From NCBI GenBank assembly GCA_036925085.1, contig JAUPFP010000006.1, forward strand, positions 729,001 to 793,000: 64,000 nucleotides of DNA, given 5' to 3'. Under the pieces are notes generated by a model. The model was not told the DNA's origin. It ran no database searches and worked only from the letters and a program-made list of their open reading frames with translations. This document shows positions 1 to 64,000 of this stretch, piece by piece. This DNA is from Brachycybe producta. Its lineage: Eukaryota; Arthropoda; Diplopoda; Playtdesmida; Andrognathidae. The stretch's first letter is position 1; each line of letters starts with the position of its first letter. The position numbers and the translations under genes are program-made.

Positions 1-333
1 ATCATATTATATTTAGAGACAGCTGATATTTGTAAAGTGAACCATAAAAATAGAGTGCAAGAAATTTGTTAGCAAAGTTGTCTGAAGTTAGTTAGATATA
101 ATTATTATTATGTAGAAATGGTTCTTAATTTGTGTCCTATATAATGATGTTTATCTCTGTCTCTACCTAGAGAGTATTTTAATTTTTAAGGGGCTGTTGA
201 CCAACCAAAAATAATAAAATTAATAAGAAATAAAACAATCGTAAAGGGGTGAAATGAGGAGGAGGATTTGGTAAAAGTCAAAGTTGGTGCTCAACTCATC
301 CAACTTTTGCATGAAACTTAGCAATCATTAATA

Positions 334-648
334 AGGCTCGGATTTATATGCAGTATCAAAGCAACTGTTTCTCAATTTGTCGCCAAAGTGTGCCAATTGT
401 GAAGTAATCATCATCATTATCATTATTAGAGTAACTGCAATTATGCTTTTTTTTCTCATCAAAAAAGCTGGTTAGAGGCTAGATGTCTAGTTGCTATTAG
501 TTGTAAACTAGAAAGTTCTAACCAGTGTTTTTATTTAAAAGAAAAACATAATTTGTTGGTTGATCTAAATGGGATTGTTATTTTACAATTGGCCCTTAAG
601 CCACAGATTGAGAAACATGTACTTGATATTGCATAAAAATCCGAACCC
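334..648. repeat. Foldback element, family B, copy 1
   Basis: The left end (GGCTCGGATTTATATGCA) and the right end (GCATAAAAATCCGAACC) are inverted copies. The inner arms match too: a segment ending in AAGTAATCATCATCATTAT faces one with ACAATTGGCCCTTAAGCC, and the centre holds GGTTAGAGGCTAG against its complement. The same layout recurs at about 26060, 39920, 47628 and 52360, so this is a dispersed MITE-like family of about 300 bp. There is no coding capacity. Confidence 0.75.
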
Positions 649-1274
649 TAGTCATTAAGAATACGTCCTTCTGTAGACTGAATCAAGCAAATGTGGAGGT
701 TTTTTTTATACCCTTTGACCCTTCATGGGAATGACAACACTTGTTGGGGATATTATTATCAACAGGCTTCTTTTTTTAGTGGGGATTTCAGTGTAATTCA
801 TTCCCACTTGATAGAACTCATAATTGCACTATTACATTTGAGCTGAGGCTTTTTTATATGTATTTCATATATTCATTATTTCAAATATTATAAGCCCCCC
901 CCCTCTTTTACCCTCAAAACTCTTTGTTCCCTTTCCCCCTTTTCATGAATTTCATTTACCATGAGTATTGGAGGTGGGAAGGAGGGGTAAAATGAGAAAA
1001 AATGGCGGTGGGGGAAAAACTGTCTATAGGCCTAATCTACATAATCAAACTTGAAAAAAATTGAAGCCTTGTAATTCCTGTGAAAACACCTGGACTCGTT
1101 TTGTTTAGAAGTGAGGCTAGAAGTCCTGTGTTTCGATGCGGTTTATAATTTTATCCACATTCAACATCAATAACAATTAATTAAATAAATCCCCTCAACT
1201 ATAAGGTTTTGATTCAAATTCAAGAAAGGTAGTTTGGCATTTGAAGTTTTGTACTTCAACTTTAAACCCTCTGA

Positions 1275-1650
1275 GCAGGGTTTCAATTAACATGAGAAAA
1301 AGGTTGGTTTTGCAGAGTAAACACCTCTTGAACTCAGGTTATTCTATCTTTCAGGAGCAAAATTAAGAGAAGCTTGAACTTTTTTTAAATGCTAGAAGGG
1401 TAACTCGTTCATTTAAGAGTAATTTCATGTTGATATTTATCAAAATAAGCTTTTTTTATGTGAGTTTGACAATGATTTAACTTTAGGTAGGCAATATTTT
1501 GTTGTTTTTTTCTGTGTTACTTTGAAAAATATCAACGTGAAAATAGGGTGGTTGAGCTACCCGGTCTAGTTTCTAGCACACTTTTAATTTCTCCTTAGTT
1601 TTGCTTCTGAAACTGTAGAATAACAAGAGTTCTAAAAAGGGTTATAGAGT
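1275..1650. repeat. Foldback element, family A
   Basis: This is the commonest repeat of the window. The left arm reads ATTCTATCTTTCAGGAGCAA then a GCTAGAAGGGTAACTC-type block and ATCAAAATAAGC. The right arm mirrors these with GAAAAATATCAACGTGAAAA, GGTTGAGCTACC and TCTAGTTTCTAGCACAC. Family hallmarks are GAAACTAGAA near each end, a GATATCTTTCAAAATAAACT block in each arm and a short centre. The preceding 1.27 kb holds only family B copy 1 and AT-rich unique sequence. Confidence 0.7.
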
Positions 1651-2989
1651 TCGCGGAAGGTTCCAGTGCTAAATACCCTTCTTGAATATGGGCCTAAATT
1701 ATCTATTGTCATTTGGAACACGAATTGTAACCCGGGTTTAACATTTATGGGATTTAAACTTTTTCAGAAGGGGAGTTTCTATTTAAAAAAAGGAGTGGAG
1801 GAGGCTATTGTCCCGCTCCCCTCTTTTATTATAAAAATATCCCTCTCTACTTTTATTAACTTATTAAATTATGCTAATGTAAAATATAAAAATCCAATTA
1901 ATATCTTTGATTTTATTCATTTGAAAAAAATATTCAAAATCTACATTAATATTTTAATTATGAATTTATGATTATTGAGCATTAAACATGAAGACAAAAA
2001 TTACCCTTATAAAAATAACAAATTCTAATAGATTGGATTTTTATTTAAATTTTTAAAATTTAAATTTCATATTTAGTCTTAATAAATTTATAATTTAATC
2101 TCTTCATTTTTTGTTGTAAAAATTATCTAAATCGAAGTCTAAATCATTTTGAGAGTGTTATACTTGTTTTCCACCAGGTTGCAGCACTTGTCAAGTATTC
2201 AATTTACTCCCTATTAAGTATTAACACAAAGGGGTATCCAAGATACGGCCTGCGAGTCACATCCTACTTATGAATTATTAATATTAATATCAATATCTCG
2301 AAATCTTAAATCATAACAATAACACAAAATATTCATTATAGAACATAGAATTGACACACCAACAAAGCATTGTTCACACTAGTTAGAATTTAAAGTGGTT
2401 TAAAGTTTAAAAAAGCCTCTTTAACTCTTGGTTGTTTTGTCTTCCAAGAAGAAATTTCAGGTACCATTCTAGTTTCTAACAAACATTCAATTTCTCCTTA
2501 ATGCTGCTCTCAAAATGCCGAATAAACAGCGTTTCCAATTCCCCTGTTCATAACACAAATCTATGCAATTATTTGTCAAAAAAAAAAAACATTTTTTATT
2601 TAAAATTTTCTAATGAAAAATATTTTTATTACATTATTTTTTTATTTAAATTAATTATAATTGTAAATTTAAGTATTATTAATAGATAAACAGTAAGTAA
2701 ACATAGAAAAAAATCGTATAAGGTTTTTTGGTGGCCCTCCTCTAAAATAGTTTGAGAACCCTTGGACTTAATGTAGCGGCCATATTGGTATTGTTTTCTG
2801 TCAGTGCACACAGGTGGCAGTACTTTACTTTGATGGTGTTTTCTTTCTTCCCGCTTTTTTTTCAAAATAGTTCAAAATGGTCTAAAATATGGCAACTTCG
2901 TTTAGTTCTTCTAGTTTTTCGTAAATCTTGAATTTTTTTTAAAAAAAGGCGTTCTCATCGTTTTTAACCCTCAGCCACCATTGAAAAAG
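1651..2989. other. AT-rich intergenic stretch without recognised gene
   Basis: I see no exon-like reading frame. The stretch is very AT-rich around 1860-2110. A segment at about 2730-2765 (containing AGTTTGAGAACCCTTGG) resembles the decayed terminus of a hAT-type transposon. The short frames on both strands have low-complexity translations and no splice context, so I do not call them genes. Confidence 0.5.
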
Positions 2990-3720
2990 ATTCAAGTTCT
3001 GATTATTCTGTCTTTTCAGGAGCAAAATGAAAAGAAACTAGAATGTATTTTAGAAACTAGAAGGGTAGCCCAATCACATAAAAAGTATTCATGTGGATAT
3101 CTTTCAAAATAAGCTTTTTATGTCAGTTTGAAAATGATCCAACTTTAAGCAGACGACATTTTTTAATGTCTTGTCTGTAAAAAGTTTATTTTAAAAGATA
3201 TCAACAACAAAATACCCAAAAGTGATGAAGTTACCTTTCTAGTTTGTAGAACACTTGTGCTTCTCTTAATTTTATGTGAAAATATTTCTAAGTGGTTCAG
3301 CTACCCTTCTAGTTTCCAAAACACTATCATCTCTTAATCTTGCTCTTCTAAAGGACAGAAGAATAATCAAAGTTCGAAAATTCTGGTTAATTCTATCTTT
3401 CAGAAGAGAAACTTGAATGTTTTTTAGAAACTAGAATGGTAGTTCAATCACTTAAAGATATTTTCATGATGATATCTTTCAAATTAAACTTTCTACGTGA
3501 GTTTGAAAATGACCCAACTTTTTAAGTAGAAGATATTTTTTTTAAAATTTTTGTGTCTATAAAAAGTTTATTTTGAAAGATTTCTAAACATGAAAATAGC
3601 CTTAAGTGATTGATCTACCCTTCTAGTTTCTAAAACACAAGTTTGTCTTATTTTTTTTCTTCTGAAAAGACAGAATATAATGAAGAGTACGGCAAATCAG
3701 CTTTTCATAAACCCCTCTTA
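2990..3720. repeat. Two adjacent copies of foldback family A
   Basis: Copy one runs to about 3375 and copy two from about 3376. Each has a left arm with ATTCTGTCTTTTCAGGAGCA or its variant, GAAACTAGAA(G/T)GGTAG, a GATATCTTTCAAA block and the mirrored right arm ending in CTACCCTTCTAGTTTC. The pair lies just beyond the 3' end of the GPCR coding region. Confidence 0.7.
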
Positions 3721-3797
3721 ATGTGGTCAGTTTCTATTTTATTTGTTAAATTCTTCAAGACCTTAAGGCAGACAAAAATCCTTAATTAATTAATTAA

Positions 3798-4454
3798 TTA
3801 CAAGACCACATGGTTTTCAGTTGTTGTATTATTAAATCGACAACAATTCTCATTCCTCATTCTAAAAATCCAATTAAAACAAATCATTTTATTATTAGAT
3901 TTGTGTCTTGATGAGAGTCTTTGAAACATTCTCATTTGTATGGAAGAATTTCCTGACATTCTGGGTGAACTGCAGGAACTGTCCATTCTGATTAAATTCA
4001 TCACTTGATTATTATTAAATTTATTGATTGTTCCACCGGACACATCCTGAGATGAAGTCGGTGTATCCGATGAGGACTGAGGACGAAGACAAGATGTGGT
4101 CGAATGACCGCATCTTAATCGTCTTCCTCCTGTTCCACCTTCTCCTTCGAGACTCCGAATGTTCCTTGTGTCAGATGTGTCGTCGCCGACATTCCTCATA
4201 CACATGTTGCAACATAAGAGTAATAGAAAGATACTACGAAATCCATGCCTAAATCTTGCACTCATGGCGGCATAAATGAAAGGATTAATGCAAGAGTTGG
4301 CAAATGCGAATAAATTGATGCTGAGCATCGTGAAGAAGAATTGCCCTTTGTGTAAAAATGAATCTGTTTGAAATTGCGTTACTATGGTGACCATGAAATA
4401 CGGTGTCCAGGAAACGGCATAAGCAACTATAACCACAATGATCATTTTAGCTAC
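3798..4454 (-). CDS. Peptide-type GPCR, coding exon 3 (TM6, TM7, C-terminal tail)
   Basis: This is the last coding exon of the receptor, residues 271-488 of the assembled protein. It starts after a polypyrimidine-CAAG acceptor and reads VAKMIIVVIVAYAVSWTPYF, which is TM6 with the conserved proline. TM7 follows with the NPxxY motif as NPFIY (327-331), then a basic SARFRHGF helix 8 region. The tail is about 140 residues, rich in Ser, Asn and Arg, with Cys residues soon after helix 8 (LLLLCCNMC) that could be palmitoylated. A TAA stop is followed at once by a short (TTAA)n run. The frame joins exon 2 exactly in phase 0 (..NRRK|VAKM..). In this family TM6 and TM7 move on activation to admit the G protein. 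Confidence 0.9.
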   Translation of the reverse strand, partial: VAKMIIVVIVAYAVSWTPYFMVTIVTQFQTDSFLHKGQFFFTMLSINLFAFANSCINPFIYAAMSARFRHGFRSIFLLLLCCNMCMRNVGDDTSDTRNIRSLEGEGGTGGRRLRCGHSTTSCLRPQSSSDTPTSSQDVSGGTINKFNNNQVMNLIRMDSSCSSPRMSGNSSIQMRMFQRLSSRHKSNNKMICFNWIFRMRNENCCRFNNTTTENHVVL

Positions 4455-5087
4455 CTTGAAAAAAAAATAATAATTATTAATTGCAACTTTTACAATTGGG
4501 GGGGGGGGGGACTGAATAGATATTTATTTTGTTTGTTTGTTCACTGCTGCAGTGGCTAATGCGGACGTTTTTTGAAAATTTGGACGTGAAAAAGTCAAGC
4601 GAACGTTTGTTAGAAACAACATTATGAAAAAATTCAAATTGTTTTCAAAACTAGAATGGTAAAAGATTATGCTAAAAGTTTTTTTTTAATGACAATGTCT
4701 TTAAAAAATAAACAATTTTATAGTTCAGTTTGAAAATGATCCGTTTTTAAAAGGTTTTTCCATTGACATTTCATGAAAAACTATTTTCGGCCATTTTCAA
4801 ACTCTCATAAAAAGTTTATTTTGAAAGATATCGTCATGAAAAAACTTTTAGCATTATTACTAACTATTCTAGTTTCTAAAACAAATTGATTTTTTTTTGT
4901 CATGTTTCTTCTGAAAAATGTTTGCTTGAAAAATATAAATTTTCTCAAAACCACCGTTGCATTTGGGGAGACAAAAACTAAATAAATATCTATTCAACCA
5001 CCTTAATTTTTCACTTAGGAAAAACAAGAATAATTAAGAGTTCGAAAAATCAGCTTTGTTAAACTATTATTAACCAATGTTAATTAC
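4455..5087 (-). repeat. GPCR intron 2, filled by a diverged family A foldback
   Basis: This 633-bp intron has donor GTAATT and acceptor TTTTTCAAG. From about 4600 to 4900 it contains TTTTCAAAACTAGAATGG, a central segment, then AAAAAGTTTATTTTGAAAGA and TATTCTAGTTTCTAAAAC, which is the family A arm pattern in a diverged form. A very similar diverged copy lies at about 50225-50545. A run of about 12 G sits near 4499. Confidence 0.7.
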
Positions 5088-5448
5088 TTTTCGCCTGTTT
5101 GTTTCCTGTCGCCTTAAACTTCCTTGTCGATGAAACGGAATTCCTCGCATTAAAACTCGAATTATACAAACACAAGTTCCGCTGATGAAACATAATGGCA
5201 AAAGGTAGATGAAAAGGAATAGAAAAATGAAGTAGGAACGACGGAATTCCTCACTGAAACTGTCAAAACAAGTGAGCCGAGCCATCGTGCCGTAATCGCT
5301 GTGAAGATTGTTGGCGTAAGCTTCGGCCGGATACAAAAAAGGTGCGGCCACAAGGCAGGGAGTCACCCAGATAAATAGTAGAATGCATTTGGCTCGAGAT
5401 TTACTGTGGTGCATTCGAGATTCCAATGGATGAACTATGGCGAAATAA
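5088..5448 (-). CDS. Peptide-type GPCR, coding exon 2 (TM4, TM5)
   Basis: This is the middle exon, residues 150 (split codon) to 270. The acceptor is AAATAATAG and the first base completes the Arg codon of the E-R-Y motif, giving ERYFAIVHPLES at the TM3/ICL2 junction. TM4 carries the conserved Trp (FIWVTPCLVAAPF). Extracellular loop 2 carries Cys210, the expected disulphide partner of Cys125. TM5 contains a Pro (FIYLLPLCFI). ICL3 is short and basic (RRQETNRRK). The donor GTAATT leaves phase 0. The next upstream exon is 38 kb away. The exon is assigned to this gene because both the phase and the missing TM segments fit exactly. Confidence 0.9.
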
Positions 5449-5509
5449 CTATTATTTGAGAAAAAGAAGAAAAACCAGCCATTAAAATATGCAAATGTAT
5501 GTTAAGGAG

Positions 5510-6010
5510 AAATGGATTGTTTTAGATGTGAAAACACATCCATTAAAATGTTGGTAAAAAATGCGTAAAAATAATTTTATAAAACCACAAGTGAAGCCAA
5601 CACATTGGCGCACGTGCTGATTTTTTTCTGGTTTTTTAAAATAATTTTTACGTATTTTTACGAGCATTTTAATGGATTTTTTTTGCTTACGAGTGCGTAC
5701 TCAATGGAATTTATCATAAAAGTTAGAAATTCGCGATTTTGAAATAGTTTTTTAAAAATAGAACCGCACTTAGCAATTTTTTGTTATTCTATCACTTGAT
5801 CAGCATATATTTAAGGTGCAGATTGCACTTTGAACCATCAAAATTGGACAACTTTAAATATGAAAAATAAACATATTGCCGCCGCGACTGTGTGTTATTT
5901 TAAAAATGAACATTTTTTCTTTAACATCGGGTCTATGGGCTCAATAGAAAAACGATGCTAGCGCTCTTTGCGGTAATTTTTCGAAGTAATTTTGCGATGT
6001 AGCCTCTTAA
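5510..6010. repeat. Foldback element, family G, copy 1
   Basis: This stretch matches 28315-28795. The outer part is in inverted orientation (for example TAGCGCTCTTTGCGGTAATT against its complement, and TATCACTTGATCAGCATATA). A near-palindromic core carries GCACGTGCTGATTTTTTTCT in the same orientation in both copies. The right end is AGCCTCTTAA, shared with family F. It lies in intron 1, about 60 bp from exon 2. Confidence 0.7.
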
Positions 6011-6387
6011 AGTATAAAACGGCTCTCTTAACTCTGAATATATATTCTGTCTTTCAGGTGCAAAAACTTCTTTAAAAGAAATTCAACATTTCTATCAAAT
6101 TAGAAAGAAGAAAAAAATTGCGCCATCTTTTAGTGACTTTTTAATTAGCTAGAAGCGTTTCCATCTTATTTAGAAAACTTTAAATCTGATAAAATCTATA
6201 GAAAAGAAAAAGACTAAAAGTATTTTCATGTTTCTTATCTTAAAAAATAAATGTTTTATGACATTTTTAATGCGGATAAAGTTGAACAAGAAAAAATGCT
6301 TTACATTTATTTGTTCCTACTTTAAAAAAAAAACTACAAAGAAAAGTCTATTCTTATCAAAAATGATGAACAATGTGTTAATCTCGA

Positions 6388-6636
6388 TTAAGGTCGATTC
6401 ACATTAGATGGAAACGTCACTCACTCACTCCCTGTCGCGTCAATTAACGTTTTATCGTCTATGAATGGTTGTGACGGTGCCGGTTCGCACGTTCAATCTT
6501 TCAGAATTAACTGTCAATGTCACGAGCTGTAACGTCAAAACATTCTTTTCAAGAATGGCCACCGTCCCGTCAAGTCCGTTAAGTCCAATATACCATATGA
6601 TGACGGTACTGTCCGTATAATGTGAATTGGCCTTAA
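6388..6636. repeat. MITE with terminal inverted repeats at TTAA sites
   Basis: The left end TTAAGGTCGATTCACATTA and the right end TAATGTGAATTGGCCTTAA are inverted repeats matching at 17 of 19 positions. Each is bounded by TTAA, which may be the target duplication. The interior (about 210 bp) is richer in GC than its surroundings and contains several ACGTCA/TGACG-like words. There is no open frame. TTAA targeting is typical of piggyBac-like elements, but the termini do not show a clear piggyBac end, so the superfamily stays open. Confidence 0.65.
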
Positions 6637-6639
6637 ATT

Positions 6640-6905
6640 TCTCTTACATTTTTTAAGGTGTTAATGTTCCTCTTTAAATATGGTTATTTTATCTTTCAGG
6701 CGCAAAATTTAGAAGAAAACACTTAAATGTATTTTAGAAACTAGAACGGTAGCTAAATCACTTAATATTTTAAAGATATCTTTCAAAATAAACTTTTATA
6801 AAGAAAAAAAGTAATGATTATTCTGTCTTTTCAGGTGCAAAATGAAGAGAAACTTGAAAGTGTTTTAGAAACTAGAAGGGGTAGCTCAATCACTTAATAC
6901 CTAGT
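6640..6905. repeat. Foldback family A, partial copies
   Basis: Two left-arm fragments lie here. One is at about 6686-6800 (TTATCTTTCAGGCGCAAAAT then GAAACTAGAACGGTAGC). The other is at about 6815-6900 (TTCTGTCTTTTCAGGTGCAA then GAAACTAGAAGGGG). The right arms are missing, so these are truncated copies. Confidence 0.6.
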
Positions 6906-6934
6906 AGTAGTAACACACCTGATAATTTAAATGC

Positions 6935-7170
6935 ATTTAAATAATAAACGTGTTCTACAGAGCCCTGTGAAGGACAAACAAACAATATATCGAATTCAAT
7001 TTATATTCAGTTTATATATTTACTTAAATATATAAACCATATTGACAAAATATGGATTTAGTATTTTTCAATTTAAAATATTAATAATAAAGTCAATTTT
7101 TATTTGGTTTTCATGTCCTTAACTGGATTCCGCATAATATTGAATTCATTTAACTCATGCGTGTACAAGG
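6935..7170. repeat. Dispersed repeat family I, copy 1
   Basis: It begins near ACGTGTTCTACAGAGCCC, contains AATATTAATAATAAAGTCAA, and ends with ACTGGATTCCGCATAATATT and AATTCATTTAACTCATGCGT. The same order of blocks occurs at 33622-33915 and, inverted, at 63800-64000. There is no coding capacity. Confidence 0.65.
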
Positions 7171-7660
7171 TATAAGGGTGTCTTCATTTTGATATCTTTC
7201 AAAATGAGCTTTTTAGATGTTTAAAAAAAGACTCACATTTAAGCAGACAATATTTTTTTCAATTTTGTCTATAAAAAGTTTATTATGAAAAAGGTATTAT
7301 TAAAGGTAATTTTAAAGTGTAAATTGCCTCTGAAACTTTTAATTATTCTGTCTTTCAAGTGCAAAATCAAGAGAAAATTGAAAGTGTTTTTTTGAAACTA
7401 GAATGATATCTAAATCACTTAATATTTTCACGTTGATATCTTTCAAAATTTGCTTTTCATTTCAGTTTAAAAATGATCTAATTTTAAAATAACGATATTT
7501 TTTTTTTCTTCAATTTTTGGTCTGTAAAAAATTTATTTTAAAAGATATCAACATGAAAATAACCATTAATTGATTGCGATATCCTTCTAGTTTCTAACAC
7601 ACTTTCAGTTTTTTCTTCTTCTTAGTATTGCTCCTGAATTGTAGAATAAACAAAAAAAAT
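7171..7660. repeat. Foldback family A, two copies
   Basis: A right-half fragment (7180-7300) precedes a fuller copy from about 7330. The fuller copy has TTCTGTCTTTCAAGTGCAAA, GAAACTAGAATGATATCT, a GATATCTTTCAAAATTTGC block, and the mirrored TATCCTTCTAGTTTCTAACA near 7575. Confidence 0.65.
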
Positions 7661-7838
7661 ATATCGACTTTTTGAGTTAATGGTTTCAGCTAATCTGATA
7701 AAAGATAAAACCGTTTTTACAATTTTTCTATTGACTTTTGCGGATTAATGATGACATTTGATTCGGATCGAATCGTTGCTTATTTTTTATCCTTTTTACT
7801 TTAAACTTGTTTCAAAAAACAGCATTCGGTTTTTAAAG

Positions 7839-8043
7839 ACAGGCAATTAGAAATCGGGACAAACAGAAGTTGTCTCGCCCTTTTTACGACGACCGGCAAC
7901 TTCTAATTGGTTGGTTATGTAGTCTGACGTCACATGCTCCGCCCTTTTCAACGTCGAACCACACAACAAACCAATTAGTAGTTGCCGTTCGTCATAAAAA
8001 GGGCGGAGCCAACTTCTGTTCATTCCGTTTTCTAATTGCCTGT
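7839..8043. repeat. Long-armed foldback, family D, copy 1
   Basis: This is a nearly perfect hairpin of about 205 bp. The left arm has ACAGGCAATTAGAAATCGGG, GCCCTTTTTACGACGACCGG and CAACTTCTAATTGGTTGGTT. The right arm mirrors it with ACCAATTAGTAGTTGCCGTT, CGTCATAAAAAGGGCGGAGC and CGTTTTCTAATTGCCTGT. A second copy is at 62869-63080. The arms are long enough to form double-stranded RNA if transcribed. Confidence 0.8.
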
Positions 8044-8394
8044 TTTTTTAAAGTCTTACTTAATATCAATCTTGAAAATAACAAGATTCAAAGTTTGAAT
8101 CTCTAGAGAAAACATTGAAATGCTTTCAATCGAAATTTATCCGCAATTTATTTTCTAGTATATAACGCTCGTAGCTATTTAAACATTATATTGTATTTAT
8201 TCAGTTTCTAAATTGTTTGCATACCTTTTTTTGGGCAGGGGGGTGGGATTCTTGTTGAAAAATCTTATTTATTTAAAAATAAACAATAGGTTTCCACTTT
8301 TTAAATTTTTCTAAGGAACGAGATCCCTGACGGGAGGCAATCACTGCTAACAAGAACCATAGGGTTATTCAATTACGTTTATGAACGAACAGCA

Positions 8395-8840
8395 AGCTAA
8401 TTTTAGGAACTCTTTGATTATTATTGGCTTTTAGGAAAGCAAATTTAAAAGAAACTAGAAAAGTATTTTAGAAACTAGAAGAGTAACTGACTCACTTAAA
8501 GAATGGTTTTCATAATGATATCTTCCTAGAGTTATAAAGACAATGGAACTCTCTTCCTGAGGAAGTGGTGATTGGGGATAATTTTGTTTTATGGGATTGA
8601 CAATTGTATATTTATTTATATATGTGCTTGACAATGCTTAATACTGCATCTGGACTTTTATGTCCCTCTGCCATAGGCCTAGTTAGCTGCTAGCAGAATA
8701 CTTTTTTGTAATTGTAATGTTTTTTAAATAAACTTTTTATGCGAGTTTGAAAATGAAAAACAAATTTAAGCAGACGATAATTTTTAATTTTTGTTTATGA
8801 AAAGTTTATTTTGAAAGATATCAGAATGAAATTACTTTTT
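8395..8840. repeat. Foldback family A copy split by a LINE fragment
   Basis: The left arm (ACTAGAAAAGTATTTTAGAA, GAAACTAGAAGAGTAACTG) runs to TAATGATATCTTCC near 8525. The family sequence resumes near 8715 (TAAATAAACTTTTTATGCGA, then AAGTTTATTTTGAAAGATAT). The intervening 190 bp is a LINE-like tail annotated separately. Confidence 0.6.
8528..8715 (+). mobile_element. 3' tail of a non-LTR retrotransposon (LINE)
   Basis: A short frame reads WNSLPEEVV, the kind of peptide found at the extreme C-terminus of many animal LINE reverse-transcriptase proteins. It is followed by a noncoding tail with ATGTCCCTCTGCCATAGGCC. No upstream reverse-transcriptase domain is present, as expected for a 5'-truncated insertion. 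It interrupts a family A foldback. The assignment rests on this short peptide and tail only. Confidence 0.5.
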
Positions 8841-8859
8841 TAAAATAGTTTCTGAAAAG

Positions 8860-9400
8860 CTGATATTCAAACTCTTGATTATTTCTGTTTTTCAGAAGGA
8901 AAAAATTAAGAGAAACTAGAAAGTGTTTTAGGCACTAGAAGGGTAGTTCAATCATTTAAGGGTCATTTCGTGTTGATATATTTGAAAATCAATTTTAATG
9001 CCTTGTTTCCACTGAGATAAAAATTTGAACTTTTTGAAAGTTTCAACTGGTGAAAAATTGAACAAACGTGGCTCCCTTCGCCTATGATAGTGAATAGGTG
9101 GAGTGGTCACATTTCTTCTATTTTTCACTAGTTGAAATTTTCAAAAAGTTCAAATTTTCACTTCAGTGGAAACAAGGCCAAGGCCTTATAGACAAAAAAT
9201 TTAAAAAATATCGTCTATTTAAAGTTGGGTCATTTTCCAAACTCGCATAAAAAAAAGCTTATTTTGAAAGATATCAACCTGAAAAATCTTAAAAATAATT
9301 GAGCCTACCCCTTCTAGTTTCTAAAACACTTTCTAGTTTCTTTTTATTTTGCACCTGAAAGACAGAATAATTAAGAGTTTGAGACTCGTTTACACTTTGA
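8860..9400. repeat. Foldback family A copy with a family C element nested inside
   Basis: The left half (8870-8997, with ACTAGAAAGTGTTTTAGGCA) and the right half (9183-9400, with AAAGCTTATTTTGAAAGATA, CTTCTAGTTTCTAAAACACT and CACCTGAAAGACAGAATAAT) belong to one family A copy. The family C element at 8998-9180 sits between them, so family C was active after this copy of family A was in place. Confidence 0.7.
8998..9180. repeat. Foldback element, family C, copy 1
   Basis: The ends GCCTTGTTTCCACTG and CAGTGGAAACAAGGC are perfect inverted repeats. The inner arms TTTCAACTGGTGAAAAATTG and TTTTTCACTAGTTGAAATTT also pair. It is about 183 bp and noncoding. Other copies are at 11899-12062 and 26346-26530. 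Confidence 0.8.
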
Positions 9401-9479
9401 AACTATTTTAACTTTTTTTTAACTTTTTACTAGAATAATCAAATGAATGTGGAAAAATACACGATGAAAGATAAACTTT

Positions 9480-10147
9480 TTTTATTAAAGCAACATGAAA
9501 CGTGAAATTTGATCATTTTCAAATTGCCAATAGAAGATTGATTTTAAAAGTCATCATCAATCATCATGATGTAAAAGAAAATCTGAAGTTATTTTTAGAA
9601 ACTAGAAGAGTAGTAGACGGTTATATTAAAAGTGTTTTCGTAATATTTTCTGACAAGGGGTACCTCGTATATTTAGTTTATTGTAAATATTGCATATTTG
9701 CTCATATTTCTAGTTTTTCTAGATTATCGAAATAATAAAATGCAAGATGGCGCTTAAAGCGAGAGTGTAAATAATGAAATTTAACAAATTAGAATATTTC
9801 TATAAACGTCTTTTGCTAATTAAGATGGTTTTATAAACAGCCGATTTCCTTTTAGTAGAGCAAAATTAAAAAAAAACTAGAAGGGCAGTTCAATCACCTG
9901 ATAATATTTTTATGTTTGATATCTTTCAAAATAAACTTTCTTTGTAAGTTTGAAAATGAGCCAACATTAAGCAGACGATATTTTTTGTCTATTAAAAAGT
10001 TTATTTTTAAAGATATCAATACGAAAACACCATTAAGTGATAGCGCTACTTTTCTAGTTTCTAGAACACATTCTAGTTTTTCTTCTGAAAAAAACAAACA
10101 AAATAATCATAATCAAGAGTTCGGAAATCATTTGTTCATAAATCATG
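9480..10147. repeat. Foldback family A, one diverged and one good copy
   Basis: A diverged copy at about 9490-9760 shows TTTTAGAAACTAGAAGAGTA. A better copy at about 9780-10130 has AAAACTAGAAGGGCAGTTCA, GATATCTTTCAAAATAAACT, a centre, then AAGTTTATTTTTAAAGATAT, TACTTTTCTAGTTTCTAGAA and a tail. It abuts the family F element. Confidence 0.65.
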
Positions 10148-10864
10148 TTAAGAGCCTAGATCCACGTCGTCCATCTTGTTGTTTTGAGCAGACGACAACG
10201 AGACAAATGAGTGTTCTTATATGGTGTTACTAAAACTGCAAGAAATCGCCTCACAATCGCTCAATTCAAATACAGTAAAGCGCAAAATTAAAAAAAAAGT
10301 ATTGTTCTTCACGTGCTCGATTTATATAATTTTTGAAAAGGTCCTTCTATTTTTAAACAAGGTTCAAAGTCGTTCGTTTTTTTAACCCCATGTTAAATCC
10401 CATTGGATCAAAAACCGTCCCACAAACATTTGAAAAACTCTCGTTAAAACTGATTTAGAACAATAACAAAATAATTAGCACATACATTCATGTATTGGCT
10501 TCACGATGTTTCGTTTTTATAAATTTTGAAAAGGTCCTTCTATTTTTTTAATAACGTTTAAAATCGTACGTTTTTAAACTCCATGTTAAATCCCATAGGA
10601 GCAAAAAACCGTCACCCAAACATTTGAAGAACTCCCGTTAAAAACAACTCAGAACAATAACAAAATAATTATTACGTGCATTAATCTACTGGCTTCACAA
10701 TGTTTTCTTTTTATAAGGTTAGCACGCGAAATTATTTTTCAATTAATTATTATGTGACTTCGAACCGGGAGAAAAAACGTTAAAAAACCGTTTTTCAATC
10801 AACAACGATCGCAGCGCCTACATTCGGAGAAATTTTGAACTAAACGATGTATCTAGCCTCTTAA
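10148..10864. repeat. Family F element, copy 1, with two internal tandem units
   Basis: The left end is TTAAGAGCCTAGATCCACGT and the right end is ATGTATCTAGCCTCTTAA, so the termini are inverted repeats bounded by TTAA. The interior holds two units of about 194 bp, each with TTTTGAAAAGGTCCTTCTAT, a CCATGTTAAATCCCAT block and GTTAAAA. The sequence is the reverse complement of 35189-36098, which has three units. Confidence 0.75.
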
Positions 10865-11429
10865 CCAACTTGAGGTAAACTTTTCAGGAAATTTATATTA
10901 GAGTAGAGAAAAGGACCGCCCCCCCTTCTCTTAAAATATTATGAGATTTTCTGAGTGGACAGATTTATTATTTTGGTCATTTGTTATTCTAGGTCAAGGG
11001 GTCATTGACGATGAATTTTACATTTATTAGGGATTTTCTGCAAGCAAAAATGTGTTGTCTTATGGGGATTTATTGATAAATCTTTTCTGACAATGCATCT
11101 TATAAAGTGTGATTATATATGAGGAGCTTCAAGAGCATATTGAGATTTTTGTTGTTTTTATATTATTTGGTTTTCAAGACTGCATTTCACACATGTTACA
11201 TTTGGACATTTGACCCTTTGCTACAAGCCTAGAGCAAATTGAAGTAAACAAAACTAAGTAATGGGGGGGGGGGGTCTGGGTGGAAATTGCTTAAATTCTA
11301 ATATTTCGATTTGCATAAAATGAACATTTTTTTAAAAAAACGATTTGCATATTTTCGAATTTTATTTACATAAACGTTTTTGTTTCAAACAATCACAATG
11401 TCATTTTATGTACACTAACATAATACAAC
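10865..11429. other. Intronic unique sequence
   Basis: This stretch holds no recognised exon or repeat pair. There is a CCGCCCCCCC run near 10917 and a G-run near 11264. It lies within GPCR intron 1. Confidence 0.4.
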
Positions 11430-11705
11430 ATACTGTAGAGGGTGGTGTGGGGGTGGTCCGTGATGTTTTGTTATGGTGGACTTTGTCTGGGGTTGCCTGT
11501 GGGGGGGGGGGTCCTCTTGTCTGTGGGTGCCGAGTGTACTTTCTTCTGTTTTCCCCCATTGCTGTCTGTTCGTTTGGTTCCTTCTTGGTTTTCTTGTTTC
11601 ATTTTTTTTTTAGCTCCGGCGGCTGCCGTACATGAGTGCTTTGTTTGACTGTTAGTCCCGCATAACCTCGTAGTTGAAGGGACGTTAAACTTTTATCAAC
11701 CAACT
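11430..11705 (+). mobile_element. Possible SINE or LINE 3' tail
   Basis: A GT-rich block with an exact G-run is followed by TAGTTGAAGGGACGTTAAAC and an A/C-rich end. This closing block is a compact, non-AT-rich segment of the sort found at the 3' end of invertebrate SINEs and LINEs. Only one copy is visible in the window, so the class is uncertain. Two overlapping short frames here translate to low-complexity Gly/Cys/Phe runs and are not genes. Confidence 0.3.
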
Positions 11706-11898
11706 AACATACTGTAGATGCATAGGATTCCTTGAATCTCTTGTTTTAAATGTTTTATTTAAAAACAGACTCTGAAATGCAAATGAAAACTGTTTTGACG
11801 GATGATATGACATTTATACAGAGTGGTGCAAAAGTAGTCATCACATTTTTTTGTTTTGTTTATAAACTTTTAAACAGAACCAACAAAAATACATCATA

Positions 11899-12062
11899 AG
11901 GCCTTGTTTCGACTGGGATGAAAATTCAACTGGTGAAAAATAGAAGAAACGTGGATCCCTCCGCTTATTCACTAGCACAGGCTGGAGCCACATTTGTTCA
12001 ATTTTTCACCAGTTGAAATTTTCAAAAAGTTGAAATTTGCACTCCAGTGAAAACATCGCCTA
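11899..12062. repeat. Foldback element, family C, copy 2
   Basis: AAGGCCTTGTTTCGACTGGG on the left faces CTCCAGTGAAAACATCGCCT on the right, with inner arms TTCAACTGGTGAAAAATAGA and TTTTTCACCAGTTGAAATTT. A solitary left end (AAGGCCTTGTTTCCACTGGG) lies at about 12074, a fragment of another copy. Confidence 0.75.
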
Positions 12063-12484
12063 AAATTAATAATAAGGCCTTGTTTCCACTGGGATTTTGC
12101 AAATTCTCTAGCAGGTTAGTTGTTTTGCAGATATCCTTGGCAATATGAAGATTGACTGATTCCGCAGATTGACAGATATATATATGCTGTATGTACTGTA
12201 TATTACATTTTACAAGCAAGAACACAACCAATTGATATGAAATAATTTAAAGTTTTAAGAAAGGTGTCGTTTAATTGTTTGTTAACTTTAAAATTACAAA
12301 TTATTAATTCAAACTTTTCTAAAAATAAAATAAAAAAGGAAGTCGTTTTAAAACTTAAACTTTAGTTTTGACTCTGCTCAAGTAAGTAATGAATATCTTT
12401 TATTTTTCTAGCAGATGAAATAACAAATAATGAAATTGATTTAAGACTGCAAGTAGATCATTTATTTTATGCTTGTATAGCATT

Positions 12485-12773
12485 AGATGGCGCCACTAGC
12501 CCTCCTTCCATAGAAATGTACTGACAACACTCTTCAACTTTGTCTCACCTGTTTTTCTGCACGTGGCAAACTTTTAATTGCGTCATCGCTATTTCTCTAC
12601 ACGTGCTCTCTCTTCACTTATATTATGTTCTCAGGGGTAAGTTTGTCCACGTGCTCTGATAATTAAGGTTGTTTTGGACGCTTTTTGAGAGCTAAAAGGA
12701 AGCTGCATTGGATTTCAACTAATTGGCGACGAGTGTAGTTGTCGCCACTTATGGAGGTTACATGGCGCCATCT
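12485..12773. repeat. Family H element, copy 1
   Basis: It is bounded by AGATGGCGCC and GGCGCCATCT as 10-bp perfect inverted termini. The interior has CACGTGCTCTCTCTTCACTT and GTAAGTTTGTCCACGTGCTC and matches the reverse complement of 53471-53774. It is noncoding and contains several CACGTG E-box words. Flanking DNA at 12100-12480 and 12780-13330 shows nothing else. Confidence 0.75.
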
Positions 12774-13334
12774 ACCTTGCAGTTTACATAAGTATTTTTC
12801 TATGGAGCCTTCTCTTAAATCAATCCACTCTGCTTTTGCGCCACCCTGTATAAAAACAATGTGATCACAAAATGATATTTTATATAAAAATATTGTTTGT
12901 TGTTTTTTTTTTCTTCTTAACTGTCAACTTGAGTTTTAAAACGTTTTTCTAACGTTCAATTTTCTGTGTTTGAACGTGATTGATTAATTTTGGCAGATCG
13001 AAACCCAATCTCCGATACAGCAAATATTTATTTTGTGTGTCCACTATTGGCCTATCTGTAATATTTAATAATACGTAAACAATATAAAATGTGGATCAAA
13101 CAGTTTATGGTCTTTTTTCTCATCTGTCAAACTTTAGCTTTTTTTACGATGTGTCATGTTTAGATTTTCGCAGATTATTAAATTCTTTTTCCATTTTATT
13201 ACTTATTAGAGGAAAAAAGTTACGATTATAGTTTTTTTTTGTCGTAAAATTCAGTCAATTTTATGACAAATTTATATTTTTCCTCTTCATTCTCAAAAAT
13301 TTATGATCTTCAATTGAGTTGGTTGAATTTTTTT

Positions 13335-14165
13335 CTTTTGTTTTACATTTCTGATTATATTATGTCTTTCTGGAAGCAAAATTAGAAGCTAGAAGTGTAG
13401 AATGATCACATAATCTGATATCTTTCAAAATAAGCTTTTTTTATGTCAGTTTGAAAATGACCCAGCTGTTTAAGTAGTCGTTACGTTTTCATTTTTGCTT
13501 ACCTGGCATTAAAAGTTTATTTTGAAAATTATCTGCATGAAAAAATATATGTAAGTGATTGAGCCACCTTTCTACTTTTTAAACACTTTCCTATTTTCTC
13601 TTAATTTAGCTTTTCTGAAATACAAAATAACCAAAGTTTGAAAATCAGCTGTACATAAACCGTCTTATGGGTTCTGTTAGTATTGATTGCCTAATTTCAG
13701 GGATTTTTAACTGGAAATATTAAAGAAAATTTGAATTTGTTTCAGAAGATAGAAGTGTAGTCGCTCAATCACGTAAAGAGTATTTTTTTTTGGTTTTTGA
13801 TATCTTTCAAAATAAACTTTTATGTCACTTTGAAAATGATCTAACTTTAAACACAGACGATATTTTTAATTTTTGTCTATAAAAAGTTTGTTTTGAAAAA
13901 TATCAACATGAAAATACACTAAAACACTAAAACACTTTCTAATACTTTTTAAATTTACTCCTGAAAGACAAGAATAATCAAAACTTGAAAATCAGCTGTT
14001 CATCAGGGTGTGTGGATCCACAGTTAAGAAACATTATGGAGAAAAATTCAAAAGTGTTTTAGAAACTAGAATAATTTTTGATATTGCTTATAAAAGTCGT
14101 TTTCAAAATAAACTTTTTTTTATGTCAGTTTGTAAGATTTTCGTTTTCGTGAAAAGTTGATGCAA
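13335..14165. repeat. Cluster of foldback family A copies
   Basis: One copy lies at about 13340-13690 and a second at 13690-14030, followed by a left-arm fragment to about 14160 (TTTTAGAAACTAGAATAATT). All show the AGAAGTGTAG/CTAGTTT arm signature and ATATCTTTCAAAATAAACTT. The retrotransposon lies immediately to the right. Confidence 0.65.
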
Positions 14166-14255
14166 AAAATATCTTTGGAGCCACTTCTAAGACGGTTCAA
14201 GTTCATTGATAAAATTAGATCAACTCGGTGAAAATTGTTTAAGTAAAAATTGAAT

Positions 14256-14259
14256 TTAG
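14256..14259. repeat. Target site duplication TTAG (left)
   Basis: TTAG directly precedes the left LTR and is repeated directly after the right LTR at 25742-25745. Four base pairs is the usual size for Ty3/Gypsy integrases. Confidence 0.85.
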
Positions 14260-15107
14260 TGTAACATCCCCGTTTCCGTAGGGTTAGTAGAGAGATCTCT
14301 ACTAGCCATCTAGAAGTGTCGAATGGATGTTGATGATTAAGTCTTTCGGTCTATTGGCTCCTGTGTTGCTACTTAACCACCAGGGACACAAGGGTCGGTA
14401 CCTCAGGAGACCTGTGGTAGAGAATATTGTAGAGATGTCGTCTTACACTCGGCTGCTGGAGACTTCGTTGTCCGGTGGAAACATCGGCTACGTGGCGGCT
14501 ATAATCCTAAGTCCCACTCCCATAAAATGACTGAGTCCACACATTGAATTCGTATGATGAAAATGCTCTTTTATTCAATAAACAGAGAGTCCTGTAGATT
14601 GAGAGATATCGCATCGGTCTTAAGCATAAAGACGGTCTGTCCGATCTGCCTGATCTATCCGATCTGTCCTCTCAATCTACAACCTCTTGTATTTATACTC
14701 AAAATACAATACAAACATCTGATTATGATAACAAAGGCTCCAGGTGTGTCCAAGTCTCTTGGACACACTCGGACCTAGAAGTGAACTATCACTTGACAAG
14801 AAAACGAAAACATCTATAAGATGTATAAATTATAACAATACAGAAGGATGTACGATCATCCTCCTATTAACAATTTGTAAAGATTCTCACGTCCAAAAGT
14901 TCTGCATCGATGGTTCTTCTAGGATCTATCCTATTAACCATCGATGTAGTACTTTTGGGCTATTCTTCTCATCTTGGAGGGCAGGGAGTCATCGTCGTAA
15001 TGACCTCCCGGCCACCCCCAAGCATGAGGTGAGAACCTTTCATCGATACAACTTGATTACAGGGTGTCTACAAAAACGGACGAATTCTAAACGGTGAATT
15101 CGTTACA
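14260..15107 (-). repeat. 3' LTR of the Gypsy element (848 bp)
   Basis: It begins TGTAAC and ends GTTACA on the plus strand (TG..CA ends, 6-bp inverted tips). By eye it is identical to 24894-25741. In element sense a TATAAATA lies at 14697-14690 and an AATAAA at 14575-14570. That places the transcription start near 14665 and polyadenylation near 14550, so the R region is roughly 110 bp. The LTR is rich in hairpins (see findings). As the 3' LTR its AATAAA should end the element transcript, and it could also end host transcripts because the host gene runs in the same direction. Confidence 0.95.
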
Positions 15108-15113
15108 CCCCCC
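15108..15113 (-). promoter_or_regulatory. Polypurine tract (G6) next to the 3' LTR
   Basis: In element sense, AGTTGGGGGG directly abuts the TGTAAC start of the 3' LTR. A purine run here is where RNase H leaves the primer for plus-strand DNA synthesis. It is short and G-rich, so cleavage precision is inferred. Confidence 0.7.
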
Positions 15114-15554
15114 AACTAGTTTAAGAGTACGTCCCTGTACTCTCAAAAAGTTAACTATTAAAAATACCCGTTGGTATGAAAATCTATACGATAAAAATTA
15201 TAATCCCGTTGGATGATAAAATTTAAAAATCACAGCTCGTGATACTAATAGCATCTCGCTATTTTAAAAAATTCCCGCTTGGAATTAAAACAATTCTAAA
15301 AATTGACAAATAGGCGAAAGCCTATCAAATTACAAAAGGGACAATCCCCTAATATAAAAACTTCTATAAAAACGCAGGCAATTGCCTTAAAAACTACGAA
15401 AAATAAATAGACAACGGTCTATAAAAATAAATGCGAACGTGCATTAAGAATACAAAATACAAAAAGTATAAAACACAATACTTAAAATACTAAAACAAAC
15501 GAACGAACAAGTATACAGACGATACTTGTGAAGAATCAGTTCACTTTCTGTAAC
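15108..15554 (-). other. Element 3' noncoding region: serial hairpin array
   Basis: Between the pol stop and the 3' LTR lie 447 bases that are A-rich on the plus strand and broken up by about 14 short perfect inverted repeats. Their spans are 15124-15143, 15164-15177, 15203-15214, 15229-15243, 15247-15263, 15270-15286, 15291-15305, 15310-15325, 15337-15350, 15376-15387, 15407-15422, 15430-15445, 15464-15483 and 15507-15529. Arms are 4-8 bp and loops 3-8 nt. Arm sequences differ from one hairpin to the next, so this is not a tandem repeat. Most G and C bases of the region fall in arms or loops. In the element RNA the linkers are U-rich. The function is unknown. Confidence 0.75.
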
Positions 15555-18500
15555 CTAATATTCCGCTTCAGCCCATCCGTTGGCAGGACTCTCGGGACTT
15601 CTTCGGAGGGCTCCTTCCAAGATGATGGCAGCGTCCGATGACCCTCTGCACTGTCGGTAGCTCCTGCGACCTTCCGCATAGCTAGTGGCAGCGTCAAATA
15701 ATAGGTGGGGTCGATCATCATGAAAATGCGGACAGCGTACGGGACGTCCTGTCAGGCGAATGCTGGCCTGCTGACTCCACTGTAGAAAAGTGCGTGTCCA
15801 CTTCATGATTCCGTCTTCGACCTCCCGGATTCTGATGTCTTCTTCGTAATGAAAGACCATGATGTCTCGGTGCTCTACGGCGATGACGAGGATGGTGGGC
15901 CGGCTGCAGACAACCAGTCCGATGAGAAAGGTCTTCGGACCTTTCGGGATACGGTTTCTTGGCGGTGTCTCATCCCATTCGAAGAGCCCCAAGTAAAGCT
16001 GATGTCTCGGCGTCCTTTTTCGCTGCCAGTGTACACAGAGATTGTTCAGCGTGGTCTCATCTCCTCTGGTACTCCGGTGTGGATGCGCGATGTTCCTGGG
16101 GCCTGAAGTCTCCATGGAGTCCGTTGGAGTCTTTACTACAGACCCCAGGCGCTCCTTTACTGGTCTCTTCGGTATGGCCCCTGTCGCTTGACTTGGTTCT
16201 ATCTTGGGCTCGTCGGTCGTCTTCATTTTTGTTTCTGATCCAACTTTGATGGTCCCAGGAGACGTTATGGAAGCCCTAGGACTCCCAGGAGCTTCCTTAT
16301 CGCTCCTGACGGTAGTCTTTGGCTCCATCATCGTGATGTCATCTCGGTATAGCCCTGACTCACGAGGGCGGACATCTCTCAATACGACGGTATTCTTCGG
16401 CGCCTGATGAAAGAAGCTTTTTACTTCCGATCTCAATTGGGTTCGCAGGCCCCTGCTGGGCCGGTTTCGCTCGACGAGAGGCCTTGGCTGCCTCCAGCGC
16501 CGAACTCCGCGGACCAACAGGTCTTCTGTGGGGCCCGAGTTGCCAATTTCGATTGGAAGGGCGGTCCCCTTACAATCCATAATGCGGCCGTCGTATAATA
16601 CGATACGCTCCCCATCAAAGGTTTCGTAGACCTGATCCACCAATGCCAACCCTCGGAGGTGGTACTCGACCGCGATGTCGACCAATAACCTCAGCTGCGC
16701 ATGGTAGTTGTCTCTTGGATCCTCCATGACGGTAATTTCTTTATGTTCTGAAGTCGCGAGTTTAGCATATATCTTGGGAGGAGGAGGAACAGCGGTTTCA
16801 ACTCCTCTGGCCTCTTCTTCAGGCCTGGCCCCTGGGAGCTCCTCATCATCGGTGTCGATATACAGGACATCGTTGTCCTCGTCATGGGTATTTCGAATGG
16901 TGATGACGGGTCCCTGCGTCAGACTCTCGACGACTCTTTTTGGAGGGAGGTGGGCATCGCAGGACTCCGCGAGCCCTGCCTCTCGACGCTTCTTTGCCTC
17001 CCTGTGTCGCTTGCTCAGCTTATTTTTCTTGCGCTGATTAGGTTCGATGACAGGAGCGGCTGCAGGACATTCTACTGGAGCAGGTCTTTTTAGAGTATGG
17101 AGGCGGTCCTTCGTTTTGACTGCTTCCGGCTCTACCAACTCCTGATATGCCTTCTCTGCATCTTTCAGTGCTTGGCTTCTGGGCACATACCGCCCTTTAC
17201 TGTCCCAAATCTCATTTAGACTTCTGTGTGGGACGGGTGGTCTGTTCCTACGACCGTGGCGCTCCCAATCCGCAGGGGTCCACTCGCTGGTGTCGTTTGG
17301 ATCACCTTCTTTGCCCCAGTTCTTTGGTTCTGCGCCTCCGGGAGCAAACTCTCCGGGTCTGATGGCGTTAAAGAAGTTGGGCTGACCGGCCCCGACGACT
17401 CCTGGCAGAATCTTTTCCGACTGCCGCTTCTTTTGTTGCTTAGTCAGGCTTGGAACAATCGCGTGGTCCCATAATCCATCTTCGATCTCTTTTTCCAGCG
17501 CCACTGCTGCTGTATCGAAGATCAGCTTGGATCCGCCTTCTATCGGCACGATGGAGCTTGGTCTGATTTCGTTTTGCCGTTCAAAATATCGTCCTCTTTT
17601 GTGGGCACGACCCTGTAAGGTGGGCCCACGGACACCGTGACCCCAACCCTGCCTGGTAGTGGCCACTTCTTCGTAGAGATTCTCCAACGGCGACTGCATA
17701 GTCGTACTTCTTTTCGAAAAAGACAAAGGAAAAGTGTTTGGATCTCGGAGCCCGAAATTTACATGCTTTTCTTGGCTCCTTCTTACCTCTTTCGATCCAT
17801 CTTTAGATTTTTCCTTGTTCTCTTTGTTGAAGTTTTGCACAAACAAAATAAAACTCCCGATATTTTTCGCGATTAAAGAAAATTTACTCGATGTCTTCGT
17901 GAAACAATCCAAATAAAAACGATAACGCTTCGAAAAATGGCCGATAACGGTAAAGAAGTCTAGGATATGATAAAGATGCCAAAAAATAGTGCCGGTACAT
18001 GTGGATAGCACATGGGCACAACTGTCAGTTGTGAAGAAGATAAACAATAGGACCCGGATCCATAGTGGTGCGAGGCTAGTAGACATTTCACTTAATGTAT
18101 CCCTCCGCCCACGTGTTTCTTCTATGCTTGGTAGCGTCATTGACCGCTCCCTGTTTACTTCCTCATTTGGGACGTCATTTCCATCTGTGGCGTCACTAGC
18201 ATCGATATCATCGTCCATTTTTGTTGTTTCATCGATAACTTCCGCGTTTTTCACCTCCATTTGAAATTCCATCGGCGAATTTACATCTTTTTCGTCGATT
18301 TTCATCGTTTCTCCAGGAATTTCGCTGATTTCTTCAACAAATCCAATGGTTTCCATGGTAAAATTCGTCTTATTACCATATTCTCTGGTGAATTTCATCG
18401 CATCTTCGCCAGGTAAGTATGAGAATTGTTGCTGGTTATCGTCTGCTGCCATTTTTCTTCTAATTTCGACGTTACGGTCGGAATGCTTTCGGATTGCTTT

Positions 18501-21500
18501 CGTAATTATCTCAATTTCTTCTTCATCCTCAGAAGATTCGATCCAAGCATTTTGGCATCTGCAGTGTCCACAACATCTCTTCTTACGCGAAGGTAGGTTC
18601 TTTTTCTTGACAAACGCTGTCATTTCTTTTTCTTTTACAGGTTCCGATTCGGATTCTTCTGGCGATGAGTTACCCATGGACTCCAGGGTGTCTCCAGTCG
18701 TTGGAACATTGGGTCCGTCCTTTTGGTAAGTCTCATATAGTGGTCTCAGGTTTGCAACGTTTACAGAGTCCTCCACTAATCTTCCAGCTCGATTCTCGTA
18801 ACTCAATCGGTATACGGTGTCCGATACCTTCGACACAATCGTATATCCCTGTCTCCATTTCGTTAAGAACTTCTTGTTCTGTCCAGGCCTGATTCGCATG
18901 TCTCGTACAAGTACTTTCTGTCCGATTTGGTACTCGTAAGGCTTCTTATGCCTTTGGTCGTAGTACTTCTTTCGACGATCATGTGCTGCTTTCAGGTTCG
19001 CCCTGGCTGTTCTTAGTTCTTCTTCTTGGCGTTCCTCCGCCTGTTGTCGAACGTCCACGAGGTTTCCTGCCTCGTTATCCACGATAACTGGTCGTTCTGG
19101 AACTAAGGTGTCTACTTTAGTTCTGGGCTCCCTCCCAAACATGAGTCTGTACGGCGTAAACTTTGTGGATGAATGTACAGATGAGTTGTACGATTCCAAA
19201 ACTTCATCCAGTTTCGTTGCCCAATCAGTCTGGTTCTTCGCAGGAGTCAGATACTTTTTCATAGTCTGAATAATGCTTTTATTCGTCCTTTCGGCGAGAC
19301 CATTACTTTGCGGATGGTAGGCAGTTGTTGTTTCGTGCTCTATCTTGTTTATTTTCAAGAATTCTTGAGTGTTCTTTGCAACAAACGGCGTCCCTCGATC
19401 CGAAATGAGTTTCTCTGGTATCCCGAAGATTTTCTTTACGTCTTTTGCTAGGAAGTTCATTACGATTAGTGCGGTTGTGCTTTTCACTGCTTTAGCAACG
19501 CAATATCGAGTGGCGTAATCGACTGCCAACAAGATATGCTTGTTTCCTCCAACCGACGGTACTAATGGTCCAATGAAATCCATTCCCCAGCAATCACAAG
19601 GCTTTCCAATGGGCATTTCTTGAAGGAACCCTTCAGGTTTCTCCGTACCCAACTTGTGTAATTGACAAATCTCACATGAGCGCACATATTCGAATATGTC
19701 GTGCTTCATGTTATTCCAATAAAATCTTTGCCTGGCTCGATTCCAGGTCTTAGTTTGTCCTTCATGACCAGCATCGGGCTCGTCATGGCATAATCTCATT
19801 ACTTCTGGGATGAGATGTTTTGGCACCACATTCACGAGTGTGGGTACGGAACTTCCGTGAAACACACAAGCGAACAACTTGTTGTCGTAATCGCAAAACA
19901 ACTTATGAAGAGGTGACTCTGGTTGGTTACGCAACTCCTCACGAATCTTCAAAATCTCTGGGTCCAATTTTTGCTCCACCTTCCAATCCCATTGTAAGGT
20001 TACATTAAAGATCACACTGTCATCTAGGTCTTCCACTTCTGGGATGGCCTTCCAGTTAACAGGCACTCCGGCTGGATATCTCGAGAGGCAATCGGCTTCG
20101 ATGTGAAGTTTCCCCTCTTTGTAGATGATTTTGTAGTCGTACTCCTGCATTAGCAGCTGCCAGCGACCAAGTCTTCCTTCCAGACGTGCTGCAGTTTTCA
20201 TGTAGCATAATGCGTGGTGATCCGTCACAATTGTAAAGGGCTTCTGGAACAGGTACGGCCGGAACTTGGTGACTCCATAGATTACTGCTAGGCACTCTTT
20301 ATCCGTCGTACTGTAGTTCTTTTCCGCGTCCCTTAGAACTCTGGAGACACTTCCAATGATCTCCTTTCTTCGTTTATCCTCTGACTTCTGGTAAAGCATC
20401 GCTCCAATTCCGTATCCACAGGCATCAGTATGCATAAATATTGCAGCCTTCGGATCATATACGGCAACCAATGGAGATTTCGACAACATATTCTTTAGCG
20501 TGCGGAATGCATTCTCGCAGTCAACTGACCATTCGAACGGTATATCTTTACCCGTCAGGTCTGACATGGGCTTCGCTATGTTGGCAAATCCAGGTACATG
20601 CTTTCGATAATAACCCGCCAATCCAAGGAAACTTCTGATTGCGGTTACATTGTCAGGAACTGGGAAGTTCTTTATGGCGACAACCTTATCTGGATCTGGC
20701 CGAATTCCATCAGGCGAGATCAGGTGTCCCAAATACTTCACTTCTTGGAATCCAAAGAAGCATTTCACTGGATGCAACTTCAGGTTTGCTGTCCTCAGCA
20801 AGTCCAAGATAGTTCTCAATCTTTCCAAAAATTCTTCGAACGTTCTTCCAAACACTACGATGTCGTCAAGGTAGACAAGGCACGTTTCCCATTTGTGCCC
20901 GGCAAGTAGGATGTCCAATGCACGTTGCATAGTGGCAGGAGCGTTTCGGAGTCCGAAAGGCATTCTTACGAACTCGAACAATCCTCGATGAGATGTAAAT
21001 GCGGTCTTCTCGATGTCGCTTTCTTCCATCTCGAACTGCCAGTATCCACTCTTCATATCCAGCGTTGCGAAGTAGCATGCTCCTCTCATGGAGTCTAATG
21101 CGTCATCAATCCTCGGTAATGGATAAGTGTCTGCCTTTGTAATCGCGTTCAACTTCCGATAATCTACACAGAAACGGTAGGAGCCATCCTTCTTCTTTAC
21201 AAGGACGATGGGCGATGCATACGGCGATTTCGATGGCCTTACAACCCCAGATTTCTTCATCTCCTCTAGCGTCTCATCAATTACGATGCGTTCCCCAGGC
21301 CCGCATCTTCGTAACGTGTCTCGAACAGGTAAATTATCTCCAGTTTCGATCTTGTGTTTGGTCAGATTCGTAGCTCCCAGGTCCTTAGATGAAAAGGCGA
21401 AGATCGGTTGGAACTCCTTCAGTAGGATCGTCAACTCTTCTCTTTGATCATCTGTCAGTTCAGGACCAAGTTGAATTTCTTTTTCAAAATCAACGGGTGC

Positions 21501-23252
21501 TTCTCCGATGTCTCTAAAGTTTTCCTCTTCGGAAACTTTGCAGGCTTGCTCTTCTTCTAGTTCTTCTAGAAGTTCGAAGTGTCCAATAGTCTCGCGGTCT
21601 CCAATCCCCACGGACTCCAGTGTGGTATTCAGGAGTTGGACTTCCAGTTGTGATGTTCCATTCCCTTGTAGCACACTGCTGGCCACAACGATGCCTTTTC
21701 TATTAAAGAGACTATCGTTCGTTTCAATCATGAGTACTTCGTTTTCCTCAATGATCCGCCCTGCAGCTACTTTGAGGTTCAAAGCCTGGCCCGGATTTAA
21801 CGTAATCCTTCCTTGGGCTTTTACGCAGCTTTCCTCTCTAGCTTTTATGGCATAGGAGTTATCCAGATGGCTATTCTGAGCACATCCCTCCTCTTTTAAC
21901 TCTTTGAAGAAATTCCAGGGAAGGCTACTACGCGCACTTCCTTTCTTCAACAATTCTCGTGTTCCTTCGTAGAACATCTCATTAGCAAAGTAGATCTTGG
22001 AGGTCTTCATGGAAATGATGAGATCAAACGCAGCTCCCAGGTCTCTCCCCAGCAGTGCTTCTCGTTTTCCATCTATGATGAGCATCCTTGCCGTTACTTG
22101 CTTTCCGTTCAACTCGAACGTTGGCCACAACTGACCAAGTACCTTAATCGGTACCCCTCCTACTGCGCCTAATGCAGGTGCGTTCCGGATTGGTCCATAT
22201 CGAAGTCCGTACTCTTTGGCCATTGTGCCTGACAAGATAGTGAACCCAGTTCCGCTATCCGCCAAAAATCTAACTGGTGTGCCGTCAACCTGAATGGTAA
22301 TCTTGGCAACACTCTCATCGGGCGTAGTATCTCCTACCTCGATGAGTTCGCATGAGGTGAGTAGGCTGTCTACAGTGATTTCAACACTCTTTCGACAACA
22401 AGCCCTACTTCTCAACAAATCTCCAACTTCAACGGATTCAATAACTTCGCTGTTCGCAGGGATCCTGCTGGTATCATCTCCTCTACCGATAGCTGCGTTT
22501 ACAATAGCCTTCTTGGATTTCTTAGCATCAGTTTCGGCCTTGCCCCAGGCAATAACATTGGATGTTACATCTTGAGGGATTTCCTGAGCAACATTGCTTA
22601 TCCCCGGTATACACGCCGCAGAATTCTGTTGGGTCCTTCCCTCAATTCCGTCTGGCACCGCAGAATTCTGTTGGGTCTCTCCCTCAATTCTGTCTTGATT
22701 AACTCCAGTTTCCATGGCTTCCACAATTCTCTTTGCTTCCTCCAAGCTATTCGCGTAAACTACCATAGCTTTCGTAGGTGACCAGATGATGGGTTCCGGA
22801 AATATCTCCTCGATGATTTCTCCCCTTCGACCAGTATCCTTTCGCAGCTTCTTATTTTTTCGTGAATTCCGTTGTCGTTTTCCATTCGTAATGCCGACTA
22901 ACAACTCCGACGATTGCTCAGGGAGTCCTTGAGTGTCCAAATCACATGGTCTCTTCGGTGCTCCAGCCTTTGGTCTAGTTGTGGCGACATTCGAAATGCC
23001 GACTAACAACTCCGACGATTGCTCAGGGAGTCCTTGAGTGTCCAAATCGCATGGTCTCTTCGGTGCTCCAGCATTCCGTCTAGTTTTAGTGACATTGGTA
23101 GCTTCGCTCACGCCCCTATTCCCCCCCAACAAAGCTTTATCCACAATGTTTCGGGAATTGGCGATCGCTGTTTCGTTTCGATTTTGTCGTTTTCCAGAGG
23201 GTTTTCCGTTCTTAAAGGGCGGTAGGCCCCTCTTTACTGCCACCCCTTCTAG
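15555..23252 (-). CDS. pol: Gypsy Pol (protease, RT, RNase H, integrase, long C-terminal extension)
   Basis: The frame is open from the frameshift site to the stop at 15555. Numbering here starts at the GTG at 23243, which is not a real start: Pol is most likely made as a Gag-Pol fusion by -1 frameshifting. Residues 1-310 are unassigned and hold a tandem repeat. The protease has ADSGTG with Asp329. The reverse transcriptase carries YLDD at 791-794 and VKYLGH. RNase H has Asp940 and the ADCLSR tail. The integrase has an HHCC finger starting at His1153, then Asp1222, Asp1282 and Glu1318 (DD35E). A GPY/F-like module lies at 1455-1510 (KWRQGYTIV). The last ~1,050 residues have an acidic and Cys-rich segment (RCCGHCRCQ), a hydrophobic stretch near 1726-1760 and basic, Pro-rich parts. 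I recognise no family in them. Gypsy Pol proteins usually stop soon after the integrase. Confidence 0.95.
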   Translation of the reverse strand, partial: LEGVAVKRGLPPFKNGKPSGKRQNRNETAIANSRNIVDKALLGGNRGVSEATNVTKTRRNAGAPKRPCDLDTQGLPEQSSELLVGISNVATTRPKAGAPKRPCDLDTQGLPEQSSELLVGITNGKRQRNSRKNKKLRKDTGRRGEIIEEIFPEPIIWSPTKAMVVYANSLEEAKRIVEAMETGVNQDRIEGETQQNSAVPDGIEGRTQQNSAACIPGISNVAQEIPQDVTSNVIAWGKAETDAKKSKKAIVNAAIGRGDDTSRIPANSEVIESVEVGDLLRSRACCRKSVEITVDSLLTSCELIEVGDTTPDESVAKITIQVDGTPVRFLADSGTGFTILSGTMAKEYGLRYGPIRNAPALGAVGGVPIKVLGQLWPTFELNGKQVTARMLIIDGKREALLGRDLGAAFDLIISMKTSKIYFANEMFYEGTRELLKKGSARSSLPWNFFKELKEEGCAQNSHLDNSYAIKAREESCVKAQGRITLNPGQALNLKVAAGRIIEENEVLMIETNDSLFNRKGIVVASSVLQGNGTSQLEVQLLNTTLESVGIGDRETIGHFELLEELEEEQACKVSEEENFRDIGEAPVDFEKEIQLGPELTDDQREELTILLKEFQPIFAFSSKDLGATNLTKHKIETGDNLPVRDTLRRCGPGERIVIDETLEEMKKSGVVRPSKSPYASPIVLVKKKDGSYRFCVDYRKLNAITKADTYPLPRIDDALDSMRGACYFATLDMKSGYWQFEMEESDIEKTAFTSHRGLFEFVRMPFGLRNAPATMQRALDILLAGHKWETCLVYLDDIVVFGRTFEEFLERLRTILDLLRTANLKLHPVKCFFGFQEVKYLGHLISPDGIRPDPDKVVAIKNFPVPDNVTAIRSFLGLAGYYRKHVPGFANIAKPMSDLTGKDIPFEWSVDCENAFRTLKNMLSKSPLVAVYDPKAAIFMHTDACGYGIGAMLYQKSEDKRRKEIIGSVSRVLRDAEKNYSTTDKECLAVIYGVTKFRPYLFQKPFTIVTDHHALCYMKTAARLEGRLGRWQLLMQEYDYKIIYKEGKLHIEADCLSRYPAGVPVNWKAIPEVEDLDDSVIFNVTLQWDWKVEQKLDPEILKIREELRNQPESPLHKLFCDYDNKLFACVFHGSSVPTLVNVVPKHLIPEVMRLCHDEPDAGHEGQTKTWNRARQRFYWNNMKHDIFEYVRSCEICQLHKLGTEKPEGFLQEMPIGKPCDCWGMDFIGPLVPSVGGNKHILLAVDYATRYCVAKAVKSTTALIVMNFLAKDVKKIFGIPEKLISDRGTPFVAKNTQEFLKINKIEHETTTAYHPQSNGLAERTNKSIIQTMKKYLTPAKNQTDWATKLDEVLESYNSSVHSSTKFTPYRLMFGREPRTKVDTLVPERPVIVDNEAGNLVDVRQQAEERQEEELRTARANLKAAHDRRKKYYDQRHKKPYEYQIGQKVLVRDMRIRPGQNKKFLTKWRQGYTIVSKVSDTVYRLSYENRAGRLVEDSVNVANLRPLYETYQKDGPNVPTTGDTLESMGNSSPEESESEPVKEKEMTAFVKKKNLPSRKKRCCGHCRCQNAWIESSEDEEEIEIITKAIRKHSDRNVEIRRKMAADDNQQQFSYLPGEDAMKFTREYGNKTNFTMETIGFVEEISEIPGETMKIDEKDVNSPMEFQMEVKNAEVIDETTKMDDDIDASDATDGNDVPNEEVNRERSMTLPSIEETRGRRDTLSEMSTSLAPLWIRVLLFIFFTTDSCAHVLSTCTGTIFWHLYHILDFFTVIGHFSKRYRFYLDCFTKTSSKFSLIAKNIGSFILFVQNFNKENKEKSKDGSKEVRRSQEKHVNFGLRDPNTFPLSFSKRSTTMQSPLENLYEEVATTRQGWGHGVRGPTLQGRAHKRGRYFERQNEIRPSSIVPIEGGSKLIFDTAAVALEKEIEDGLWDHAIVPSLTKQQKKRQSEKILPGVVGAGQPNFFNAIRPGEFAPGGAEPKNWGKEGDPNDTSEWTPADWERHGRRNRPPVPHRSLNEIWDSKGRYVPRSQALKDAEKAYQELVEPEAVKTKDRLHTLKRPAPVECPAAAPVIEPNQRKKNKLSKRHREAKKRREAGLAESCDAHLPPKRVVESLTQGPVITIRNTHDEDNDVLYIDTDDEELPGARPEEEARGVETAVPPPPKIYAKLATSEHKEITVMEDPRDNYHAQLRLLVDIAVEYHLRGLALVDQVYETFDGERIVLYDGRIMDCKGTALPIEIGNSGPTEDLLVRGVRRWRQPRPLVERNRPSRGLRTQLRSEVKSFFHQAPKNTVVLRDVRPRESGLYRDDITMMEPKTTVRSDKEAPGSPRASITSPGTIKVGSETKMKTTDEPKIEPSQATGAIPKRPVKERLGSVVKTPTDSMETSGPRNIAHPHRSTRGDETTLNNLCVHWQRKRTPRHQLYLGLFEWDETPPRNRIPKGPKTFLIGLVVCSRPTILVIAVEHRDIMVFHYEEDIRIREVEDGIMKWTRTFLQWSQQASIRLTGRPVRCPHFHDDRPHLLFDAATSYAEGRRSYRQCRGSSDAAIILEGALRRSPESPANGWAEAEY
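22895..23095 (-). repeat. Tandem duplication in the Pol N-terminal region
   Basis: Two nearly identical units of about 105 bp encode AGAPKRPCDLDTQGLPEQSS plus ELLVGI(S/T)N. They differ at only a few bases, so the duplication is recent. A shorter 14-residue repeat (RIEGETQQNSA / GIEGRTQQNSA) is encoded at about 22620-22700. Both fall in the linker between Gag and protease, where length changes are probably tolerated. Confidence 0.85.
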
Positions 23253-23258
23253 TTTAAA
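23196..23258 (-). promoter_or_regulatory. -1 ribosomal frameshift signal: UUUAAAC plus predicted pseudoknot
   Basis: In the Gag frame the message reads GAU UUA AAC UAG. T TTA AAC (23258-23252) is the canonical X XXY YYZ slippery heptamer and the Gag stop follows at once. Slipping back one base leads into the open pol frame exactly. Downstream, AAGGGGUGG (23248-23240) can pair with CCGCCCUUU (23222-23214) in a 9-bp stem that includes two G-U pairs. The loop bases AGAGGG (23233-23228) can pair with CCCUCU (23201-23196), giving an H-type pseudoknot. The first bases of the stem lie close to the heptamer, so the working stem is probably GGGUGG/CCGCCC at a 6-nt spacing. Confidence 0.85.
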
Positions 23259-24943
23259 TCAGCCGGGTTTTCCTCTCGCAGGAACTTTTTCTGCCCGTTC
23301 TCGCTGACGACAAAATACTGCTGGCCATTTCTTCCAGTGGCCATTCCATGTTGAACAAGTCCAACGGTTCCATCCGTGACTACTTTCTTTGGGCAGTTTC
23401 TTGAAAAGTGACCCTTCTCGTGACAGTGGTAACACTCTACTGTGCTGAGATCTTTCAGGGTTTTACTTCCATCTTGCGTTTGCTGACCATTGTAGTTCTT
23501 CTTCTGCGGATATCTTTGGTTCCATTTACGACCTTGTTGCTGATTCGAGTTCTGGTTGGTCTTCTGTTGCGCTTGGTTATTTGAATTTGATGGAGTCGAG
23601 TTGTTCGTTGGGTCCGCTTGATCTTGAGTAACAACCGCGTAAGAACGTCCTCCGTCCATTACTGCTTGCGTCTGTTTGGCATTTTGGCGTTGGTTATTCT
23701 TCTGTGGACCCTTGGAGACCTGGGTCGTCGATTGTTGACCCATCGTTCCTTCCGGTATCCATAACCCATCAGCCATCAAAACTTCCTCGGTATCCTTGAT
23801 ATATGTCGTGTACAGCTTCAGATTGCTATTCGGCGCATTCTGTGTAGCATTACGTATAATCGGATGAAGTTTCTGCCGAAATTCCACAATTCGGTATTTG
23901 TCGGTTACCCCCGGTAACACTTTTCTACTCAAGTCAAGGTAGCGACCCAAAAACTGATTGGTGTCCTCTCCTTTCCTTTGGAGCATGGTATCCAACCTCA
24001 GCTTCAGTTGCACTAACTCGTCTCGACGTCCAAATCTTTCAATTAACTCGCTTCGTATGAAGTCCCACGTGGTCTTTCCTCTATTCTCTTTGTAGAAATT
24101 GGATAACCAACGTACTACGTCCCCTTCTACCGCCTTACGTAGGTAGTAGGTCTTGTGGACGTTGCTCCAGTCCTCCAGATCTGCGATACTCTCGTAGTCC
24201 TCCAGAAAGGTGTATACAGACGTCAATCCTTTGAAGGTCTCCAGATTCCGGAGTGGGTGAAGACTCTTGTACTTCCCATCCAACTCCTCACAGGTCCGAT
24301 GACGATTGCAAATTGGATTTCTTTCCAGCTCTTCTATGCTGGGATCCTCACTTGTTAGGCTTTCATCCTCTAGCTGGTCCGGGTTCTCTCTCCGTAGAAT
24401 AGGAGTCTCAGGTAGGCGACCTCTCTGGGTCCCTCCACTCTTCTTCAGCATGAGCGGCGTCTGGAATACATTAACCTGTCTTAGGTTTTCAGCGTGGGCC
24501 GACGAGGGCTCCCCTTCAGTGTCCAATCCAGGAATCACTGTATGACGCTGAGATTCAGCGTGGGCCGACGAGGGCTCCACTCCGGTATCCATTTCTCGGA
24601 CTACCGTATGACGCTGAACTGTACTTACACCACGCCCGCTCCGGAGTAACATCGATCCTGATGGTTGCTGGGCTTCGAACCAGGCCATCAGTCTCTCCCG
24701 TCTTTCAGCACTTAGATTTTGAAGGATACCTTCAAGTGGATCTTCTCCATCCATTTGGTTTGTATCGTCCTTCTCCCGTGTCTTCGACTTCGATTTCGGT
24801 CTGCCTTTCTTTCCTTTACCACCTGGTGTAACTCCGACATCATTGGTATTCTCTACTGGATCTGTAGTGAGGTACCCCGCACCTCCACCATTTTGTAACA
24901 TCCCCGTTTCCGTAGGGTTAGTAGAGAGATCTCTACTAGCCAT
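23249..24943 (-). CDS. gag: Gypsy Gag (capsid and CCHC nucleocapsid)
   Basis: This 564-residue Gag forms the particle shell and binds the element RNA. Residues 1-220 are polar and low-complexity, with a ~24-residue repeat containing QRHTV and EPSSAHAE. Residues about 225-390 form a helical capsid-like region (ETFKGLTSVYTFLEDYE; WDFIRSELIERFGRRDELVQ). Residues 400-495 are Gln/Asn-rich. A zinc knuckle follows with Cys504, Cys507, His512 and Cys517 (CX2CX4HX4C). The first ATG (24943-24941) lies inside the LTR, 50 bases from its end. A second ATG (Met15, 24901-24899) also lies in the LTR. Either way the PBS is translated. The stop TAG directly follows a slippery heptamer. Confidence 0.92.
   Translation of the reverse strand: MASRDLSTNPTETGMLQNGGGAGYLTTDPVENTNDVGVTPGGKGKKGRPKSKSKTREKDDTNQMDGEDPLEGILQNLSAERRERLMAWFEAQQPSGSMLLRSGRGVSTVQRHTVVREMDTGVEPSSAHAESQRHTVIPGLDTEGEPSSAHAENLRQVNVFQTPLMLKKSGGTQRGRLPETPILRRENPDQLEDESLTSEDPSIEELERNPICNRHRTCEELDGKYKSLHPLRNLETFKGLTSVYTFLEDYESIADLEDWSNVHKTYYLRKAVEGDVVRWLSNFYKENRGKTTWDFIRSELIERFGRRDELVQLKLRLDTMLQRKGEDTNQFLGRYLDLSRKVLPGVTDKYRIVEFRQKLHPIIRNATQNAPNSNLKLYTTYIKDTEEVLMADGLWIPEGTMGQQSTTQVSKGPQKNNQRQNAKQTQAVMDGGRSYAVVTQDQADPTNNSTPSNSNNQAQQKTNQNSNQQQGRKWNQRYPQKKNYNGQQTQDGSKTLKDLSTVECYHCHEKGHFSRNCPKKVVTDGTVGLVQHGMATGRNGQQYFVVSENGQKKFLREENPADLN
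24875..24890 (-). promoter_or_regulatory. Primer binding site (TGG..), inside the gag coding region
   Basis: Three bases after the 5' LTR end, the element-sense strand reads TGGTGGAGGTGCGGGG. It starts with the TGG that pairs with a tRNA CCA tail, as expected for minus-strand priming. I cannot name the tRNA from memory. The segment is also codons for the Gly-rich stretch NGGGAG of Gag. Confidence 0.65.
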
Positions 24944-25741
24944 CTAGAAGTGTCGAATGGATGTTGATGATTAAGTCTTTCGGTCTATTGGCTCCTGTGT
25001 TGCTACTTAACCACCAGGGACACAAGGGTCGGTACCTCAGGAGACCTGTGGTAGAGAATATTGTAGAGATGTCGTCTTACACTCGGCTGCTGGAGACTTC
25101 GTTGTCCGGTGGAAACATCGGCTACGTGGCGGCTATAATCCTAAGTCCCACTCCCATAAAATGACTGAGTCCACACATTGAATTCGTATGATGAAAATGC
25201 TCTTTTATTCAATAAACAGAGAGTCCTGTAGATTGAGAGATATCGCATCGGTCTTAAGCATAAAGACGGTCTGTCCGATCTGCCTGATCTATCCGATCTG
25301 TCCTCTCAATCTACAACCTCTTGTATTTATACTCAAAATACAATACAAACATCTGATTATGATAACAAAGGCTCCAGGTGTGTCCAAGTCTCTTGGACAC
25401 ACTCGGACCTAGAAGTGAACTATCACTTGACAAGAAAACGAAAACATCTATAAGATGTATAAATTATAACAATACAGAAGGATGTACGATCATCCTCCTA
25501 TTAACAATTTGTAAAGATTCTCACGTCCAAAAGTTCTGCATCGATGGTTCTTCTAGGATCTATCCTATTAACCATCGATGTAGTACTTTTGGGCTATTCT
25601 TCTCATCTTGGAGGGCAGGGAGTCATCGTCGTAATGACCTCCCGGCCACCCCCAAGCATGAGGTGAGAACCTTTCATCGATACAACTTGATTACAGGGTG
25701 TCTACAAAAACGGACGAATTCTAAACGGTGAATTCGTTACA
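24894..25741 (-). repeat. 5' LTR of the Gypsy element (848 bp), promoter and gag start
   Basis: By eye it is identical to the 3' LTR. In element sense it runs from 25741 to 24894. The promoter TATAAATA is at 25331-25324 and AATAAA at 25209-25204. With a start about 30 bases after the TATA box, the leader before the first gag ATG is about 350 nt, all inside R-U5. The last 50 bases encode the Gag N-terminus (MASRDLSTNP onwards). Confidence 0.95.
25324..25331 (-). promoter_or_regulatory. TATA box of the element promoter
   Basis: TATAAATA occurs in element sense about 410 bases into the LTR. It lies about 115 bases upstream of the AATAAA signal at 25209-25204. This order fits a U3-R-U5 layout with a short R. 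Confidence 0.7.
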
Positions 25742-25745
25742 TTAG
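25742..25745. repeat. Target site duplication TTAG (right)
   Basis: It matches 14256-14259 on the other side of the element. Confidence 0.85.
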
Positions 25746-26049
25746 TGAGGTAAATCAATGTGATTGGTTCATTCGTATTGAATGATGAAATTGAACCCTT
25801 TAAAAGTGGCTTTATATGAAATGATTCCCAATGGTTGCTAAGAACTAAAGTTAGTAACTGAGGAAAAGATCTTCTCAAAATAGAAATAACAATAGGACAC
25901 TGAATATGATCTTAAAATAACACTTCTAGTTTTTTTTAGAAATTAGATTTACAGTATATTTGTCTAAAAAAAAGTTCTATGAAAAAGCCAGACAATGTGA
26001 ATAAATGATTTTGAGCTCCAGATCAATAGAGTTGCGCTGAATCAGCATC

Positions 26050-26312
26050 AAATAGGATAACTTCGGATTTTTTTGCAAAATATCAAAGCAAATGTTTCTC
26101 AATTGGTGGCCCAAGTGCTAATTGTGAAATAATCATTATCAGTAGAGCAACTGTAATTGTTTTTTTTCTAATCAAAAACGGCTTGTTAGAGGCTAAAATG
26201 TCTGGTTACTATCAGTTGTCGACTACAGTTCTAGCCTCTAACCAGCCGTTTTTGATTGAACATACAGAAACATTTTCTTTAATATTGACATAAAAATCCG
26301 AGCCATTGAAAA
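26050..26312. repeat. Foldback element, family B, copy 2
   Basis: The ends are CTTCGGATTTTTTTGCAAAA and ACATAAAAATCCGAGCC. The centre holds GGCTTGTTAGAGGCTAAAAT against CTAGCCTCTAACCAGCCG. The right inner arm is shorter than in copies 1 and 3, so this copy is partly deleted. Confidence 0.7.
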
Positions 26313-26345
26313 AAGCGCTAAATTGAGTAAGCATCGATCTACCAG

Positions 26346-26530
26346 TAAGGCCTTGTTTCCACTGGGGTAAAAATTTGAACTTTTTTGGAAATTTCAACTG
26401 GTGAGAAATAGAAGAAACGTGGTCTCAGCCTATGATAGTAAATAGGTGGAGTGGTCACGTTTCTTCTATTTTTCACCAGTTGAAATTTTCAAAAGGTTCA
26501 AATTTTTCACACCAGTGGAAACAAGGCATA
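26346..26530. repeat. Foldback element, family C, copy 3
   Basis: TAAGGCCTTGTTTCCACTGG faces CACCAGTGGAAACAAGGCAT. The inner arms TTTCAACTGGTGAGAAATAG and TTTTTCACCAGTTGAAATTT pair, and both sides carry GAAACGTGG or its complement. This is the best-preserved copy. Confidence 0.8.
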
Positions 26531-26944
26531 ATTGAAAAAAAAAACCGCCAAACTGAATAAATGCAGTTTTGGTCCTTCAAAATGACGTTATTTTTAAATA
26601 ACCAAGAAATACAATCATTTGAAATAAACCTTTAAAGTGGAAATTTTAGTTAAAAGTGTCTTGACTTTTTATAGGAGTAACTTAATAAGGAAATTTGAAA
26701 TTAGGAAGTAAGAGTAATAAATTAATCAAGTAAATTAAACATAATGTCGTGTACAGTGCTAACATAAACGTCAAATTAGGCATTTTTTAACGACTTTTGG
26801 GCCCAATTTAAAGCGAAAAGAGAAAATAAAGCATTTTACTAATTAGAAGAGTAAATAAATCACTTAAAAATATAAAATGTTCACATTTGATATCTTTTAA
26901 AGTGAACTTTTTTTATATCGCACTTCTGAAAGTTATATTTTTAT

Positions 26945-27430
26945 TAGAAGTGGGACGAATTCTAAATTTTCTCGAATCCGAATCGTAAATTTTCTCGAAT
27001 CCGAATCGTAAATTTTCTCGAATCCGAATCCTAAAAGGTTCTCGAATCCCTTGAATCTCCCGAATCTCTCGAATCCTTCATATAAGAATCCTATATTATT
27101 CATTAAAAAGATACAAATAAATGAAATAGTATTAAATATTAAATTATTAATAATAAAAAACAGTATGGCACTCAGTGTCACCACAAGGTGATATTGGTGA
27201 TCCGGGTCCGACCACCGAAATTGCAACAATCGCCGTTTTTGTTAGTGAACGGTTCTATTGGACGTTAATGGAGTTAAACCTAATTTTAACCAAAGTTTTT
27301 AACAGTTTTTTTAAGGTTAGGATTCGAAAGATTCGAAAGACGAAAAAAGTGCGAAGATTCGAGTTTTCGAATCTCGAATATTTTTCAAGATTTGCGGGAT
27401 TCGAGGATTCGAATGGCCCATTCCTAATTT
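26945..27430. repeat. Foldback with TTCGA-rich arms and short tandem repeat
   Basis: The left arm carries three tandem units of about 24 bp, each with TTTTCTCGAATCCGAATC, then further CGAATC words. The right arm (27317-27415) is rich in the complementary GATTCGA (AGGATTCGAAAGATTCGAAA; GGGATTCGAGGATTCGAATG). The central 250 bp is unique. Short frames across it are not genes. Confidence 0.65.
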
Positions 27431-28314
27431 TTATATTTTGCAATGGTTCATTTTGTATAAAATTGAATTTTAAATTTTAAATAATCTTTTTTTCATTTGT
27501 TGTTGCCCATTATACTAAACATGGGCTACAAAACACTTTGGAAAAGGAAAAATAAATGGATGTATTCTTTACAAGCAAATTTTCAATAAAATATAAAAAA
27601 ATCGATTATCTTCACACACAAAAATAAATAAATAATTCACTATAGATGTTTTTCATCAGTGGAATTATGTTAATTAGGTTTATATTTCGATTTCGATTTT
27701 TATAAAGTTAACTCTTGAAAGTTGATCTTTCTCTGGTTTACAAACTGAACAGTTAGTTAAATAGTTTCCTGAGGGGGGCAGTGGAGGGGATTTTTTGAAA
27801 TCCAAAACGTTAATAGGAAATTTAGATCATCAGATTAAATATTGAATGAAAAATATAGAAGTTATTGAGGGGAAAAAGTGGAATTTATGAGCTTAAAAGC
27901 TAAAATGTATATTTTAAGATTATTTTCGATATTGATGTCAATGAGATTTAATTGAATAGTCGTGTTTGACTATGGGCTTAATAAATAATATATAAGGATT
28001 GCCTGTTCAAGTATAAAGAGTGAAGTAAAAACGCCTACATTCCTCACTAATAATACTTTTCTTTGTTATTCTTGTCTGATGGCACGCTGAAAACTGGCTA
28101 TATAACTTATGAAAATCGCACACAGTTAACCCATAAATTTGTACGAGGTTGAGAATGGTTATAACCGTTGTTTTTTTCCGGTTATGGTTGTTCAAATGGT
28201 TGTGGTTATCTAATAATTATATCTAGCTTTTAAAAAATGGTTCTAGTCGATGAATGATTATAGCTATGGGAATGCCTGCGGTTATGTGAGAAATTATGGT
28301 TCTAGAAGTTATGC
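27431..28314. other. Intronic AT-rich sequence
   Basis: I see no exon, promoter or paired repeat. A stretch at about 28140-28310 repeats GGTTATGGTT-like words (GTTATGGTTGTTCAAATGGT; GGTTATGTGAGAAATTATGG), probably an old simple repeat. Confidence 0.4.
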
Positions 28315-28795
28315 TTAAGAGGCTGCTACATCACAAAATTACTTTGAAAAATATCCACAAAGAGCGCTAGCATCGTCTAGCATCCATTAAAGAAAAAACA
28401 TTAATTTTTAAAATACGCAGTCGCAGCGGCAATATTTTTATTTGTCATATTTAAAGTTGTCCAATTTTGATGGTTTAAAGTGCAATGTGCACTTTAAATA
28501 TATGCTGATCGAGTGATAAAATGACAAAAAATTGGTAAGTGCGGTTCTGTTAAAAAAAACTATTTCAAAATCGCAAATTTCTAACTCTTATGTTAAACTC
28601 CATTGAGTACGCCCTCGTAAGAAAAGAAAAAACGTTCAATAAAATGTTGGTAAAAATGCTTAAAAATAATTTTAAAAAATCACGAGTAAACCACGGTGAA
28701 GCCAACACATTGGAGCACGTGCTGATTTTTTTCTGTTTTTTTAAATTATTTTTAGGTATTTTTACGAGCATTTTAATGGATATTTTTTTGTAAAA
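28315..28795. repeat. Family G element, copy 2
   Basis: The left end TTAAGAGGCTGCTACATCAC and AAAGAGCGCTAGCATCG are the reverse complement of the right part of copy 1 (5510-6010). The near-palindromic core with GAAGCCAACACATTGGAGCA and TTTACGAGCATTTTAATGGA is shared in the same orientation. Confidence 0.7.
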
Positions 28796-29802
28796 AAATA
28801 TAAACTATAAACTTAAAAACTATAAACGTTTGCTAACAGTAAACATTCAGTAACCGTAAACCATTTGCTGAAGAACATAAAACAGTGTTTCCCAATTTTA
28901 TTTGACTACAGAATTCTTTTTTGAATCTTCAAAATATTCAGAAAATAAAAATAATTGGCATGTAATCTTAATAATTATAAGTAATAATTTTAGGTTATCA
29001 GATTCACTTTTAATTAATAATATTTTTTAAAAAAAATCGCATACAAATTACAACATATTTTATGTCATTTCATTTTCGAGTTGTGTTGGAATCTATGAAG
29101 ATGATGAACATGCTGTGACTACTTAAATGAAAATATAAATTATTTAACAAAAAACCTGTTAGAATTATACTTTTTTTAGTGTGAGATTTAATAATGTTTT
29201 TTTAATTTTCTCACGGGGAACCCTTATTTTTTTCTTTATGGATTCCCAGAGTTCCGCTGAATCTCATTTGGGATGGAACAAACAAAAAAAAAATAGTCAT
29301 CAAATACAAACAACATCCTGAATCTCGTACAGAGAGATGTCGATGAATATCATTTATATAGGCCTAATTGGGTATATTTGCAATTGATAGGAATATTTTT
29401 GTTTTTGGCTTTTGTTTATAAAGTCAAAAATAAGAACAACAAAAAGAAGCTCCTGATATGACGAAATGATGATAAAATTTTAAGAAAAATCCCATCATTT
29501 CAAGCTATAATAATAACATACGAATGAATGTTTTTTCTTCTTCTGATATATCACGAATCATTTAATAAGAATTCTCAGAAATTGATTGCAATTTCATAAG
29601 CTATTATTATTATTATTTTTAGCGTCTTGTCTTTTTTTGACTTGACATTCATTTTATTGTTGAAGTTGGTAAAGAAAGAAACATCTTACCGTTGTTTAAT
29701 TTGAAAAAAATATCTGCTTTATGAACAGCCTACGCAATAATACTAAGGAGAAATTGAAAGTTAAAGTTGGATCATTGTAACTTATTTTCAAACTAATATG
29801 AT
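28796..29802. other. Intronic AT-rich sequence
   Basis: This stretch holds no recognised gene. Near 28870-29240 there are T/A runs and a CAGAATTC..CAGAGTTCCGCTGAATCTC pair that could be the ends of an old DNA transposon. Confidence 0.35.
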
Positions 29803-29835
29803 CAGTGGCGTAGCTAAAGCCTAGCTACGCCACTG
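29803..29835. repeat. Minimal 33-bp palindrome made of two hAT-type ends
   Basis: CAGTGGCGTAGCTA, the loop AAGCC and TAGCTACGCCACTG form a perfect 14-bp hairpin. CAGTGGCGTAGC is a common hAT-type terminal sequence in animal genomes. The two ends face each other with almost nothing between them. No 8-bp duplication is obvious in the flanks. Confidence 0.7.
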
Positions 29836-30244
29836 ACCAATATAAAAATCTTACTTTGAAAGGTATCAACGATGAAAATACCCTTAACTAAACTTTTTCC
29901 TTCTGAGAGTTCAAGGGACGTGTTACATTTTAAAAACCACCTTAACCTTTTCACATTTCAATAAAACATTTTCATCCATACTACAGTAGCTACAATAAAT
30001 AAATTTTAAAATAACTTTTAAATTAGTTAAAATATTTTTAAATAACCTTTTTATATACCGGCATTAATTTAAGACTGTCAGTTTGATTATTTAATTGGTT
30101 AAGAAAGCTTACATTTTTTTAATTTTAAAACTGACAAATTATTTACAATATATTTAATAATTTTATGCACTTTTTATTTGTCTAATGTTCAATTATATAA
30201 TAATAGAATTTTTCTGTGCAGTTCAAAGCCTAGAGGTTACTGAA

Positions 30245-30585
30245 ACTTAAGGTCAGAGTGCATTATTTGCTTTTTGCAGCTCTAAAGATAATAAGCTTTG
30301 CATTGCCTTTTTTGCAACTTTCTGGTTTGCTTGCTTGCTTGCTTTTGGAAGCTTCCATTTGATTTGATATATTTGCAACAGGTCATAGCGTTAAATTCAG
30401 GAAAAATAAAAAGGCAGGCAGGTTAGAGGTTAGATTTTAACACACATAAAGTGACATAATACATGTATATGGCAGTATAGACTTCGTTGTTTTAAATTTT
30501 GTTGCAAAATAAAATCAACAGCAAAGGGGGTAGCTTTAAAGCTGTATAAAGCAAATATGTAGTCTGGCCTTAACTGGCTGTCAAC
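30245..30585. repeat. Family J foldback, copy 1
   Basis: The left end AGTGCATTATTTGCTTTTTG and GCAGCTCTAAAG face the right end CTTTAAAGCTGTATAAAGCA and AATATGTAGT. The terminal words match the larger copy at 32222-32712. The interior includes a repeated TTGCTTGCTTGCTT run. Confidence 0.55.
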
Positions 30586-31376
30586 GTTTAACGTACTAAT
30601 GAGTTGCTTGAGGACGGTTTAGTGATAAAAATGGATTTACTCCAAATAAATACTTTATGGTCATTTGACTTTTTTTTGATGAGCATTGATCCGTTTGATT
30701 TAGTTTTGTTTGTTAAATATCAACATAATTGAAGATGTTTGCATTTAATCTCTTTCAACTGTTTACATAGTAAATGTAAGAAGCGATTCTCAAATAATAC
30801 ATGATTATGTTGTTCCTACATTTATCTCAGCAAACTCGAAATGGAAATATAAAGCGATAAACTGAATGAAAAAACAAAACTTCAAAGTAGTATTTGTATA
30901 ATATTACAAGTTGGATGTGTATTTGCATTTATTCTTTATGCAAAATAAACTGGATTACTCTATAAAGGCTTAAGGTTAAAAGCCTAGACAACTCCAGAGT
31001 TTCACATGTCATGAGACAAAGTCAATTTTACAGTAATTCGAAATGTCACGAAAATACCTTGCGACCTGGTAGAATATATATTAAGGATGTATTACTTTTA
31101 GCTTAAAGCTGAACGGTGATTTTAAAGAACTGAAAAGTGGCTCGCAAAATGGACCTTTTTAAGGTCTTTTACATCGGTCAAGCAAATTAGCATAATTCAA
31201 AATTGTATAAAATATAAAAAAACCCTTTAAATATTGCAACAACAAAAAATAGACGATGGTCACAACATTCAAGAAGATATTGCAACTGCATTTATCATTA
31301 AAAATACACTTTAAATGCACCTAAATATAGCTAGAATCGAGACCATGTTTTTTTTGGGGGGGGGGGGGGGACACCC
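30586..31376. other. Intronic AT-rich sequence
   Basis: No gene or paired repeat was seen, apart from a long G-run at about 31356-31370 just before the next element. Confidence 0.4.
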
Positions 31377-31377
31377 A

Positions 31378-31625
31378 GGACAGACTAATCGTAGGTCACT
31401 AGGTGACCTGCACTTTCAGATAGCTATTTGGAGAAGAACAGTGGGTCAGTGAGTGACCTACACTTTTACATTCTGGGGGCTGCATCCTTGAGAGACCACC
31501 TGCAACAAGCTCAATTTAACATAACTCCACCTAATCACTGATATAAAAAAAAGTTCTAAAGTCACTGAGTGACCTACAGTTCTAAAGTGTAGGTCACCTA
31601 GTGACCTACGATTAGTCTGTTCCTG
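31378..31625. repeat. MITE with long inverted ends carrying AGGTCA palindromes
   Basis: The left end GACAGACTAATCGTAGGTCA continues into CTAGGTGACCTGCACTTT. The right end mirrors it (AAAGTGTAGGTCACCTAGTG, ACCTACGATTAGTCTGTT). Each end holds AGGTCA-5nt-TGACCT, and two related palindromes lie inside (about 31445 and 31562). The arms are nearly identical over about 38 bp. It is noncoding. Confidence 0.8.
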
Positions 31626-32221
31626 TTTTTGGACATATAGCACGTGCGCGCTTGGCTCGTCTAGCCTCTCAAGTGGATTTTTTTATATCGTTTAGCACCA
31701 AATTGAAGAAGAAAACTCAGCAGTTGAACTTTCAATTTTCAACTCTTTGAGCAAAGTTCTCTTGGAACCCTGCTCCGAAGGTTCAAGTTGAAATTTAAGG
31801 AAAGACCAAGATTTCCTTTTTGTTTTAAATCTGAGCTTAAGATTAAATTTGATTTGTGTTTTATATTTTGCGAGTTACTTGAATGATGTTGTGGTTTACC
31901 ATATTTTAACAACATTTCTTTTTTTAAAAAAAAACCGCAGTGTTTAAAAATGCAACATAATTACATTAAAATGACAGGTATTTACAGTAGTGGTGCGATG
32001 ATGTATGCAAAGTCATCTTCTAAACGAGTTAGAAACTTTCAACAATGCTTAGTTTAATGAATATTGATTGAGTGAGAGTGAGAGCGAGACTTGTACTGAA
32101 TTCAAATGATGTACAATGTAATATTTGATTATAAAATTACATAAACTGTTCTCAATGATTTTACAAGGTGGTCTCAAAGTTTCTTTACGATTTGGAATTA
32201 TTGTAGCTGAGTGTTGTTAAA

Positions 32222-32712
32222 GGTTAAACTGCATATTCGCTTTCTGCAGCTTTAAAGCTCCTGTTGCTTGATTATCATTTTAGAATTTCAAAGCAATTAT
32301 AATTATGTAGCTGTTACATCATAACTAACTGACCTGCCTTTTTCACTTTTCTCGGTATGTGATTGGTCAGTTTGTTTTAATGCTACAATCTGTTTCAAAT
32401 ATCAAACCAAATTGGGAAGCTGTAGAAAAAAAGTAAGCAGTGCTCAGCAGTTTGCTTTTTTAAAGAACGCAAATATGAAATAATTTAAAAAGCTATAAAA
32501 AATAATGCAAAACTTAGCTTTAAAGACAGGTAAGTGTGCCCAGTACTGAAATTTCGTCCCCCCCCCCCCCGCCCTTGTAGAAGCGACGTCAATTTCTAAT
32601 TGGTTTATTACTTGGTCTGATGTCATAAAAGGGCGGAGGACAAACGAAATTTTAGTGCTGCTGGGCCATACTTGCCTGTCTTTAAAGCCACAGAAAGCGA
32701 ATATGCAATTTC
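32222..32712. repeat. Family J foldback, copy 2, with a nested family E element
   Basis: The ends GCATATTCGCTTTCTGCAGC and GCCACAGAAAGCGAATATGC are inverted. Inside, at 32525-32680, sits a separate foldback of family E. A stretch of C residues lies at about 32559-32569. Confidence 0.7.
32525..32680. repeat. Family E foldback, copy 1
   Basis: GACAGGTAAGTGTGCCCAG on the left faces CTGGGCCATACTTGCCTGTC on the right. The inner arms AAATTTCGTCC and GGACAAACGAAATTT, and CTAATTGGTT, match the layout of copy 2 at 36771-36911. Confidence 0.75.
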
Positions 32713-33621
32713 ATACAGATTATTATAGATGGCGCAACAAGCAATTAAAAAATTCTTAACTAAGTATGAATAGGAGACCACCCTGTATATATACATATAT
32801 TATGAATATGACAAGTTATGATAAAGTGAAAGATTTTTCTCATTTGAACTGCTTCTAGTAATCAAGTTATGTATTTTTTTATGAATATGTAATTTTTGAT
32901 AAAAAAAACCCTTTTTAAATAACAGCAGTAGGCCTAAACGACACAATCATATTTATAATAAATGACAATGCAAAAAAAAACTATTTATAATTTAACACAA
33001 AAGAACTTTTTTTCTAGAAAACAAAGGGAATAAAAACTAATCCAAATATCATTTTGAATTAAAAAAAATAATTCATGAGATTTTATTTTTAATTAAAAAA
33101 AGTTACAAACATAATATAAATCCATGGTGATATAACTTAAGTTGTTTATGTGTTGATTTCTTTTGTGTTATGGAAATCCTAAATATAATATAAAATGCAT
33201 AATATCTATCTCGAAATAGCCAATTGGGATGTGTGTTTGTTTGTTTGTTTGTTTGATAAGTACTGTCTATGATTGAAAACACAAAACATTTTTACGGCTT
33301 TATGAGCATAAATAATTTCCTCATAGAATTCCTAGGAAACTTCATTAGAAACTAATATAAATTGTAGTCTGTATAAAAACTTGATTGGCAATCAAAATTA
33401 ATGGTCAATCAAATGACCACCACTTGCTAGATTTCACTTACTATTGTTACACAAAACATTTTGTTTAAAGTAATTTGATTTGAACTTATAACTTAATTAT
33501 TTTATGTATAATATACCTCTGACGTTTGCATACCAACATTGCTTTTATTATGTGAGTAATTGCATTTATATTCATATAAATTTCAATTGCTAGTACCTTC
33601 GACACACACATACACAGTTAA
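32713..33621. other. Intronic AT-rich sequence
   Basis: No gene was seen. A (TTTG)n microsatellite lies at about 33234-33256. Confidence 0.4.
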
Positions 33622-33915
33622 AGGCATTTAAATATTAAACACGTTCTACAGAGCCCTCTGTGAAGGGCAAACAAACAATATGTCGAACTCAATTTATTCA
33701 GTTAATAATCTGAAAATATTGAGTTAATTTACTTAAATATAAAATATATAAACTATTGACATTTAAATATTGATTTAGTATTTTAATTTAAAACATTAAT
33801 AATAAAGTCAATTTTTAATTTGCTTTTTATGTGTCCTTAACTGGATTCCGTATAATTCACACCTAAACACATTTAATTTGAATTCATTTAACTCATGTGT
33901 CTCTCTACAAGATAT
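33622..33915. repeat. Dispersed repeat family I, copy 2
   Basis: It shares GTTCTACAGAGCCCTCTGTG, ATTAATAATAAAGTCAATTT, CTTAACTGGATTCCGTATAA and AATTCATTTAACTCATGTGT with the copies at 6935 and 63800. The copy is fuller than copy 1 around ACACCTAAACACATTTAATT. Confidence 0.65.
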
Positions 33916-34139
33916 ATATAACGTATTATTTCAAGGTTAAAACTTAAATGATACACTAGTTTCGTTGTTTTTGCGGTATATTTGTTTTACAGATTTGAAA
34001 TTTTTATCAAAGAATGTAGCTGTGTTAGAAACAATCTGACATGATATAATTTGATTTTGTTTTCATTTCCTTACGGCATTTTCAAAATTACACTGTATAT
34101 TCCTTTTTAAAGTATGCCGCCGATATGTAAATAATGTAT

Positions 34140-34280
34140 ATGTCCCATCCATTTGGTGTAACTTGTTCATTACACGAAATGTATGTTAATTTTCGCGTTT
34201 TGCTTCAGGCCAACTTATGTTAATTTCGTAAAAATGGACATACATTTGGTGTAATGAACACATTACACCAAATGGATGCG
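34140..34280. repeat. Short foldback with CCATTTGGTGTAA arms
   Basis: CATCCATTTGGTGTAACTTG near 34148 faces ATTACACCAAATGGATG near 34262, and ATTTGGTGTAATGAAC is repeated just inside the right arm. The flanking intronic sequence to 35188 shows only a G-run near 34362 and AT-rich DNA. Confidence 0.55.
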
Positions 34281-35188
34281 CGATATACACTTAAACGCTG
34301 TTTGTTAATTTATTTGGAAGGAGGGATGTTGTTCAGTAAACTTATCTGTATGTTTTTTTTGGGGGGGGGGGGGGTATTTCAGTAAGATTATCACAGAAGG
34401 TCTTTTACTTTTGGAAGTAATGTAGTTTTCTGTGTGTCTTCCAACCACTTAGCAACACAATATGTTATTTTTTGTTTCTGGAGTGCATTGATGCACTTAG
34501 TAATTCAAAGATTGTGTCAAGTTTAAGATGCAAATTTGGAGATGTTATAGATTATATTGCAATTTCACGTTATCATAAGTTCAAACAAGTAGGTATTTTA
34601 TTATAGTGTGTGACAAATGGGGTTTTGAGGTTCTTTTGACCTTTTTTTACTTTAAAAATTGATCCATTTTAAGATACTATCTTCTTCTACTTCATAAATT
34701 TTATCTTTTTTTCAGAAATTTAGGTTTTCATATTATTGACATTTATATATTTACTGAATGCTATAGATTTCGATTAATTTCTATGCTGCTTTTGGACAAA
34801 ATAGCCCCTATGCGACAGGTCCTTTGGACTGCCTGCATAGTAATTATTCAAATTCAAGTTAACTAATTAATGTTAGTTAGTAGTTTGTAGGTAAAAAAAA
34901 AACAGCTTAAAGCGAGATTTTCTGATTTGGCTGTGAACTTTAATTAGGCATTTATAAGTATTGCTATATAAATTTTCGATTGATTCACTAGTTAATGCTA
35001 GTTAATAGTTTGTTAAGCATAATAGCTGTATGGTTTTTACGTCACATTAATTTATCATCAAAGCAATGTTTGCATTTTAGCTTGGATTTATTTTTTATGT
35101 TTACATTTTCTGCATGTTTTGAATGGTTTTCGGTGTTTAGACGGAGTTCAAACTAGGTTTTTGTAATGTCATTTTTACATTTTACTAG

Positions 35189-36098
35189 TTAAGAGGCTAG
35201 ATACATCGTTTAGTTCAAAATCTCTCCGAATGTAGGCGCTGCGATCGTTGTTGATTGAAAAACGGTTTTTTAACGTTTTTTCTCCCGGTTCGAAGTCACA
35301 TAATAATTAATTGAAAAATAATTTCGCGTGCTAACCTTATAAAAAGAAAACATTGTGAAGCCAGTAGATTAATGCACGTAATAATTATTTTGTTATTGTT
35401 CTGAGTTGTTTTTAACGGGAGTTCTTCAAATGTTTGGGTGACGGTTTTTTGCTCCTATGGGATTTAACATGGAGTTAAAAAAACGTAAGATTTTAAATGT
35501 TATTTAAAAATAGAAAGCTCTTTTAAAATTTAGAAAAAGGAATAATCCTGAAGGCAATAAACACATGTAAGTACGTGCTAATTTTTCTGATTGCTCTAAA
35601 TCATTTTTAATCAGAGTTCTCTTAACTTTTGTTGGACGGTGTTTTAGTCCTATGGGACTTAACATGGAGTTAAAAAATGTACGATTTTAAACGTTATTAA
35701 AAAATAGAAGGACCTTTTCAACATCTATAAAAAAGGAAACATCGTGAAGCCAATACATGAATGTATGTGCTAATTATTATGTTATTGTTCTAAATCGTTT
35801 TTTAACGAGAGTTTTTCAAATGTTTGTGGGACGGTTTTGGGGCCAATGGGATTTAACATGGGGTTGAAAAAACGAACGACTTTGAACCTTGTTTAAAAAT
35901 AGAAAGACCTTTTCAAAAATTATATAAATCGAGCACATGAAGAACAATAGTTTTTATTGCATTTTGCGCTTTACTGTATTTGAATTGAGCGATTGTGAGG
36001 CGATTTCTTTCAGTTTTAGTAACACTATATAAGAACACTCATTTGTCTCGTTGTCGTCTGCTCAAAACAACAAGATGGACGTGGATCTAGGCTCTTAA
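35189..36098. repeat. Family F element, copy 2, with three internal tandem units
   Basis: The left end TTAAGAGGCTAGATACATCG and the right end GTGGATCTAGGCTCTTAA are both bounded by TTAA. Three units of about 194 bp carry ATAGAA(G/A)G(A/C)(C/T)CTTTT, near 35508, 35702 and 35897. It is the reverse complement of 10148-10864, which has two units. Confidence 0.75.
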
Positions 36099-36770
36099 TA
36101 CTTTTTAAACCTGTTAACAAACGTAACACATCTACGAGAGGGTTTTTACGTAATAAGGTAGGCCGTACACTTGGCTCTAAAAACAATTATATTTATCGAA
36201 CCTAATATGCTGTAAGTAGTAGCCTAATACATGATCTTCCGAAACGATTCAAGCATTTGTCCCAGAGTGTGACACCAATTTTTTTTAAAAAAATAACTAC
36301 ATTCAGAGAAATCTTCATCCAAGTTGATGGAGCCAGTTTTAGTTTCTTGTTTCCATTTGGACGTCTTCATCCTGAGGCAAAAAGCTTTCCTCACAAATAT
36401 TATATATATAATATCCCAGATCTGTGTGTACCAAAATTTATATAAACGGAATTTATATAAATTGAAATAAATGAAGAAATGAACCACTATTTTTTTCTCA
36501 AGGTCAACTATATGTTGCGCTCTCCCCATCCAAGAACAGCATGATATTAAATTGGAGAGGGGGAAAAGGTTGGAAAGTGTAGAAGGGGGGGAGAGAAACG
36601 TGGAGGGGAGGAAAAAAAGGGGAGGGGGTGACTGAAATTGAAATGAAAAGAGTAAAAAAGGAACAAACAACGCGCATGCGCACACCAGAGAAAATGAAAA
36701 ACTCATTTTCTCTTTCAAATATAAAAAAGGGGATGGGATAATAGTAGCAAAATTAAACTACAGTTTATCA

Positions 36771-36911
36771 CAGGTAACTGTGCCCAGCATTAGAATTTCT
36801 TTTCCTCCGCCCTTTTATGAACGTCATCAATTTCTAATTGGTTTGTTACTTGGTCTCACGTCATAAAAGGGCGGAGGAAAAGAAATTCTAATGCTGGGCA
36901 CAATTGCCTGT
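36771..36911. repeat. Family E foldback, copy 2
   Basis: The arms ACTGTGCCCAGCATTAGAAT and ATTCTAATGCTGGGCACAAT are perfect inverted repeats. TTTCCTCCGCCCTTTTATGA faces TCATAAAAGGGCGGAGGAAA. The loop contains CTAATTGGTTTGTTACTTGG. The stretch before it (36100-36770) is purine-rich low-complexity DNA without a gene. Confidence 0.85.
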
Positions 36912-37090
36912 GAATTTCGCTCCCGTCATTTATGACGGGTTAACCCACTAGTTTATTGATATTGGACTAACCAGGTGCTAGTCCAATGGATCTCAAGATC
37001 AGGGTTGGGAGCAAATGCGTCTTCTTAAAATATTTTGCCTTAGAGGAAGACATCACAATGGAAACAAGAAAACTGGCTGATCTACTTAGT

Positions 37091-37340
37091 GCAGGCGCAA
37101 ATCAGGCAACAATGCAAGCTTGCACCCAGCAGCAACTGTTGCTGATGACACTACACTAGTGCCACCACTGCATTTGCAGGCATCAAATTGGTAGTTGGCA
37201 ACAGTAGTAAGTGGATGTTGCCTCTCTGCTCAGTTATAGTGAGCATAAAAAGCAACAACTTTCTTGTCACGTGATCATGATTTGGTTGCTGGTTGCTGGT
37301 TGCTCGCTCATTTGGTTCCCTAATTTGCGCCCGGCCTTAC
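37091..37340. repeat. MITE-like element with GGCGCAAAT ends
   Basis: GCAGGCGCAAATCAGGCAAC on the left faces GGTTCCCTAATTTGCGCCCG on the right. The interior has a CAGCAGCAACTGTTGCTG palindrome and a GGTTGCTGGTTGCTGGTTGC run. Confidence 0.55.
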
Positions 37341-39919
37341 TTGGCCGAAAATTTCTAGATGTAGATTATACAGTATTTTAAATTGGTGTCACAAATGCTT
37401 GAATTTTTTTTTTGTGGATATTATGTAGAGAAAAATAAGTATACCGGGTATGAATTAAGGTACATTTGTGTATTATATTCTATCTGGATCCAGTAATAGG
37501 TGTTACCTGTTGCGGATTCTCTTGCATTGCGAACAGTCGAAAAGTTCAATTATTTTCATTTAAATAAAGTTTTCGTAACAAAATACAAACTAATAATCTA
37601 AATAATAATAATTGTCATGATTGGAAGTTAAGATTTATTTTTTGCATAATATGTAAGCCTAATACAGCATTCAGGGTCACAATATTTGTTTCGATAATTG
37701 AAATCTTTGTTGTTACTTTGACGTTTTAGCCAAGTTGTCGTTATATTCGAGATCGCTATAAACTGCATTTGTTGCTTTTAGAGCAATACAAGTGTACCTT
37801 ATTTTTCTTTTTGGAAACCCCTCCCTCGTGTATACTGTGTATATACAGTCATTGCACGTGTGTACCAACTGAACATTTGTATTGTAATTGACAAACAAGC
37901 AACATGCAAATTGGAGAGTCGATATTCATTTGGTTCACGTAGTGTTACTCTTTGTCACAGAAACACAAACAAAAAAATGCATACACACAAATGGACAAAC
38001 GCGCAAATGCACAAGCACAAATGCCCGTGCATACACTCACACGAACATACAAATGCACTCTCGAATATAACAAAATTTCAATGTATATGCAAGAAAATAT
38101 AGCTCACTATTATATATTTGACAAGATTCGCTTAGATTTCTAGAAGACATAGCTACGGCCTAATAGTGTGCACTCTGGTTCGGAGCCTGCAAGTTTGACC
38201 TCACTGGATTTCAGAGTCGGATCTTCATCTTTGTATCGGAAATGTTGGACTGGAGGAGGAGGAGGACCTAAGGGTGGTTGCTAAGTCAAAGGTAGAACTA
38301 TAATCTCATCAACTTTCGGGTGAGGTCAAAAGAGGCTGTAAGCATTTACTAAACTCAAGGATCGAATCTCATGTTAGAAAATGCTAAATGATCGATGGAA
38401 TAGCAGTGAGTTGAGCTTTATTATTAGAAGGAGCTATCATAGGGAGGCAATTCCTTATATTCTATTGGAAATATGCAATATGAGCTGATCCAAGCGGGCA
38501 TGTCAGCTAAGCACTTTCCTGACTGAGTTATGCAAAAGCTCATGTCTAAGCACCCATTAAGAATAATACCACCCAAATTTCAATCTTTTAAAGGTAGCCT
38601 TAAAAGGTTTTTTTTTAAAGCTCGAACACAAATCTATTAAAGCTAAAGGTATTTTTCCTCTAGAAATCTAGCTGCATTCTCTAAAGAGAGCTGAGTTTTT
38701 TTCTATTAAGGATATACAAGATAGGCAGTGATATAATAAGAAAAGGTCTAGTTTGTGCAAAAATTGGAATTATGGACTAAAAAAAGAAAGTAAAAAAAGC
38801 CCTCTGGTAGAGACGTAAAATATATTTTTTTGTAGCTCATCGATCAGATTCTTATTTCTTCTTTGAAGGCAAAAAAAATTTTATCTTAAAAAATGAATTT
38901 TTTTAAAAAAAAAAATAACAAACAAGCGCAGTTCATACTTTGCTAACTTTTTTTTTCCAATGAAATTTGTTTCTAAAGCCTTAAGAGTTCTTTGAATACC
39001 TCTTCTTTAAATAAAATTAAGCTTCAAAACACCCAACAACCCCCCCCCCCCCCCCCCCCCCCCGCCACAGAATGTTGTGTTTTTTTATATTTAAGATAAT
39101 ATATTTCAAATTCAGCTATTGAAATTTTGTCCCTATGCCACAAGCCTTCTTGTCTTAGTTGCTTGTAGAGTAATTTTTTTTTTAAATTCATTCATCAAAT
39201 TCAAATTTATTTCTTGTGGCTGTTTTAGAGCTTTAACTGACTCAGCTAATATAGCTATGTTTGAAGAGTTGTCATCTTTGTAATTTTTTAATGTCCAGCA
39301 GAGATCTAGATATTCAGAATAATTGTGGTGAAAGACGTAGAAAAATATCAACTTTTATTATTCTTTTGTTACTTTTTTCAGTTTTCTTTTTATTCTTTAC
39401 TTTTAAACCAATATGAGATTCAATTGAAATATTAATAAATGATAATGGAAGAGTTTTTTTTTTCTTCTTTAAACATTCTGATGGTCGGTTTGTGTTTGTA
39501 TTTGTTTGTTATTTTCGGTTGACCAGTTGTTTCTAGGATATGTTTGTTTGTGTCAAAATAAAATTCTAATGATTACATCTCTTTGTATTTCTGAATCTTT
39601 CAACCCTGTGTGAGTAGAGTAGTCAACCCAGGAAACCAATTTATTTTTCTATTCAACAAACACACATTTTCACACAAAAGTCATCCATTTCTTTCTTTTT
39701 TTTCTTCTTCCTGTTTGCTTTCTAAAGAAAAAGCTGCCATTCAAAGATGTGCTTGATTGCTTTTTCTTAATATTTTTTTTAACAAAAAATATGTCTTCAA
39801 TATCTCATTTTTGGTCTGGAGCAACAACTCCTTTTTTTTGTCTTAAGCTAAGATCACACACGCAGAGAAAAAATTGAAACTGAAAAAGATAGTAATGGGA
39901 TAACTAGTGTCATCTGTAA
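37341..39919. other. Intronic sequence without recognised gene
   Basis: A C-run of about 24 lies at 39041-39063. A short (ACA/CAC)-rich tract lies at 37960-38060. No frame here has splice context or a recognisable domain. A segment at about 38160-38560 is less AT-rich than its surroundings and could be an old transposon. Confidence 0.4.
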
Positions 39920-40235
39920 AGCTCGGATTCTTATGCAAAATAGCATACAAATGTTTCTCAATTTGTGGCCCACAAGTGCCCAATTGTGAAGTCCTCATTA
40001 TTATCATTAGAATAACTGCAATTATGCTTTTTTTTCTAATCAAAAAGGTTGATTAGAGATTTAGATGTCTCTGGTTATTATCAGTAAGTTGTCATTGTTC
40101 TAGCCTCTAACCAGGTATTAAAATATAAAATTGTTACTTGATCTAAACGCGGGATTGTTACTTCACAATTTTGGCTTTTGAGTCACAGATTGAGAAACAT
40201 TTGCTTTGATATTTTGCATAAAAATCCGAGCCACG
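39920..40235. repeat. Foldback element, family B, copy 3
   Basis: The ends are GCTCGGATTCTTATGCAAAA and TTTTGCATAAAAATCCGAGC. The next arms, TTTCTCAATTTGTGGCCCAC and AGTCACAGATTGAGAAACAT, are paired. The centre has GGTTGATTAGAGATTTAG and CTAGCCTCTAACCAGG. Confidence 0.75.
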
Positions 40236-40269
40236 GGTTCGGAGATGGAACTTCAGAAACGTGTAAGTT

Positions 40270-40535
40270 AGCTTGCCGCACACTATACATCGGAACAGAA
40301 CGGAACGGATCAGAATATTTTGATAACAAGCATTTCAATGGAGCTCCACACACTAGCTTAGATTGGATCGGAACGGAACGAAACTTTGCCAGAGAGGGAA
40401 TATTTTGACTGATTTCGAAACTATGCGCATCATCATCGTATGCGCTGGTTCAGCGTGCAAGCTCTCCTCATTATATATTGATTCATACATTCCGTCCGAC
40501 TGTTCCGTTCTAATTGATTTAGTGTGCGGTAAGCT
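40270..40535. repeat. Family K MITE with CCGCACACTA ends
   Basis: AGCTTGCCGCACACTA on the left and TAGTGTGCGGTAAGCT on the right are inverted at 15 of 16 positions. The interior holds inverted GGAACAGAACGGAACGG-like words (GGATCGGAACGGAACG, GTCCGACTGTTCCGTTC). It is noncoding. Confidence 0.7.
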
Positions 40536-42779
40536 TTATCCGTTATATCCAAAAAAAAGATGGTGGCTATGTGTCGACAGTTCAATAGATAAATATGCTA
40601 AATCCTGAATAAATTGCCGTTCAGTTGCATTTTACAAGTGAAGTTAATAAGAACCGCAAACTGCACAAGGACTTTATGGACACTCTGTATTTTTAACAAT
40701 ACAATTAAAGGCGTTTGTGTTTTCTTCTTCTGTACTTGTGGTCAGACCATTTGGTTGAATCTTTGTCCGCAAAAAAAAACATTGTTATATTTTTATTATT
40801 TACATAATATGACAGACATGTTGACCTTCAGTCTGTCTAAGCGCCTATTATATTTCTCTGATTCGTCGCCATATTCAAAAATACAAACACAGCCATCTTT
40901 TTTTTGTGGTCATTAAAATCATGATCTCGGTCAAGTTTGAGCTGAAATATTGCAGAAAAAAACAAAAAAGCTATGTTCATGAATGGTTCGGCCACAAGTG
41001 CAGAAAAAAACACGTCTTGTAACTCATTTTATAAAAAAAATAAAAATAAAGAACCAATGGTGGTTCGATTTAATCATTGATTTAAATTGATTTTTTCATT
41101 AAAATCAGCATGATTTAAATCACTAATAATTTTTTTTATCAAAATGTATAATTTAAAAAAAATCAAAATTTATTTATCAATTTTATTAAGAAAAAAATTG
41201 TATCGCAATTTAAATCAATTGATTTCTTTTCATTAAAATCAGCGTGATTCAAATCATGATTTAAATTTTATATAAAAATTGGCAACGAAATAAAAATCCT
41301 GTGGTTTTCAATCACAATTTGAATCTTCTTTTATGAAATGTGTTTCTTATAAATATATAAACACTTTTGTCATGAATGGATTTTCAGGTTTTTTTTTTAA
41401 AAAAAAAGTGCAATTTTATGTTAAATAAATCCGATTGTATTTTGTTGAAATAATGATTTTTTTAAAAAATCCAGTCTGATCGAAACTACTATTATTTTCT
41501 GCTTTTATTAACGCATGTGAGATCCAGGATGTGTTTTTAGTACAAGAAAACGGATGAAAAGACTTAAAATTTAAAATGACGTTGATACTTTGGTCAACAA
41601 GTCCGACACTTTTTTTCTCTCTTATTAGAACTTGATATTGTGTGTGACACTTGAGGGATTTAAGATACTTTTTTTGTTGTTGTTCAATGATACAAATAAG
41701 AAAAAGAAGCTCGAAGAAATAATTATGTTGAAGCTTTGCTGTGAGCACACTTTGTAAGGGACAGCTATAGTTGTTTCTCAATTTCTGAACATAAAAAACA
41801 GAAGAGAAATTGGATTTTCTTTCTCAAAAGTTAAACAACCTGCTTGTTTTTTTTAAACAAACAAAAAAAAACATTTTAACTTTTAAGAAGAAAAAAAAAA
41901 CATGGTAAATATATTCATTAGGCAACCTTTTTCGTGATATGAATCTGAATGTTAAAAAAAATACATTATAAAACGATGTTCGATTAATAATTATATTAAT
42001 GTCTTTAGGTTTAGCCACGTACACTGTATATATGCAAAAGTGAAATTAAGTTACCTTTAAGCAATACATATGAATTATTAATGAGGTAATTTTTTTATTT
42101 CTGTAAAAATGAGAAACTTCTTTTCAAAATTCTAAGAATGTTTCAAGTAAGGTTTTTTTTTATATAAAACTTGTGTATATAAAATCAATTTTAACTTTTC
42201 TCATTTATTTTTCTGAATAACTTTTGAATAAGATGAAATCGTTTTATAAAAAAAAAGATTACTAAACGGACGAAATTATTTGACGGTTAATTTAATTGCA
42301 TTTTGAGAATATATTTTCTTTCAATATAATAAACTTTTTGATGACAAGTTTTTGAATACAAAATTTGATGAAATATTTTAACATGTTTTCTTTTCAAGAT
42401 TGTCATAACAATTCTTATTTTTTTAAAAAAGATATATCAGTTATGAAAATACTATTAACATATTCAACTAGTATTCTAGTTTCTAAAACACTTTTCTAGT
42501 TTCTTTTTTTTTTTCTTTCAATATTCTTTTTTTTGTTTAAAATTTTCGTTATGAAAATATTTGTCTGAATTGTGTGTGTTTATCAAATATAACATCTTAA
42601 TGTACTTTAAATCATCGTTCTTTTAAGTTGGTTATACAAAATTCAAGATTTCAATGCTAGAAGAGTAAACAAAAATTAATAAATGATTATTTTTTTAATA
42701 AAAACAAATTTTGTCATCATTTGTAAGAAAGTTATTTTTTGAACGATTTTTTTCATAAAGTGATTTGAAAAAGTAAAAC
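40536..42779. other. Intronic AT-rich sequence with a decayed ATTTAAATC foldback
   Basis: Around 41065-41270, words such as TTGATTTAAATTGATTTTTT and CATTAAAATCAGCATGATTT recur in both orientations, a decayed foldback. A lone family A right end (AGTATTCTAGTTTCTAAAAC) is at about 42470. No gene was seen, and the longer short frames translate to biased sequence. Confidence 0.4.
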
Positions 42780-43105
42780 GACCTCCAAACACTTTTTTTT
42801 ATTCTTTCAGAAGAGAAAGATTAAAGAGAAACTTTTGAAAGTGTTTTAGAAACTAGAAAGGTAACTCAATCACTTAAATTGTAGTTTCATGTTTTTGATA
42901 TCTTTCAAAGTAAGCTTTTTTATATCAGTTTGAATTTTTGATCAATAAAAAGTTTATTTTGAAAAATATCAACATGAAAATAAGTGATTTGAGCTACCTG
43001 TTCTAGTTTGGAATACACTTTTTAATCTTACAAAATGAAGAAAAGCTTAAAAGTGTTTTAGAAACTAGAAGGGTAGCTCAATCACTTAAAAATATATTTT
43101 CATGA

Positions 43106-43183
<78 letters not shown>

Positions 43184-43330
43184 TCGTGTATATTAAAAGT
43201 TTATTTTAAAATATATCAACCTGAAAATGCTATTAAATGATTCAGCTATATCCCTTCTAGTTTCTAACAAACTTTCAATTTCTCTCTTCAAAAAATCACC
43301 TGTTTCATAAAACATTTTAAATAAACTCTT
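42780..43330. repeat. Two foldback family A copies, one split by a (TA)n run
   Basis: The first copy (42800-43020) has TTTTAGAAACTAGAAAGGTA, GATATCTTTCAAAGTAAGCT and AAGTTTATTTTGAAAAATAT. The second (43030-43320) has GAAACTAGAAGGGTAGCTCA, then about 70 bp of (TA)n at 43108-43178 in place of its centre, then TATCCCTTCTAGTTTCTAAC. The pair lies about 90 bp inside intron 1 from exon 1. Confidence 0.7.
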
Positions 43331-43418
43331 CTAGTCTCAAATAAAGTTTGCATTTTCTTTTAAAAAGTTTCTTTGAAACACTGTACGTACAATTGGTGAT
43401 TTTGTCGGACATACTGAC

Positions 43419-43867
43419 CGTTCAACACATGTTGCAACCAACGTGAGGACACTACAAAAGACAAAGACAGTCTGAAGATACATGGTGACAGTACAGAGGG
43501 CATCATTGAGGATTTGCCATTGGGCAGGTGCCGCCAATTCCAAAAGCTTAACGGGCATAACGAATGAACCAACCAAAAGGTCACACAATCCCAGATTAAC
43601 AATGTAATAATTAATTGCTGTATGCATTTTCTTATTACGAAACACAGTGAGACACACGAGAGAATTACCAACAATAGACAATACGATGACCAATACATAA
43701 GTGAAAACAAAACAAAAGTGAACAACCGGTAATTGTGTAAAATCTGGATAAGGTGGTTCATATTGATCATAGAGTGGTGGTTCATATTTGGTGTCCACTG
43801 TTATTCGATGGTCGTCAACCGATTCCTCGCTCGAGTTTAAGAATGGAACTGCCGCATACATTTGCAT
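43419..43867 (-). CDS. Peptide-type GPCR, coding exon 1 (N-terminus to TM3)
   Basis: This is the first coding exon, residues 1-149 plus two bases of Arg150. The first ATG is at 43867-43865; an upstream in-frame GTG at 43876 is not a plausible start. The N-terminus (1-46) is extracellular, has no clear signal peptide and carries an N-glycosylation site (NSS). TM1 has GNSLVCLTVF with Asn68. TM2 has NLGLCDLLVG with Asp96, the conserved sodium-site position. Cys125 opens TM3, which ends CVER, completing an E-R-Y motif after splicing. The donor is GTCAGT. The protein should be a plasma-membrane receptor coupling to G proteins. Bilaterian peptide receptors of the orexin/allatotropin/trissin type are candidate relatives. 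The ligand is unknown. Confidence 0.88.
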
Positions 43868-43994
43868 GATTTTCACGAATGTTTTTTTTTAAAAAAAAAG
43901 AGATCAAAATAATCCAGGAATGTTTTCTTTGAGGTTGTTTTTTCAAACTTGTGTCAGAGCCACACTTTAATGTGACTGTCACTCTCCATGCCGC

Positions 43995-44036
43995 CACTAC
44001 TACTACTACTACTACTACTACCGCTACAACTACTAC
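43995..44036. repeat. (CTA)n trinucleotide repeat
   Basis: About ten units of CTA/ACT, some interrupted (CCGCTACAACTACTACTTCT), lie about 130 bp upstream of the GPCR start codon, in its likely 5' UTR or promoter. Confidence 0.8.
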
Positions 44037-44189
44037 TTCTCCTACTACTAGTAGTACTACTGAAAGAGAAAATTACATAGAGAAACGACGGATTGGATGA
44101 TGAACATAACTTAGTAAAGAGAGAGGAAAGAAGAATGATTCCACTCGTTCAATATATAGAAAAGCACACTTTCTCAATTGAGTTTTATT

Positions 44190-45600
44190 ATTCTCTCTCT
44201 CTCTCGTTTCTATCTCTCCCTCGCTATGTCTGTCTATAATATATACAATATATCTCTTTCTGTTTTTCTTTCACTTTGTTGCACTCTCTCTCTCTCTCTC
44301 CCTCTAGCTCTCTTTTTTTCTCTCTCTAGCTTTCTCTCTCTAGCTCTCTGTCTCCCTTTCTAACTCTTTGTAACTCTCTCTCTCTCTTTCTAACTCGATC
44401 TTTCTAACTCTTTCTAACTCTCTTTCTAGCTCTCTCTCTTTCTAACTCTTTCTCTCTTTCTAACTCTTTCTTTCTAGCTCTCTCTCTTTCTATCTCTTTC
44501 TCTTTCTAGCTCTCTCTCTCTTGCTAGCTCTCTCTCTCTTGCTAGCTCTCTCTCTCTCTCTTTCTAACTCTTTCTCTCTTTCTAACTCTTACTTTCTAGC
44601 TCTCTCTCTTTCTATCTCTTTCTCTTTCTAGCTCTCTCTCTTTCTATCTCTTTCTCTTTCTAGCTCTCTCTCTCTTTTGCTAGCTCTCTCTCTCTCTTTC
44701 TAACTCTCTTTCTAACTCTCTTTCTAACTCTCTTACTCTCTTTCTAACTCTCTCTTTCTATCTCTTTCTTTCTAGCTCTCTTTCTATCTCTTTCTCTTTC
44801 TAGCTCTCTTTCTCTCTTGCTAACTCTCTTTCTATCTCTTTCTAGCTCTCTTTCTATCTCTTTCTCTCTTTCTAGCTCTCTTTCTCTCTTGCTAACTCTG
44901 TTTCTATCTCTTTCTAGCTCTCTCTTTCTATCTCTATCTCTCTTTCTAGCTATCTCTTTCTAGCTCTCTCTTTCTAGCTATCTCTTTCTAGCTCTCTCTT
45001 TCTATCTCTATCTCTCTTTCTAGCTCTCTTTCTAGCTCTCTTTCTCTCTTGCTAACTCTTTCTATCTCTTTCTAGCTCTCTCTTTCTAGCTTTCTTTCTC
45101 TTTCTAGCTCTCTTTCTCTTTCTAGCTCTCTTTCTTTCTTGCTAACTCTTTCTATCTTTTTCTAGCTCTCTCTCTCTTTCTAGCTCTCTTTCTCTCTTTC
45201 TAGCTCTCTAGTTTTCTCTCTCTCTAGCTCTCTTTCACTGTAAACCTCTATCTCTAACTCTCATTTTAACTCTTTCTATGTTTATCTCTAAAACTATCTC
45301 TCAAATTATCTATCTTAACGCGCATCTCTAATAGCGCTATCTTGTAACGCGCAACACCACTGGCCACATGTATTCACATACAAGTCGCTGTGTCCCACGA
45401 ACACGTTGTCAAGTCACTGAATACGTGTGTCTAGCGATTATCGCCATGTGTTGTACTCGGCTTAACTATCTCTCCAACTCAATCTCTCTCTCTCACTCTG
45501 TAACTCAATCCCTTTAACTTAATATCTAAGTCTCTCTCTCTATCTCTCTCTCTCTCTCTCTCTGTATTACTCTCTCTTTAACAGTCCCTCTCTGTGTTTC
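44190..45600. repeat. 1.4-kb pyrimidine-rich minisatellite
   Basis: The plus strand is almost pure C/T with recurring TCTTTCTAGCTCTCT and TCTTTCTATCTC words in irregular higher-order patterns. A 180-bp break at about 45310-45475 is unique and balanced in composition. On the GPCR sense strand it is GA-rich and begins about 320 bp upstream of the start codon. Open frames across it are artefacts of the low complexity. Confidence 0.9.
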
Positions 45601-45819
45601 CCGAAAAATGTTTCATGTATTTCATGTAATTTTGTGTAGTAAGGTCTTTTTTTTCGAACAATTTTGAGCAATGTTTCTTTCTAAAGTAATTATGTGTTTG
45701 TCCTTTGGGAAATAACTAAAAATAGATAGATGGATTTATTTTATTTTACTATCCAATTGTAAGTAATTTGAAAATAATAAGTAATTTTAATTTTTAATAT
45801 AAAGTTTACTTTATGCTTA

Positions 45820-46040
45820 AAGATGTTTTATGAAGAACATGATTTTCAATGCAATTTTAGAAGAGCAACACTAAGGAAAAATTGAAAAGTGTATTAGAAA
45901 CTAGAAAAGGTGGCTGAATGTTGATATCTTTTAAAATAAGCTTTTTATGTGAGTTTCAAAATGAATCAACTTTTAAACATTTTGTTCCTAAAAGACAGCA
46001 GAACAAGGAGTTCAAGGGGCTATTTCATTTTACACTTTAA
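45820..46040. repeat. Foldback family A, partial copy
   Basis: It shows GTATTAGAAACTAGAAAAGG, GATATCTTTTAAAATAAGCT and a terminal AAAGACAGCAGAACAAGGAG, but most of the right arm is missing. Confidence 0.55.
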
Positions 46041-47177
46041 ACCCATATTTAAAGTGGTTCATGAGTAAATTTGCTAACAAACACACAAAATAATAAATTT
46101 GAATTATGGACATAGGTTTTTTTAGAAGCAAATTTAAACTTGCTATAAAAAAGTAGAAAAGTGATGAATGTCTTAGAAATATGTTCATGACGATTTTAAA
46201 ATCATTTATGAAATTTAATGTCTTTTAAAACGACTATAAAAAACGATTTGTAATAAGAGATTTTTATATAGAATTTTAATATATATTTTTATCACATAAC
46301 GTTGACATTTTAATGAGCTTTTAAAAAGCACCATTAAAAGAACACCAGAAAGTAATTCCAAAATATAATTTCTCTAGAAAATAATATAGATTTAGAAAAC
46401 TACTTTTATTGTTTTTTGAAATATACTTATAATAATAATGTTGCCCAATTTCAGGTTTATTTTGTAAAAGTAATGTAATTGGGTGAGGGAGTCAAGTGTG
46501 GGTGTGTGTGAATGTGAGGATGTCATGAAGTTTTTATTTTTTGCTGATATTACAGTTTCTAAAAGCAAAATGAAACTAATTTTGGACAAATTTTGAAAAC
46601 AGGCAAGTACTTCCATAATTGTGAATGTCTCTCTAAACTTTTTCAGATTAGGGGCCACATAGAATGTTGGAAAGTGCTGGGCGGGCCAGATATATGTGAC
46701 CCCCACGGGACATAGTTTGGGAACGCCTGAAGTAGAACAAAAGACCCAAATGCAGTTTTGAAGTGTAGTTGAGACAACTGTTGTTTGATGTTGTGATGAT
46801 CACATGGTAGGCTAAAAATTGAAGTTACTGTCATAGTGAAACAAAAATCAGTCCTTTTGCAAAGTGACTAGGTCGTTATGAAAAGCCACCACTTTTGTTG
46901 TATAGGCCCTAAATTTTCTAGGATTTTAGACAATGTTCAGAATACCTACTACTAGTCACACCAATGTTATTTTATACCTAAGTACCTACTGTAGTTTCCA
47001 TTATAAAAGTTATAAATAGTATATTATTTAATAGAAACAAACGTGGTTAAAACATGGTTCAGTGTAGCAACAATGGAGATATTTTATGGAGTCACCTGCA
47101 TTGGTAAAACATGGTTAATCCACATTACTGCAATGTTACTAAGGTGTCAGAACATAGTTTAATCTGCATAGTGCCAC
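46041..47177. other. Intergenic sequence between the two genes
   Basis: No exon was recognised. A segment at 46645-46735 (GGGGCCACATAGAATG...AGTTTGGGAACGCCTG) looks like the terminus of a hAT-type transposon, since CAGGCGTTCCCAAACT-like ends are widespread in animals. The remainder is AT-rich. Confidence 0.45.
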
Positions 47178-47212
47178 GGTGTCGCATATAACAATTTTGA
47201 ATATGCGACACC
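47178..47212. repeat. Perfect 12-bp hairpin with GGTGTCGCATAT arms
   Basis: GGTGTCGCATAT and ATATGCGACACC flank an 11-nt loop. The next 130 bp has several more GTGTCG/CGACAC-like words (CACGACACTGTG, GATGACACTAGC, CATCAGTGTCACC), so it may be the edge of a foldback transposon. Confidence 0.7.
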
Positions 47213-47627
47213 ACAGCCACGACACTGTGACGGCATGGTACTAATAACTATTCCCACGATGACACTAGCGCGATATTTACTGTCATGACAGAAGTTTCGC
47301 GACATCAGTGTCACCATGAGAACTGGGCGTTATACAGATTAATCACCGAATTTAAGGCTTCTTTTTTTTTGTAATTAATAATAATAATAATGGATAAAAA
47401 TTTTGGAGGTTTTTATGTTTATGATTTTGAATTGTAGTTTAGGATGAAAACTTGTTTATTTGCCCAAATGTCAATTAGACTTAGACTTAAATACACAATT
47501 TCACAAATAATAGAAAAGTAACAAAAAATGTAGCATATATATTGAACAAAAAGGACTTTTTTTGTTATAAAAGTTTCTACTAGTTTTATTCTCCACATGT
47601 ACAGGCCTCCATACCTATATATTTATG

Positions 47628-47912
47628 GTTCGGATTATTATTGCAATATATAGCAAATGTGAAGTAATCATCATTAGAACAATTGCAATTATGCTTTTTT
47701 TCTTCTAATAAAGACTGGTTAGAGAGGCTAGATGTCTGATTACTATCAGTTGTCAACGAGGAAGTTCTAGCCTCTAACCTGTGTTTTTGGTTGAAAAAAA
47801 CAACAACATAATTTTTGGTTGTTCTAATGATGATTACTTCCCAATTAACCCTTGGGCCATAAATCGAAATACATTTGTTTTTGATCATATATTGCATAAC
47901 AATCCGAGCACT
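47628..47912. repeat. Foldback element, family B, copy 4
   Basis: The left end is GGTTCGGATTATTATTGCAA and the right end is ATATTGCATAACAATCCGAG. The centre has GACTGGTTAGAGAGGCTAGA against CTAGCCTCTAACCTGTG. A minus-strand frame through it is a by-product of the repeat. Confidence 0.7.
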
Positions 47913-48905
47913 CAGTAATGAGTAATGAAAATCTTGAATTCTTTTATACTGTTGTAGTAGTAGATAATACTTGACATATTGGTATACTCCATATTTTGTG
48001 ATCCCTAATTGTGTCATTCCATTAAAAGTTTCATGCAAATTAGAAACAAGTTTTTTTTATATATTTGTCTTGTCAGTTTGTGGAAGTTTAATATCGAAAT
48101 CAATACTCTTTATTAGAAGATGGTGTCTCCTGTGTCGGTCTACATTAAATATTGCTTATCATAACAGAATTAAATTAACATTAAGTTATATGTACAATGT
48201 ACATGTAAGTAGTTACTATACGTGAAGACGACACCCATTTTTCTGGGGGATACCTTAAAAATTTTGACAATAAAAAAGGTAATATGCATTGTTGCGTAGT
48301 TTGTTGTATTAGCTTAATAAGAATACAAATTGAAAGTGCTTTTAGCTGCAATTTTCTGATTAGAAATTCATCTAGACCCTGTTTCATCTTGATGAAAATT
48401 ATGAAATCTCAACTGAGAGAAAAAATGAGCTAATATTCTATATGAGAGTACAAATGTGGCCTCCACCTACTCATTATAATGGTTTGGTTGATTGTTAGGT
48501 CAATTGCAGTGAGAAAGCCCCTATCGGCCTACCACATTATACCATAAATCGCCATTTCTTAACTACATTATATTTACATTAAAATGGTGTTTTTGAGGCA
48601 AAACTATAGTTAAAGTTTAACTTCCATTTAATTAAAATACATTACAGTAATTCCTCAACTTGCACGGTTAATTTGTTCCAGAGTTTTATGTGTTAAGCAC
48701 TTCATATATTTGTATTGCTTTTACGGAGCCAATTTATAAGTGGCGTTGCTATTATTGTAAGAGCCGGCACTATAACCGCGTATTCATGTATCTGTATAGT
48801 TATAAGTCGAGGGATTCACTGTACTTTACCTGAAATGATAAAATAGAAACTGGCCATGCAGTAACCAAAACCTAAAAGAAATGTAAGAATGCATGCGACC
48901 AGAAA

Positions 48906-48990
48906 TCGTTGAAAAGTTGAAATTATTCAGCTAGTTAGTTGAAAAGTTGAAATTATTCAGCTAGTTAGTTGAAAAGTTTTATTCAACTAT
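48906..48990. repeat. Tandem repeat, 33-bp unit, about 2.5 copies
   Basis: GTTGAAAAGTTGAAATTATT followed by CAGCTAGTTA is repeated exactly twice, then a partial third unit. Confidence 0.85.
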
Positions 48991-49015
48991 TCAACTTGGA
49001 CGTTTATTTCGCACA

Positions 49016-49256
49016 TCGGCTGTAAGAGTGTCACAACTAAAAAAAAACACTTTTGGGGGGAATGAGTTTAAAGTTAAAGAGAGAAGATTCATGGCTTACT
49101 TTGCTGAGCTTTTCAAGTGAAATAACCGTTTTAACTATTCCCAATATTAGTTAATTTGGCTTCCCTACAATAGGTTGAGATAGAAAAAAATGCAACTTTA
49201 AACTCAATTTTTCCCAAAAAGTGTTTTTTTTTTAGTTGTGCCACTCTTCCAGCCGA
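49016..49256. repeat. Foldback with GAGTGTCACAACTAAAAA arms
   Basis: CGGCTGTAAGAGTGTCACAA and CACTTTTGGGG on the left face CCCAAAAAGTG and TTGTGCCACTCTTCCAGCCG on the right. The inner words GAGTTTAAAGTT and AACTTTAAACTC also pair. Confidence 0.75.
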
Positions 49257-49927
49257 GTTGCTAATTGTGCTTTTTCTGGTTTAAAACACATTTTCAACCT
49301 TATTTTCATGAAAGAAGAAGAGTCTAAAAATGTATTATGAATTTTCCATACAGTTGTCATGTGACTTACACTCATATTCAGTCTACTTTTATAATCAGAA
49401 TAGAACACTTGACAACAAAAGATAGTTAAGAAATAAATTTCTTCCTTTAGTTTTAATTAAAATTATATACTGTGAGTGTGTGTGTGTGTTGTAAGTGGTT
49501 GTTTCTATTCAAAATGAATGTTTTTTTAAGAGACACAATATATAATAATATGATAATCAATATCATAAAAATAAGTTATATTTTTCTTTTAAGAATCCCT
49601 ATGATTAAAAATGAAAATGGATCATAAAAAGGAGAAATTTGATATCGCGGTCTTTTAATAAACAAATTTATTTGAATTTTTATTGGCTTGTGGGCAATAT
49701 TTGGTTGAAAACAAGTCTACTTTTACTTTATATGTGAACAGGTGACTTTTATTGAGTTTTTAGCAAACAATAGACCTTTATTTTAGTTTGTAAAACAAGT
49801 TAGTTAAAGAGGAAAGAAACATAATGAAAAAAAAGACAACAAAAAAAATCTTAATACATGAAAAGAACACTAAAAGTTATATAAACAAACCATTAAATAA
49901 ATACAAAATGGCCAATCTTGGTGGATA

Positions 49928-50080
49928 TTAGACGTTATTGTCGGTCGTTTCACGATTCTTAATCACCTGATTCTTTAGAAACTCGGTTGCGGCAATTAGA
50001 ATTTTCTTGTCGGTAATTCTCAGGTTAATAGCCATTTTTTCTTTATTATTTAAGTTGTCCTTTTTTAAGATATTTTCATC
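49928..50080 (-). CDS. SETD3: SETD3-like methyltransferase, terminal coding exon
   Basis: The acceptor ATAGCAG is followed by DENILKKDNLNNKEKMAINL, then RITDKKILIAATEFLKNQVI and a stop after 50 codons. This matches the C-terminal end of the Rubisco-LSMT-like substrate-binding domain of SETD3, where an (E)DKxxLK..KMAIKLR..EKxIL pattern is typical. It joins the previous exon in phase 0 (..STTLE|DENIL..). The long acidic tail of vertebrate SETD3 is absent, so the protein ends soon after the fold. I see no clear polyadenylation signal within 100 bases of the stop. Confidence 0.85.
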   Translation of the reverse strand, partial: DENILKKDNLNNKEKMAINLRITDKKILIAATEFLKNQVIKNRETTDNNV

Positions 50081-50224
50081 CTGCTATTGAAACACAAAAA
50101 AACAGTTACAATATGTTTAGTACTAAAGGTGTTTATTCCTTAATGATTTTTAAGTCAAAGCATGTGCTAAACTCACCAACTTCTGCATGAAATCTTAGCA
50201 GTATTTTTGACTTAACAGGTGGTT

Positions 50225-50600
50225 TTTAAGTGTAAACGCAACTTGAACTCTTTGATTATTCTGTTTTTCAGGAGAAACTTGAAAGTGTTTTAAAAACTAG
50301 AAAAATATCTCATGAGAATTTTTTTTATAAAAAAAAGCTTTTTTATGTAAGAGTTTAAAAATGACTAAACTTTCAGCAGATGGTATTTTTTATTTTTTTT
50401 TAAAAAAAAAAGTTTATTTTGAAAGATTTTAGCATTATCATTATTTATCAATGATTAACTATTCTACAGTAGTTTCTAAAACACTTAGATTTTTTTTTCG
50501 TAATGTTTCTCCTGAAAAACGTTTGTTTGAAAAATATAAATTTTCGTAAAACCATTGGTGCGGAGAGTGATATCTCCAATAGATCAATAGCCACTGCAGT
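50225..50600. repeat. Diverged foldback family A copy
   Basis: TTCTGTTTTTCAGGAGAAAC, AAAACTAGAAAAATATC, then AAAAGTTTATTTTGAAAGAT and AGTTTCTAAAACACTTAG. The right end (CTGAAAAACGTTTGTTTGAA) resembles that of the copy in GPCR intron 2. Confidence 0.6.
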
Positions 50601-50924
50601 GGCGCCTTCCGGAGAGGGAAAAACAAAATAAAGATCTATTCAGCCATTTTCAGCATTTAATTAAATAAAAATTATGTATTCCAAAACAAGTGAATTAGAA
50701 ACGTATTTTGTCCATCGATGTGTGTTTTGTGACAATTGAGTAAGAACAGGCAAATTAACACCAGCTTGGGTGTTGGATGATGATGATGATGTGTGGTTTT
50801 GACAAAAGGGATTCATTTACTAAATTACCCATGAAATTCAATGAATTGAAAAATCGTCATCTAGGTTCTAAGAACCTATTTTGGGTTTAGAAGAAGAAGA
50901 AGAAGAAAAAAGGTAGACCCAACA

Positions 50925-51223
50925 CAAGGGCGGATTTACCAATGGGCAGAGTAGGCAGCTGCCTAGGGCGGAAAATTTTTGGGGGCGGCAAATTGTAAAA
51001 TTTTTTTTTGGAAATTCGTTTTGGATACAAAAAAAAGTATTGTAAAACAATAAACTGCCTAATATAACTTGGTTGGCAAGAGTAATTGAGGTAACAAGAG
51101 CCAGAATGACCACTTCTGACAAAACAGTTGACATTACCATTGTTAAAAGCATACAAAAGTAACTTTATTACTTTAAGAAAAAAGTTGCTGCCTAGGGGCG
51201 GCAAAATGGTAAATCCGCCACTG
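50925..51223. mobile_element. Non-autonomous hAT-type element with 8-bp target duplication
   Basis: The left end CAAGGGCGGATTTACC and the right end GGTAAATCCGCCACTG are inverted repeats matching at 14 of 16 positions. ACCCAACA flanks both sides (50917-50924 and 51224-51231) as a perfect 8-bp duplication, the hallmark of hAT transposases. The subterminal words GGCAGCTGCCTAGGGCGG and GCTGCCTAGGGGCGGC also recur. The interior (299 bp in total) has no transposase. It sits in the last intron of the SETD3-like gene. Confidence 0.9.
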
Positions 51224-51569
51224 ACCCAACATAAGACTACATATACATATTATAATAGAACCGACAACGAGTTCCCAATAATAATTGAATCATATGAAAT
51301 CCAAATACACATCATCATCATCATAATCAGTACTCAATGAACTATCAAAGATGCGAAGAAAGTTCAATAGCTTTAACACAGTGCCAAACACCACTCAAGA
51401 TCAATAAAATTTTCTAATACATAAATTAGAGAGTGGCATGATTATTTTTAACAGTCAAGGCCCCTTCTAGTCACTGATCGATTTTCAGGGTCCCTAGTGA
51501 CGACAATATTGTTTGTCTCTTTATAATAAAAAAAACATACTCGCTTTGGATTTTCTTAGCTAGTAAGGA

Positions 51570-51725
51570 TTTGAACATACAGACCACTTTCGGTGGTTGA
51601 TTTCGACTGCAAACTCGACCACTTTCAATTTTTACATAAAAATACATTGCAACCACAGTTCAACCATCTGCAAATTCATTTTGCAGTTGAAATCGACCAC
51701 CAAAAGTGGTCTGTATGCCAAGACA
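51570..51725. repeat. Short foldback with ACATACAGACCACTTT arms
   Basis: ACATACAGACCACTTTCGGT and GGTTGATTTCGACTGCAAAC on the left face TTGCAGTTGAAATCGACCAC and AAAAGTGGTCTGTATGCC on the right. Confidence 0.75.
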
Positions 51726-52359
51726 CTAAGGTGCCACTTGTCGTTTTACTAAATGAATTTTCAGGCTGCTTTTTTTTTTGGAACTTCTTAGGTCAATTGT
51801 GAGGCTTCCTTGAGGCCTTTTAGGGTGATTAGGATTTTTGCCGAATTTCAGTAGCGTGTTTGTACCTGTTAATGTTCCGCCAATGTTAATAAGTTATTTG
51901 AGGGCTATGTGTTCAAAATTTTCGGGAATTAAAAGCGGGGCTTTTTTGACTTTTGGAAATCCATTTAAAAAAAGTTGGACTGAATTTTGATTCAAAATTT
52001 GTTTCTTTGTTAAACTTTTTTACAGTTAGTAAATAGACTTGAGGTTGAGAATCACTCAGTTTTTCCCATTAATTTGTTTGGAATGTTTGAAATAACTTTG
52101 GACATATTTTCTTTACAACCTAAAAATGATAATTATCTTATGATGCATAATCAGAAATTAATTAATATTTACAATCTGAAAATATTTGTATACCAAAAAA
52201 AAGACATAGAATGTTCATGCATTAATTGAAAACATAAGTATTTTTTGGTCGTTTTTGACATATTTTCGATAAGAGACACTTTTGTAATTCTCTCTTTCTC
52301 TACATGTATCTCTCTCTAAATGAAATCTTCTTAAGTAATGTATTTTTTATGTAATGAGC

Positions 52360-52772
52360 AGGACACTGATTTTTATGCAAAATATCAATCAAATGTTTCT
52401 CAATTTGTGGCCCCAAAATGCCAATTATCAAATAACCATCATCATCATCATTAGTGCAACTGCAATTATGCTTTTTCTAATCAAAAAGACTGGTTAGAGG
52501 CTAGCTGTCTTGTTACTATCAGTTTTCAACTAGAAGGTTCTAGCCTCTAACCAGTCTTTTTGATTAGAAAAAATAATTGTTTGTTGATCTAAACATGGTT
52601 AGAGGACCGTCTAGTTGACAACTGATAGTAACAAGACAGCTAGCCTCTAACCAGTCTTTTTGATTAGAAAAAAAAACAATTGTTTGTTGATCTAAACATG
52701 GGATTCTTACTTCACAATTGCCTCCTGAGTCACAGATTGAGAAGCTTGATATTTTGCATACAAATCCGAGCT
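52360..52772. repeat. Foldback element, family B, copy 5, internally duplicated
   Basis: The ends AGGACACTGATTTTTATGCA and TGCATACAAATCCGAGC are typical of the family. The centre is extended: GGTTAGAGGCTAGCTGTCTT, then its complement CTAGCCTCTAACCAGTCTTT at 52538, then a further inverted unit (CAAGACAGCTAGCCTCTAAC) at 52630. This makes the element about 100 bp longer than the other copies. Confidence 0.75.
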
Positions 52773-52957
52773 CTTAATTATTAATTATTATAATTGTTGA
52801 CAATGTGGCTAGGGAAGAATTCCACACTCATAATAAAATCCCACGGAATTTGAACACTTTGTAAGGAATTTAACATGAAGCGCCATATTATCTTTCTTGC
52901 TGTGTTTCTCAGCATGCGTGATTCCTCCCTTATTGTAGTTTTTTTTTTAATTTTTAC

Positions 52958-53118
52958 CTCAAGTGTAGTTGAATAAGCCCTTAAAAGTAAAGACAGACGA
53001 ACTAATAAGAAATTTTGAACTCTTTTATCCAAATCTGGATTATATGTAATCATTTCGAGTTGAAAAAGATCTAAAAGATGAATGTCTTCTTCCATAGACA
53101 TCCACATGTCCAGTTCCT
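52958..53118 (-). CDS. SETD3: SETD3-like methyltransferase, exon of the substrate-binding domain
   Basis: The acceptor TTATTTTCAG leads into AG GAA CTG. The first codon is completed by the G from the previous exon, giving Q-E-E-L-D. The exon encodes EELDMWMSMEEDIHLLDLFQ and, further on, KRVQNFLLVRLSLLLRAYST then TLE. LSLLLRAYSTT corresponds to the conserved RASLLLKxYxTT helix of the Rubisco-LSMT substrate-binding domain in SETD3. The donor is GAG|GTAAAA in phase 0. An in-frame read-through continues to a stop at 52781, but the match of the exon at 49928-50080 shows that the donor is used. Confidence 0.85.
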
Positions 53119-53470
53119 CTGAAAATAAGAAAATATATTACAAATTAATATCATTAGATTATTAATATATTTCTTTTGTTTTGTTCTCCATCGTTATTCA
53201 GACTAACCCTTGGGGAGGAGGAAGAAACTTACATTCCAGCTTAATATTTGCTAAAATAACAGTTTTGTTTTCTAATTACTGTTCTTTCTTCGGGCATTTT
53301 ACTTCTTTTAGAAAAAGGAGACGGGAGGTTAAAGGTCTAGCAAAACGAATGAAAGCCAAGTTTGTCATACAATTGAAAACGGGTTTAACACGAAATGAGG
53401 GAAATAAAACCGGGACTTGAAAATATATTTCGTTTTAAGAGGGCTGAATAGAAAAATACTTGTGCTAGGT

Positions 53471-53774
53471 AGATGGCGCCTGCAACAACCTCCATAGGTG
53501 GCCAAACTACACTCGTCACAAATTAGTTGAAATCGAATGCAGCCTCCTTTTAGCCTCTAAAAGCCACGTCCAAAACAACCTTAATTATCCTCAGCACGTG
53601 GACAAACTTACCCCTGAGAACGCAATATAAGTGAAGAGAGAGAGAGAAAGAGCACGTGTAGAGAAATAGCGATGACGCAATTAAGTTTGTCACGTGAAAA
53701 AAAAAAGGAAAAGTTGTCAAGAGTTTAAGGGGTGTCAGTACATTTCTATGGGAGGAAGGCTAGTGGCGCCATCT
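53471..53774. repeat. Family H element, copy 2
   Basis: It is bounded by AGATGGCGCC and GGCGCCATCT. The interior is the reverse complement of 12485-12773, including CACGTGGACAAACTTACCCC and TAGAGAAATAGCGATGACGC. It carries a small GA microsatellite not seen at that length in copy 1. Confidence 0.8.
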
Positions 53775-54049
53775 ACATGCAATCTTAACGGATTTGTCTT
53801 GGTATTAATTTTCGTGTTAAATGGATTTTTCACTGTATGAAATAATTTCAAGATTTATTTAAAACTAGAAGAGTAAATAAACAAATGTGAAAAAGTATCT
53901 TTTAATGTAAACTTTTGAAGGTAGTTTGAATTTGATCAAGTTTTATAGTTGAAGGGGATTTAGAAGGTGGGGGTGGGCTTAGAAACCGTAAAAAACAGAG
54001 GACAGTATTTAAACATTTGAACCATTAAAAGAGTACATCAGACTGTTTT

Positions 54050-54800
54050 TAGATGGTTTAGGAACAGCGTGATTTTCGAACTATTGATTATTTGGTCTTT
54101 CAGGTGCAAAATGAAAAACAACTGAAAAAAACTAGAAGGGTAAATGAAGTTCAATCACTTATGAAGTATTTTCATGTTGATTTCTTTAAAAAAAACTGTT
54201 ATTGACAAAAATTTTAAAAAAAATATATTATCTGCTTAAAATTGAACCATTTCCAGACTGAAATACTGAAATATTCATTTTGAAAAATATCAAACATTAA
54301 AATACCCCTTAAGATGGATTTAAAGTGTAAACGCCTCTCGAACTTTTCATAATTCTGTCTTTCAGGATGAAAGATAAGAAAAACTAGACAGTGTTTTAGA
54401 AACTAGAAGGGGAGCTCAAAAACATAATAATATTTTCAGGTTAATATCTTTCAAAATAAACATTTTATAGACAAAAATTAAAAAAATATTCATCGACAAA
54501 AAAGCTTATTTTACAAGATATCAACATGAAAAAAACCATTGAGTGATTGAATTACGTTCAACTACCTTTCTAGTTTCTAAAAACACATTCAAGTTTCTTT
54601 TCAGTCTGCATCTGAAAGATAGAATAATCAAGAGTTGGTTCAATTTAAAAGTAAAAAAAAACCGACCAACCGCAATAAAAAAGTTTATTTTGAAAGATAT
54701 CATCATGAAAATACCATACTGTACTTTCGCTATTACTCTTCTAGTTTCTAAATCTTGTAACACAAATTTCTTTCAAAGTAGTTTTTTTTTTAAAAAAACA
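54050..54800. repeat. Cluster of foldback family A copies
   Basis: Copy one (54090-54330) begins GGTCTTTCAGGTGCAAAATG. Copy two (54345-54640) begins ATTCTGTCTTTCAGGATGAA, includes TTTTAGAAACTAGAAGGGGA and ends CTACCTTTCTAGTTTCTAAA. A right half follows to about 54790. Confidence 0.65.
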
Positions 54801-55389
54801 GAACATACGTGTTTTACTACAACACGTCTGGTAGCAGAGAAAATAAGCATAAAAATAAAACGATTTATGTCACTCAAAAAACAATGTAATCAGAACAACA
54901 CAGGTAGAAGATAGATGTGTTTAGAAAGCATAAACAGCTAAGACAGCTAAAGCTGTTTTAAAATTGAGCTTGAAGATTTTTCTCTTCTTTTAAAGCTTTG
55001 AAAGCCGCCAAGGTTTTGATATTTCGTCTCTTTTTTTTTGGTATGAAATACATGGAAGTTAATGCAAATTATTTCTTAGCACGTAAACACATCGTGTATT
55101 CACTACGGGTAATAAATATATTGATGGATCAAAACCATCGGAATTGCAGTCAAACCGGGGGTGTTTTTTTTTTTTACTTTTTTCTCTGAAATACTCCGAA
55201 ATATTGTTGAAACCCTATATTAGAACACAAATTCAATGTAATCTCTTGAGTCCACAAAGCTTTTAAACTTTTCTAAACTTAAAAAAAAGTTTGCGGAGGA
55301 AAATCTTTTTAAAAAGTCGAAAAGATATATAAACGAATTAAAATTAAATTAAATTCCTTTCAATCTAACGTTATTTTTATGCTTTAAAG

Positions 55390-56169
55390 TGGTTTTAAAA
55401 GTTTAACACTTCTCAAACTCTTTGATTATTTATGTCTTTCAGGCGCAAAAAACAACTGAAGAGAAACGTGAATGTGTTATAAAAACTAGAAGGGTAAAAT
55501 CAATCACATAAAAGTATTTTCATGTTGATATCTTTTAAAATAAGCTTTTTTTTTCGTCTGTTTGAAAATGAACCAACTTTAAGAAGATATAATTTTTAAA
55601 ATTTTATTTCTATAAAGTGTTTATTTTGAAATAAAACACAGACCTGCAATGGAAAAAAATGTCTGTAAACTTTTAACTGATTTTTTAAAATCAGTTAAAA
55701 GTTTTCAGACATTTTTTTTTTCTCCATCAAAACAACAAATCAAGAAAAAAACTTCCAGACATTCTCAATGATCATAATTTTGCAGACTTGTGTAAATAAA
55801 TTACATGAAAATACTCTTTTTAAGTGATTGAGCTTTCTGAAAACATATTCAACTTTTTTTTTATTTTGCATCTGAAACACATAATAAACACGAGTTCGAG
55901 AGTTTGTTGACACTTTCAAGTCACCTTGAGGATATTTTCATGTTTGATATCTTTCAAAATAAACTTTTTATAGACTTCAAATTTTTTAAAAAATAAATTC
56001 AGCTTAAAGTTAGATTATTTTTTTTCAAACTGCCTTAAAAAAAGATTAGTTTGAAAAGATAGCTACCATTTCTAGTTTCTAAAACAATTTTTTAGTCTCT
56101 TAATTTTGCTCTTTTGAAAGACAGAATAGAATTAATGAGTTTTAGAAAACCAGCTGTTCGTAAACCATC

Positions 56170-56170
<1 letters not shown>
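55390..56170. repeat. Two foldback family A copies
   Basis: Copy one starts TTATGTCTTTCAGGCGCAAA and contains an inserted palindrome near 55651-55715 (AAAAAATGTCTGTAAACTTT facing AAAGTTTTCAGACATTTTTT). Copy two (55900-56165) ends TGAAAGACAGAATAGAATTA and CAGCTGTTCGTAAACCATCA. Confidence 0.65.
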
Positions 56171-56171
<1 letters not shown>

Positions 56172-56206
<35 letters not shown>

Positions 56207-56215
56207 AGAGAGAGA
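56172..56215. repeat. (GA)n microsatellite
   Basis: About 20 AG units with one CT interruption lie directly after a family A right end. Confidence 0.9.
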
Positions 56216-56618
56216 CTAATAATTAATTCTAATTAGGTTGTAATAATGAAAACAGAATGATGCAAACAGGTATTGCCCATGTACAGGGGAGGAGGAGGAC
56301 TGAATACATGAAATTCAATCAATTGATGAAAGTACGTTTAAAAAAATTCTGAGTCTCAATACAAATTTGATCGATTCGATGATTCTTTTTGAGAAAAAAA
56401 AAGATGTAGAATGTGGTGATGTTAGAGGGTAACAAAAAGAGAAGAACAACCCAGAAAAATTAATAAAAAAGTAATAAGAAAAGAGATGAACCTTTTTTAT
56501 TGAAAGGTTTTTAGTCATTTAATAAAACATATGTTGCCGTTCTTCCTTTTCAATGGAAACTAATTTGCATACAAAATTAATATTTAAATATGCAATGAAT
56601 AAAAAGAGAGAGACAAAC

Positions 56619-56704
56619 CCTGTGTCATTGAAAAGATGCGACTGAAAGCCCAAAGTTGATCACTGATTGGTTGAGAATTGCAGGTCACACAAAATGTAGC
56701 ATTC
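56619..56704 (-). CDS. SETD3: SETD3-like methyltransferase, short internal exon
   Basis: The acceptor CGTTACAG and the donor GG|GTTTGT enclose 86 bases. With one base completing an upstream codon, it reads NATFCVTCNSQPISDQLWAF then SRIFSMTQ. This aligns with the SETD3 segment F-A-L-H..P-I-S..L-L-A-F-L-R-V-F-x-M-T-E-E-E-L in the C-terminal domain. The trailing G pairs with AG of the next exon to give Glu. The exon before this one (about 25 codons, beginning after KIKLG) was not found in 56705-58778. Confidence 0.82.
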
Positions 56705-56925
56705 CTGTAACGGTAATATGTTTACATTAAAAAAAACGTTGCCTTTTTTTGTATGTTTGATGTTAAAACAACAACAGAAATTGGACATTTTACAAATTGC
56801 AAAGCAACATATATTAAAGGCCTGTGGCTGAGGGACACAAAATCTAAATGCAGATTGTAAAAAAATGCATTGTTAGAAAATCATAAGCTGCATTTACCTT
56901 TTTTTTAAAAAAAAATATATCACAC

Positions 56926-57350
56926 ATTCCGTTATTCATCAATTTAGAAATAAATGTAGTGACATCCACACCGCTGAATAAATTGATGACTTAACAGAAT
57001 GTGTGATATATTCATATTAGAGGTTGTGAACTAACGCGACTGTATTCTAAAACGTTACTTAAACCAAAGTTAAACTTTAAATCATGACTGATATCTCTCT
57101 CTTCATAGACTTAATTATATAGTAAGTGTATGGAGAGAGAGATGTGTCATGATTTAAGTTTAACTTTATTTTAATTAACGTTTTTAAATATGGAGGTTAG
57201 GCGTTGATTTATAAACTAAGTCATTACGCGTTTTATTTTGCACAATTTATTTAAAATTAAAATATTTTAATTGCACTTTTAATTTTTTAAAATTTTAATT
57301 TGAAATAAAAAAAATTGTGCAAAATAAAACGTAACGACTTAAGAACGTTT
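56926..57350. repeat. Three consecutive palindromes
   Basis: First, TATATCACACATTCCGTTAT faces CAGAATGTGTGATATATTCA (56915-57010). Second, AAAGTTAAACTTTAAATCAT with TATCTCTCTCTTCATA faces TATGGAGAGAGAGATG and CATGATTTAAGTTTAACTTT (57065-57170). Third, CATTACGCGTTTTATTTTGC faces GCAAAATAAAACGTAACGAC (57220-57345). All lie in a SETD3-like intron. The intron around them (56705-58778) otherwise holds a G-run near 57493, a short transposon-like segment near 57530-57680 and the family A copy at 58130. Confidence 0.7.
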
Positions 57351-58129
57351 TAGACGAACAATAATATTGCACAATATTTTTGATATTGTACAATTATTAT
57401 TATTGATCATTTTGGAGGATATATTGGACGTTATTATAACATATTGTCTAGAGGGAGCTCTGAGCATCAAAAAAATATTATTGAGCATCTAGGGGGGGGG
57501 GGGGGCACTTTTAGCTTACAACCCAATAAAAGATGATGTCCGTCAGTCAGTCTCTTACCATATACATTCTCAAACCTTTTGACCTATCGAGACCAAATTT
57601 TACAAAGTTACTTCTTGTGACCTTCCAAATAACATAGGTTACCTGGAGATAACCCCAAAACAAACTAGGCTGACGTACAGGGCCAGATATAAATAATAAT
57701 AAAACAAGTGAGTCTTATTTATCTATCTTAATGTACAATTCATATTCAAGCTAGAATAACAAATAGCCTGGGGTGGGGGTACCTTTATATTTTGGCTCTG
57801 GGCAGAAAACAGACATTACTTTTTTTGCATTTATGGGCTTTTTGGGTCCTCAGGGGGTCTGTTGGGCCCTCCTAAGGTTGTTTTGGGTCGTTTAGGACGT
57901 CTAGAAGAGTTTTCATTTTTTCCATTGTTGCTTTGTGTTGCATTTTTTCCCCTTCTCCCTCTGCCACAGGTCTTCTTGGCTGCTTGTAGAGTAATTTATA
58001 AAATTGAAATTAACTGTCCTGAAATGATTGATATAATAAGAGGTTTAGGGGTCGTATTCGTAATGATGAACTCATGAATTTTTGATAGAAAGTTACATGG
58101 AAAAGATGATGAGTTTAGCACTAGCTTTG

Positions 58130-58440
58130 ACTTACGATGGTTTATGTTTTTGTAAAAAAAAAAAGCAAAATTAAAAGAAACTAGAAAGTGCTTCGGAAAC
58201 TAGAAATGGTAGCTCAATCAATTAAAGAGTACTTTTTATGTTGATATCTTTCAAAATAAACTTTTTATATCCACAAAAATTATAAAAATTAAAGACTGCT
58301 TAAAGTTGAATCATTTTCATACTGAACTAAAAAAAGCTTATTTTAAAAGATATTAAACATAAAAATGCCATTAAAAGAAAATACTCTTAAAGATATTCTT
58401 CTAGTTTCTAAAACACTTTGGAAGTTTCTCTTGAATTTTT
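58130..58440. repeat. Foldback family A copy
   Basis: AAAAGAAACTAGAAAGTGCT, GATATCTTTCAAAATAAACT, then AAGCTTATTTTAAAAGATAT and TATTCTTCTAGTTTCTAAAA. It is a well-preserved copy. Confidence 0.7.
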
Positions 58441-58778
58441 TTCTCCATTTTGAACATTATTTCCACTAGGAGTCGCTAGCCTCCAAGCTGAGATTGTGAA
58501 GTTATTTATATAAAATCAAAGGTGTGTGAAAATAAGGCGAAATAGGTGTAGGAGCTCGTACATAGAGGCTAAAAAGCTATTAATAATGTGCATTTTTGTG
58601 CCATTTTGTTTTTCTTACATTTGTCCAATTTTCATTCTGTCCAATAAATGACACTTTTTAGCATAATTGACGTCATTTTTACTTATTCCTACATTTTATA
58701 TAAAAAAAATGGAAAAGAAATTAAATACAAAAATTTTGTTTAAATCAGAATAATTATTTATTAAATAAATTGATTCAC

Positions 58779-58953
58779 CTAATTTGATTTTGAGATCATT
58801 ATTAGAGTTGTCAGGAACAAGAAATGCATTGTGTAAAAAGAAATCCGAATTGGATCTGGGTCCGTAAAAGATAAACACCTGTTGTTCCGGTTGAAACTCT
58901 TCTAGTGCGTAACATTCCAATGTGTCCTTTTCCAAATCAAAGTCGGTTGACAA
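58779..58953 (-). CDS. SETD3: SETD3-like methyltransferase, exon with the C-terminal part of the SET domain
   Basis: The acceptor GAATTTCAG is followed in phase 0 by LSTDFDLEKDTLECYALEEF and then QPEQQVFIFYGPRSNSDFFL. FYGPRSN matches the SETD3 FYGTRSN motif, whose Tyr and Arg line the actin-histidine pocket in the known enzyme. The exon ends ..LKIKLG with donor GTGAAT, matching a conserved KIKLG boundary. SETD3 proteins transfer methyl groups from S-adenosylmethionine to actin His73. That function is inferred from these motifs. Confidence 0.9.
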
Positions 58954-58984
58954 CTGAAATTCATTAAAACGCAAAAATTTAGTC

Positions 58985-59510
58985 GGATTTTTTGTTTGTT
59001 TAATTAAACAAATTTGTTTGAAACTAGAAGAGTAAAAACAAAAAGGTACATAAATAATTTTCATCATTATTATATCTTTGAAAATAAACATTTTACATTC
59101 ATATCATTACATCAAACTGTCACAAAAAGTTTATTTTGAAAGATAACGTTAAGAAATTACCTGTTATTCTAGTTTCTTATAAACTTTTGAATTTTTTTTC
59201 TTAAGATGGTTTTAAAGCGCAAACGGCTAATCAAACTCTCAGGAACAAAATTAAGAAGCGCGTTTTTAGAAACTAGAGGTGTAACTCAAATCACTTAAAA
59301 GCTAATTTCATGTTGAGATTTTTTAAAAAAATAAGCTATTTATGTCAGTTTGTATTGTAAATGACATAACTTTCAACTGACTATATTTTTTTTAACTTTT
59401 GGTCTTATAAAATGTTTATTTTGAAAGATATCAATATAAAAATACTATTAAGCTACCCATTTTAGTTTCTAAAACACTTTCATTTTCTCTATAGTATTTG
59501 CTCTTGACCA
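58985..59510. repeat. Two foldback family A copies between SETD3-like exons
   Basis: The first (58985-59200) has TTGAAACTAGAAGAGTAAAA and TTATTCTAGTTTCTTATAAA. The second (59210-59500) has TTTTAGAAACTAGAGGTGTA and CATTTTAGTTTCTAAAACAC and ends about 70 bp from the next exon. Confidence 0.65.
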
Positions 59511-59577
59511 CCGTAAACCTTGAATAGCCCCTCGCTTTCTTCCACTGCCCCCAATCTCTTAATACTTTTTTTCGTAC

Positions 59578-59692
59578 CGTTCCCATCCGATGGTTACACA
59601 TGTCCCAGAATGGAATCAATGCACTTATCCGATGTTTCCCATCTGAATCTGGAATTTCATTCTGTCTTGTCATTACAGTGGACACTGCCCAT
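59578..59692 (-). CDS. SETD3: SETD3-like methyltransferase, exon with the SET-domain WDMCNH motif
   Basis: The acceptor CTTCCACCAG is followed by A (last base of a split Arg codon) and WAVSTVMTRQNEIPDSDGKH then RISALIPFWDMCNHRMGT. RWAVSxVMTRQNxIP and IPxWDMCNH are diagnostic for SETD3; the Asn-His pair contacts S-adenosylmethionine in SET enzymes. The donor ACG|GTACG leaves phase 0 and joins the next exon without shift. The upstream exons coding for the N-terminal half are not visible up to position 64000, so the gene most likely continues outside the window. Confidence 0.92.
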
Positions 59693-61099
59693 CTGGTGGA
59701 AGAAAATAAATAAGACAAAACTTCATTATGCAAAAACAAAAAACTTCAGAATTGTATAAATCTTCTAACTTAGAATAGAAGACAATTAATTTGTACAATT
59801 TTTTTTTGTTTGACAGCTTTTAAAAAAAGAAATTGTCATAATTTAAATTTTAAATGTGTGGTCGTATATTTTGAACAAACAAGAATTTTCTCTAAAATGG
59901 TCACTGACTTTATCCCCCTTCAATCCACCCGTTTCTTTCATAGTAAAAACCCTCTCTCCCTTTCCCCCATTTAAAAAAAAACGTCCACAAAACCACATCC
60001 CAATTGAAGACTAGAACCAAAATGACAAGGTCGTGACTTTTTTTTTTGTTTTGAAATCCGCCAGATGGCTCTTAACAATTTATGACACATGGTTATACAA
60101 AAAAAGCAACTTCATAAATATATAACTATAAGATATTATATTTTAAAATATTTGTTGGGCAGTGGGAATTCTGGATTGTTTGTTTCAAATGAAGCTTAAC
60201 AAGTTTGCAAGAAGACAAAGATGGAAATGAGGGTGACTGGGTGACTGGAGTAAAAAGTGAAGGGTCCTCCCGTCTTTTTTTTTTGCAGATTCTTATATCA
60301 TGGGCACTTTATGATAACTTTTATAATCAGGATTTTTTTTCAAAACAAGGTTTTACTTTTTCTTCAAAGAACTTTCTTTTTGAAATTTCAACTGAAGAGT
60401 AGTAAATTTATGTTTTTTTTTTTCTAGTTAAAAAGGACCCCTATTTGTTGTTAGCATGGTTGTGTTTTTTTTAAAACTGAGGGAAAGTTACAAATTTATG
60501 GGGCACTTAATATCCTTGTAATGAGTTAGGTTGGGTTTGTTTTGGGGTTTGTTTCAGGTTTGGTTTTAAGAGTAACTTATACCTTGTTTTTAGTTTTTAT
60601 TTAAAAGTTAATTATAGTTAAAGTGATAAAAAAACGGTTAAATTTTTCAGTGGAAACAAATGTGGTTAAATTAACCAGAGTTAAATTTGTCAAAATCCTG
60701 AGTTCATTTCAGTGCTTTTCAGGGCATCTAGAAGACTTTCATTTTTTGAAAATATTCATGGAATTCATCATTCATTGAAAATATTTATAAAACTTCGAAA
60801 ATTCATTGCAAGTGAACCAAACGAGCTGGAATGAAACTGTTGGAATCGATGCCATTCCCAGAGAAGTCAGGAATGCAGGGATGTCTTCAATTCTATACTA
60901 TATTTGGTTATCATGGTTAACCACATTATTGAAAGATTACAGTAAAAAATATAATAAGAAAGGTTTACACTTGTTTTAAACACCACATTTGGTCTAAAAA
61001 CAATATGGCGGTTATTCACGTCTGTCAAAAAGAGTGGAAACATAACAGGATGTAGGCTTGTCTAACAGGAAGTCACGTCAAATCATTTAAATACAGGTG
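59693..61099. other. Presumed intron of the SETD3-like gene
   Basis: No exon, hairpin pair or transposon end was recognised. A region at about 60530-60930 has GTTAAATT-like words (TGTGGTTAAATTAACC) that may be an old foldback. Confidence 0.4.
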
Positions 61100-61352
61100 C
61101 AGTACCGTCTTTACTATAAGGGCACACGGGGCCCGTGCCCAGGGCCGATATATTCGCTTACACTAAAAAAGGAGCTCAAATTTTTTTCTATTTTTAGGTA
61201 AATACCTACTAAGAATTACCGTCAACATTTCTAAATTGAAATGTTAATAGGACACCAGATCAGATTTTTAAATTTTTTCTAATTTTTACTATCCAATGGG
61301 GCCCCCAATTTTTGTGTGCCCAAGGGCCCTGACATGCCCTAAGACGGCCCTG
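61100..61352. mobile_element. Non-autonomous hAT-type element (GGCCC-rich) with 8-bp target duplication
   Basis: The left end CAGTACCGTCTTTA and the right end TAAGACGGCCCTG are inverted. The flanks TACAGGTG (61092-61099) and TACAGATG (61353-61360) match at 7 of 8 positions. Subterminal GGGCACACGGGGCCCGTGCC and GGCCCCCAATTTTTGTGTGC are complementary in part. It is 253 bp long with no transposase. Confidence 0.8.
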
Positions 61353-61544
61353 TACAGATGTGTGTTTCAAAAAATGCAAACACTGAAGTACACTTTCTAA
61401 CTGAACATGTTGTAAATTACTTAAAGAAATTCATCTAATAATCGTCTAAAAATAATTTTATGATCTTTGAATTATTTTCAAAACTGACAAAATAAAGAGG
61501 TTATTTTAAAATAACATCAAAAGACTGAAAACACAAAAGTACCT

Positions 61545-61905
61545 TTCTAGTCTTAAGATGGTTTATAAGTAGCTAATTTTCGAACTTTGATAAACTGATT
61601 ATTCTACCTTTCAAGGGAGCAAAATGAAGAAAATAGCTTGAAAATGTTTTAAAAACTAGAAATGTACCTCAATCAATTAAGATTATTTTCATGTTTGTTA
61701 TATTTCAAAATAAACTTTTTATAAATAAAAATGAAAAACTTTGCAAATTTTCAAATTGATATAAACAAGTTTATTTTAAAATATATCAAAACACACAAAA
61801 ATACCCAAGTTATAAGGGATTGAGCTACCTTTCTAGTTTCTAGTACACTTTGAAATTTTGCTCGTCTCTGAAAGACCAGAATAACCCAGACTTCGATTTA
61901 GATCC
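61545..61905. repeat. Foldback family A copy
   Basis: TTCTACCTTTCAAGGGAGCA, AAAACTAGAAATGTACCTCA, TATATTTCAAAATAAACTTT, then CAAGTTTATTTTAAAATATA, CTACCTTTCTAGTTTCTAGT and CTGAAAGACCAGAATAACC. Confidence 0.65.
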
Positions 61906-62379
61906 ATTCTTTTTAGGTTGTAATTATTATGATTTTTTTAAAAGCATTATTAAAATAGAAATCCTTCCGAGTGAGTGATAATTGTGATCACTGATTAGCA
62001 TTTTATATTCTCTATTTAGCAGAAATACAAAACAAAAATGATGGAGGTATTAAAATTATGAATTCTGCGGAAGTCGGCTTTATTCACTCGAGTTAATAAG
62101 GTTGTATTTGAGTGGCTCACTGAAGCATCATCAGCCACCTGAGGCTGATTTTATGTTAGCCAATGAAACGACGTGTAAACTTAAATCAAGTTAGCCTAAC
62201 TTTTTTTTTTAATCCATGCGAGGCTTAATAAGAGTTAGGACAACTAAAACAAAAGATTGATCCAGTTGTTATGACAATATGGCTTTATATTTTATTGTTA
62301 GAAACATTATAATATTATATGTATATTATTGTACATAATTATAAAACTGCTTGGGGAACGTAATAATTCTTGTTTACAT

Positions 62380-62920
62380 TTCATTTTAAAGTGTAAACAT
62401 GCCTTTTGGAGTTATTATATTTTTCAGATTCACAATGAAGAGAAACTTGAATGTGTTTTTTTTTAGAAACTAGAAGGGTAACTCAATCACTTAAAGAGTA
62501 TTTTCATGTTTGATATATTTTTTTTTTTCAAAATAAACTTTTTATATCAAGTTTGAAAATGACCCAATAAGTTTTAAGTTTATTTTCAAAGATATCAACA
62601 TGAAAATACCTTTTAAAAGTGAATGAATGAGCTACCCTTCTACTTTTCTAAAAAAAAAAAACTTTCTAGACAGGCAATTAGAAAACGGGATAAACATAAG
62701 TTGGCTCCGCCCTTTTTATTTTTTTTTTCAAAATAAACTTTTTATATCAAGTTTGAAAATGACCCAATAAGTTTTAAGTTTATTTTCAAAGATATCAACA
62801 TGAAAATACCTTTTAAAAGTGAATGAATGAGCTACCCTTCTACTTTTCTAAAAAAAAAAAACTTTCTAGACAGGCAATTAGAAAACGGGATAAACAGAAG
62901 TTGGCTCCGCCCTTTTTATG
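62380..62920. repeat. Family A copy with a 200-bp tandem duplication
   Basis: The family A copy begins near 62405. A 200-bp segment with TCAAAATAAACTTTTTATAT, GAAAATACCTTTTAAAAGTG, CTACCCTTCTACTTTTCTAA and the family D left end (GACAGGCAATTAGAAAACGG) occurs at about 62521-62720 and again from about 62721. The two units are almost identical, so the duplication is recent. Confidence 0.85.
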
Positions 62921-63080
62921 ACGACCAGCAACTTCTAATTGGTTTGTTGTGTAGTCTGATGTCACATATTCCGCTCTTTTCAACGTCGAACCACACAACA
63001 AACCAATTAGAAGTTGCCGTTCGTCATAAAGAAGGGCGGAGCCAACTTGTGTTTATCCCGTTTTCTAATTGCCTGTCTTT
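62869..63080. repeat. Long-armed foldback, family D, copy 2
   Basis: GACAGGCAATTAGAAAACGG, GCTCCGCCCTTTTTATGACG and CAACTTCTAATTGGTTTGTT on the left face AACAAACCAATTAGAAGTTG, CGTCATAAAGAAGGGCGGAG and CCGTTTTCTAATTGCCTGTC on the right. It is nearly perfect over about 90 bp per arm. The left end alone is duplicated at 62669. Confidence 0.85.
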
Positions 63081-63799
63081 CTAATTTCTTTCCATTTTGC
63101 TCTTCTAAAAAAACTAGAATAATCAGAGTTCGAATATCAGCTGTTCATAAAATGAAGACTAAAATCCATTTGTCCATCAGTTAGGGTGAAATGTTGACGT
63201 CATTAATGGAAACCGTCTCTTGATTAAACCCATGTGATAATATTCACCATAAGGGGCTAATCTAGTTTTTTTAAAAAACAAAAAACTTTTCAGTTAAGTT
63301 AAGATGAAGAAAAAAGGGAGACAGATGTGTTCACACTTGAGTCTGTTTCATTCTTCATAAAGGTTATCTAATGTAGTGTTTGTTGTTTGTTGTTGTAACA
63401 TTACATTTTTTGTTATCATATTTAAGACAAAAAAAAATTAAGTGGTTCAAAAAGTTGATAAAACAAAAGAAGCTGCTTTGTTAACCACTTAAAAAAATTC
63501 CATATCTCAATTCTTGAAATAACATAAGATTGACTTGTGTAACAAATCGTTTGACGACAATCAAGTCTTTTGATAAAAACACACATAAGTTATTCAAGAA
63601 AACAAACAAAAAAATGTCAAAAAGGGTTTGTTTGGGAGCAACTTTTTTTTTCATATTTCATTTGAAAAAAACAAAGCAGAACAAAAACGAGTTCCTTTTT
63701 TTTTTGCATTATGTAAATGCATTATGTAAATGAAAAAAAGAAGTCATGCTTGATATAGTGGCTGTGTTCGGAAACTGTTAACACAATCGAGAAAAAGGC
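63081..63799. other. AT-rich sequence without recognised gene
   Basis: It holds a family A right-end remnant at about 63090-63150 and otherwise unique AT-rich DNA. No exon of the SETD3-like gene was seen. Confidence 0.4.
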
Positions 63800-64000
63800 T
63801 TTTTCTAGACCAGCGTTTAACCTAATGGGGTTCCATAAAGGGATAGTAATACCTTGTACACACAGGGAGTTAAATGAATTCAAATTAAATGTGTTTAGGT
63901 GTGAATTATACGGAATCCAGTTAAGGACACATGAACACAAATAAAAATTGACTTTAATATTAATATTTTAAATTGAAAAATACTAAATCAATATTTTGTG
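63800..64000. repeat. Dispersed repeat family I, copy 3 (inverted, cut by the window end)
   Basis: GAGTTAAATGAATTCAAATT, TTATACGGAATCCAGTTAAG and AAAATTGACTTTAATATTAA are the reverse complement of blocks in the copies at 6935 and 33622. It continues past the window edge. Confidence 0.65.

Follow-up and report, generated by a model that had tools for sequence, protein, structure and literature searches.

The minus strand of the window (the whole 64-kb stretch of DNA that was analysed) carries a young, recently active LTR element of the Gypsy type (Metaviridae-like), the features of which are collected in Table 1. The LTRs end in TGTAAC..GTTACA (TG..CA), and CTAA is present at both flanks of the element as the target-site duplication. 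As judged from Pfam matches in the searched pieces, the pol frame encodes protease, reverse transcriptase (RT), RNase H and the zinc and core domains of integrase, in this order; the rve core, truncated in the piece searched, scored 32.5 bits against a cut-off of 32.6, and the zf-CCHC match in gag lies exactly at its cut-off (20.8). The domain order and the CCHC knuckle of gag, together with the LTR ends, the target-site duplication, the polypurine tract (PPT) and the putative primer-binding site (PBS), place the element in the Ty3/Gypsy group. A viral glycoprotein model also matched the integrase piece below threshold, which was taken as chance. Among the 120 RT matches listed, most of them nameless, the best named relatives are spider and tick proteins with 49-54% identity; further down, a beetle and a sea cucumber are named. 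Beyond the integrase, pol stays open for about 1000 codons (15558-18500, minus strand) without a Pfam match, and for its last 481 codons no homologue was found at E <= 0.001 among 7994 candidates scored. The pol frame also holds a 105-nt tandem repeat of the RNAGAPKRPCDLDTQGLPEQSSELL type (22883-23092) with copies 92% identical; elsewhere in the window there are a perfect 200-bp tandem duplication (62519-62918) and a long low-complexity repeat tract from 44209 onward.

The putative PBS, TGGTGGAGGTGCGGGG, is situated 3 nt beyond the LTR, and a pattern search for its primer tRNA gave no match. The gag frame passes through this site and is already open from within the LTR (24894-24943, minus strand), hence there is no noncoding leader behind the putative PBS, and gag may start inside U5. 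At the other end of the element, the junction between the putative PPT and the LTR, GTTACACCCCCCAA, occurs 123 times genome-wide (295 Mb) against 3 occurrences of a control pattern. The U3/R border would lie near the last hairpin in Table 1, as placed from the sense TATAAATA found there and from AATAAA at 14570-14575. The interval between the end of pol and the 3' LTR, which begins directly after the LTR and ends at the ORF stop (15555), is the subject of the present analysis.

Table 1. Features of the element and hairpins of its 3' noncoding part. Hairpin sequences are given as arm-loop-arm; L075, L078, L086 and L092 are loci of relatives.
Feature	Position	Strand	Description
3' LTR	14260..15107	-	848 bp, 0 mismatches vs 5' LTR
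Final hairpin of chain	14687..14709	-	8 bp; contains sense TATAAATA (14690-14697)
U3 hairpin	14744..14768	-	11 bp
U3 hairpin	14779..14794	-	6 bp; different hairpin instead in L078 and L075
U3 hairpin	14810..14824	-	6 bp; identical in the 12 rows with letters
U3 hairpin	14845..14862	-	6 bp; G-C to C-G in 4 rows
Long interrupted U3 stem	14894..14959	-	21 + 5 pairs; sense RNA -33.2 kcal/mol
U3 hairpin	14988..15004	-	5-6 bp; one pair C-G to U-A
U3 hairpin at LTR edge	15080..15103	-	8 bp; U-A to C-G and C-G to U-A in L086 and L092
3' noncoding interval, ORF stop to 3' LTR	15108..15554	-	14 hairpins (H1-H14), sense linkers U-rich
Putative polypurine tract adjoining 3' LTR	15108..15119	-	sense CTAGTTGGGGGG
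H1	15124..15143	-	sense AGAGTAC-AGGGAC-GTACTCT
H2	15164..15177	-	sense ATACC-AACG-GGTAT
H3	15203..15214	-	ATCC-AACG-GGAT; loop variable among relatives
H4	15229..15243	-	ATCAC-GAGCT-GTGAT
H5	15247..15263	-	AATAGC-GAGAT-GCTATT; loop of 5, 4 or 3 nt among relatives
H6	15270..15286	-	AATTCC-AAGCG-GGAATT
H7	15291..15305	-	CAATT-TTTAG-AATTG; weak, RNA -1.1 kcal/mol
H8	15310..15325	-	ATAGGC-TTTC-GCCTAT
H9	15337..15350	-	AGGG..CCCT, 4 bp; stem kept in most relatives
H10	15376..15387	-	AGGC-AATT-GCCT; A-U replaces G-C in L086 and L092
H11	15407..15422	-	ATAGAC-CGTT-GTCTAT; this type present a second time in L086 and L092
H12	15430..15445	-	AATGC-ACGTTC-GCATT
H13	15464..15483	-	AAGTAT-TGTGTTTT-ATACTT
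H14	15507..15529	-	ACAAGTAT-CGTCTGT-ATACTTGT
Long pol frame	15555..23258	-	2567 aa stop to stop
Gag frame	23249..24943	-	564 aa stop to stop, one CCHC knuckle
5' LTR	24894..25741	-	848 bp

The hairpin chain and its extension into U3

A looser hairpin rule (arms of 5 bp, or of 4 bp with at least two G/C; loops of 3-8 nt) finds 14 hairpins between the ORF stop and the 3' LTR with a mean spacing of 29.7 nt (sd 8.6), in good agreement with the sequence-only reading, which had described about 14 hairpins every 28 bases or so; the four it had given as examples (H6, H8, H11 and H14) lie at exactly the places and with exactly the arms that it named. With this spread of the spacing, a strict register of 28-30 nt is not supported. 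Hairpins with perfect arms of 5 bp or more and loops of 3-10 nt were counted 11 times, against 2.96 +- 1.39 in dinucleotide shuffles, none of which (0/1000) reached 11, so that the shuffle test named in that reading does not refute the array; with arms of at least 6 bp there are 7 hairpins against 0.81 (0/1000), and with at least 7 bp 2 against 0.23 (22/1000 shuffles reach 2). In a scan of the 64 kb with 425 overlapping windows of 447 nt and 20 shuffles per window, this interval has the largest hairpin excess. The second-largest belongs to a stretch in the coding frame (16300-16746, minus strand) with 9 hairpins of GC-richer stems. The sequence-only reading had also proposed folding energy as a test, and here the outcome is split by strand: the plus strand of the interval folds far better than its shuffles (z = -5.3; 0/200 as low), whereas in the element sense the z is only -2.7 (1/200 as low). 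The hairpins are thus real, non-random and mostly different from one another, as that reading had supposed for this Gypsy-type 3' noncoding region.

Its description of their composition needs some correction. G and C are indeed concentrated in the hairpins (G+C 0.40 vs 0.19 in the linkers), but the linkers hold some of them too and the bases do not sit almost only in arms and loops. The linkers are 58% U in sense, with a tract of four or more U in 10 of 13. The arm sequences do not all differ, as the arms AAGTAT/ATACTT are common to H13 and H14 and the plus-strand core CCCGTTGG is common to H2 and H3. Nor does the chain end where it had been thought to end, namely at the border of the 3' LTR: it continues through U3 as far as 14687, giving about 20 hairpins over about 870 nt in total. 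U3 (14681-15107) has 8 hairpins against 2.8 in shuffles and a z of paired bases of 5.1; the corresponding z is 6.5 in the gap between ORF and LTR, 0.6 for R-U5 and 0.4 for the segment of the ORF that borders the stop. The coding part contains some hairpins as well, since 6 of 22 ORF segments reach a z of at least 2, the highest being 3.9 (18979-19406); the last segment (24543-24970, z 2.8) overlaps the 5' LTR. The array thus takes up about the whole unique 3' noncoding RNA, from the ORF stop to R.

The molecule that folds is presumably the sense RNA, because sense RNA, compared with DNA of that strand, gives the more stable hairpin in 19 of 22 cases and because the array nearly coincides with the unique 3' part of the RNA. 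Wobble variants favour neither strand: those pairing only in sense number 21 against 16 only in antisense in the 3'UTR and 7 against 6 in U3, and for shared variants the numbers are 8 against 12 and 4 against 4, respectively. With three relatives searched, no Rfam family was found at the gathering score. Four weak Rfam hits in the window (E 0.02-0.68) lie far below the cut-offs and were taken as chance; two of these come from microRNA models and fall on the long U3 stem.

Relatives, compensation and rates of change

Relatives in the same genome range from near-identical copies down to about 70% identity over the array, with a short-array type at about 62%; for the latter, 33 of 40 scored matches are full-length copies at 95% identity or above. 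The copy search scored 40 of 158 candidates. From the 123 PPT-LTR junctions 100 were listed and 30 were made into loci, the junction being present in 68 rows from 100 loci; some genomic places were counted twice under two locus ids (e.g. L019 and L071), and L041-L070 were left out of the analysis. Alignment A1 (3'UTR, 21 rows) consists of the 18 of 74 rows below 96.5% identity plus L106, L102 and L103, and alignment A2 (U3) of 13 hand-picked rows. The analysis of close copies used 63 rows (38 distinct), the other 11 of the 74 having been set aside as divergent. L087 was omitted from the wobble and tree analyses of the 3'UTR because its short array aligns badly. No relatives were found among viral contigs.

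The hairpin excess is not peculiar to the copy in the window. It was found in the 3'UTR of all nine main-type sequences tested (0 or 1 of 500 shuffles reach the count) and in the U3 of all eight sequences tested (1 to 3 of 500), and is weaker in the thin arrays of the older copies L105 and L106, where the count is reached by 26 and 11 of 500 shuffles. In A1, 91.0% of the cells pair, against 34.9-47.6% with the partners slid by 1-3 columns, and in A2 95.4% against 32.6-43.5%, a control that favours the true register, since the structure came from the window's copy. Changes on both sides were seen in 17 pairs of A1 against 10.6 shuffled (0/500) and in 12 pairs of A2 against 6.4 (0/500). Further pair types are in no excess over the shuffles, 353 of 500 (A1) and 458 of 500 (A2) of which reach the observed number. 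RNAalifold on A1 predicted 49 pairs that include most of the hairpins tested; a long-range pairing of columns 173-181 with 542-552 was left unused.

Parsimony mapping on trees made from the unpaired columns, with 200 shuffled-partner controls, gives the following numbers of double changes from one Watson-Crick pair to another: 13 in 8 pairs of the 3'UTR (20 rows), against 1.36 shuffled (0/200), and 14 in 11 pairs of U3, against 0.80 (0/200); the controls gave 5 at most. The event numbers are inflated and the independent origins fewer, because the subfamilies recombine. The expectation that arms would change with compensation in related copies is therefore borne out, although pair-breaking changes also occur, with 58 such events in the 3'UTR and 23 in U3 on the same trees. 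Some of these will reflect single copies that decayed once inserted, or hairpins that were misaligned. In the 3'UTR comparison from which the rates below were taken, 93 double changes are Watson-Crick in both sequences, against 437 single-side differences that are not Watson-Crick in both.

The clearest compensation is seen in H1, where 3 of 7 pairs are exchanged (A-U to G-C, G-C to A-U and U-A to C-G), and in the long U3 stem, where 7 of the 21 outer pairs changed on both sides with 96.4% of cells paired. The loop of H1, AGGGAC, is identical in 21/21 rows of A1, as are all five pairs of H2, in which a single loop base differs in L081; these two are the most conserved hairpins and the nearest to the PPT. 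A contact of the H1 loop (AGGGAC) with an arm of H9 (GUCCCU) was dropped by eye on the alignment, because the H9 side is missing in L081, L075, L092, L086 and L105. In U3, the stretch TCACCTCATGCTTGGGGGTGG (sense; 14990-15110, CACCTCATGCTTGGGGGTG) is identical in 13/13 rows of A2, above its surroundings.

For the rates of change, one sequence supplied the structure and two others were compared with each other, using six chosen rows per region; no p value is attached to the comparison because the triples overlap. The difference rates in the 3'UTR are 0.126 for arms, 0.169 for loops and 0.264 for linkers (0.151, 0.191 and 0.228 with arms of at least 6 bp), and in U3 0.180, 0.270 and 0.234. Among close copies the arms are less variable than the loops (18/138 vs 17/66 columns, p 0.03) and do not differ significantly from the linkers (32/167 columns, p 0.16), and for variants present in at least two copies neither comparison shows a difference (p 0.70 and 0.46). 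Folding excess and compensatory changes, by which a conserved structured RNA is recognised, were thus both found, and the best reading is that the fold is under selection.

Entire hairpins also come and go between subfamilies, and the earlier view that the array is not a copied unit is not supported, as hairpin types recur within and between arrays. The AGAC..GTCT type occurs twice each in L086 and L092, and ATGC or TGCA types occur two or three times in these loci. Between H2 and H3, L086 and L092 have a different hairpin in the corresponding position, as do L078 and L075 at 14779-14794, and L081 has the window's H1 within an array like that of L075, which points to recombination of subfamilies. 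Eleven of the 40 scored copies (of 158 candidates) keep H1-H13, lack H14 and have another ORF end, so that most of the array is passed on independently of the ORF end. The ORF ends differ among subfamilies that share one 3' array.

A second Gypsy family of this genome was reached through an RT match (C4:8088948), of which one copy and a partial region were examined with a rule like the looser one above. It has 303 open codons, a presumed stop at the ORF end and about 254 nt beyond. Its 3' part is U-rich (117 T of 260 nt joined) with one 4-bp hairpin, and its predicted fold is -44.4 kcal/mol, a value given without shuffle comparison. The comparison shows no more than that the 3' noncoding region of a Gypsy element can be U-rich without forming a hairpin chain.

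Possible roles of the array

The array, larger than first described and supported by covariation, is best read as structured RNA in the 3' noncoding part of a retroelement. Among the proposed roles, protein binding for localisation and packaging would rank first, with RNA export as the main rival. The array would then be a multivalent landing platform for Gag and/or a host RNA-binding protein, to which we give a probability of roughly 40%. Between the ORF stop and roughly where R begins, the genomic RNA would fold into some 20 small local hairpins including the one long U3 stem, with U-rich single strands joining the hairpins of the ORF-to-LTR part. Short stems and U tracts would bind Gag, with its one zinc knuckle, and/or the host protein, and the bound array would mark the genomic RNA for assembly sites and packaging, thereby replacing work that is done at the 5' end by elements with a noncoding leader behind the PBS. 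As most arms drift, the partner would read either stem geometry together with accessible U tracts, in which case most arm sequences would be free to change, or a few fixed sites; the H1 loop and the H2 stem, which are kept letter for letter beside the PPT, may be such a specific site.

This binding role is favoured by the excess in both 3'UTR and U3, with none in R-U5 or in the ORF segment at the stop, by the compensation, by the slower change of arms, by the stability of most hairpins as sense RNA, by the U4+ tracts of the linkers and by the course of gag through the putative PBS; Ty3 and alfalfa mosaic virus, described below, offer precedents. It is weakened by the pair-breaking events, the preponderance of single-side differences over kept double changes, the inflation of event numbers by recombination, the thin arrays of L105 and L106 and the weak contrasts among close copies, as well as by the low z in sense, the strand-neutral wobble pairs and the further pair types that stay at shuffle level. 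A more general statement, possible though rather doubtful, would be that selection keeps pairing and single-stranded U tracts and mostly not letters, the roughly 20 modules between the ORF stop and R acting as a multivalent scaffold for Gag or a host protein in place of a noncoding 5' leader, with modules gained, lost, copied and replaced between subfamilies. If this were true, many weak, exchangeable structures would do a job usually ascribed to one signal.

A role in RNA export, stability or translation appears unlikely but finds a good deal in common between the array and the CTE and RTE of mammalian retroviruses and retroelements; host export factors, or proteins of the poly(A) region, would here be drawn in by the hairpins and U tracts. 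U-rich single strands suit host U-binding proteins, and the array occupies the same place as the CTE and RTE, behind the last ORF and before and within the 3' LTR; the RTE, as described in PMC1363727, is likewise a structured RNA, of 226 nt. Against export stand the many independent small hairpins, where CTE and RTE are compact, and perhaps the lack of any Rfam family at the gathering score. The nearness of the PPT, with H1 and H2 as both the closest and the most conserved hairpins, would rather suit a role in reverse transcription, where hairpins of the single-stranded minus-strand cDNA, or of the RNA beside the PPT, would make RT pause, shield the PPT region or direct strand transfer, and the better folding z of the plus strand (which corresponds to the minus cDNA) points the same way. 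We nevertheless consider such a role improbable, since about 870 nt, reaching far into U3 and up to the ORF, exceed what aid to the PPT would need, and since a DNA hairpin taken singly has little stability, mostly -2 to -6 kcal/mol.

The array might also have no function at all. Template switching, in the course of either reverse transcription or DNA repair, would then have created its inverted repeats and 'repaired' them. The polymerase that copies retroelements switches templates, linked double changes are the expected product of such switching, entire hairpins are gained, lost and replaced between subfamilies, and the rate difference within close copies is weak. This explanation is nonetheless quite improbable in view of the arms, which change more slowly than linkers and loops among divergent relatives, of the bounds of the excess, which covers 3'UTR and U3 and is absent in R-U5, and of the other Gypsy family, whose partial 3'UTR is U-rich without a chain. 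The spacing near 30 bp, the AT-rich linkers and the location of the promoter in U3, with the sense TATAAATA in the final hairpin, might finally recall sites in double-stranded DNA, a promoter or insulator array with a dimeric protein on each inverted repeat. Dimer sites would fix arms and spacing, whereas the arms here differ among hairpins and drift with complementarity kept, and the loop of H5 varies in length, which makes this the least probable of the roles considered and a very improbable one. The family itself, with its long array, its covarying relatives and no fewer than 123 PPT-LTR junctions in a single genome, has an RNA structure already backed by evolution, in which the hairpins can be tested one by one.

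Comparison with known systems

Searches of the openly licensed PMC literature brought up no description of such an array in the 3' noncoding part of LTR retrotransposons, which is weak evidence of absence. The insulator of Drosophila gypsy is an array of Su(Hw) sites, i.e. repeats of one protein site in AT-rich DNA of the 5' region, whereas the present array is in the 3' region and its arms change with complementarity kept. The natural position of the CTE of Mason-Pfizer virus/SRV and of the RTE of mouse IAP is between the last ORF and the 3' LTR, a place shared by the array, which extends through U3 as well. According to PMC1363727, both are cis-acting RNA structures in retroelements, compact and of 173 and 226 nt, respectively; here about 870 nt are divided among many independent hairpins, and Rfam gave no match at the gathering score.

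Among known systems close to the array is Ty3, also of Ty3/Gypsy type, in which, as stated in passages of PMC4974528 and PMC11381356, the 3' noncoding RNA acts in localisation, packaging and reverse transcription, as it may do here. According to the same passages, Ty3 needs its UTRs and POL for RNA localisation and packaging, its primer-binding site is split between the RNA ends, and its cis-acting packaging sequences lack a precise definition (the latter in PMC11381356). The Ty3 3'UTR is 214 nt long and no hairpin chain is mentioned for it in those passages, in contrast to the chain of about 870 nt found here. In its architecture the array resembles the 3'UTR of alfalfa mosaic virus and the ilarviruses, a linear array of different small stem-loops with single-stranded spacers, which in alfalfa mosaic virus binds coat protein and aids translation (PMC9414508, in part). 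That array belongs to a plant RNA virus, is 145 nt long and has its stem-loops flanked by AUGC (PMC9414508, same part), whereas no AUGC stands between the hairpins of 15108-15554, the two sense copies in this interval both lying within hairpins. For this reason the array of the present element is not filed under the alfalfa mosaic virus type, though it may work alike.
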